Shown: piece by piece, positions 1 to 40,377 of the stretch | Position numbering within the stretch: the stretch's first letter is position 1 | How the letters are laid out: every line of letters begins with the position of its first letter | Origin: Aureitalea sp. L0-47 | Lineage (GTDB): Bacteria; Bacteroidota; Bacteroidia; Flavobacteriales; Flavobacteriaceae | NCBI RefSeq assembly: GCF_026126405.1 | Contig: NZ_JAFMTQ010000020.1 | Coordinates: 1 to 40,377 of the forward strand | Length of the DNA: 40,377 nucleotides | Direction of reading: 5' to 3' | Program-made: the position numbers and the translations under genes | Notes under the pieces: model-generated | The model's database searches: none | What the model was told of the DNA's origin: nothing | Seen by the model: the letters and a program-made list of their open reading frames with translations, nothing else

Positions 1-95
1 TTCAAAATGAAGTTCGGATCTGAATTCTCCTCCCCAACCTGGTTGGGATTTACTAATAATTCAAGCTCAACCGTCTCACAAGCTGTGAAGAGCGT
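1..95. repeat. Left copy of a 95-nt perfect inverted terminal repeat
   Basis: Bases 1-95 are the exact reverse complement of 40283-40377. Identity stops abruptly at base 96, and the following 42 coding bases differ at 17 positions. Both copies lie at the same codons of susD-like genes. Confidence 0.97.
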
Positions 96-137
96 GAAGA
101 AGGAGATAAATAGGGAAAGTCTGAATATACTTTTCAT
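1..137 (-). CDS. SusD/RagB-like outer-membrane lipoprotein, 5' fragment
   Basis: Only the first 45 codons are present; the gene runs off the left edge. The start is the ATG at 137-135. The peptide has a short hydrophobic signal ending in FTAC, a type II lipoprotein signal, followed by acidic residues (CETVELE) of the kind that direct Bacteroidetes lipoproteins to the outside of the outer membrane. The stretch NPNQVGEENSDPNFIL matches the usual N-terminus of SusD-like nutrient-binding lipoproteins, which act as lids on SusC transporters. Unusually, no susC lies upstream: the next gene is a divergently transcribed ECF sigma factor. From codon 15 onward the sequence is identical to the susD fragment at the right edge, while the signal peptide differs. 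SusD assignment rests on the N-terminus only. Confidence 0.72.
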   Translation of the reverse strand, partial: MKSIFRLSLFISFFTLFTACETVELELLVNPNQVGEENSDPNFIL

Positions 138-185
138 AGGAATATTTTTGGTGTTCAGTAGTAGAACAGTTCAGAAGTAAAATTG

Positions 186-192
186 CTACCCC
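186..192 (-). promoter_or_regulatory. GGGGTAG motif upstream of the left susD-like gene
   Basis: Read on the minus strand, GGGGTAG begins a 26-base stretch that agrees at 18 positions with the stretch beginning GGGGTAG at 757 upstream of the anti-sigma gene. It lies 48 bases before the susD ATG. I infer a possible -35-like element for the neighbouring ECF sigma factor; this is not demonstrated. Confidence 0.35.
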
Positions 193-240
193 GGATGGTA
201 AAAAAATTTTTTCTCTAAGTTTATACGCGGAAAAGTTTCT

Positions 241-750
241 ATGAATAAAGAGAAAAACAGTTGTAACGAAGAAGTGTTCAACTCCCTGTATCGGGAATTG
301 TCCCCTGCGCTGCACAATTTTATCTTCTTTAAAAGTGGTAACAGGGATCAGAGCCTGGACATAGTTCAGGAAGCATTTATCAAACTGTGGAACAATTGCG
401 GTAAGGTTCCTCCTGCCAAAGCAAAGTCCTTTTTATATACTGTTTCTAATAATTTATTTCTGAATGCAGTTTCTCATCAGAAGGTCGTGCTGAAATTCAG
501 AAAACATAAAGACATGGATCTCAACGAGCAATCTCCGCAATTCCTGTTGGAAGAAAAAGAATACGGGGAACGATTGTCTGAAGCCATCGCAAATTTAACC
601 GAGATGCAACGAACTGCTTTTTTACTTAGCCGCGTTGAAGGGAAAAAATATCGGGAAATAGCAGAAATTCTGGGTATTTCGGAAAAGGCTGCAGGAAAGA
701 GAATACACGATGCGCTGGAAGCATTACGCACCCAAATTGAAAAAATATGA
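241..750 (+). CDS. ECF (FecI-type) RNA polymerase sigma factor
   Basis: A 169-residue extracytoplasmic-function sigma-70 factor of normal length. Region 2 spans about residues 13-80, with the typical DIVQEAFIKLWNN core-binding stretch. Region 4 spans about 112-167 and has the LTEMQRTAFLLSRVEGKKYREIAEILGIS-type helix-turn-helix for -35 recognition; the last helix reads SEKAAGKRIHDALEALR. It is followed by a FecR-type anti-sigma and a TonB-dependent receptor with a STN signalling domain, the standard order of a cell-surface signalling operon in which the receptor senses a ligand and the anti-sigma releases the sigma factor. The ATG follows an A/T-rich leader without Shine-Dalgarno sequence. The signal sensed is unknown. 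Confidence 0.93.
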   Translation: MNKEKNSCNEEVFNSLYRELSPALHNFIFFKSGNRDQSLDIVQEAFIKLWNNCGKVPPAKAKSFLYTVSNNLFLNAVSHQKVVLKFRKHKDMDLNEQSPQFLLEEKEYGERLSEAIANLTEMQRTAFLLSRVEGKKYREIAEILGISEKAAGKRIHDALEALRTQIEKI

Positions 751-756
751 TACTCA

Positions 757-763
757 GGGGTAG
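757..763 (+). promoter_or_regulatory. GGGGTAG motif between sigma and anti-sigma genes
   Basis: The gap after the sigma-factor stop contains GGGGTAG followed by TAAATTGAAG. A related element occurs on the other strand upstream of the left susD-like gene. A self-regulatory ECF promoter before fecR is a plausible inference only. Confidence 0.35.
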
Positions 764-796
764 TAAATTGAAGTTGAAACTGTTATACAATTGAAC

Positions 797-1714
797 ATGC
801 CAACTAACATGGAAAAGAAAGATTTACTGGATAAATGGTTAAACGGCGAACTAACTCCGGAAGAATTTGAGGTTTTTAGAACGATTCCGGAGTTTTCGTC
901 TTATCTCAGAATCCAGGACTTTATTGAGAAAGTAGAGCTCCCGCAACACGATGTTGACCAGGGACTAATCGATCTCAATGAACGTAAGGCAAAAAAGGAA
1001 CCAAAGGTTATCAGTATGGCTTCCCTGATCAAGATCGCTGCCGTTCTTACCCTTCTTTTGGCCAGTTACTTATTTGTTTCGAATTACGAAATTGGCACCT
1101 CCACTCAAATTGCACAAAACGAAATATTTTTGCTTCCCGACGATAGTAAAGTGACTCTCAATGAATTCTCCAGGATTGAGCTGAAACGCTTCAATTGGGG
1201 AAACAACCGAACTGTGAAATTCCAGGGCGAAGCCTATTTTGAAGTAGAAGAAGGAAGTACATTCACTGTAGAGACAGAACAGGGGTCGATTACTGTGCTA
1301 GGCACCAAATTTAATGTAGCAGCCTTCGAAAACAGCCTTAATGTTGAATGTTTTGAAGGACTGGTACGCATTATCCAGGATGACATTTCTATTGATATCC
1401 CTGCCGGAAGATCCGTGAACCTGGTGGGAGGAGAATTGTTTTTGGCAGATATCTACACCACTGAACCGGGTTGGATTTACGATGAAAGCAGGTTCGAGGA
1501 TAGTCCGATCGCGGGAGTAATCTCTGTTCTGAAAAGCGAATACGGATTGAATGTAGTAACTGAAAATATTGATGTAAATTTACGTTTTACAGGTGGTTTC
1601 CCGAATAACGACCTGGAGGCGGCCTTACAGGCCATTACACTTCCACTAGGACTGAACTACACAATAGAGAATAAGGATGCGATTACGATTTTCGGAACAG
1701 ATACTTCAGATTAA
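797..1714 (+). CDS. FecR-type anti-sigma factor, DUF4974 C-terminus
   Basis: An inner-membrane anti-sigma factor that would hold the preceding ECF sigma factor inactive and receive a signal from the receptor. A short cytoplasmic N-terminal region (MEKKDLLDKWLNGELTPEEF) is followed by one membrane segment at about 74-94, a FecR domain at about 105-195 (VKFQGEAYFEVEEG, TVLGTKFNVAAF) and a DUF4974 domain at about 235-302, a secretin/TonB short-N-like fold. The start is uncertain: ATG at 797 and ATG at 809 are both reasonable, and a TTG at 791 is also in frame. Its 3' end overlaps the receptor gene by 38 bp, which suggests translational coupling. Confidence 0.9.
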   Translation: MPTNMEKKDLLDKWLNGELTPEEFEVFRTIPEFSSYLRIQDFIEKVELPQHDVDQGLIDLNERKAKKEPKVISMASLIKIAAVLTLLLASYLFVSNYEIGTSTQIAQNEIFLLPDDSKVTLNEFSRIELKRFNWGNNRTVKFQGEAYFEVEEGSTFTVETEQGSITVLGTKFNVAAFENSLNVECFEGLVRIIQDDISIDIPAGRSVNLVGGELFLADIYTTEPGWIYDESRFEDSPIAGVISVLKSEYGLNVVTENIDVNLRFTGGFPNNDLEAALQAITLPLGLNYTIENKDAITIFGTDTSD

Positions 1715-4256
1715 TTCCTGCATCTTATTCCTATTTCTTTTTACTACCACCTCAATTGTTGCGCAAAATGATATCATTGATCCGCAACCGGTAATTTCTG
1801 TACTCAAGCAAGCAGAAAAAGACTTCAACATTAGTTTTTCATACAACCGCAGGGATCTTAAGAAGATCCGTTGCCAAATCCCCGATACTACGAATTTAGA
1901 GGCATTGCTGGAAAGCATATCAGCCAATTGTGCTGTTCAGTTTTTTCGTATCGATGAGCGTTATATTGCGGTTACCGTGGGTGACTCCAGACTGATCTCT
2001 ATTTGTGGAACACTCATAGAAACTACTAGCGGAGCTCCCCTATCCGGTGCATCGATTATTGGAAACGGATTTCAGTCCGGCTCAGGTCGCGGTGGGCAAT
2101 TCACCATCTCGGGTATTTCGGAGGATGCTACACTTTTCATCTATCACCTCGGTTTCAAAGTGAAAGAAATAGTAGCCGGAGAACTTAATTCTGAAAATGG
2201 ATGCCCCCAGGTTTTCATAGATCAGCGTTTCAATTATCTTCCTGCCGTTTTGCTTAATAGCTACCTCACCAAAGGCATCTACAAACATACCGAAGGTTCC
2301 GTTTCAATTTCTAATCGGAATTACGAGATCCTTCCCAGCTTAATTGAGGCAGATGTGTTGAAAATTGCTCAGATCCTCCCGGGAATTGAAAGTTTTAACG
2401 AAACAGCTTCAAACATAAATATTCGGGGTGGAAAAAGCGACGAAGTACTTTTGCTTTGGGACAATATCAGGATGTACCAAAGCGGGCATTTTTTCGGACT
2501 TATCTCTGCTTTCAATCCAAATCTAACCCAGAACGTAACGATATACAAAGGAGGCACACATCCGCAATACGGGGAAAGTGTTTCAGGGGTGATCAGTATG
2601 AAATCGGACAGTGACATCCCTGAGCAGGTAACCGGTGCCGCATCTCTCGACTTTATCAGTACGCAGTTCTACGCTAAGATTCCGGCCTCGGAGCGCTTCG
2701 CCTTTCATCTATCCGGGCGGACCTCGATAAACACCGGTCTGGGTAACCCGGTGTACAACCAGTTTTTTAAGCGGGTGTTTCAGAATACGGTTGTGACGAA
2801 TTTCCAGACAAATACCTCACTCGGACTACGATCTACAGATGAGGCCTTCAATTTCTACGATATTAACGGGAAAGCGATATGGCAGCTTACCGACAGGGAC
2901 AAAATTCAATATAATTTCCTCACCATATTCAATAAACTGAATTTCACCGAGCGATTTACCGGAGAAACTACCCTGAGTAAAAACGTAAGTGAGTTGAAGC
3001 AACAGACACTGGTGCATGGCGTTAATTGGGACAGAGACTGGACAGCCGAATTTTCAACTCAAATTTCCTATAGTTTTTCAGATTACGTAAATAATGGAGG
3101 GAACCAGAATATAGATACTGGCCAATTGCAATCGCAACGAAACGATATAAACGAAAATCAGCTTAGGGCAGCTTTGAACTACAGTCTGAATTCCGACATT
3201 TCCTTAAGTTTAGGGTATCAACGTACCGAAACGGAAATCATAAACGAGAGCAGTCCTTTCGAGATCAATCAAATATTTATTTCTGAAAAACAACTGACCT
3301 CCGATGCTTTTTATGCTAATTCCAAGTTGGATTTCTTTCAGAATAAAACAACAGTTTCCGCTGGTCTTAGATACACATCTTATTCAGAACTTGAGGAGCA
3401 GTTCCTGGAACCCCGCCTAAGCGTTTCTCACAAGCTGACCAGCAACATGAGTATCAACACTACCTATGAGCAAAAACACCAGTCCATAGCCCAAAGCATC
3501 GATATCGACAATAGCCTATTGGGAATAGAAAATCAACGCTGGATCATCCTAGGATCCTCCAATCAGCCAATACTTGAAAGTTCACAGCTCACCCTGGGAA
3601 CTACTTATAGCAAGAATGACTGGTCACTCGGTCTGGAAGGGTTCTATAAAGAAGTAGAAGGACTTAATTTAATGAACCAGGGATTCAGGAATCAATTGGC
3701 AGACGTGGATGCCATTGGGGAATATTCAGTTAAAGGAGTGGAGTTCTCAATCAGTAAACAGACGGATCGACTGAATGCATGGCTTAGTTATACGTACATG
3801 AATAATGAATTCAATTTTAGCGAACTGGAACCGTCAGCTTTCAGAAGTAACTATGACATAAACCATGTACTTTCTCTAGCGGCATCATATTCCTGGAAAT
3901 CCTTCCTTTTTTCCCTGGGAACAACCTACCACAGTGGGATTCCTTATACAACACCAGTAGAAGGAAATGCCATAGTCCAGCAGGGCAACCAGGCTTTGAT
4001 CAACTTCAATACACCAAACAATGCGACACTAAAGGATTTCTTCCGAACAGACTTTTCCGCTTCCTACACTCTGCAACTCGATGAAACCTTTACAGGTAAA
4101 CTAAGTGTTGGAATGGTGAATATATTTAATCGAAAGAATGCCCTTGACAGCTACTACGTTCTAGACGAAGACGATGAAGGGAATACCATTTTGAACCGGG
4201 TTGAGCAGTTCTCCCTTGGTTTTACACCCAATGTTTCATTGAAGTTGTTATTCTAA
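1677..4256 (+). CDS. FecA-like TonB-dependent outer-membrane receptor with STN domain
   Basis: An 859-residue TonB-dependent receptor of the outer membrane. A signal peptide (hydrophobic ILFLFLFTTTSIVAQ, cut after about residue 30) is followed by a secretin/TonB short N-terminal (STN) signalling domain at about 35-100, a carboxypeptidase-regulatory-like domain at about 108-185, a plug at about 220-310 (NINIRGGKSDEVLLLWDNI) and a beta-barrel to the end. The STN domain fits signalling to the FecR protein encoded just upstream. It is shorter than SusC proteins and has no susD downstream, so it is closer to FecA-type receptors; the substrate cannot be read from the sequence. The start at 1677 lies inside fecR. 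Its stop abuts the argS stop with no base between. Confidence 0.9.
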   Translation: MRLRFSEQILQINSCILFLFLFTTTSIVAQNDIIDPQPVISVLKQAEKDFNISFSYNRRDLKKIRCQIPDTTNLEALLESISANCAVQFFRIDERYIAVTVGDSRLISICGTLIETTSGAPLSGASIIGNGFQSGSGRGGQFTISGISEDATLFIYHLGFKVKEIVAGELNSENGCPQVFIDQRFNYLPAVLLNSYLTKGIYKHTEGSVSISNRNYEILPSLIEADVLKIAQILPGIESFNETASNINIRGGKSDEVLLLWDNIRMYQSGHFFGLISAFNPNLTQNVTIYKGGTHPQYGESVSGVISMKSDSDIPEQVTGAASLDFISTQFYAKIPASERFAFHLSGRTSINTGLGNPVYNQFFKRVFQNTVVTNFQTNTSLGLRSTDEAFNFYDINGKAIWQLTDRDKIQYNFLTIFNKLNFTERFTGETTLSKNVSELKQQTLVHGVNWDRDWTAEFSTQISYSFSDYVNNGGNQNIDTGQLQSQRNDINENQLRAALNYSLNSDISLSLGYQRTETEIINESSPFEINQIFISEKQLTSDAFYANSKLDFFQNKTTVSAGLRYTSYSELEEQFLEPRLSVSHKLTSNMSINTTYEQKHQSIAQSIDIDNSLLGIENQRWIILGSSNQPILESSQLTLGTTYSKNDWSLGLEGFYKEVEGLNLMNQGFRNQLADVDAIGEYSVKGVEFSISKQTDRLNAWLSYTYMNNEFNFSELEPSAFRSNYDINHVLSLAASYSWKSFLFSLGTTYHSGIPYTTPVEGNAIVQQGNQALINFNTPNNATLKDFFRTDFSASYTLQLDETFTGKLSVGMVNIFNRKNALDSYYVLDEDDEGNTILNRVEQFSLGFTPNVSLKLLF

Positions 4257-6029
4257 TCACATTCTGTCCGGAACGTCAATACCGAGCAATCCGAAGCCAG
4301 TCTTGATCACCTTTGCCACGGCATCCGATAAGCGCACGCGGAAGTCCTTTTCTCTGGTATTTTCAGCACCGAGTATAGTGACATTCTGATAGAAAGAATT
4401 GAACTCTTTCACTAAGTCGTAGATGTAATTGGCAACTAGTGCCGGACTGTAATTAGCAGCCGCTCCCTGGACGATCTCCGGGAATAGTTGTAGTTGTTTC
4501 AATAGTTCCTTTTCCTTCGGATGTAAACTTATTCCAGAAATATCTTCTTCTCCCTGCCCTTGCGCTTTTCGCAAGATGGATTGTATCCTGGCATAGGTAT
4601 ATTGAATGAAAGGTCCCGTATTTCCCTGGAAATCTACACTTTCCTTAGGGTCGAACAACATACCTTTACGTGGGTCCACCTTCAGAATAAAATACTTCAA
4701 TGCCCCCATTCCTATGGTATGGTAGAGCTTCCCTTTTTCTTCTTCTGAAAAGTCCTCGATCTTTCCGAGTTCTTCAGAGATCTCACGAGCAGTATTAGAC
4801 ATTTCAGCGATTAGATCGTCTGCGTCCACTACGGTTCCCTCTCGGCTTTTCATCTTCCCGGAAGGCAGATCCACCATGCCGTAGCTCAGGTGATAGAGAT
4901 TCTCAGCCCATTTATAGCCTAATTTCTTCAGGATCAGGAAAAGCACCTTGAAGTGATAATCCTGCTCATTACCTACGGTATAGATCATTCCGTTCACATC
5001 CGGGTGGTCTTTCACACGCTGGATGGCAGTACCTATGTCCTGGGTCATATAAACAGCAGTTCCATCGCTGCGAAGTACTATTTTCTCATCCAGGCCTTCG
5101 TCCGTGAGATCACACCAAACCGAACCGTCTTCTTTTTTGAAGAATACTCCTTTTTCCAGTCCTTCTTTAATATTGTCTTTTCCTAACAAGTAGGTGTCAC
5201 TTTCGTAGTAATAACTATCGAAATCCACGCCCATAGACGAATAGGTCTGTTCGAAACCTTTGTACACCCAGCCATTCATCATTTTCCACAGTTCGACCGT
5301 TTCAGTGTGTCCGGCTTCCCATTTTCGAAGCATTTCCTGCGCTTCCACAAGCGACGGTGCCGTTGCCTTGGCTTCCTCTTCAGACTGCCCTGAATTGATG
5401 AGTTCTTCAATCTCTTTCTTATACACCTTGTCGAACTCCACATAGAAGTTCCCAACAAGTTTGTCACCTTTCAACCCTGTAGATTCGGGAGTAGCACCGT
5501 TTCCGTATCGTTTCCAGGCCAGCATACTCTTGCAGATATGAATTCCACGGTCGTTGATGATCTGAGTCTTGTATACTTTCTTCCCGGCTGCTTTAAGGAT
5601 CTCAGCAACGGAGTAACCAAGGAGAATATTTCGCATATGCCCCAGGTGTAGTGGCTTGTTGGTGTTTGGCGAGGCATATTCAACCATCATGGCATCTGTC
5701 CCAGTTGGATGGGTTCCGAAGGAAGAGAAATCGCCCACTCCTTTAAAAAATTCAAGAAAGTATTTATCGCTCAGGACCAGGTTCAGGAAACCTTTCACCA
5801 CATTGAAATTCACTACTTCATCCGAATGTTCTTTAAGGTGATTCCCGATGGTCTCACCTATCACTACAGGATTGCCTTTTATCACTTTCAGCATCGGAAA
5901 AACAACCACTGTAATATCCCCTTCAAACTCCTTGCGCGTAGCCTGGAATTCAACCGTTTCGGGACTGGCTCCAAAATGCTCTAGCGTGATGGCTTTTATT
6001 TGCTCGGTTAATTTCTGCTGAAGTGACAT
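4257..6029 (-). CDS. argS: Arginyl-tRNA synthetase
   Basis: Class I cytoplasmic enzyme that charges tRNA-Arg with arginine, using ATP. With the start at 6029 it has 590 residues, normal for the family. Visible parts: the N-terminal ArgRS additional domain at about 1-100, the HIGH-type motif HLGH at 128-131 in SPNTNKPLHLGHMRN, a KMSKS-type loop GKMKSREGT near residue 390, and the C-terminal DALR anticodon-binding domain. An in-frame ATG at 6125 would add 32 residues, but the -7 promoter box at 6087-6094 lies downstream of it, and MSLQQKLTEQIKAI is a normal ArgRS N-terminus, so 6029 is chosen. It converges on the FecA-like gene with zero spacing. Its leader can form a stable 5'-terminal hairpin. 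Confidence 0.97.
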   Translation of the reverse strand: MSLQQKLTEQIKAITLEHFGASPETVEFQATRKEFEGDITVVVFPMLKVIKGNPVVIGETIGNHLKEHSDEVVNFNVVKGFLNLVLSDKYFLEFFKGVGDFSSFGTHPTGTDAMMVEYASPNTNKPLHLGHMRNILLGYSVAEILKAAGKKVYKTQIINDRGIHICKSMLAWKRYGNGATPESTGLKGDKLVGNFYVEFDKVYKKEIEELINSGQSEEEAKATAPSLVEAQEMLRKWEAGHTETVELWKMMNGWVYKGFEQTYSSMGVDFDSYYYESDTYLLGKDNIKEGLEKGVFFKKEDGSVWCDLTDEGLDEKIVLRSDGTAVYMTQDIGTAIQRVKDHPDVNGMIYTVGNEQDYHFKVLFLILKKLGYKWAENLYHLSYGMVDLPSGKMKSREGTVVDADDLIAEMSNTAREISEELGKIEDFSEEEKGKLYHTIGMGALKYFILKVDPRKGMLFDPKESVDFQGNTGPFIQYTYARIQSILRKAQGQGEEDISGISLHPKEKELLKQLQLFPEIVQGAAANYSPALVANYIYDLVKEFNSFYQNVTILGAENTREKDFRVRLSDAVAKVIKTGFGLLGIDVPDRM

Positions 6030-6052
6030 AGGTTTTTTCCTTGATATGAAAA

Positions 6053-6081
6053 GAACAGCATCGCCGTGAGCTTCGCTGTTC
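6053..6081 (-). promoter_or_regulatory. Stem-loop in the argS 5' leader
   Basis: On the minus strand GAACAGC (6081-6075) can pair with GCTGTTC (6059-6053), seven base pairs with a 15-base loop. An overlapping alternative, CCGTG with CACGG (6085-6081 and 6068-6064), is also possible. The predicted transcript start lies at about 6080-6083, so the first hairpin would sit at the very 5' end of the mRNA. Confidence 0.45.
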
Positions 6082-6086
6082 ACGGG

Positions 6087-6094
6087 CAAAGATA
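6087..6094 (-). promoter_or_regulatory. Promoter -7 box for argS
   Basis: The minus strand reads TATCTTTG, a perfect match to the Bacteroidetes -7 consensus TAnnTTTG, 57 bases before the chosen argS ATG. No clear TTTG is visible at -33. The box rules out the upstream in-frame ATG at 6125. Confidence 0.6.
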
Positions 6095-6211
6095 AAATTT
6101 TTATTCCATACTCCGGAGAATACAACGGCCGGTTTCATCCCAATTCGCAATGGATCACTACTGTAGTTACAAGCTTAACTAAGTTTTAGGAAAAAGGGGA
6201 GCCATATTCCC

Positions 6212-6219
6212 TACCTTTA
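6212..6219 (+). promoter_or_regulatory. TACCTTTA box, putative -7 element with very short leader
   Basis: TACCTTTA begins exactly 18 bases before the ATG of the next gene and resembles the -7 consensus TAnnTTTG. The intervening bases are almost all A. No -33 TTTG is visible. The same box at the same distance precedes the genes starting at 6930 and 10273. Confidence 0.5.
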
Positions 6220-6229
6220 AAACAAAAAA

Positions 6230-6664
6230 ATGCTACTTAATGTTTCCTATCACAACAAAGAAGTCTTTCGAAAGATCGATGAGATCCTTGGGAAGCCCTT
6301 CACATTAAAAGAACGTTTAAAAAGAGGTGGAATTGGTGTAGGACGGCTGCCTATTAACGAGGCCAGTGTCCAGATCAATAATCTGCTCATTCTCGATAAC
6401 AATCGCAACGTTTGCGGGATAGAAATGCGACCTAAAGGCATACTGGTTGGGTTTCGTTCGCTCCTGGAATCGTACGCCCTGGTAATTCCCTATTACAAAT
6501 TAACGCTCTATAAAGGGAGGGCGGAAGAGTACAGCATTCACATGGACACGTATTTTATCAAGTTTGGGGTAAGGAAAAAAGAAAAATTCAACCATAAATT
6601 CATGGCAAAGATACTGGCTGAGAAGGCAAGGCACACGCCATCGCACCCCCACGATGTTTCTTAA
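6230..6664 (+). CDS. Unknown small cytoplasmic protein
   Basis: A 144-residue protein whose family I do not recognise. It has no signal peptide or membrane segment. The middle (about 45-115) is rich in short alternating hydrophobic stretches such as GIEMRPKGILVGF and ALVIPYYKLTLYKG, which look like beta-strands. The C-terminal part holds a basic helix (KKEKFNHKFMAKILAEKARH). A small beta-barrel resembling a PH-like fold is possible but is only a guess. The ATG is preceded by an A-rich leader and a TACCTTTA box. It ends in a TTAA that also encodes the stop of the convergent gene, so the two overlap by 4 bp. Typical codon use and context suggest a real gene. Confidence 0.75.
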   Translation: MLLNVSYHNKEVFRKIDEILGKPFTLKERLKRGGIGVGRLPINEASVQINNLLILDNNRNVCGIEMRPKGILVGFRSLLESYALVIPYYKLTLYKGRAEEYSIHMDTYFIKFGVRKKEKFNHKFMAKILAEKARHTPSHPHDVS

Positions 6665-6855
6665 CGTCTTCTACCCATGAAGAGGCCGGCAACTGAAGCG
6701 AGTAATCCAACGCCTATCATTCCAGCAACCTGGTTGTTTAGCCCGCTACTCCCCGATTCCATCACTTCGGAGGTTTCAGCAAAAAAGCCGGAATAAAAAC
6801 CATACCCGATTAATGCAAGTCCGCCAACTACAAGAACAATACGCAATATCTTCAT
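6661..6855 (-). CDS. Small two-helix membrane protein, unknown
   Basis: A 64-residue protein with two predicted membrane segments, at about 5-24 (IVLVVGGLALIGYGFYSGFF) and 43-60 (VAGMIGVGLLASVAGLFMG), joined by a polar loop with Glu, Ser and Asn, and ending in GRRR. The glycine-rich second helix followed by arginines fixes its C-terminus on the cytoplasmic side by the positive-inside rule. I do not recognise a named family. It converges on and overlaps the preceding gene by the palindromic TTAA. The ATG at 6855 fits a normal inner-membrane N-terminus MKILRIVLVV. Confidence 0.7.
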   Translation of the reverse strand: MKILRIVLVVGGLALIGYGFYSGFFAETSEVMESGSSGLNNQVAGMIGVGLLASVAGLFMGRRR

Positions 6856-6911
6856 TGGATAAATTTACAATTAAGTTGAATTCCGAAGAAATATCCCACC
6901 GCTATAATCCG

Positions 6912-6919
6912 TATCTTTA
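6912..6919 (+). promoter_or_regulatory. TATCTTTA box, putative -7 element with very short leader
   Basis: TATCTTTA starts exactly 18 bases upstream of the TTG start codon at 6930, followed by an A-rich stretch. It resembles TAnnTTTG; no TTTG is seen at the expected -33 position. Confidence 0.5.
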
Positions 6920-6929
6920 AAAGAAAAAT

Positions 6930-8360
6930 TTGAAAATACTTCTTACAGGTGCTAATGGTTACATAGGTATGCGATTGCTGCCTTTGCTTCTTGAACAAGG
7001 ACATGAGGTTGTTTGTGCTGTACGGAATGCAGGAAGGCTATCCGTTTCAAAACAAACGCGCCAAAAGATCCGGGTTGTTGAAATCGATTTCCTGGACGAA
7101 CCTAAGGAGGGATTACTCCCAGCTGATATTGACGCGGCCTACTATCTCATTCATTCCATGAGTAGTTCCACCAAGGACTTTGACGAAAAAGAAGAGATTT
7201 CAGCAAAGAATTTCAATGCACATCTTTCCCATACCCAGTGTAAGCAGGTGATTTACCTGGGCGGGATAGTTAACGAAGATAAGCTGTCCAAGCATCTCTC
7301 GTCCCGAAAGAACGTAGAAGAAATATTGAGTAGTGGCCGTGCCGCCCTGACCGTGCTTCGGGCAGCCATTATTGTTGGCTCGGGGAGTGCCTCCTTCGAG
7401 ATCATCAGGGATCTTTGTGAAAAACTTCCAATAATGATCACACCAAAGTGGGTAAAGACTCGCTGTCAACCGATCGCTATCCGTAATGTGATCCAATACC
7501 TGACAGGCGTGTTGGGAGATAAACGATTCTACGATGAATCCTTTGATATTGGTGGGCCCGACGTACTCACTTACAAAGAGATGATGCAGCGGTATGCGAA
7601 AATCAGGAAGTTGCGGCTATATATTATTGACGTGCCCTTTTTGTCCCCCAAGTTTTCTTCATACTGGCTCTATTTTGTGACTTCAACTTCTTATAAGCTG
7701 GCACTGAACCTCGTGGATAGCATGAAGGTAGAAGTGATCACCAAGGACAACCGCCTTCAGGAGGCTCTCGATATAGAACCCATTCCTTACGAACAAGCCA
7801 TTGAAATGGCCTTCAAGAAAATTGAACAAAACCAGGTGCTTTCCAGTTGGAAGGATTCCATGGTCAGCGGGCGATTCAGAAAAGATCTCAACCAATACAT
7901 CAAAGTTCCCAAGTACGGTTGCTTATTGGATGAGCAAAATATTGAGGTGACCGATCCGGACAAAGTACTGGAAAAGATCTGGGCCATCGGCGGAAAGAAC
8001 GGTTGGTATTACGGTAATTTTCTTTGGAAGATCCGCGGGCTCATTGATAAAATGGTGGGAGGTGTCGGACTGCGAAGGGGACGAACGCATCCGGATAAGA
8101 TCTTTGAGGGGGATGCACTTGATTTCTGGAGGGTTATCCTGGCCGACAAAGAAGAGAAGCGTTTACTGCTTTTTGCCGAAATGCGTGTTCCCGGGGAAGC
8201 CTGGCTGGAATTTGAAATAGATGAGAAAAATGTTCTTCATCAAACGGCAACCTTCAGACCCAAAGGACTGTGGGGTAGGATCTACTGGTTTGCAATGCTA
8301 CCCTTTCATTATTTTATTTTCGGTGGGATGATTCGCAGGATTGCGAACACAAATTCGTAG
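6930..8360 (+). CDS. SDR-family NAD(P)-dependent oxidoreductase with C-terminal DUF2867
   Basis: A 476-residue protein. The N-terminal half is an atypical short-chain dehydrogenase/reductase Rossmann domain: the nucleotide-binding motif TGANGYIG is at residues 6-13, and NmrA/YbjT-like stretches follow (AYYLIHSMS, VIYLGGIV, ALTVLRAAIIVGSGSASFEII). The C-terminal part, about 320-470, matches the DUF2867 type (GWYYGNFLWKIRGLIDKMVGGVGLRRGR, then DFWRVILAD and PGEAWLEFEI) with a hydrophobic end (FAMLPFHYFIFGGMI). The start codon must be TTG at 6930, since the Rossmann strand KILLTGANG begins at once and no ATG is available upstream. Substrate is unknown; E. coli YbjT is the nearest named relative of this architecture. 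It converges on the next gene with 3 bp between stops. Confidence 0.9.
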   Translation: MKILLTGANGYIGMRLLPLLLEQGHEVVCAVRNAGRLSVSKQTRQKIRVVEIDFLDEPKEGLLPADIDAAYYLIHSMSSSTKDFDEKEEISAKNFNAHLSHTQCKQVIYLGGIVNEDKLSKHLSSRKNVEEILSSGRAALTVLRAAIIVGSGSASFEIIRDLCEKLPIMITPKWVKTRCQPIAIRNVIQYLTGVLGDKRFYDESFDIGGPDVLTYKEMMQRYAKIRKLRLYIIDVPFLSPKFSSYWLYFVTSTSYKLALNLVDSMKVEVITKDNRLQEALDIEPIPYEQAIEMAFKKIEQNQVLSSWKDSMVSGRFRKDLNQYIKVPKYGCLLDEQNIEVTDPDKVLEKIWAIGGKNGWYYGNFLWKIRGLIDKMVGGVGLRRGRTHPDKIFEGDALDFWRVILADKEEKRLLLFAEMRVPGEAWLEFEIDEKNVLHQTATFRPKGLWGRIYWFAMLPFHYFIFGGMIRRIANTNS

Positions 8361-8363
8361 TTT

Positions 8364-9296
8364 TTATTTCTTCGGAAGAAACACCTCGGCCATCATACAT
8401 CGTGCGCTTCCACCACCGCAGGTTTCAATAGTCTCAAGGTCACTGCTAAGTATCTCACAATGTTTTTCTATCCTCGATAGTTGATCTTTTGTAAGACTCT
8501 GATGAGCAGCTAAGCTCATCACCAAATAACGCTTATCATCCGTTCCCTTCACCTGCAGCATGTTACCGGCAAACTGGTGCATTTGCACCTCTGATATAGT
8601 TATAACTTCCTTGCCATCCGCTTTGAGCTGTTTTACAACGTTTTTCTTCTCCTTGGGATCATCAATACTGTCCAGGCAGATCACACAAAAATTCTCCGCC
8701 AGGCACATCATCACATTGGTGTGGTAAATTGGTAAGCGCTGCCCGTCCACATCCTGGAATGCGGTGAAGACTACGGGAGTGTATTCAAAATCTTCACAGA
8801 ATTCAATAAAAAGGGCTTCATCCGCCCTGGGAGATAACGCGCAATACGCTTTTTTGTTCACACGATCCATAAGGATGCTTCCTGTTCCTTCCAGGAAATA
8901 ACCTTCATCTTCAGCAGAGGTGTAATCAACAATATTCTCTATGTGAAATCCTTCATTCTCGAGTCGCATAAAAACCTCATCCCTACGCTCTTTTCGCCTG
9001 TTCTCCGCAAACATAGGATAAACCGCAACGTCTCCATTAGAGTGAAAGCTTACCCAGTTGTTGGGGAATACGGAATCCGGAGTGTCCGCCCAGGCATCAT
9101 CACTTTCAACGATCACTGTAATACCAACTTCGCGTAACTTGTCCACAAAGGCATCAAATTCCTGTTGCGCTTTGCGATTGATATCCTGATTACGAATATC
9201 AAGGTCCTCCTGGAAATAATTGTTCACGGCTGTTTCTTCATTCATTCTGAAAGAAACAGGGCGAATCATCAGGATGGTATTTGTGATCTGTTGCAT
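8364..9296 (-). CDS. ctlX: CtlX-like guanidino-group hydrolase (arginine deiminase-related)
   Basis: A 310-residue member of the guanidino-modifying enzyme superfamily (pentein fold). It starts with the family-typical MIRPVSFRMNEETAVNNYFQ. Putative active-site elements are DSVFPNN at 74-80, LEGTGS at 135-140, His192 in YHTNVMM and the nucleophile Cys300 in CGGGSARCMMAEVF near the end. The closest named family I know is CtlX, a citrulline utilisation hydrolase studied in Francisella; whether this copy acts on citrulline or a related guanidino or ureido compound is inferred. Length and all key residues look intact. A second, distinct guanidino enzyme lies 3.5 kb away, and argS and carA are also in the window. 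Confidence 0.82.
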   Translation of the reverse strand: MQQITNTILMIRPVSFRMNEETAVNNYFQEDLDIRNQDINRKAQQEFDAFVDKLREVGITVIVESDDAWADTPDSVFPNNWVSFHSNGDVAVYPMFAENRRKERRDEVFMRLENEGFHIENIVDYTSAEDEGYFLEGTGSILMDRVNKKAYCALSPRADEALFIEFCEDFEYTPVVFTAFQDVDGQRLPIYHTNVMMCLAENFCVICLDSIDDPKEKKNVVKQLKADGKEVITISEVQMHQFAGNMLQVKGTDDKRYLVMSLAAHQSLTKDQLSRIEKHCEILSSDLETIETCGGGSARCMMAEVFLPKK

Positions 9297-9349
9297 TCAA
9301 AAATTTTGCGTAAAAATACGCCAAATTCCCTGCCGAAATTTAAAAAACT

Positions 9350-10174
9350 TTAGTTGCTGGTATTATTTTTTCTGAAGTTATACACCAGGCCAACTCCATA
9401 ACCAGGACCCTTGAATATATTGCGGCCGTCGAAGACATACGACAAGCTGGCATATACTCCGAAGGAATCTCCCAGAGATCGATATGCCGTACCTCCTACC
9501 TTCTGGAAATCGACTCCAAACTCTCGAAAATCCTGGGGTGCGGGTGTTGCTCTGTAATCAATCCCTCCAAAGGAGTGCTGAAAATCGTAATACACATCAT
9601 AGTACCACTTTGAGAGGGCTCGACCCGCCTTGAATGTGGCCGGGATACTATTAGGCGTGGGGTCGAATTTGAAGGCGTAACCACTCTGCAGTGTAGCAAA
9701 CCAACCTGTATTCGTTTGAAAATGAATAACTCCCCTTGTATCGATGATGGTCGCCTGCTGTCCTATGTCGTTTAAACCACCAAGGTCATAGTCGGTTAAA
9801 TTGGTTGAAAAACCACCGGCAACGCTAAATTCAAATCTTCCGTTTTCGGTTTTCAAGCTAGCCAGGCGGTATTTTAGATAGATAGCGATATCCTGGAGAT
9901 CTGCATTATCATCGCTAACGATATAGGGTATAGTAACATTTACATCCAGGTCATCCGTTATTCCGTAGGCCCCAAAAATACTGGAATAAAAAACACTCCT
10001 GGTGAGGTCCAGTTTACCCGTAACATCTCCGGCAAAGTACTTTTGTCCATCTTCAAATCCAAGACCAAGTACCACGGTTCCATTTTCTTGTCCGCGGTAG
10101 AATCCATCCACTCTTCCCTGGGAATACATTAAACTACCACTCAATAGCAATACGATGATAAGAATCTTCTTCAT
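9350..10174 (-). CDS. Outer-membrane beta-barrel protein, unknown
   Basis: A 274-residue exported protein. The signal peptide MKKILIIVLLLSGSLMYSQ is cut at about residue 19. The rest alternates hydrophobic and polar residues with many aromatic strand ends (SVFYSSIFGAYGITDDLDVNVTIPYI, FEFSVAGGFSTNL, GWFATLQSGYAFKF, GVYASLSYVFDGR, YGVGLVYNFR), which indicates a beta-barrel of about twelve strands. The stretch GITDDLDVNVTIPY resembles transporter-like proteins related to the MetA phenol-degradation family, but a function cannot be assigned. It lies 53 bp upstream of the CtlX-like gene on the same strand and could be cotranscribed with it. Confidence 0.75.
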   Translation of the reverse strand: MKKILIIVLLLSGSLMYSQGRVDGFYRGQENGTVVLGLGFEDGQKYFAGDVTGKLDLTRSVFYSSIFGAYGITDDLDVNVTIPYIVSDDNADLQDIAIYLKYRLASLKTENGRFEFSVAGGFSTNLTDYDLGGLNDIGQQATIIDTRGVIHFQTNTGWFATLQSGYAFKFDPTPNSIPATFKAGRALSKWYYDVYYDFQHSFGGIDYRATPAPQDFREFGVDFQKVGGTAYRSLGDSFGVYASLSYVFDGRNIFKGPGYGVGLVYNFRKNNTSN

Positions 10175-10254
10175 AACAATTTTTTCCGCTTAGACGAGAA
10201 TGATTCATTTTGCTTACAACTTTATAAAAAATCGTGCTAAAACCGGAAAAATTA

Positions 10255-10262
10255 TACCTTTA
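10255..10262 (+). promoter_or_regulatory. TACCTTTA box, putative -7 element with very short leader
   Basis: TACCTTTA starts exactly 18 bases before the ATG at 10273, with an A-rich leader between. It is the third instance of the same box and spacing in this window. No TTTG is visible at -33. Confidence 0.5.
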
Positions 10263-10272
10263 AAGAAAAACA

Positions 10273-10830
10273 ATGACCGAGAAGGATAAGATGCTTGCAG
10301 GTGAGATGTATGATCCACTGGATGCTGAATTAAGCAGGGACAGAAAAAATGTTCGACTCAAGTTGCAACAATTCAACACCATGGGAGAACTGGAGCGGGA
10401 GAAGCGGGACGCTTTACTACATGAAATGGTGGGTAAAGCCGGAAAAAAACTGAATATAGTTCCTCCGTTCTATTGCGACTACGGTTATAACATACAAGCA
10501 GGTGACAATGTATTCTTGAATTTCAACTGCTGCATTCTGGATGTGTGTGAAGTAACCATAGGTAACAACGTGATGATAGCACCGTATGTTCAAATATACA
10601 CAGCTACTCATCCGCTCGAAGCTAAAGCCAGGAACTCAGGCAGGGAATATTCGAAACCCATAACCATCGGGAACGATGTATGGATCGGTGGGGGGGCTAT
10701 TATTTGTCCGGGAGTAACGATAGGAAATGGCGTGGTTATTGGGGCAGGTTCGGTAGTTACACGCGATATACCCGATAATGTTTTCGCTGCTGGAAATCCT
10801 GCTAAAGTGATACGCACAATAGATAACTGA
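10273..10830 (+). CDS. Sugar O-acetyltransferase, maltose acetyltransferase type
   Basis: A 185-residue cytoplasmic acetyl-CoA-dependent acetyltransferase of the Maa/LacA/NodL family. The N-terminal Mac domain is at about 4-58 (MLAGEMYDPLDAELSRDR). It is followed by a left-handed beta-helix of hexapeptide repeats at about 72-180 (IGNNVMIAPYVQI, IGNDVWIGGGAIICPGVTIGNGVVIGAGSVV). The catalytic histidine of the family fits His113 in TATHPLEAKAR, and GNPAKVIR closes the fold. Length is that of Maa. The exact sugar acceptor cannot be read. The next gene starts one base after the stop, so the two form an operon. Confidence 0.92.
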   Translation: MTEKDKMLAGEMYDPLDAELSRDRKNVRLKLQQFNTMGELEREKRDALLHEMVGKAGKKLNIVPPFYCDYGYNIQAGDNVFLNFNCCILDVCEVTIGNNVMIAPYVQIYTATHPLEAKARNSGREYSKPITIGNDVWIGGGAIICPGVTIGNGVVIGAGSVVTRDIPDNVFAAGNPAKVIRTIDN

Positions 10831-10831
10831 T

Positions 10832-11854
10832 ATGAGCCTGAAAGCACTGCTTTTCGCAATACTGTTTGCCCTGCCAATTCTTAACGGACTAGCACATCCT
10901 GCATGGGGTATCGCAGTAGACGAACAAGGTAATATTTACTTCACCGATATCTTCCATAATGAACGAGGATCGTTGTGGAAACTTCATTTTAACGGAACGC
11001 TGGAGCTTCTGCTAAGTGACTTTCACGCCCATAATGTGAGTCTGGATGTTGACGGGAATCCTGTTTCTGCTCACGGGGAAGAGCACCATACCATGGTGCG
11101 ACTTAAGGGCAGCGTGGTTTCAGACACATTGTATTCCACTACTGATATTGAGGAATTCTTTGGAGGAAACTGCACCTATACCAAGGCCGGCGATATTCTC
11201 TTCGGAATAAATAAAAAAATATGGCGAATTGATACTGAAGGAAACCTCAGTGCAATTTCCAATCATCGCTTTGAGTGGAACCAGGGTTTATTCAGCGACA
11301 CCGATGGAAATGTGTACGCTCCGGATATAGGAAGGGATAATGGTGCCGTGATAAAGATCGACACTAGCGGACAGGCCAATGTAATTGCAACAGAACTCAT
11401 AACACTTACGAATGGCGAGTTCGATCCGCACCAGGATGTACTCCTCGGAATTGGTAAGGATAAAGAAGGATGGTTGTATATAGCGGAAACCGCCGGAAAA
11501 CGGATCATTAAATTTTCAGAAGAGGGAGAAAGGGAAACCTTTTTTACTGCGGAAGGAGATTGGTTCCCCTGCGGAATCACCTTTCAAAACGGGTCTGCAT
11601 ACATACTTGAATCAAAAATGGATAATGGCTATGAAGGACCACAGATAACAAAAGTTTCCGTCGATGGTAGTTCGGAAGTAATTTTTAACTATGAATCCTA
11701 CCAGGCAGTTAAAACCACGGGGACCGAAGAAAAAAATGAAAACGATAACGAAACCCTGAACTTGTTCTGGATCTCCCTGGGATTAGTGCTTATTGTGTTA
11801 ATGGCACTGGTAATTTACCGAAAGCTCCAACCTCCACTAAACAAAGTATCATAG
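10832..11854 (+). CDS. Membrane-anchored NHL/SMP-30-like beta-propeller protein
   Basis: A 340-residue protein. An N-terminal signal (LFAILFALPILNGLA, about 5-21) is followed by repeated propeller blades with the typical pattern of hydrophobic strand plus GN-Y/D turn: GIAVDEQGNIYFTDI, SLDVDGNPVSAHG, NQGLFSDTDGNVYAPDI, GIGKDKEGWLYIAETAGKRIIKF. A C-terminal membrane helix is at about 310-331 (FWISLGLVLIVLMALVIY), followed by a short basic tail. The propeller therefore sits in the periplasm, held to the inner membrane. NHL/SMP-30-like propellers bind ligands or catalyse lactone hydrolysis; which applies here is unknown. It directly follows the acetyltransferase and converges on the FKBP gene with 5 bp between stops. 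Confidence 0.83.
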   Translation: MSLKALLFAILFALPILNGLAHPAWGIAVDEQGNIYFTDIFHNERGSLWKLHFNGTLELLLSDFHAHNVSLDVDGNPVSAHGEEHHTMVRLKGSVVSDTLYSTTDIEEFFGGNCTYTKAGDILFGINKKIWRIDTEGNLSAISNHRFEWNQGLFSDTDGNVYAPDIGRDNGAVIKIDTSGQANVIATELITLTNGEFDPHQDVLLGIGKDKEGWLYIAETAGKRIIKFSEEGERETFFTAEGDWFPCGITFQNGSAYILESKMDNGYEGPQITKVSVDGSSEVIFNYESYQAVKTTGTEEKNENDNETLNLFWISLGLVLIVLMALVIYRKLQPPLNKVS

Positions 11855-11859
11855 AGGAT

Positions 11860-12777
11860 TTAATCGTCTACTCGAATAATCTCGACTAATTCTACATCGA
11901 AGATCATTATTGAATTTGCCGGAATGTCTTCCGATAATTCCCTTGGGCCGTAAGCTAGTATGGAGGGAATGTAAAACGAGGCTTTGTCTCCCTTTCTCAG
12001 TAACTGAAAACCTTCATCCCAACCGGAAATCAGCATGCCTTTTCCAATTACAGATTTTAATGGCTCGTAGGTCCTTCGAGGGGAATACAAACCATGTTCT
12101 TTTGCCACGGTTTCTAAACTAGTATCAAAATGAAAGCCTGTAGAAAGCAGAAATCCTGTGTATTCAGTCCTGATCGTATCGCCGGCCCTTACGCGATCCC
12201 CACTTCCTTCTTCCCAAATTTTATAGAACAAACCGGATTCCGTTCGCTGTGCTTCTATTTTGTTTTCTTTGAGATATGCTTCGATCAAAGCGATGTCCTC
12301 AGAGAATTGTTTCATGCCGTCCTTGTCATCATCCGGACGCATATCGATGATAAGTTGTTTACGGTGTTCCCGGTATTCCTCATTAGACGCCGAACCCACT
12401 ACCCTGAAGTTCGAGGTCCAAACTTCGGTTGAATCTACTCCCGGAGGAAGCGGATCAAGGATATTTTTTACGGAGGTTCGAATTTCTATACTGTCTCCTA
12501 TCCTGGCATTATAGATGATCTCCTCTACCTTTCCAGGCTTATCGGCAAACATTGCTTTTCTGAAATACGCCGGATACTTATCCGTTAGGTTCCCCAAATA
12601 GATTGAATCCTTTGTATTCCTATGAGTAAATCTCATCATGATCCGGTGATCATCGGGTACGATCTCGGCACCGGCTTCTATAAGTTTGTAAGCGATTCCT
12701 GATTCGGTGACCTGTTCCTGGGAATACATCATTACTCCACAAAGAATGAAAAATGTAAATATGAGTTTGAACTTCAT
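11860..12777 (-). CDS. Exported FKBP-type peptidyl-prolyl isomerase with two FKBP-like halves
   Basis: A 305-residue periplasmic folding factor that catalyses cis-trans isomerisation of proline bonds. The signal peptide is MKFKLIFTFFILCGVMMYSQ. The C-terminal FKBP domain at about 183-301 has the expected VIGKGMLISGWDEG, IPSILAYGPRE and IPANSIMIFDVELVEI motifs. The N-terminal half (about 25-128) begins with ESGIAYKLIEAGAEI, parallel to ESGLFYKIWEEGSG at 180-193, but lacks the tryptophan and AYG motifs, so it looks like a second, degenerate FKBP domain. It begins 18 bp after the amidinotransferase-like gene and probably shares its transcript. Confidence 0.93.
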   Translation of the reverse strand: MKFKLIFTFFILCGVMMYSQEQVTESGIAYKLIEAGAEIVPDDHRIMMRFTHRNTKDSIYLGNLTDKYPAYFRKAMFADKPGKVEEIIYNARIGDSIEIRTSVKNILDPLPPGVDSTEVWTSNFRVVGSASNEEYREHRKQLIIDMRPDDDKDGMKQFSEDIALIEAYLKENKIEAQRTESGLFYKIWEEGSGDRVRAGDTIRTEYTGFLLSTGFHFDTSLETVAKEHGLYSPRRTYEPLKSVIGKGMLISGWDEGFQLLRKGDKASFYIPSILAYGPRELSEDIPANSIMIFDVELVEIIRVDD

Positions 12778-12795
12778 GGGTGAAAGTTACTCAAT

Positions 12796-13713
12796 CTATT
12801 TCTCCCGAACAAGAGGCATGGTACTACACCTAAGCAATCCTCCCTGCTTGGCTATTTCGGAATAACCAACTTCCTCTACGATAAAACCTTCAGATCGCAG
12901 CCAATTATTCAAGCGGGTGAATTTTATTTCAGAAACAACGATTTCGGGAGAGATCGAGAAAATGTTGCTATACATCAATGCCATTTCATCTGTTGTAATA
13001 TGAAAGCAATTTTCCTTTCCGAAGAAATTCACCAACCATTCATACTCTTCCTCTTCAAGAAAGCTCTCCTTGTGAATGATCGCCTTTCCTTTTCCTATGG
13101 GTTGAAAACAGCAGTCCAGGTGAAGGGCATTCATCTTCGCATCGGTGTTGGATTTGCGCAGATTAAACGACTTTACAGTTTTGTGCGGAAAAAGTGATTG
13201 GATTGCCTCCACAGCTTCCATATTGGTCCTGGCTGTGATGTAATCCGCATAATCATCGCCCCTATAGGTACCCATGAAAATATGATCGTTCCATGGCATT
13301 ACATCGCCACCTTCCACGTGACAGTCATCGGGTAAGATCACACGAAACGATTTCTTAACATGACTCCACACATGTTCAATGGCGTCTACTTCACGCTCGC
13401 GATCGGGCAGGATATTTGCAATTATGATCTTATCCTCTATCACAAAGGAAATGTCGCGCGAAAATATCTGGTTGTAGTCTTCAAGAGTGTGAGGTCGAAA
13501 AACACGAATATTATAACTTCTGAATAAGTCGGCAACCTCTTCCATCTCACGAATCATGGATTCTTCGGTTGGATAGGTTCCGGCTTTGATGTGTTCTGCC
13601 GATTTGGGATCGTAAGCGTCCTCGATTTTCGGCATTGGGCCATTGCTCTTTGCCGTTCCGAGTATGACCGCTTTAAGGGGGGAGATCTCATCGGTGATAT
13701 TCAATGTTACCAT
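12796..13713 (-). CDS. Amidinotransferase / dimethylargininase-like enzyme
   Basis: A 305-residue pentein-fold guanidino-modifying enzyme. Active-site elements visible: SRD at 85-87, EGGD at 134-137, HLD at 198-200 and the nucleophile Cys296 in GGLLRCSTMP. The HLD plus RCST pattern is shared by arginine:glycine amidinotransferases and by related bacterial dimethylarginine dimethylaminohydrolase-type proteins, so the reaction (transfer or hydrolysis of an arginine guanidino group) is not decided. The ATG at 13713 gives the family-like N-terminus MVTLNITDEISPLKAVILGTA. A TATATTTG box ends only 4 bp before this ATG, suggesting an almost leaderless mRNA. It follows gltA after a terminator. Confidence 0.85.
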   Translation of the reverse strand: MVTLNITDEISPLKAVILGTAKSNGPMPKIEDAYDPKSAEHIKAGTYPTEESMIREMEEVADLFRSYNIRVFRPHTLEDYNQIFSRDISFVIEDKIIIANILPDREREVDAIEHVWSHVKKSFRVILPDDCHVEGGDVMPWNDHIFMGTYRGDDYADYITARTNMEAVEAIQSLFPHKTVKSFNLRKSNTDAKMNALHLDCCFQPIGKGKAIIHKESFLEEEEYEWLVNFFGKENCFHITTDEMALMYSNIFSISPEIVVSEIKFTRLNNWLRSEGFIVEEVGYSEIAKQGGLLRCSTMPLVREK

Positions 13714-13717
13714 AGCG

Positions 13718-13725
13718 CAAATATA
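13718..13725 (-). promoter_or_regulatory. Promoter -7 box directly at the amidinotransferase-like start
   Basis: Minus strand reads TATATTTG, a perfect TAnnTTTG, with only CGCT between it and the ATG. It lies immediately after the T-tract of the gltA terminator. Transcription from it would start at or next to the ATG. Confidence 0.5.
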
Positions 13726-13756
13726 AAAAAAGCATCTGCTGTAAAGAGATGCTTTT
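13722..13756 (-). terminator. Rho-independent terminator after gltA
   Basis: On the minus strand AAAGCATCT (13755-13747) pairs with AGATGCTTT (13737-13729), nine pairs, followed by a run of seven T. It lies about 20 bp after the gltA stop. Confidence 0.85.
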
Positions 13757-13776
13757 GTATGAAATATTTTATTGGA

Positions 13777-15063
13777 TTATCGTTCTGACACTTCTTTAAA
13801 TGGCCTGTGATTTTCTCCAATGTAGATCTGTCTTGGTCTTCCAATTGGTTCCTTACGGAGTCTCATTTCTCTCCATTGAGCTATCCAGCCTGGAAGTCGC
13901 CCTAAGGCAAACATCGGGGTGAACATTTCAACCGGAATACCCATAGATCGGTAGATAATACCTGAATAGAAATCTACGTTCGGATAAAGTTTACGATCTA
14001 CAAAATAAGGATCCTCAAGAGCTTCCTTCTCAAGTCCTTTGGCAATGTCTAGCACCGGATCTTCAACACCGAGGTCTGCGAGGACCTCATCGGCGGCTTT
14101 CTTGATAATTCGCGCCCTTGGGTCGAAATTCTTATATACTCTGTGCCCAAAGCCCATCAAACGGAAAGGATCGCTCTTGTCTTTAGCCTTGGCCATGTAT
14201 TTTTTAGTATCTCCATCATCTTCCTTAATAGCTTCCAGCATCTCAATCACTGCCTGATTTGCACCACCATGAAGCGGCCCCCATAAAGCAGCGATACCCG
14301 CCGAAATAGATACAAAAAGCCCCGCGTGAGAAGAACCTACAATTCGCACCGTACTGGTGGAACAGTTCTGCTCGTGATCTGCGTGAAGGATAAGTAATTT
14401 ATCCAGAGCTTCCACCACGATCTTATTGGATACGTATTCGCTATCCGGACGTTTGAACATCATCTTAATGAAGTTCTCCACATAACCCAGTGAGGAATCC
14501 CCATAATCGAGCGGAAGTCCGGCATTCTTGCGATAAGTCCAGGCTGTTAAAACCGGGAACTTACCTAACAATCGAACAATGGCCTTGTACATCTCCTCTT
14601 CACTATCGACATTCACCGATGACGGGTTAAACGCAACCAGCGCAGAGGTAAGGGATGAAAGTACTCCCATCGGATGAGCCGTTTTCGGGAAACCATCAAG
14701 GATCTTCTTCACATCCTCATCTACTCGAGATTGTGCCTTAATATCATCGTGAAACTTCGTAAGTGTTTCTGCTGAAGGTAATTCACCAAATATCAATAAA
14801 TACGCCACTTCCAGGAAGTCTGCTCTATCTGCCAGATCCTCTATGGCATAACCTCGGTATCGAAGAATTCCCTCTTCTCCATTGAGAAAAGTAATTGCAC
14901 TTTCACACGAACCCGTATTCTTATATCCCGGATCGATTGTGGTAACACCACCGGTAGCAGCTCTCAGACTTTTAATATCGATCGCTTGCTCGTTTTCGGT
15001 ACCTTCAACTATTGGAAATTCGTAAGAAGTGCCATCTATGACTATGGAAGCAGTTTTTGACAT
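13777..15063 (-). CDS. gltA: Citrate synthase
   Basis: A 428-residue citrate synthase, which condenses oxaloacetate and acetyl-CoA to citrate at the entry of the TCA cycle. Length and order match the GltA family. Catalytic features: the LHADHEQNCSTSTVR histidine segment, GPLHGGANQ with the catalytic His, GFGHRVYKNFDPRA with the second His and substrate arginine, and DFYSGIIYRSMGIP with the catalytic Asp. The N-terminal extension (SIVIDGTSYEFPIVEGTE) is the one usual for the hexameric, NADH-regulated bacterial type. It lies downstream of eno, separated by a terminator and a 184-bp gap, so it probably has its own promoter. A terminator follows. Confidence 0.98.
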   Translation of the reverse strand: MSKTASIVIDGTSYEFPIVEGTENEQAIDIKSLRAATGGVTTIDPGYKNTGSCESAITFLNGEEGILRYRGYAIEDLADRADFLEVAYLLIFGELPSAETLTKFHDDIKAQSRVDEDVKKILDGFPKTAHPMGVLSSLTSALVAFNPSSVNVDSEEEMYKAIVRLLGKFPVLTAWTYRKNAGLPLDYGDSSLGYVENFIKMMFKRPDSEYVSNKIVVEALDKLLILHADHEQNCSTSTVRIVGSSHAGLFVSISAGIAALWGPLHGGANQAVIEMLEAIKEDDGDTKKYMAKAKDKSDPFRLMGFGHRVYKNFDPRARIIKKAADEVLADLGVEDPVLDIAKGLEKEALEDPYFVDRKLYPNVDFYSGIIYRSMGIPVEMFTPMFALGRLPGWIAQWREMRLRKEPIGRPRQIYIGENHRPFKEVSER

Positions 15064-15204
15064 ATTTTTAATTTGATAATTATATTTGATGTAAGAGATG
15101 CTAATTTACGAAATATCCGGCGATTTTTTTAACAATTGCAGCGTGCGAATAGGTTAAATAATCCTTAAACAAATCAATTTTCCGAAAAATTTTCCGAACA
15201 AAAA

Positions 15205-15227
15205 AAGCTCCGCGATTTGCGGAGCTT
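15205..15227 (-). terminator. Rho-independent terminator after eno
   Basis: On the minus strand AAGCTCCGC (15227-15219) and GCGGAGCTT (15213-15205) form a nine-pair GC-rich stem with a five-base loop, followed by a T-tract (GCTTTTTTTG). It lies about 20 bp after the eno stop. Confidence 0.92.
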
Positions 15228-15247
15228 CAGAAAAGAAAAATTGAAAA

Positions 15248-17652
<2,405 letters not shown>

Positions 17653-17669
17653 TTTTTTCAAGAGTTTCA

Positions 17670-17677
17670 CAAAAATA
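17670..17677 (-). promoter_or_regulatory. Promoter -7 box for carA-eno
   Basis: Minus strand reads TATTTTTG, matching TAnnTTTG, 17 bases before the carA ATG and just after the T-tract of the rplQ terminator. A TTG lies 15 bases upstream, closer than the usual 19-21, so the -33 element is unclear. Confidence 0.5.
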
Positions 17678-17680
17678 ACA

Positions 17681-17714
17681 TAAAAAAAGGGACAAGCTTT
17701 AAAACTCGTCCCTT
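17681..17714 (-). terminator. Rho-independent terminator after rplQ
   Basis: Minus strand AAGGGAC (17714-17708) pairs with GTCCCTT (17693-17687), followed by seven T. It closes the alpha-type ribosomal operon 24 bp after the rplQ stop. Confidence 0.88.
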
Positions 17715-17738
17715 AGTTATTTACAAATGAATGTTCAT

Positions 17739-18218
17739 TTATTCTTCTTCTTTTGTCGCTTTAGTTTCGGCGGCCGGAGCAGCAGCTGTTGCTTTTCCTC
17801 CACCTCTTCTGCTACGTCTGGTTGATTTCTTCTTGCCAGGCTTTCCAGCATTGTACAATTCGTTGTAATCAACCAATTCGATCATTGCCATATCGGCGTT
17901 ATCTCCCAATCGATTACCCAATTTTATAATTCGGGTGTAACCTCCCGGGCGATCCCCAACCTTTGTCGCTACTTCTCTGAATAATTCAGTTACAGCTTCC
18001 TTCTGACGAAGTTTGCTAAATACGATACGACGATTGTGGGTAGTATCAACTTTCGACTTAGTCACCAACGGCTCAACAAATTGCTTAAGGGCTTTCGCCT
18101 TTGCCACAGTAGTATTGATTCGTTTGTGCTCAATCAGGGAACATGCCATATTGGCTAGCATCGCTTTACGATGTGCTGTCTTTCTTCCCAGGTGATTTAC
18201 TTTTTTTCCGTGTCTCAT
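17739..18218 (-). CDS. rplQ: 50S ribosomal protein L17
   Basis: A 159-residue large-subunit protein located near the peptide exit tunnel. It begins with the highly conserved [20 protein letters not shown], and [30 protein letters not shown] marks the end of the core. The Ala/Lys/Glu-rich tail from about 125 ([25 protein letters not shown]) extends beyond the E. coli protein and is usual in Bacteroidetes. It is the last gene of the alpha operon, following rpoA after 73 bp, and a terminator follows. Confidence 0.98.
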
Positions 18219-18291
18219 GACATTTTCATTTAATCATCATCTTGCTACCAAACCCCATAGCACGAGCTACAAAGGAGCAAAATATGATGGA

Positions 18292-19284
18292 TTAGTCTTT
18301 ATCTAATTTATATTTTGAAAGGTCCATTCCAAAGCTCAGGCCTTTCACGCTTACTAGTTCTTCAAGTTCCGTAAGGGATTTCTTTCCGAAGTTTCTGAAC
18401 TTCATCAAGTCATTCTTGTTATACGAAACCAGGTCACCAAGCGTATCTACCTCAGCTGCTTTCAAACAGTTCAGGGCACGAACACTCAGGTCCATATCCA
18501 CAAGCTTGGTTTTCAGTAACTGTCGCATGTGTAATGATTCCTCATCATATGTTTCAGTTTGAGCGATCTCATCGGCCTCAAGGGTGATGCGCTCGTCGCT
18601 GAACAACATAAAGTGATGGATTAGTGTCTTAGCCGCTTCAGTAAGTGCATCTTTCGGATGGATCGATCCATCAGTGATGATCTCGAAAACCAGTTTTTCA
18701 TAGTCGGTTTTCTGCTCTACACGATAGTTCTCAATGCTATACTTCACATTCTTGATAGGTGTGTAGATAGAATCGGTAAAGATGGTACCTAGAGGTGCAT
18801 TTGCTTTTTTGTTCTCTTCAGCAGGAACATAACCTCTACCTTTTTCGATAGTGATCTCAAAGTTCAGGTTTACCTTGGGGTCCATATTACAAACCACTAG
18901 GTCCGGGTTAAGAACCTGGAATCCTGAAATGAATTTCTGGAAATCTCCGGCGGTAAGTTGCTGTGCTCCCGAAACAGAAACTGTTACGGTTTCGTTATCG
19001 ATCTCATCGATCTGACGCTTGAAGCGAATTTGCTTAAGGTTCAGGATGATCTCAGTAACGTCTTCAACAACACCAGCGATAGTCGAAAATTCGTGGTCAA
19101 CTCCTTCAATACGAACTGAAGTAATTGCAAATCCCTCTAGTGAGGAAAGTAATACTCGTCTTAGTGCGTTACCAATTGTCAATCCGTAACCAGGCTCCAA
19201 AGGGCGAAATTCGAATTTCCCCTCGAAGTCTGTCGAGTTGATCATGATAACTTTATCAGGCTTTTGAAAACTAAATACTGCCAT
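18292..19284 (-). CDS. rpoA: RNA polymerase alpha subunit
   Basis: A 330-residue subunit that dimerises to start assembly of RNA polymerase. The N-terminal domain (about 1-230) has the signature [19 protein letters not shown] and [19 protein letters not shown]. The C-terminal domain (about 250-325) has two helix-hairpin-helix-like segments ([21 protein letters not shown] and [19 protein letters not shown]) that contact UP elements and activators. The linker holds [12 protein letters not shown]. It follows rpsD after 21 bp, as in most bacteria. Confidence 0.98.
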
Positions 19285-19305
19285 AGTGTGACTCCTCTGT
19301 TTTTA

Positions 19306-19911
19306 TTATTTAGAATAAAGTTCAACGATGAACTGTTCGTTGATGTTTTCCGGGATCTGCAGACGCTGAGGAACGGAAACATAAGTCCCTTCCATAGTTT
19401 CAGCGTTCCAGGTGATCCACTCATAAACGTGATTGGCGTTTGCCATCGAATCCTGGATAGCTTCGAGAGATTTTGACTTCTCACGAACTCCAATAACATC
19501 TCCAGGCTTACACTGGAATGATGGGATGTTCACTTTTTCACCGTTAACCGTGATGTGTCTGTGAGAAACTAATTGTCTTGCAGCACGACGACTAGGAGCA
19601 ATTCCCATTCGGTATACTACATTGTCTAATCTTCCTTCACAAAGCTGAAGCAACACCTCACCGGTAATTCCGGGAGAAGCAGTTGCTTTTTTAAACATAT
19701 TTCTGAACTGACGCTCAAGGATACCATAGGTATATTTAGCCTTTTGCTTTTCAGCCAGCTGAATTGCGTATTCTGATTTTTTCCCACGACGACGGTTGTT
19801 TCCGTGCTGTCCCGGAGGGTAATTTCTTTTTTCGAAAGACTTATCGTCTCCGAAGATCGCCTCTCCGAATTTACGGGCGATTTTAGTTTTTGGACCAGTA
19901 TATCTTGCCAT
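19306..19911 (-). CDS. rpsD: 30S ribosomal protein S4
   Basis: A 201-residue 16S rRNA-binding assembly protein. [21 protein letters not shown] begins the N-terminal domain, which lacks the zinc-binding cysteines found in some S4 proteins. The S4 RNA-binding domain has [32 protein letters not shown]. The C-terminus FIVELYSK is complete. An 86-bp gap separates it from rpsK, the second longest inside the alpha cluster; in E. coli S4 represses this operon by binding a leader, but I cannot show that here. Confidence 0.98.
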
Positions 19912-19997
19912 TTTTAATTGATTATGAAGGTAGAACTAAATTAAGGTCTTCACTATCCTCTAGCTCCGTTTGTCCTTCAGATTGATATTAATTGAAA

Positions 19998-20396
19998 TTA
20001 TACTCTACGTCTTTTTGGAGGACGGCAGCCATTGTGCGGCATTGGAGTAACGTCGATGATCTCGGTTACCTCAACTCCGGCGTTGTGAATAGATCTGATA
20101 GCAGATTCTCTACCATTTCCAGGTCCCTTCACGTATACCTTCACTTTGCGCAATCCTGCTTCTTTTGCTACGCTTACTGCGTCTTCAGCAGCTAACTGAG
20201 CAGCGTAAGGTGTGTTCTTCTTAGATCCTCGGAAGCCCATTTTACCGGCCGAAGACCAAGAGATCACATCTCCGTTCTTATTGGTAAGGGAAATGATGAT
20301 ATTATTGAAAGAAGCTGTTACATGAGCTTCCCCAACCGATTCAACATTCACCTTTCTTTTTCTAGTACCTTTTCCTTTTGAGCCAGTCTTTGCCAT
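19998..20396 (-). CDS. rpsK: 30S ribosomal protein S11
   Basis: A 132-residue platform protein of the small subunit that helps form the mRNA exit channel with S7. Conserved features are [43 protein letters not shown] and the basic end [19 protein letters not shown] basic N-terminal extension ([13 protein letters not shown]) is usual. It follows rpsM after 11 bp. Confidence 0.98.
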
Positions 20397-20407
20397 ATCT
20401 CTAGGTA

Positions 20408-20782
20408 TTATTTAGTTGCTTTCTTCTTATTAGCAACAGTTTTACGTTTTCCTTTTCTCGTTCTGGAATTGTTCTTAGTACGTTGTCCACGTAAAGGAAG
20501 ACCAATTCTGTGACGAATACCTCTGTAACATCCGATGTCCATCAAGCGTTTAATACTCAATTGAACTTCGCTACGTAATTCACCTTCGATCTTATAAGAC
20601 CCAACGGCTTCACGAATCTTCCCGATCTCTTCATCGTCCCATTCGTTTACCTTTTTGTCTTCACTAACTCCGGCTTCTTTCAGTACCTCCTGAGCGCGGC
20701 TCTTGCCAACACCATAGATGTACGTTAACGCGATTACACCCCTTTTATAATTAGGAATATCTACACCTGCGATTCTTGCCAT
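20408..20782 (-). CDS. rpsM: 30S ribosomal protein S13
   Basis: A 124-residue small-subunit head protein that contacts the P-site tRNA and forms a bridge to the large subunit. [26 protein letters not shown] is typical, and [28 protein letters not shown] is the conserved RNA-binding C-terminal segment. It starts 3 bp after the rpmJ stop. Confidence 0.98.
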
Positions 20783-20785
20783 AAC

Positions 20786-20902
20786 TTATCCTTGTCTTTG
20801 TTTGAACCTAGGGTTCTTTTTGTTAATTACATATAATCTGCCCTTCCTGCGAACGATCTTGCAGTCGGCACTTCTTTTCTTAATGGAAGCTCTTACTTTC
20901 AT
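20786..20902 (-). CDS. rpmJ: 50S ribosomal protein L36
   Basis: A 38-residue protein that I translated directly: [20 protein letters not shown], then [18 protein letters not shown] and TAA. It binds 23S rRNA near the peptidyl-transferase region. Only one cysteine is present (residue 14), so the Cys3-His zinc site of the classical form is absent; this is the zinc-independent version. It lies between infA and rpsM, as in many bacteria, with a 122-bp gap to infA. Confidence 0.96.
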
Positions 20903-20986
20903 CTCTTCTAATTTTTTCCTTTTTCTAAATTGTAAAAAAATTATTCAGATTCAGGAATTCACTTTTATTCTTTAATTAGTATGATA

Positions 20987-21011
20987 AGCTTTTAATTAAA
21001 CAATAAAAGCT
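20987..21011 (-). other. Hairpin in the infA-rpmJ gap
   Basis: AGCTTTTA at 20987-20994 and TAAAAGCT at 21004-21011 form an eight-pair, mostly A/T stem. No T-tract follows on the minus strand, so it is not a convincing terminator. The 122-bp gap around it is A/T-rich with no other gene. Confidence 0.35.
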
Positions 21012-21024
21012 CATTTTATAACTT

Positions 21025-21240
21025 CTAGTACCTGTATGTTATACGAGCCTTGGTTAAATCGTAAGGGCTCATTTCTAATTTCACTTTATCTCCGGGTAAT
21101 AACTTGATGTAGTGCATGCGCATCTTACCCGAAATATGCGCGGTAACAATATGACCGTTTTCCAATTCTACACGGAACATTGCATTAGACAATGCCTCTA
21201 CAATGGTCCCATCTTGTTCAATTGCTGGTTGTTTTGCCAT
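21025..21240 (-). CDS. infA: Translation initiation factor IF-1
   Basis: A 71-residue single OB-fold (S1-like) protein that occupies the ribosomal A site during initiation. Recognised by [59 protein letters not shown]-type sequence and the end [10 protein letters not shown]. It starts 2 bp after the secY stop; adk and map, which lie between these genes in many bacteria, are absent. Confidence 0.98.
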
Positions 21241-21242
21241 AA

Positions 21243-22595
21243 TTATGCTACTGCTTTTCTATTTTTACCTGACTTCATCAAACCGTCGTAGTGACGATTC
21301 AACAAGTACGAATTAATCTGTTGCATGGTATCGATAGCAACACCTACCATAATAAGTAGTGATGTACCACCGAAGAACAATCCCCATCCCTGTTGTACTC
21401 CCATTAGCTTCACCACGAAAGCCGGTGCTACAGCGAGCAACGCAAGGAACAACGAACCAGGTAGTGTGATCTGCGACATTACCCTGTCAAGGAACTCCGC
21501 GGTATCGGTACCAGGTTTAATTCCCGGGATAAATCCGCCACTACGTTTCAGATCATCGGCCATTTTATTGGTCGGTACTGTGATCGCTGTGTAGAAATAC
21601 GTAAATATGATGATCAGTACAGCAAAAACAACATTGTACCAAAGACCAAAAATATCACTAAAATTAGCCTGGATGGTTTTCGCAAATTCACTGTCCGATA
21701 AACTCGCTACCGCCGAGGGTACAAACATGATCGCCTGAGCGAAGATGATAGGCATTACCCCGGAGGCATTCAGTTTTAAAGGAATGAACTGTCGCGCTCC
21801 AAATATGTTCTTTTCATAACCACCACTTGCTGTTCTTCTGGCATACTGCACAGGGATCTTACGAACCGCCATTACAAGCATCACAGAAGCAAGGATGATA
21901 ATAAACCAAATTACCACTTCAATAAGGATCATGATCACATCACCGGCTCCGGGTTGTAATCTTGCAGCCACACTCTGAATAAAACTCTGAGGAAGCGTCG
22001 CGATGATCCCAACCATAATCAGAATAGAGATACCATTTCCGATTCCTTTGTCGGTGATCTTCTCTCCAAGCCACATTGCGAATACACAACCTGTTACAAG
22101 GATGATCACAGACGAAACGTAGAACATGGTTCCCATTCCCTGTTGTACCATTATGAAGGCATCACTTGGTACTCCCAATGCAGGTAGTCCTGCCAGGTAA
22201 CTAGGTGCCTGGATCAAACAGATACCGATAGTTAACCAACGAGTGATCTGGGTTATTTTCTTACGCCCACTTTCACCTTCTTTTTGTAATTTCTGAAGGT
22301 AAGGAACTGCAATCTGCATTAATTGCACAACAATGGAGGCCGATATATACGGCATAATCCCTAAAGCAAATACGGAAGCATTCGCGAAGGCTCCACCGGT
22401 AAAGGCATTTAAAAGCCCTCCAATTCCACCGGCATCGAACTTCCCTGCAAATTCAGCAAGTTTGGAAGCATCAATCCCAGGAAGCGTTACCTGTGCACCA
22501 AAACGGTATACCAATAATAGTCCGAGGGTTACAACGATACGATCACGTAATTCCTCGATCTTAAAAACATTCTTTATGGTTTCTATAAACTTCAT
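21243..22595 (-). CDS. secY: Protein translocase subunit SecY
   Basis: A 450-residue inner-membrane channel protein of the Sec pathway with about ten hydrophobic segments. Typical stretches: [24 protein letters not shown] (helix 1), the plug-like [72 protein letters not shown] and the C-terminal loop around [21 protein letters not shown]. Length is normal. It is placed after rplO in the spc operon, 13 bp downstream. Confidence 0.98.
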
Positions 22596-22608
22596 TGGTG
22601 CGTTTTAT

Positions 22609-23061
22609 TTATAAGGTTACTGCTTCACCACCGGCAGCTTCAATCGCTTCTTTCGCTGAGGCAGAAAACTTATGTGCAGATACTTTCAGCTTGGCTTTCA
22701 ATTCTCCTCTTCCCAGGATCTTCACCATTTCATTCTTTCCAGCCAAACGAAGACTTACAAATGTATCAAAGTCTACTGTATCCTTAATCTTCTTGTCATC
22801 CACTAGTTTCTGAAGAGTGTCCAGGTTCACTCCCTGGTACTCTTTGCGGTTAATATTCGTGAATCCGAATTTAGGAACACGACGCTGCAATGGCATCTGT
22901 CCACCTTCGAATCCTAATTTCTTAGAATATCCGGAACGTGACTTCGCACCTTTGTGCCCACGACCTGAAGTTCCGGCTTTACCGGACCCCTGGCCTCGCC
23001 CTACTCGCTTTCCCTGTCTGCTGACAGAACCGTCTGCTGGTTTTAAGTTACTTAAATCCAT
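22609..23061 (-). CDS. rplO: 50S ribosomal protein L15
   Basis: A 150-residue large-subunit protein. The start at 23061 ([27 protein letters not shown]) is the family N-terminus; the ATG 24 bp upstream at 23085 is in frame but lies inside rpm[36 protein letters not shown] is the conserved basic extension. It follows rpmD after 10 bp. Confidence 0.97.
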
Positions 23062-23071
23062 TCTTTTTATC

Positions 23072-23251
23072 TTAAGCGGTTTCAATAGAAACCAAGTGTT
23101 TTACTTTATTTACCATACCAAGAATATTTGGCGTGTCGTCATGCTCTACCGTCTGACCGATGCGCTTAAGGCCTAAAGCTTCAAGCGTACGCTTTTGGTT
23201 TTTGGTGCGATTGATCGCACTTTTAACCTTTGTTACTTTAATCTTTGCCAT
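23072..23251 (-). CDS. rpmD: 50S ribosomal protein L30
   Basis: A 59-residue protein translated directly from the minus strand: [20 protein letters not shown], then [20 protein letters not shown] and [19 protein letters not shown], then TAA. It is a globular large-subunit protein dispensable in some lineages but kept here in its usual place between rpsE and rplO. Confidence 0.96.
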
Positions 23252-23262
23252 TTTCTTGTCTT

Positions 23263-23787
23263 TTATCCTTTAAACAATTTGTCCAGAGAAATCCCTCTTT
23301 GCTTCGCTACCATCTGGGCACTTCTCAATTGAAGTAGTGCATCGAAGGTTGCTTTTACCACGTTGTGTGGGTTTGAAGATCCCTGAGACTTTGAAAGTAC
23401 ATCGTGAACTCCTACTGCTTCCAATACAGCCCTTACCGCACCACCGGCGATTACCCCGGTACCGGGAGCCGCTGGCAACAATGTAACACGGGCTCCACCG
23501 TATTTACCTTTTTGTTCGTGTGGAAGAGTTGCTTTATTCAACGGGATTCTCACTAGGTTTTTCTTCGCGTCTTCAATGGCTTTAGCGATCGCACTGGCAA
23601 CATCCTTCGACTTACCAAGTCCTTGACCAACAACTCCATTTTCGTCCCCAACAACTACAATAGCTGAAAATCCGAAAGCTCTACCCCCTTTGGTTACTTT
23701 GGTTACACGTTGTACACCTACCAATCGGTCCTTTAATTCAAGACCACCGGGTTTTACTGTTTCTACGTTTTTATAATCCTGATACAT
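23263..23787 (-). CDS. rpsE: 30S ribosomal protein S5
   Basis: A 174-residue small-subunit protein important for decoding accuracy. The N-terminal double-stranded RNA-binding-like domain has [46 protein letters not shown], and the C-terminal domain has [47 protein letters not shown]. It lies 5 bp after rplR. Confidence 0.98.
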
Positions 23788-23792
23788 AGTTC

Positions 23793-24149
23793 TTAAAATT
23801 TAAGACCGCCTTCGCGAGCCCCTTCAGCTAATGATTTAACTCTTCCATGGTATAAATACCCACCTCTGTCGAAAGACACAACCTCTACTCCGGCTTTTTG
23901 GGCTTTCTCTGCGATAGCCTTTCCTACCAGTTTAGCAGCTTCTGTCTTATTCACCTTAGTGGCGTCTATATCTTTATCTCTTGAAGATGCAGCAGTAATC
24001 GTAACTCCGGAAACATCGTCAATAAGTTGTGCATAGATCTCTTTATTACTTCTGAAGACAGCCAAACGCGGACGCTCAGCCGTTCCTGAAACCGTCTTAC
24101 GGATTCGGAATCGAATTCGATCTCTTCTATCGTTCTTTGATAATGCCAT
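23793..24149 (-). CDS. rplR: 50S ribosomal protein L18
   Basis: A 118-residue 5S rRNA-binding protein. [45 protein letters not shown] and the end [26 protein letters not shown] are diagnostic. Spacing to rplF is 11 bp. Confidence 0.98.
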
Positions 24150-24160
24150 AACTTTATTTC

Positions 24161-24703
24161 TTATGCAGACTTACCTGCTTTTCTTCTAATTTGTTCACCT
24201 ACAAACTTGATTCCTTTTCCTTTGTAAGGCTCAGGCTTACGGAACGAACGGATCTTAGCCGCTACCTGTCCCACAAGTTGCTTGTCGTGTGATGTTAATT
24301 TTACGATCGGGTTCTTACCTTTTTCAGAAACCGTTTCTATTTTTACTTCAGGAGCGATGTCCAACACTATATTGTGCGAGAATCCAATTGCCAAATCCAG
24401 TTTCTGACCCTGGTTTGAAGCTCTGTAACCTACTCCAACCAATTCCAGTTCCTTGGACCAACCTTCAGAAACACCTTTAATCATGTTATTGACTAACGAT
24501 CTGTATAGACCGTGCTTCGCTTTGTGATCTTTTGCCTCGGAAGGACGGTTCACAATTACGTTTCCGTCTTCCACTCTTACGCTAACTCCGTCAAAATCCT
24601 GAGTCAACTCGCCTAATTTCCCTTTTACAGTGATTACGTTGTCGTTTACTTCAACGGTCACTCCTTCAGGAATCGCTACCGGGTTATTACCTATTCTTGA
24701 CAT
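24161..24703 (-). CDS. rplF: 50S ribosomal protein L6
   Basis: A 180-residue large-subunit protein near the factor-binding site, made of two similar domains. [33 protein letters not shown] starts the first, and the family signature [25 protein letters not shown] ends the second. Spacing to rpsH is 18 bp. Confidence 0.98.
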
Positions 24704-24721
24704 TTCTTCGCTGTCTTAATT

Positions 24722-25123
24722 TTAGTATACGTAACAAAGTACTTCTCCACCAACATTCTGAGACTCTGCTTGCTTACCTGTCATAACTCCTGCTGAAGTA
24801 GACACGATAGCAATTCCAAGTCCGTTTAGAATTCTTGGCATTTCGTTAGCACTTGAATATTTACGTAAACCGGGTTTACTAATTCGTTGCATTCTTTTGA
24901 TCACCGGATCTTTAGTGAGCTTGTCATATTTCAAAGCGATCTTAATAGTTCCCTGAGGACCTTTCTCATCTTCGAATTTGTAGCTCAGGATATAACCCTG
25001 GTCGAACAATATTTTCGTGATCTCTCTTTTAAGATTGGAAGCCGGCACCTCAACTACGCGGTGTCCTGCTTTCACTGCATTTCTAACTCTGGTTAGATAA
25101 TCTGCGATCGGATCTGTTGTCAT
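24722..25123 (-). CDS. rpsH: 30S ribosomal protein S8
   Basis: A 133-residue central-domain assembly protein of the small subunit. TTDPIADYLTRVRNAVKAGHRVVEVPASNLKREI starts it, and the signature GIAIVSTSAGVMTGKQAESQNVGGEVLCYVY ends it. A 66-bp gap with a small hairpin precedes it, unusually long within this cluster. Confidence 0.98.
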   Translation of the reverse strand: MTTDPIADYLTRVRNAVKAGHRVVEVPASNLKREITKILFDQGYILSYKFEDEKGPQGTIKIALKYDKLTKDPVIKRMQRISKPGLRKYSSANEMPRILNGLGIAIVSTSAGVMTGKQAESQNVGGEVLCYVY

Positions 25124-25158
25124 TTATTTCTATTTACGATAGTGGTTTTCGTTCTACT

Positions 25159-25172
25159 GGTTTGAACAAACC
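25159..25172. other. Short palindrome in the rpsN-rpsH gap
   Basis: GGTTTGAACAAACC is a near-perfect inverted repeat able to form a five-pair stem with a four-base loop. It sits in the middle of the 66-bp gap, one of the longer gaps in the spc part. Function unknown. Confidence 0.35.
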
Positions 25173-25189
25173 TTCTACCTGTTACTAAT

Positions 25190-25459
25190 TTACCAGCTTG
25201 CTTTGCGTACTCCTGGGATCAATCCTTTGTTTGCCATTTCACGGAACATTACACGTGAAAGTCCGAATTGTCTCATATACCCTTTAGGTCTTCCAGTTAG
25301 TTTGCAACGATTGTGCTTACGTACCGGAGAAGAGTTCTTTGGTAACTTCTGAAGTCCTTCCCAGTCGCCGGCTTCTTTCAAAGCCTTGCGCTTTTCGGCG
25401 TACTTCTCAACCATTTTTGCTCTTTTAACCTCACGGGCTTTCATTGATTCTTTAGCCAT
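25190..25459 (-). CDS. rpsN: 30S ribosomal protein S14
   Basis: An 89-residue small-subunit head protein of the long, zinc-independent type. It has [40 protein letters not shown] and the conserved [39 protein letters not shown]; only one cysteine is present, so there is no zinc finger. It follows rplE after 3 bp. Confidence 0.98.
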
Positions 25460-25462
25460 CTC

Positions 25463-26014
25463 TTAGTTCTTTTTAAAAGGTAATCCCAATTCTGCTAATA
25501 ATGATTTTGCTTCTTTATCGGTCTTGGCAGAAGTCACGAAAGTAATATTCATACCTTCGATCTTCTTCACATTGTCGATATTGATCTCTTGGAAGATAAT
25601 TTGTTCAGTAACACCCAAAGAGTAGTTACCTCTTCCATCGAAACCTGTTGCCTTGATTCCGTTGAAGTCACGAATACGAGGAATAGCTGTTGTTATAAGC
25701 CTGTCCAGGAATTCGTACATACGCTCCCCTCTTAAGGTCACTTTTGTACCAATTGGCATTCCTTTACGAAGCTTAAAGTTGGACACGTCTTTCTTAGACA
25801 TTGTGGCCACAGCTTTTTGTCCTGTGATATTCGATAATTCTTCAATTGAATTATCAATGAGTTTTTTATCGGCTACGGCAGCTCCTACACCTTGAGATAC
25901 AATGATCTTTTCCAGCTTAGGCACCTGCATGATATTCTTGTAACCGAACTCATCGGTAAGAGCGTTCATTACTCTGCTCTTATATTCTTCTTTAAGTCTT
26001 GGTGTATATCCCAT
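25463..26014 (-). CDS. rplE: 50S ribosomal protein L5
   Basis: A 183-residue 5S rRNA-binding protein that contacts the P-site t[43 protein letters not shown] and [36 protein letters not shown] are characteristic, and [19 protein letters not shown] is conserved. Spacing to rplX is 2 bp. Confidence 0.98.
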
Positions 26015-26016
26015 AA

Positions 26017-26331
26017 CTATAATACTTGATTCGATTTTTTAGCAAATCGTACTTTTTTTCCATCTTCCATTCTATACCCTACACGTGTTGGCTCTCCTGA
26101 TTTAGGATCGATTAGTGAAAGGTTAGAGATATGAATAGGAGCCTCTTTTTCGGTAATTCCACCCTGAGGATTTGCCGCACTTGGCTTCTCATGCTTCTTT
26201 ACCGTATTCACTCCTTCTACTATTGCTTTGTTCTTCTCACGAAACACCCTTAGTACGCGACCTTCGGATCCCTTGTGTTCTCCTGCGATCACTACTACGT
26301 TATCTCCTGATTTTATCTTAAGCTTTGCCAT
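26017..26331 (-). CDS. rplX: 50S ribosomal protein L24
   Basis: A 104-residue assembly-initiating protein at the tunnel exit with an N-terminal KOW motif ([27 protein letters not shown]). [39 protein letters not shown] is typical of the family. Spacing to rplN is 12 bp. Confidence 0.98.
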
Positions 26332-26343
26332 CTTGATATCGCA

Positions 26344-26712
26344 TTAAAGCACCTCGGGTGCCAATGATACTATTTTCATAAATTGTTTATCACGAAGCTC
26401 TCTCGCCACTGGGCCAAATACACGTGTTCCTCTCATTTCACCCTGCGGTCCCAGAAGTACACAAGCATTGTCGTCGAAACGGATATAAGATCCGTCCGGT
26501 CTTCTTACTTCTTTCACGGTACGTACCACTACTGCGGTAGAAACGGCACCTTTTTTTATCTGTCCATTAGGCGTAGCGTCTTTAACAGTTACTACGATCT
26601 TATCTCCAATGGAAGCGTATCTTTTTTTGGTTCCGCCCAACACCCGGATACAAAGAACTTCCTTTGCTCCTGTGTTATCTGCTACTTTAAGTCTTGATTC
26701 TTGCTGTATCAT
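26344..26712 (-). CDS. rplN: 50S ribosomal protein L14
   Basis: A 122-residue interface protein. [27 protein letters not shown] opens it, and the signature [33 protein letters not shown] is complete. Length equals that of most bacteria. Spacing to rpsQ is 2 bp. Confidence 0.98.
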
Positions 26713-26714
26713 GA

Positions 26715-26972
26715 TTACTTCGCTCTTTCAATGATTTCTACTAAACGCCAGCACTTGGTCTTACTCAAAGGTCGTGTTTCCATGATCTTTACAGTATCCC
26801 CTTCGTTGCAGTCGTTCTGTTCGTCGTGTGCTACGTATTTCTTCGTCTTCAAAACGAATTTCCCATACATAGGGTGCTTAACTTTTTTAGTCTCGGCAAC
26901 AACAATGGATTTTTCCATTTTGTTGCTCGTTACTACACCTATACGCTCTTTTCTTAAATTTCTGTTTTCCAT
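26715..26972 (-). CDS. rpsQ: 30S ribosomal protein S17
   Basis: An 85-residue OB-fold protein of the small subunit. [48 protein letters not shown] and [28 protein letters not shown] are diagnostic. Spacing to rpmC is 17 bp. Confidence 0.98.
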
Positions 26973-26989
26973 CTTTCAGCTTCGTACCG

Positions 26990-27181
26990 TTATTGTTCTT
27001 TTCTATTTGTTAGTTCTGTCGCAATTCTCGCAATAGCTTTTCGATGTGCTCTTAACTGAATTGGATTCTCTAACGGTGAAATGGTATGTGCCATCTTCAG
27101 GTCTGAATACGCCTGTCTAGTCTCTGCAAGTTTTTCCTGCAGTTCAGCTGTCGACGCCTGATTTATTTCTGATTGTTTCAT
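26990..27181 (-). CDS. rpmC: 50S ribosomal protein L29
   Basis: A 63-residue, two-helix protein at the tunnel exit. MKQSEINQASTAELQEKLAETRQAYSDLKMAHTISPLENPIQLRAHRKAIARIATEL is typical of the family, with a short tail NRKEQ. It lies 11 bp after rplP. Confidence 0.97.
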   Translation of the reverse strand: MKQSEINQASTAELQEKLAETRQAYSDLKMAHTISPLENPIQLRAHRKAIARIATELTNRKEQ

Positions 27182-27192
27182 CTTTCAATAAA

Positions 27193-27612
27193 TTATTCTT
27201 GATAATCTCTGGACACAATAAACTTCGTTTTTACCGGTAATTTCTGTGCAGCGAGACGCAAGGCCTCTTTTGCTGTTTCCACAGTTACACCAGATACTTC
27301 AAAGAGTATACGACCAGGTTTTACAACGGCTGCCCAATATTCGACAGCACCCTTACCTTTACCCATACGTACCTCAAGAGGCTTCTTGGTAATCGGCTTA
27401 TCCGGGAATATCATGATCCAAATGGATCCTTCCCTTTTCATATAACGGGTAGCGGCAATACGCGCAGCTTCGATCTGACGTGAGGTCACGAATTTCGAAT
27501 CTAAAGACTTGATACCGAAAGTTCCGTAAGAAAGCTGATTACCTCTTCCGGCATTTCCTTTCATCCGTCCCTTCTGTTGTTTACGGTATTTTGTTCTCTT
27601 GGGTTGTAACAT
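27193..27612 (-). CDS. rplP: 50S ribosomal protein L16
   Basis: A 139-residue protein near the A-site tRNA elbow. [38 protein letters not shown] opens it; signatures [46 protein letters not shown] are complete. Spacing to rpsC is 18 bp. Confidence 0.98.
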
Positions 27613-27630
27613 TTTCTTTTCTTTAAAAAA

Positions 27631-28347
27631 TTACTTTCTACGACGTGATTTATTACCACCTCGCCCGGATCCGCCTTTTCCACCTTTCTTGGCCAGGCCA
27701 ACAAGGGGAGAAAGCTCTCTTTTACCATATACTTCACCTTTCATGATCCATACTTTAACACCCAGTCTACCATAGGTAGTGTGTGCCTCAACTAATGCAT
27801 AGTCGATGTCGGCTCTAAAGGTTGATAAAGGGATACGACCATCTTTGTACGATTCTGAACGCGCCATTTCAGCTCCGTTCAATCGTCCTGAGATCATGAT
27901 CTTAATTCCCTCTGCATTCATACGCATTGCAGCGGCGATTGCCATTTTGATCGCTCGACGATACGAAATACGATTCTCGATCTGTCTTGCGATACTCGCA
28001 GCAACAAGGTGCGCATCAAGCTCGGGTCTCTTGATCTCGTGGATGTTGATCTGTACCTCTTTACCTGTGATCTTTTTAAGCTCCTCTTTTAACTTGTCTA
28101 CCTCCTGGCCACCTTTACCGATAATGATACCGGGGCGAGCCGTGGTGATAGTAACGGTTACAAGTTTAAGCGTACGCTCAATGATCACTCTGGACACACT
28201 AGCCTTACTTAAACGAGCGTGAACATATTTTCTAATCTTGTCGTCTTCGGCGAGCTTGTCACCGTAGTCGTTGCCTCCGTACCAGTTGGATTCCCATCCT
28301 CTAATGATACCTAAGCGATTCCCGATTGGATTTGTCTTCTGTCCCAT
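27631..28347 (-). CDS. rpsC: 30S ribosomal protein S3
   Basis: A 238-residue protein at the mRNA entry tunnel. [25 protein letters not shown] starts it; a KH type 2 RNA-binding domain includes the [14 protein letters not shown] loop; the C-terminal domain has [53 protein letters not shown] Gly/Lys/Arg-rich tail ([17 protein letters not shown]) ends it. Spacing to rplV is 7 bp. Confidence 0.98.
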
Positions 28348-28354
28348 TTAAAAT

Positions 28355-28762
28355 TTAGCTTTGTGTGTTATCGTTAGCTCCTAAAACCAATGTAACATGG
28401 TTGGAACGTTTTCTAATTCTATGCGCTCTACCCTGTGGCGCCGGACGAAGTCTTTTCAACATCGTACCACTATCCACTCGAATCTCCTTCACAAACAAAT
28501 CTGCATCCTCGATAGAAGCATCTTCGTTCTTAGCCTGCCAGTTGGCGATTGCAGAAAGCAATAACTTCTCTAATCGACGAGAAGCTTCCTTCTGGCTGAA
28601 CCTTAAAATATTAAGCGCTTTATCTACTTTCTCACCACGAACAAGATCGGCAACAAGTCGCATCTTTCTTGGCGAAGTAGGGCAATTGTTCAACTTAGCA
28701 AAGTACTGTGTCTTCTTCGCTTCCTTGATCTGTTCTGCTCTTTCTCTTTTACGAACTCCCAT
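28355..28762 (-). CDS. rplV: 50S ribosomal protein L22
   Basis: A 135-residue protein whose beta-hairpin lines the exit tunnel. [49 protein letters not shown] starts the core; the hairpin [22 protein letters not shown] is intact, without the deletions linked to macrolide resistance. Spacing to rpsS is 6 bp. Confidence 0.98.
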
Positions 28763-28768
28763 GGCTTA

Positions 28769-29047
28769 TTACTTTTTTCCTTTGTTTTTCGCACCTGCGT
28801 GACCACGGAATGATCTGGTGGGTGAAAATTCTCCTAATTTATGTCCTACCATGTTCTCGGTTACATATACAGGAACAAACTGTCGCCCGTTGTGAACCGC
28901 AATGGTCTGTCCTACAAAATCCGGAGTGATCATAGAAGCACGAGACCAGGTTTTAATCACTGTCTTCTTGTTCGACTCAACATTCTGCTGAACTTTACTT
29001 TCTAATTTATAATGAACGTAAGGTCCTTTTTTTAATGATCTTGCCAT
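28769..29047 (-). CDS. rpsS: 30S ribosomal protein S19
   Basis: A 92-residue head protein that binds 16S rRNA together with S13. [21 protein letters not shown] and [51 protein letters not shown] are diagnostic. Spacing to rplB is 3 bp. Confidence 0.98.
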
Positions 29048-29050
29048 AGC

Positions 29051-29875
<825 letters not shown>

Positions 29876-29900
29876 TGTCGTCTAATTAATATCTAATTGC

Positions 29901-30191
29901 TTAGATGTTACTGTAAAAATCAATTGTATCACCTTCCGCCACCTGTACAATCGCCTTTTTATACGCGTTTGTTTTACCAGATTGGATTCCCGATTTTGTA
30001 TATCGTACTCTCCTGTCCGGGCGGACATTCATTGTGCGAACTTTAGTAACAGAAACGCCATAGATAGACTCAACCGCCTTCTTGATTTCTACCTTATTCG
30101 CCTTAGGATTAACTACAAAACCATACCGGTTATTCAACTCAGCATCGTTAGTAGCTTTTTCAGTAATAATAGGTTTGATTAAGATATTCAT
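29901..30191 (-). CDS. rplW: 50S ribosomal protein L23
   Basis: A 96-residue exit-tunnel protein that docks trigger factor and signal recognition particle. MNILIKPIITEKATNDAELNNRYGFVVNPKANKVEIKKAVESIYGVSVTKVRTMN is typical. Trigger-factor docking in E. coli uses Glu18 of L23; Glu18 is present here in DAELNNRYGF. Spacing to rplD is 7 bp. Confidence 0.98.
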   Translation of the reverse strand: MNILIKPIITEKATNDAELNNRYGFVVNPKANKVEIKKAVESIYGVSVTKVRTMNVRPDRRVRYTKSGIQSGKTNAYKKAIVQVAEGDTIDFYSNI

Positions 30192-30198
30192 CTCGCTT

Positions 30199-30828
30199 CT
30201 ATTTACTCAAGTTAGTTTCAATTCCTTCCAAAGAACCTTCAAACAACACAAGGCTGTTTGCATTCATAATTTTATAAGTACTTAATTCTGTGTTAGTTAC
30301 AACTTCAGCACCTTTCAAATTACGAGACGACAAATATACATTATTATTCGACTCTCCCAATACGAACAAAGACTTTTTGTTTTCGAGTCCTAGTGACTTC
30401 AATACAGAAGTGAACTCTTTTGTCTTTGGTGCATCAAAACTAAGATCTTCCATCACCACGATCGCTTTGTCATTTGCCTTCATACTAAGGGCAGATTTTC
30501 TAGCCAATCGCTTGACGTTTTTGTTCAATTTAAACCCGTAGTTCCTTGGTCTAGGACCAAAGATTCTACCTCCACCTCTGAATACAGGAGATTTGATGCT
30601 ACCTGCACGTGCGGTTCCGGTTCCTTTTTGCCTTTTGATCTTACGGGTACTACCCACGATCTCACCTCGCTCCTTCGCCTTGTGAGTTCCCTGACGCTGA
30701 TTGGCCAGGTACTGCTTAACATCAAGGTATACAGCGTGGTCATTAGGCTCTATTCCGAACACCTCTTTAGAAAGTTCTACTTTCCTTCCGGTGTCTTTTC
30801 CATTCTTATCTACTACAGCTACCTTCAT
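30199..30828 (-). CDS. rplD: 50S ribosomal protein L4
   Basis: A 209-residue protein with a long loop reaching the exit tunnel. The start at 30828 gives [57 protein letters not shown]; the in-frame start at 30873 lies inside rplC. The loop [35 protein letters not shown] is intact. Its ATG overlaps the rplC stop by one base (TAATG). In E. coli L4 represses the S10 operon; a leader element exists here upstream of rplC. Confidence 0.97.
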
Positions 30829-31439
30829 TATTTCTCGATAGTTACATAAGCGTTCTTGTGACCAGGAACACATCCCTTTACAACAAGCAGGTTCTTTTCA
30901 GGAACCACTTTCAACACTCTTAAGTTCTGTACTTTTACTTTTTCATTCCCCATTTGTCCGGCCATTTTCATTCCTTTGAATACTCTCGCAGGATATGAAG
31001 CCGCACCAATGGATCCAGGAGCTCGTAGTCGGTTGTGCTGACCGTGAGTCGCTTGTCCCACCCCGGCAAAGCCGTGGCGTTTTACCACACCCTGGAATCC
31101 TTTACCTTTACTCGTTCCGGCAATATCCACGAACTCGCCTTCTGCAAAGTGTTCCACGGTGATCGTATCACCTAATTTATACTCCTCTTCAAATCCCTGG
31201 AATTCAACAACACGACGTTTCGCAGCTGAACCGGCCTTTTTTGCATGGCCCTCGGCAGCTTTGTTTGCAGTCTTTTTGTCATCGAAACCAAGTTGAAGAG
31301 CATTATACCCGTCAACCTCTTCGGTTCTGACTTGGGTAACAACACAGGGGCCTGCTTCTATAACGGTACACGGAATGTTCTTTCCGTTCTCGTCAAAGAT
31401 GCTGGTCATCCCTATCTTTTTTCCAATTAACCCAGACAT
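30828..31439 (-). CDS. rplC: 50S ribosomal protein L3
   Basis: A 203-residue early assembly protein near the peptidyl-transferase centre. [39 protein letters not shown] starts it; the conserved [66 protein letters not shown] is complete. It is the first gene after a 201-bp gap with attenuator-like structure, so it may begin a separately controlled unit. Confidence 0.98.
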
Positions 31440-31490
31440 ATTTATTATTTATTAATTATTACTATTTATTATTTCTGTTCTTGTCTTTTA

Positions 31491-31640
31491 TCCTCTGAAG
31501 CTTTAGCGAAAGAGGACGGAAACTTGCTTTTCAAAAAAACAGGGCCAAAATAAATTCAGCCCTGAATTTTATTTTGTTTCCGTTTTTCCTTTGCTCGCAG
31601 CTCCGGACATGTCTTGAAGCATTTTCGCTTCAGTTGTTCA
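31491..31640 (-). promoter_or_regulatory. Attenuator-like leader between rpsJ and rplC
   Basis: On the minus strand, in order of transcription: a small hairpin GCTTCA/TGAAGC-type (31632-31615); ACGGAAAC (31583-31576); a long A/T hairpin made by 31576-31562 with 31559-31546 (13-14 pairs and one bulge); a GC-rich hairpin CAGGGC (31564-31559) with GCCCTG (31545-31540) followed by seven T; GTTTCCGT (31523-31516), which could pair with the earlier ACGGAAAC; and a TCCTCT/AGAGGA stem (31516-31511 with 31496-31491). The long hairpin and the terminator-like hairpin share bases and are mutually exclusive. I infer transcription attenuation; no known leader family is claimed. Confidence 0.6.
31533..31564 (-). 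terminator. Terminator-like hairpin before rplC
   Basis: On the minus strand CAGGGC and GCCCTG pair across a 13-base loop and are directly followed by seven T. It lies about 77 bp after the rpsJ stop and about 94 bp before the rplC ATG, so it could end or attenuate the rpsL-rpsJ transcript. Confidence 0.65.
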
Positions 31641-31946
31641 TTATACCTTGATCTCTACTTCAACACCACTTGGCAATTCCAATTTCATCAACGCATCGAT
31701 GGTCTTGGAAGAAGAGCTGTAGATATCCAGTAGCCTTTTGTAAGAGCTCAACTGGAACTGCTCTCTACTCTTCTTGTTCACGTGTGGTGAACGTAATACG
31801 GTAAAGATCTTCTTGTGCGTTGGTAGTGGGATTGGCCCTGTTACTACTGCACCTGTACTTTTTACGGTCTTAACGATTTTCTCAGCAGATTTGTCCACTA
31901 AATTATGATCGTAAGATTTTAGTTTGATTCTAATTTTCTGACTCAT
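31641..31946 (-). CDS. rpsJ: 30S ribosomal protein S10
   Basis: A 101-residue protein that also serves as the NusE antitermination factor. [65 protein letters not shown] is diagnostic. Here it closes the str group (10 bp after fusA) and not the start of the S10 group, from which it is separated by a 201-bp structured gap. Confidence 0.98.
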
Positions 31947-31956
31947 TGCTGAAATA

Positions 31957-34089
31957 TTAAACGTTAGCGGTTCCTCTTGCTGCTGCGATCACCTCTTCGG
32001 AAATGCTAGATGGTGTTTCCGAGTAGTGTGAAAATTCCATGGTAGATGTTGCACGACCTGAAGACAACGTTCTCAATGTGGTTACATAACCGAACATTTC
32101 TGAAAGAGGTACTTCCGCTTTAACAACTTTAGATCCTGCACGGTCGCTCATATCATTTACATGACCACGACGACGGTTAAGGTCTCCTACAATGTCACCC
32201 ATATTTTCCTCCGGAGTCAATACCTCCAGTTTCATGATAGGCTCCATGATCACAGCTCCTGCAGCCTTCGCTGCCGCTTTAAATCCTAATTTGGCAGCCA
32301 ATTCGAAAGACAATTGATCCGAATCCACAGGGTGGAACGATCCATCCTTTAGAGTCACTTTCATACTGTCTACTTCAAATCCGGCCAATGGACCATTCTT
32401 CATTGCTTCTTTGAATCCTTTCTCAACAGAAGGAACAAATTCTTTAGGAATATTACCCCCTTTGATATTGTTCTCGAATTCAAGTCCTACTTTTCCTTCT
32501 TCTGCAGGCCCTAAAGTAAATACGATATCGGCGAATTTACCACGACCACCGGTTTGCTTCTTGTAAACCTCGCGATGATCTGCAGATTTTGTAACTGCCT
32601 CCTTGTATTCAACCTGTGGCTGACCCTGGTTTACCTCAACTTTAAACTCACGTTTAAGTCGATCTACAATAATGTCCAGGTGAAGCTCTCCCATTCCAGA
32701 GATCACTGTTTGCCCTGAAGCTTCATCAGTACGTACCTGGAAAGTTGGATCTTCTTCCGCCAACTTGGCAAGTGCCATACCTAGCTTATCAACATCAGCT
32801 TTCGTCTTAGGCTCCACAGCGATACCAATTACCGGATCCGGGAAGTCCATAGATTCGAGAACGATCGGGTTCTTCTCATCAGAAAGCGTATCTCCCGTTT
32901 TGATATCCTTAAATCCTACCGCAGCTCCAATGTCTCCGGCTTCTATATAATCGATAGCGTTCTGCTTGTTCGAGTGCATCTGGTAGATACGTGAAATACG
33001 CTCTTTCTTACCTGAACGATTGTTCAAAACATAAGAACCAGCATCAAGACGACCAGAGTATGCGCGGAAGAAAGCCAAACGACCTACGAAAGGATCGGTT
33101 GCGATCTTAAATGCCAATGCCGCGAATGGTTCGTTCACATTGGGTTTGCGAATTTCTTCTTCTTCAGTATCAGGATTAATTCCTGTGATCCCTTCTTTAT
33201 CAACCGGTGATGGTAGGTAACGACAAACAGCATCCAGTAAGAACTGAACACCTTTATTTTTAAATGCCGAACCGCAGATCATCGGGATGATACTCATGTC
33301 CATTACCGCAGCACGAAGCGCAGCGTGCACCTCATCTTCAGTAATAGAATCCTCATCCTCCATATATTTCTCAAGCAGGTTCTCGTCATAAGCCGCAACC
33401 TCTTCGATTAGTTTTCCTCTGTATTCAGCTGCTTCAGCCTTGAGTTCCTCGGGAATTTCGATCACATCGAAAGTAGATCCCATGGATTCTTCGTGCCATA
33501 CGATCGCACGGTTCTTTACCAGGTCTACAACTCCTTTAAAATCTATTTCATCTCCAATAGGTAATACGATTGGCACCGCATTTGAACCTAACATATCTTT
33601 TACCTGCTGGCAAACCATAAGGAAATTGGATCCCTGACGGTCCATTTTGTTCACAAAGCCCATACGAGGTACTTTGTAGTTGTCCGCTAGCCTCCAGTTC
33701 GTTTCAGACTGTGGCTCAACACCATCAACAGCACTGAAAAGGAAAACAAGTCCATCAAGGACCCGCAGTGAACGGTTCACCTCAACCGTAAAGTCAACGT
33801 GACCCGGAGTGTCAATAATATTGAAGTGGTATCCCTTTGCATCCGCAGTAGGTTGTCCGTTTTCGGTTGGAAAGTTCCAGGTACAAGTAGTTGCAGCGGA
33901 AGTAATGGTAATTCCACGCTCCTGCTCCTGCTCCATCCAGTCCATAGTTGCAGCACCATCGTGTACCTCACCAATTTTATGGCTCACTCCGGTATAATAA
34001 AGGATACGCTCCGTTGTTGTGGTCTTACCAGCATCAATGTGCGCAGCAATACCTATATTTCTAGTATATTTTAAATCTCTTTGTGCCAT
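31957..34089 (-). CDS. fusA: Elongation factor G
   Basis: A 710-residue GTPase that drives translocation on the ribosome. G1 AHIDAGKT is at 16-23, the switch II motif DTPGH at 93-97 and NKMD at 147-150. The segment [14 protein letters not shown] marks switch I. Domain IV has the GGRGKFADI and [20 protein letters not shown] region, and domain V has [27 protein letters not shown]. It is the canonical translocase by position (rpsL-rpsG-fusA); no tuf gene follows, unlike in proteobacteria. Confidence 0.98.
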
Positions 34090-34096
34090 TTTTTAT

Positions 34097-34573
34097 TTAG
34101 AATCTGAAATGTGAGAATGCTTTGTTAGCTTCGGCCATTTTGTGCGTATCCACGCGCTTTTTAACCGCTGCACCTTCTTCTTTCGCAGCTGCCAGTATCT
34201 CGGCAGCTAATTTCTGTGACATCGACTTTTCGTTTCTCTTACGTGCAAAGAGGATCAACCACTTCATCGCAGTAGAGATCTTACGATCTGGTCTTATCTG
34301 CATAGGGATTTGGAATGTAGCACCTCCTACTCGTCGGCTACGTACCTCCACGTGAGGCATCACGTTCGAGAGTGCATCTTTCCACATTTCCAATGCCGTT
34401 TTTTCTTCGTCTTGTTTTTTCTCTTCCACGATATCGATCGCGTCGTAGAATACTTTAAAAGCCACCGACTTCTTTCCGTCCCACATCATCATGTTCACGA
34501 AACGCGTAACCAACTGATCGTTAAATCGTGGATCCGGTAAAAGTGGTCTTTTCTTGGCTGCTCTTTTTCTCAT
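34097..34573 (-). CDS. rpsG: 30S ribosomal protein S7
   Basis: A 158-residue protein that initiates assembly of the small-subunit head. [45 protein letters not shown] and [27 protein letters not shown] are diagnostic. It lies 24 bp after rpsL and 7 bp before fusA. Confidence 0.98.
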
Positions 34574-34597
34574 GTCTTCTCTTTAAAGTTTTTTGAA

Positions 34598-34972
34598 TTA
34601 CTTCTTAGGGCGTTTTGCACCGTACTTAGATCTTCTTTGCAGACGACCTTCAACACCAGCGGTGTCTAAAGCTCCTCGTACAATGTGATATCTAACACCT
34701 GGCAAATCCTTCACCCTTCCACCTCTAACCAATACTATCGAGTGCTCCTGGAGATTGTGACCTTCACCACCGATGTACGCGTTTACTTCCTTTCCGTTTG
34801 TCAACCTAACCCTCGCTACTTTACGCATAGCAGAGTTTGGTTTCTTAGGAGTAGTAGTATATACACGTGTACACACACCGCGGCGTTGCGGGCACGAATC
34901 CAAAGCAGCCGATTTACTCTTCTTGGTTATTTTGGCTCTTCCTTTTCGTACTAATTGTGAAATAGTTGGCAT
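34598..34972 (-). CDS. rpsL: 30S ribosomal protein S12
   Basis: A 124-residue decoding-centre protein. [51 protein letters not shown] and [21 protein letters not shown] are conserved. Lys43 and Lys88, the usual sites of streptomycin-resistance changes, are both the wild-type lysine. It is the first gene of the translation cluster and has a clear promoter upstream. Confidence 0.98.
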
Positions 34973-35028
34973 ATAAAATCCTTGTTATACTTAAATAATT
35001 TATACAGTTTCCCCTATAAAAGGGCGTG

Positions 35029-35059
35029 CAAAGGTAAAAATTAATATGGATTAATCAAA
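35029..35059 (-). promoter_or_regulatory. Promoter of the rpsL-led translation operon
   Basis: On the minus strand TTTG (35059-35056), a 19-base spacer and TACCTTTG (35036-35029) match the Bacteroidetes consensus TTTG-N19-21-TAnnTTTG. The predicted leader of about 50 bases contains a small CCC/GGG hairpin. It is the best promoter in the window. Confidence 0.85.
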
Positions 35060-35158
35060 CCATAGAAAATTTATTTTTAGACCCTTTGTAAAAATCAAGT
35101 CAATGAGATATGAAAACTACCGTCGAAACGTTAGTTTTACAGTTGAAAGAACACCTCT

Positions 35159-36856
35159 TTGAAGCAAATTTTCTACATTTTCTTATACCTTAATATATAT
35201 AACCTGCAATATGGAAATGTGATCGCTCAGGAATTGTTTCTTGAAGTTAATGCTGAAACATCCTTTCCAAATGAACTGAAAGACAGCCTGGAGATCGTTC
35301 CGAAGCATCCCAATTTAAGTTCTCTTCAAAAGGAGGCCGACACCCTACAATACAAGCTTCAAAGGTACGGTTACCTGGAAGCAGCGCTTCAGCAGATCGA
35401 CCGGAAGAATGATTCAGTATTTGAAGCCAGCTATATTCTCGGGACCAAGTATCGATACCTGAAAGTACTTTACAACCGCGAGCTATTCAGCAAAAAAGAA
35501 TTATCGCGAATTTCCGATAAGGTGGAAACCGATCATTTCATACTCACCTTCCCAAATGTTGAAAATGCACTTACCCTTCTGAATGAAATCAAAACCGGAG
35601 ACGGGAAAGCATTTGCACGAATACGACTCAGCGATTTCAGAAAAGGGGAAGACAATAGTATAGTCGCCAACCTGCTTTTGGATGAAGGTGTTGCGAGAAG
35701 AATAGATTCCATCGCGGTAAAGGGATACCCGAAATTCCCTAAATCTTTCCTCAAGCATTTCGCCGGGATAAAGACGGGAAGGCCATTCGACAGAAACAAG
35801 ATAAACGAACAAAATGATGTTTTGAACAGCCTGGGATTTGTAAACACCCGGAAAGCTCCGGAGGTATTATTCGAGGAAGAGAAGACAACCATTTACTTCT
35901 ACCTGGAAAAAAGGAACAACAATTTGTTCGACGGGATATTGGGGTTTGCAACAGATGAAGAAACAAACAGGATACAGTTCAACGGTTATCTTAATCTTGA
36001 ACTTAACAACAATCTGAACTTTGGTGAGCAATTACTCGTTAACTACAAGGCAGATGGAAACGAACAGCAAAATTTCCGAGCAAGGGTTCGCTTGCCTTAT
36101 TTATTCGGAAGCCCTGTTGGTGCCGAACTCGAATTAAAGATCTTTAAGCGGGACAGCACGTTTGTGACCACAGATCAGATCGCCAAAGTGAGTTACCAGA
36201 TCACACCCCCTTCATCTATTTATGTTGGCTACAAGGCCTCGGAGTCCAGCAACCTGCTGGATGAAAACCTGGTCGGTAGTGCAATTGAGGATTACGATGG
36301 ACGCTTCTTCCTTGCCGGAGTTGAATTCATACGAAGGCAAAACGACCCGCTCTTTCCTGCTAAGACCCAGGTGACAATTGATTCGGAATTCGGAAGCAGG
36401 GACTTTGGTGAAGTCTCCGAAGATCAGACACGGCTGAGTTTATGGGCTTACAATTTGTTCGAGCTTAATTATAACAACTTAGTTTTCATCCAGAATAACA
36501 CCAGTGTTCTATTAAGTGATCGTTTTCTAACCAATGAGCTTTTTCGCTTCGGGGGAATCAACAGCATTCGGGGCTTTAATGAAAACAGTATAGACGCCAG
36601 CCTGTACACGGTTTTCAACACAGAATACCGTTATCGTTTCAATGCCGGATTCTATCTTCACAGTATTATTGATTTCGGATATTTTGAGAATGAAATAAAC
36701 CAGCTGGAAGAAGAACTTTACAGCTTCGGAATCGGGCTTGGATTATTCACAAAAGCCGGACTTTTAAAATTCAGTTTTGCCAATGGAATTTCGGAAAATC
36801 AGAATTTCAAATTTTCGAACACAAAAATCCACCTGAGTCTCACTTCACGATTCTGA
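35159..36856 (+). CDS. BamA/TamA-family outer-membrane barrel protein
   Basis: A 565-residue Omp85-type protein. The only possible start is TTG at 35159, since a stop lies in frame just upstream; it gives a signal peptide MKQIFYIFLYLNIYNLQYGN ending near VIAQ. Residues about 50-255 hold POTRA-like segments (SLQKEADTLQYKLQRYGYLEAALQ, RIDSIAVKGYPKFPKSFLKHFAGIKTGRPFDRNKINEQNDVLNSLGFV), and 260-565 the barrel, with the family RGF motif of loop 6 at about 471-473 in FGGINSIRGFNENS and a terminal phenylalanine (SLTSRF). Such proteins insert or transport proteins or lipids in the outer membrane; it is shorter than BamA, so it is not the main assembly factor. Confidence 0.85.
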   Translation: MKQIFYIFLYLNIYNLQYGNVIAQELFLEVNAETSFPNELKDSLEIVPKHPNLSSLQKEADTLQYKLQRYGYLEAALQQIDRKNDSVFEASYILGTKYRYLKVLYNRELFSKKELSRISDKVETDHFILTFPNVENALTLLNEIKTGDGKAFARIRLSDFRKGEDNSIVANLLLDEGVARRIDSIAVKGYPKFPKSFLKHFAGIKTGRPFDRNKINEQNDVLNSLGFVNTRKAPEVLFEEEKTTIYFYLEKRNNNLFDGILGFATDEETNRIQFNGYLNLELNNNLNFGEQLLVNYKADGNEQQNFRARVRLPYLFGSPVGAELELKIFKRDSTFVTTDQIAKVSYQITPPSSIYVGYKASESSNLLDENLVGSAIEDYDGRFFLAGVEFIRRQNDPLFPAKTQVTIDSEFGSRDFGEVSEDQTRLSLWAYNLFELNYNNLVFIQNNTSVLLSDRFLTNELFRFGGINSIRGFNENSIDASLYTVFNTEYRYRFNAGFYLHSIIDFGYFENEINQLEEELYSFGIGLGLFTKAGLLKFSFANGISENQNFKFSNTKIHLSLTSRF

Positions 36857-36917
36857 ATAAAGCTAACAATGGCTTAACAATTCGGTAAAAAAAAAAGCAA
36901 ATTTTAAGTGTGAAAAG

Positions 36918-36948
36918 TTGTGTAATTAACTTTTTATTGTGATTTTTG
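36918..36948 (+). promoter_or_regulatory. Candidate promoter of susC-susD
   Basis: TTG at 36918-36920, 20 bases and GATTTTTG at 36941-36948, close to TTTG-N19-21-TAnnTTTG except the first base. It lies 28 bp before the susC ATG, in a 120-bp A/T-rich gap. Confidence 0.45.
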
Positions 36949-36976
36949 GCATTGGCTAATTCAAATAAATTATAAA

Positions 36977-39900
36977 ATGAGAACAAAGTTTAGTGGAATT
37001 TTAACGCTATTACTAGCGTTTGTAGTGCAACTTACGTTCGCACAAGAAAAAACAATCTCCGGAACGGTGTCTGATAATACCGGATTACCCTTACCTGGAG
37101 TTAACATTGTCGTAAAGGGTACGACTACTGGTACTCAGTCTGATTTCGATGGTAACTATTCCATTCAGGCTAGTGTAGGCCAGAAACTCGTATACAGTTA
37201 CGTTGGTTTCAAAACTATGGAGCAAGCCGTTACTGCTGCTACGAGCACTATGAGTGTGCAAATGGAGGAAGACGCAGCCGTTCTTGACGAAGTAGTTGTA
37301 ACCGGTTATGGTATTGCCAGGGAGCGTAAGACGCTAGGTTATGCCGTAAGTACAATTGAAGCGGAAGCCGTTGAGAACAAGCCGGAATCCGATGTAGTTA
37401 GAACACTGAACGGTAAAGTTGCCGGGGTACAGGTAACAGGTACTGGTGGTGCTACTGGTTCTGGTACTAACTTCGTGATTCGTTCCAAGAGTTCGATTAA
37501 CGGTAACAACCAGCCACTTTTCGTAGTAGATGGTGTTCCTTTCGACAGTGGAACTAACAACGTTACAGGTTTTGCCGGTGGTAACTCGATTACTAGTAGC
37601 CGTTTCCTTGACTTAGATCCAAACAACATCGAATCTATTCAGGTACTTAAAGGTTTGAGTGCCGCTGTACTATATGGTCAGCAAGGTAGAAATGGTGTAG
37701 TATTGATCACAACCAAAGGTGGTAGTAAGAAAGACCAAAACAAAAAATTCGAGATTACTTTCTCTCAACAGGTATATGCCACTCAAATCTCTAACCTCCC
37801 AGATTATCAAAACGATTATGGTCAAGGTGCGAACAACGCTCCTAACCCTGGATTCGTTGGTAACTGGGGTGCGCGTTTTGACCTTGGTTTAATGATCGAT
37901 CACCCGTATGCATCTCAGGGAGATATCTTCCCTCAGTTCGACGGACTTCAAATTCCTTATGAAGCAGCTCCTGACAACGTTAGTGATTTCTTCAGAACGG
38001 GATTAGGTCATGCCACTTCCGTAAACATCGCTGGTTCTCCTGGCGACGGTGGAAGTAAGTACAACGTGAACTTTGGTTATACCACTGAAGACGGTTATAT
38101 CCCAAACAATGGACTTACCCGTTACAATATTGGTATGGGTGGTACTACTAAACTTTCAAATAAATTTTCAGTTTCAGCAACTGCAAACTACAGTAACCTT
38201 CGTGTAAACACACCTCCAATTGCAGCGAATAACGCCGCAGGATCTGTGTCATTATTTACACGTCTTCTTTTCATTCCTAGAAACCTGGATCTTCAAAGTC
38301 TTCCTTTCGAGAATCCTTCTACTGGAGAGAGTGTTTACTATCGTGGTGACCAGAATAACCCTTACTGGTTATTGAATTATTCAGGAACTGAGCAGGTGAA
38401 CAGCCGTTTCTACGGACAGCTAACTACCAGCTACGAAATTTCAGATAACATCTTAGCAACTTACCGTTTCGGTCTCGATACCTATGCAGAAACTCAGGAA
38501 TTCCGAGTGGCAAAGGGTGACGTTGTTAACCTATCCGGTGTATTCCGTACGGCTAACATCAGCAATTATATTTACGACCACAACTTCAACGTGAGTTTCA
38601 GTAACATTAACCTTGCTGAGAACTTAGGACTATCTACAGTTCTTGGTTTCAACGCAAGACGTGATACGTTTGAGCGTTCAGGTATTTTGAGTACAGGACA
38701 GGTTGTATTTAACTTCTGGAATCACAACAACTTTACCGCCTATGATGACGGTGGATTGGATTTCTTCCAGGAGCGTAACATTCTTGGTGCTTATGCTGAA
38801 GCAACTTTCGAATATGACAACTTCCTTTTCTTAGTACTGTCTGGTCGTAATGACTGGGGATCTACATTGGAATCTGAGAACAGATCACTGTTCTATCCTG
38901 GTGCTTCCCTTTCTTTCATCCCGACTTCTCTTGACGGTGTGTCAACGAACGGAGCATTGAACTTCCTTAAGTTCAGAGCTGCTTATGGTACGTCTGCGGC
39001 CTTCCCTGGTCCATATAACACTCGAGGAGTACTAGCTCAGGCTTCCGGTACCTTCTTCCCTCCTGGAGGTGCTAACGTTACAACTGCATCTAACCCTGGG
39101 GCAAGATTGAATCGTGACCTTCAGCCTGAACTTCAAAGAGAGTTTGAAGTAGGTGCTGAGGCTGACTTCTTCAACAGAAGAATCTCTCTAGACCTTACCT
39201 TGTACAAGCGTTTCATCGACGATCAAATTGTACCAGGTAGACCGCTTAACCCTTCTACAGGTTTCAGTACTATCGCCGATAACATTGCAAGTTCTGAGAT
39301 CGAAGGAATTGAAGTAGGTTTAGATCTTACTCCACTTAAGACAAAAGATTTTAGCTGGGATATTAAAAACAATTTCACAGCTTACGAAAACATAGTAACT
39401 GAATTAGGTGATCTTGAAGATTTCCCATTTGCCGGATTTATCGGACTAGGTAACTACGCAGCTGAAGGTGAGCCTTTAGGTGTAATCAAAGGTAGCTACG
39501 CTGTTCGTTATGACCCAGCGAACCCTGTGATCGAAGGATTCGAGGATCGTCCAGGTCTAGGTGTAAATGGTGCACTATTGATCAACCCTGACTCAGGTAA
39601 GATTTTCGACAGTGATGACTTAGGTCTTCCAATTGAAACTGTGGGTGATCCTAACCCAGACTGGAATGTTACGTCTATCAACTCATTTACGTACAAAAAT
39701 TTAACATTATCTGCTCAGGTAGAATACCAGCACGGAGGTGATATTTTCTCTCAGACTGCTACTCAGTACTACAGACGTGGTGTAACAACCGTGAATACAG
39801 ATAATCGTGAAGGTACCTTCGTTATTCCAGGTATACTAGCTAACCCGAACACCGGTGAGCTACTTCTGGATGAGGGCGGTAACCCTATCGAAAACCAAAT

Positions 39901-40222
39901 TCAAATTGGTGCGAATGATGTTTACTTCATCAGTTTAGTTGACCCAGTAGGACAAGGTATCTACGATGCTTCTCACTTGAGACTTCGTGATGTATCTCTT
40001 ACTTATTCTCTATCTGAAAAGATGTTAGAAAAAACTCCATTTGGAAATGTAACTTTTGCTGTTTCCGGACAAAACCTTTACGTAAGAACATTCAATATCC
40101 CTCAGGCGTTCAATATTGACCCAGAGGCATTGAGTACAGGTGTAGGTAACGGTCAGGGACTTGAATTCCAAACTGGACCTTCTAACAGACGTTACTCATT
40201 TAGCGTTAAAGCAACATTCTAA
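36977..40222 (+). CDS. SusC/RagA-family TonB-linked outer-membrane transporter
   Basis: A 1081-residue TonB-dependent transporter. The signal peptide MRTKFSGILTLLLAFVVQLTFA is cut before QEKT. A carboxypeptidase-regulatory-like domain spans 24-98 (ISGTVSDNTGLPLPGVNIVVKGTTTGTQSDFDGNYSI). The TonB box region is DEVVVTGYG at 104-112. The plug spans about 117-240 (LNGKVAGVQVTGTGG, NNQPLFVVDGVPFD, IESIQVLKGLSAAVLYGQQGRNGVVLITTKGG), and the barrel runs to the end with a terminal F. With the SusD-like lipoprotein starting 18 bp downstream it imports a bulky nutrient, a glycan or peptide not identifiable from sequence. Codons such as CGT, GGT and ACT dominate, unlike the FecA-like gene, which suggests strong expression. 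Confidence 0.95.
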   Translation: MRTKFSGILTLLLAFVVQLTFAQEKTISGTVSDNTGLPLPGVNIVVKGTTTGTQSDFDGNYSIQASVGQKLVYSYVGFKTMEQAVTAATSTMSVQMEEDAAVLDEVVVTGYGIARERKTLGYAVSTIEAEAVENKPESDVVRTLNGKVAGVQVTGTGGATGSGTNFVIRSKSSINGNNQPLFVVDGVPFDSGTNNVTGFAGGNSITSSRFLDLDPNNIESIQVLKGLSAAVLYGQQGRNGVVLITTKGGSKKDQNKKFEITFSQQVYATQISNLPDYQNDYGQGANNAPNPGFVGNWGARFDLGLMIDHPYASQGDIFPQFDGLQIPYEAAPDNVSDFFRTGLGHATSVNIAGSPGDGGSKYNVNFGYTTEDGYIPNNGLTRYNIGMGGTTKLSNKFSVSATANYSNLRVNTPPIAANNAAGSVSLFTRLLFIPRNLDLQSLPFENPSTGESVYYRGDQNNPYWLLNYSGTEQVNSRFYGQLTTSYEISDNILATYRFGLDTYAETQEFRVAKGDVVNLSGVFRTANISNYIYDHNFNVSFSNINLAENLGLSTVLGFNARRDTFERSGILSTGQVVFNFWNHNNFTAYDDGGLDFFQERNILGAYAEATFEYDNFLFLVLSGRNDWGSTLESENRSLFYPGASLSFIPTSLDGVSTNGALNFLKFRAAYGTSAAFPGPYNTRGVLAQASGTFFPPGGANVTTASNPGARLNRDLQPELQREFEVGAEADFFNRRISLDLTLYKRFIDDQIVPGRPLNPSTGFSTIADNIASSEIEGIEVGLDLTPLKTKDFSWDIKNNFTAYENIVTELGDLEDFPFAGFIGLGNYAAEGEPLGVIKGSYAVRYDPANPVIEGFEDRPGLGVNGALLINPDSGKIFDSDDLGLPIETVGDPNPDWNVTSINSFTYKNLTLSAQVEYQHGGDIFSQTATQYYRRGVTTVNTDNREGTFVIPGILANPNTGELLLDEGGNPIENQIQIGANDVYFISLVDPVGQGIYDASHLRLRDVSLTYSLSEKMLEKTPFGNVTFAVSGQNLYVRTFNIPQAFNIDPEALSTGVGNGQGLEFQTGPSNRRYSFSVKATF

Positions 40223-40240
40223 AAAATTAATAATCCTATT

Positions 40241-40377
40241 ATGAAAAATATATTTAAAATCTCAATTCTTGCTTCGCTTCTGACGCTCTTCACAGCTTGT
40301 GAGACGGTTGAGCTTGAATTATTAGTAAATCCCAACCAGGTTGGGGAGGAGAATTCAGATCCGAACTTCATTTTGAA
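40241..40377 (+). CDS. SusD/RagB-like outer-membrane lipoprotein, 5' fragment
   Basis: The first 45 codons of the susC partner; the gene runs off the right edge. A lipoprotein signal (MKNIFKISILASLLTLFTAC) is followed by the acidic ETVELE export signal and NPNQVGEENSDPNFIL, as in SusD-like nutrient-binding lipoproteins that cap SusC at the cell surface. It begins 18 bp after susC, so the two form an operon. From codon 15 on it is identical in DNA to the left-edge copy. Confidence 0.85.
   Translation, partial: MKNIFKISILASLLTLFTACETVELELLVNPNQVGEENSDPNFIL
40283..40377. repeat. Right copy of the 95-nt perfect inverted terminal repeat
   Basis: Exact reverse complement of bases 1-95. The repeat begins at codon 15 of the susD-like gene and extends to the edge of the window, so its real length is unknown. 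Confidence 0.97.

Follow-up and report, generated by a model that had tools for sequence, protein, structure and literature searches.

Does the long gap between rpsJ and rplC in a flavobacterial ribosomal-protein cluster hold a control point for the genes that follow it, and if so, of what kind? Control of the S10 operon has been studied well in E. coli, where the S10 leader lies before rpsJ, whereas its control in Bacteroidetes is not described in the literature that we searched. The window, that is, the whole stretch of 40,377 nucleotides analysed here, belongs to a draft genome of 3.38 Mb in 67 contigs, and the strand transcribed at this locus is the minus strand. From sequence comparisons, we propose with a probability of about 0.7 that the gap carries a cis-acting leader RNA of the rplC-led ribosomal-protein operon, which would work by transcription attenuation.

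The rpsJ-rplC gap and its parts

Ten proteins of the cluster were tested against NCBIfam and received the names rpsL, rpsG, fusA, rpsJ, rplC, rplD, rplW, rplB, rpsS, and rplV, by which the cluster is recognized as a fused str-S10 cluster; a plasmid search gave no match. Recalculation from both gene coordinates reproduced the 201-nt gap between rpsJ and rplC that the preliminary description had singled out, and the other gaps are indeed small, the nine between listed neighbours from rpsL to two open reading frames past rplV measuring 3-25 nt, with rplC and rplD overlapping as listed. The predicted fold of the 201-nt gap has an energy of -51.7 kcal/mol versus -32.2 ± 3.6 kcal/mol for 200 dinucleotide shuffles (z = -5.4), none of which folded equally well. 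A terminator scan alone provided weaker evidence, with 3 terminator-like sites in 1.3 kb versus 1.3 ± 1.2 in shuffled sequences. The features of the locus are as follows.

31641-31946, minus strand: rpsJ (S10), the upstream gene (NCBIfam TIGR01049)
31615-31632, minus strand: post-stop hairpin after rpsJ, outside the core, variable in sequence among relatives
31533-31612, minus strand: whole conserved element of about 80 nt (P1 domain, hairpins A and B, and U tract)
31605-31612, minus strand: conserved 5' block ACAUGUCC (near-invariant alignment columns)
31587-31607, minus strand: P1 hairpin, UCC..GGA, with internal purine mismatches and a GC..GC upper stem (two-sided pair changes)
31580-31589, minus strand: conserved GGAAAAACGG, single-stranded after GGA, presumed recognition sequence (column identity)
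31547-31575, minus strand: hairpin A, A/U-rich, proposed antiterminator (cross-species permutation)
31540-31564, minus strand: hairpin B, intrinsic terminator stem sharing bases with A (pair changes and permutation)
31533-31539, minus strand: U tract of the terminator, 7 U in the window
31491-31523, minus strand: segment complementary to P1 and ACGGAAAC, specific to the window and not conserved
30828-31439, minus strand: rplC (L3), first gene of the presumed regulated operon (NCBIfam TIGR03625)

Read 5' to 3', the element consists of ACAUGUCC, the small hairpin P1, GGAAAAACGG, hairpin A, and the overlapping hairpin B, and the gaps of relatives show ACAUGUCC, P1, GGAAAAACGG, an A-rich stretch, and then a block of the AAAAUACAUUCAGGGUUGAACGUGUUUUGACCCUGAAUUUUUUU type. 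The terminator and the longer A/U-rich hairpin that had been predicted from the single sequence are both in place: CAGGGCTG..TGGCCCTG at 31564-31540 is followed by TTTTTTT at 31539-31533, and AAAATAAAATTCAG at 31575-31562 pairs with CTGAATTTATTTT at 31559-31547. Two findings go beyond that prediction: the P1 domain, strongly conserved together with its flanks, and indications that the element is part of the rplC transcript.

Distribution and conservation in Flavobacteriaceae

Using the gap plus flanking sequence as the query, we searched the DNA of 60 relatives, extracted the rpsJ-rplC gaps, and scored the presence of the element by a tolerant pattern and by eye. It was found in 28 of the 33 assessable members of the same family and was missing in the other five (G010, G016, G022, G026, and G028); in three further family relatives (G002, G003, and G009), no rplC was found. 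None of the 11 relatives examined from outside the family, out of 23 such among the 60, had the element. A looser exact P1 pattern matched at the rpsJ-rplC place in 27 of the 60 relatives, once in each, while six other matches (in G004, G017, G023, G033, G040, and G048) did not, by eye, resemble P1 in the part between the anchors; a control with the pattern reversed gave one match in the same 60 genomes. The exact P1 pattern occurs once in the genome of the window.

Larger samples were searched with R1, a covariance model of P1 and the terminator built from 27 sequences, which finds a single match in the window's own genome (E 4.9e-18). Among 296 genomes of the order, 33 had matches at E up to 0.01. 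The 24 strong matches (E below 1e-6, window included) all come from the same family and lie without exception between rpsJ and rplC; nine order genomes had weak matches only, and six of these loci were examined, none of them near rpsJ or rplC. In the phylum sample, 14 of 296 genomes matched, 13 of them strongly and all from the same family, the remaining weak match being unrelated; the two samples overlap, and search filters lose weak matches at such a scale, so that absence elsewhere is unproven. Weak matches outside the family numbered ten in all, and they were treated as chance because the seven loci examined (L056-L062) have no rpsJ or rplC nearby. A second, weak match was also seen in two genomes of the order sample that have R1 matches (G194 and G276). 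Four family genomes of the order sample, from genera g51 and g61 and picked for having no model match, lacked the element.

An exact pattern scan of a collection with one genome per species returned at least 118 stretches, 80 of which were made into loci. Among these 80 listed loci, rpsJ and rplC both flank the element in 72, and in seven others one of the two genes is in place and the locus breaks off close to the element where the other gene would lie; thus 79 of the 80 have rpsJ and/or rplC in place, and one (L114) is unrelated. The record titles of the listed loci name Flavobacteriaceae or its genera, except for L111 (Bacteroidetes), L114 (Bacillota), L127 (Rhodobacteraceae), and L150 (Chlorobiota); the titled genera Winogradskyella, Polaribacter, Tenacibaculum, Maribacter, Lutibacter, Gramella, Salegentibacter, Mesonia, Cellulophaga, Sinomicrobium, and Robiginitalea are ones that we take to belong to Flavobacteriaceae. 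L127 and L150 carry the element together with an rplC product 84% or an rpsJ product 99% identical to the window's protein, and are probably misbinned contigs of Flavobacteriaceae. The covariance-model search that the preliminary description had called for has accordingly located a homologous element at the same operon place in many Flavobacteriaceae.

Conservation was assessed in alignment A3, whose 101 rows, fitted to R1 and taken from 100 chosen loci, lean towards P1 and B; one row (L088) is a partial antisense fragment, which was counted in covariation and left out of column conservation (100 rows). Two-sided changes in at least one row were observed for 14 of the 16 pairs of P1 and B, some of them in one row only; these comprise 5 of the 7 modelled pairs of P1 and all 9 of B. 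The covariation score for P1 and B, computed without phylogeny-aware statistics, was 0.296, versus 0.129 after column shuffling and at most 0.084 with the partner slid. Standard pairs occupy 78.9% of the P1 and B cells (101 rows). Two inner positions of P1 are mismatched in 94 and 86 of the 101 rows, usually as purine mismatches of the G.A type, and are replaced by standard pairs in several members, e.g., CCUUAACGAUGGUUAGGG. Column identity reached 0.95-1.00 in ACAUGUCC (columns 1-8, 100 full rows) and 0.98-1.00 in GGAAAAACGG (columns 27-36, 100 rows), identity that is partly by construction in the pattern-fetched rows. In alignment A2, composed of 27 rows that came from the search with gap and flanks and were accepted by a pattern allowing mismatches, 24-27 of the 27 rows agree per column in ACAUGUCC and 26-27 in GGAAAAACGG.

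We parsed 124 unique element sequences, excluding loci that end too near the element and removing L114 beforehand. The preliminary description had also drawn outer segments pairing around both hairpins and two small flanking stems. The outer segments, ACGGAAAC at 31583-31576 and GTTTCCGT at 31523-31516, do exist in the window, but the full 8-nt pairing is formed in 1 of the 124 sequences, the window itself, and pairing over six bases in 4 of 124 (sought within 90 nt after the terminator in pattern-fetched loci), and we rejected it as a conserved part. The stem after the rpsJ stop codon (31632-31615) is likewise present, with a variable sequence, whereas the downstream stem found no support as a functional part. 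Outer pairing and downstream stem are peculiar to the window's genome among those examined. The segment at 31491-31523 is absent from five relatives (L003-L007); it is the source of much of the very low folding energy of the gap and dominates the predicted whole-gap fold, and because it lies 3' of the terminator, it is present in read-through RNA only. Many relatives have a hairpin of variable sequence after the rpsJ stop codon, possibly an RNA-processing or stability feature.

Competing hairpins and the rplC transcript

Hairpins A and B were examined independently of the alignments by joining the 5' part of the element of one species to the 3' part of that of another (300 permutations); L137, in which a wrong helix was parsed, was left out here and in the shuffle, barrier, and open reading frame tests and the element-rplC stretches described below, leaving 123 elements. 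The mean minimum free energy of A was -5.74 kcal/mol within species versus -3.59 kcal/mol when permuted, and that of B was -14.35 versus -8.93 kcal/mol, with none of the 300 permutations as low in either case. A still beat all permutations after reduction to 61 distinct 5' parts, in a test that corrects for relatedness only in part. The picture is less sharp for individual elements: an average of 23% of an element's chimeras fold A at least as well, and this share is below 5% in only 20% of elements. Relative to dinucleotide shuffles, the mean z of A was -2.8.

In 121 of the 123 elements, A takes bases from the 5' arm of B, and the two hairpins therefore exclude each other. An arrangement of A and B as an H-type pseudoknot was rejected, given these shared bases and the little or no linker between the 3' strands of A and B. 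In every one of the 123 elements, B is the more stable of the two hairpins, and the 8 nt after B contain 3-8 U, with at least five in 109 elements and a weak tract of 3-4 U in 14. We also estimated the barrier that separates the pre-terminator fold from the final one; its median over the 123 elements, 9.3 kcal/mol, is consistent with a delay of B by A; since such a barrier is taken to be slow relative to the transcription of ten bases, A could serve as an antiterminator despite the stability of B.

Where transcripts reaching the element may start was judged from TAnnTTTG, the promoter motif of Bacteroidetes. It occurs in 18 of 121 unique rpsJ-element intervals, compared with 5.4 expected from mononucleotide shuffles, and in none of the 51 element-rplC stretches with a known rplC start, where 2.3 were expected. 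Because the motif is found upstream of the element and not between the element and rplC, the element can be the 5' leader of an L3-led operon; as the intervals were selected for holding the element, they show that the leader position is possible and not that it is always kept. In five loci (L025, L102, L149, L153, and L156), a T-tailed hairpin after rpsJ (by eye) is followed by the motif, both before the element, a similar layout is seen in L048, L090, L128, L132, and L160, and the stretch between rpsJ and the element is enlarged in several such lineages. Overlap of the motif with the stop codon of rpsJ is seen in L049, L052, L106, L113, L126, and L131. In the window's genome, the rpsJ-element interval yielded no motif of this kind, and there the element would thus be an internal attenuator of a long operon.

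Family members without the element exist, so that an rplC-led operon does not need it. In three genomes of the large genus g51, which we take to be Flavobacterium, rplC lacks the element and the gap contains TAnnTTTG (L068, L071, and L072; by eye); in L068, the motif directly follows an inverted repeat. The available part of one report mentions an rplC promoter from Flavobacterium hibernum as being in use (PMC6847099), which fits a separately started rplC in Flavobacterium. Several gaps show features of their own. No rpsJ was found near rplC in L077 and L078 (family f5, genus g35), both of which have the promoter motif and a shared stretch (TTAGGGGCGTAGTATGCCTACATCAAACG..) before rplC, perhaps another leader. 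The rpsJ-element interval of L028 and L095 is filled with short tandem-like repeats of the GACGCAAAATTTTGCGTC type, and simple unrelated hairpins, e.g., GCTGGACACCGTTTTTCGGTTGTCCAGC, lie in the rpsJ-rplC gap of L073, L074, and L076, from other families of the order.

The proposal of an attenuator between rpsJ and rplC has thus held up well, because many Flavobacteriaceae have kept, at one and the same operon place, a terminator and a hairpin that competes with it, with compensatory base changes. In the mechanism that we envisage, A would fold first as the RNA emerges and, being slow to open, would allow RNA polymerase to transcribe through the U tract. A ribosomal protein of the operon, once present in excess, would bind the P1 domain and prevent or open A; since P1 and GGAAAAACGG lie a short way upstream of the 5' strand of A, a protein bound at P1 could decide whether A forms. 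With A blocked, terminator B would form and the L3-led genes would stay untranscribed, so that these genes would be turned down while the upstream str genes and S10 would still be made. We infer that the effector is a ribosomal protein; by analogy with E. coli, our first guess for the ligand would be L4 (rplD, the second gene), and L3 (rplC, the first gene) would be the second. Because B is the more stable hairpin throughout, the opposite sign, in which termination is the default and binding gives read-through, is equally possible. A further, tentative and rather doubtful proposal is a new class of attenuator at rplC, in which L3 or a new autoregulator would read the near-invariant ACAUGU-P1-GGAAAAACGG, unlike its rRNA site, and tip the balance of A and B. 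Mimicry of rRNA was considered, as AUGUCC..GGGAAAGAAC occurs in the 23S rRNA of a relative of the same genus (G006), and was dismissed as coincidence because in the Rfam LSU alignment AUGUC forms the 3' side of one helix and the partner of GGG is a CCC farther downstream, unlike the UCC/GGA of P1. A pattern search of the 16S and 23S rRNAs of G006 found nothing structurally equivalent to P1, and no 23S rRNA was found in the window's own draft genome.

Other functions of the same sequence have to be weighed against ribosomal-protein-controlled attenuation. B might act as a constitutive partial terminator that sets a fixed ratio of str to L3-led transcripts with no ligand, for which the U tracts and the uniformly greater stability of B speak; such a device needs neither the strongly conserved P1 and GGAAAAACGG nor the covarying hairpin A, and the element lies 3' of apparent separate rplC promoters, where a ratio to rpsJ has no purpose, which makes this explanation unlikely. 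An attenuator of the same layout could also respond to a ligand other than a ribosomal protein of the operon, such as a metabolite, an ion, a Nus-type factor, or a small RNA. That no rRNA mimicry was found is compatible with this possibility, but in the sets examined the element has one place per genome, beside a ribosomal-protein operon, which is the usual place of ribosomal-protein leaders, and we regard a ligand of this other sort as improbable.

It is very improbable that the RNA ending at the terminator acts in trans as a small RNA and that rplC is controlled only incidentally. A discrete RNA would arise from termination at the U tract wherever the transcript starts or is cut just upstream; hairpin A, however, would then be purposeless, and with the promoter motif missing from all 51 element-rplC stretches, transcription of rplC apparently must pass the terminator. 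Leader-peptide attenuation, in which a short open reading frame from the conserved AUG would control folding, is scarcely credible. This AUG is present in 122 of 123 elements (by construction in the pattern-fetched loci), but the third codon is a stop in 53 of 123, the reading frames scatter from 2 to 34 codons, the frame is not kept, and the spacer measures 14, 15, or 16 nt; an upstream open reading frame was discarded for its early stops and scattered lengths.

The element is of interest as a sharply delimited RNA that is found widely within one family and has a near-invariant motif and an explicit two-state switch. If the attenuator reading is true, the element would show where a lineage placed a control point in a fused str-S10 operon, and if its L3-type version is true, Flavobacteriaceae would uncouple the S10/spc genes from the str genes within one long operon.

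Comparison with known leaders

As in ribosomal-protein leaders, the element stands consistently before ribosomal-protein genes and has a conserved structure with covariation, and as in transcription attenuators, an intrinsic terminator lies upstream of the genes together with an alternative structure that excludes it. The preliminary description had put the element forward as a candidate undescribed attenuator, and our searches agree: Rfam 15 gave no match in the window or in the loci of seven relatives, and we found no described family to which it belongs. A permissive Rfam 15 scan of 31380-31700 gave 13 matches, all below the gathering score (best E 0.14). No such leader appears in the available text, supplements aside, of PMC2965389, PMC2864571, PMC6429828, PMC9723704, or PMC6847099, of which PMC9723704 reports 64 structured 5' regions in Flavobacterium psychrophilum; more generally, no rplC leader like the element was found in the literature searched, with supplements, preprints, and most subscription papers aside.

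Several described RNAs come near in one respect or another. The GUCCY-hairpin of Bacteroidetes and Proteobacteria (Weinberg 2010; PMC2864571) has a name that suggests a hairpin starting with GUCC, as P1 does. In the available part of that paper it is rated '?' both as an RNA and as a cis-regulator, occurs also in Proteobacteria, and is given no Rfam number; judged by this table line rather than by its consensus, it is unlikely to be the element. The rpsL-leaders of Naville & Gautheret (2010; PMC2965389) are likewise predicted attenuators in the str operon, but they lie before rpsL, and the main text of that paper contains neither rplC nor Flavobacteri. The ribosomal-protein leaders of Eckert & Weinberg (2020; PMC7247131) resemble the element as conserved, covarying, and lineage-restricted RNAs beside ribosomal-protein genes; as far as the available text goes, they include S4, S15, and S16 leaders in Flavobacteria, an L13 leader in Bacteroidia, and an L4 leader in Archaeoglobi, whereas Table 1 has no entry for an rplC, L3, or L4 leader in Bacteroidetes and the L4 motif preceding rplC is archaeal. 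Taking these comparisons together, the best reading is that the element is new as a ribosomal-protein leader, with its own motif, within a kind of RNA that is already known.

Two further systems resemble the element in their proposed mechanism, both as described in the available part of PMC10931766. In E. coli, uL4 binds a long 5' untranslated region of the S10 operon and, with NusA, brings about premature termination. Our element shares with that leader its position before an operon containing the L3 and L4 genes, an intrinsic terminator, and premature termination as the proposed output; it differs in lying after rpsJ and in having a conserved competing hairpin A, and the E. coli leader works with NusA-dependent pausing, differences that set the two apart by description. 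The rplJL leader of Bacillus subtilis, which is controlled by L10(L12)4, matches the proposed layout in having an antiterminator, a terminator, and a protein-bound domain that, in B. subtilis, favours termination, whereas its operon and ligand are others and the structure bound by its protein contains a kink-turn (PMC10931766).
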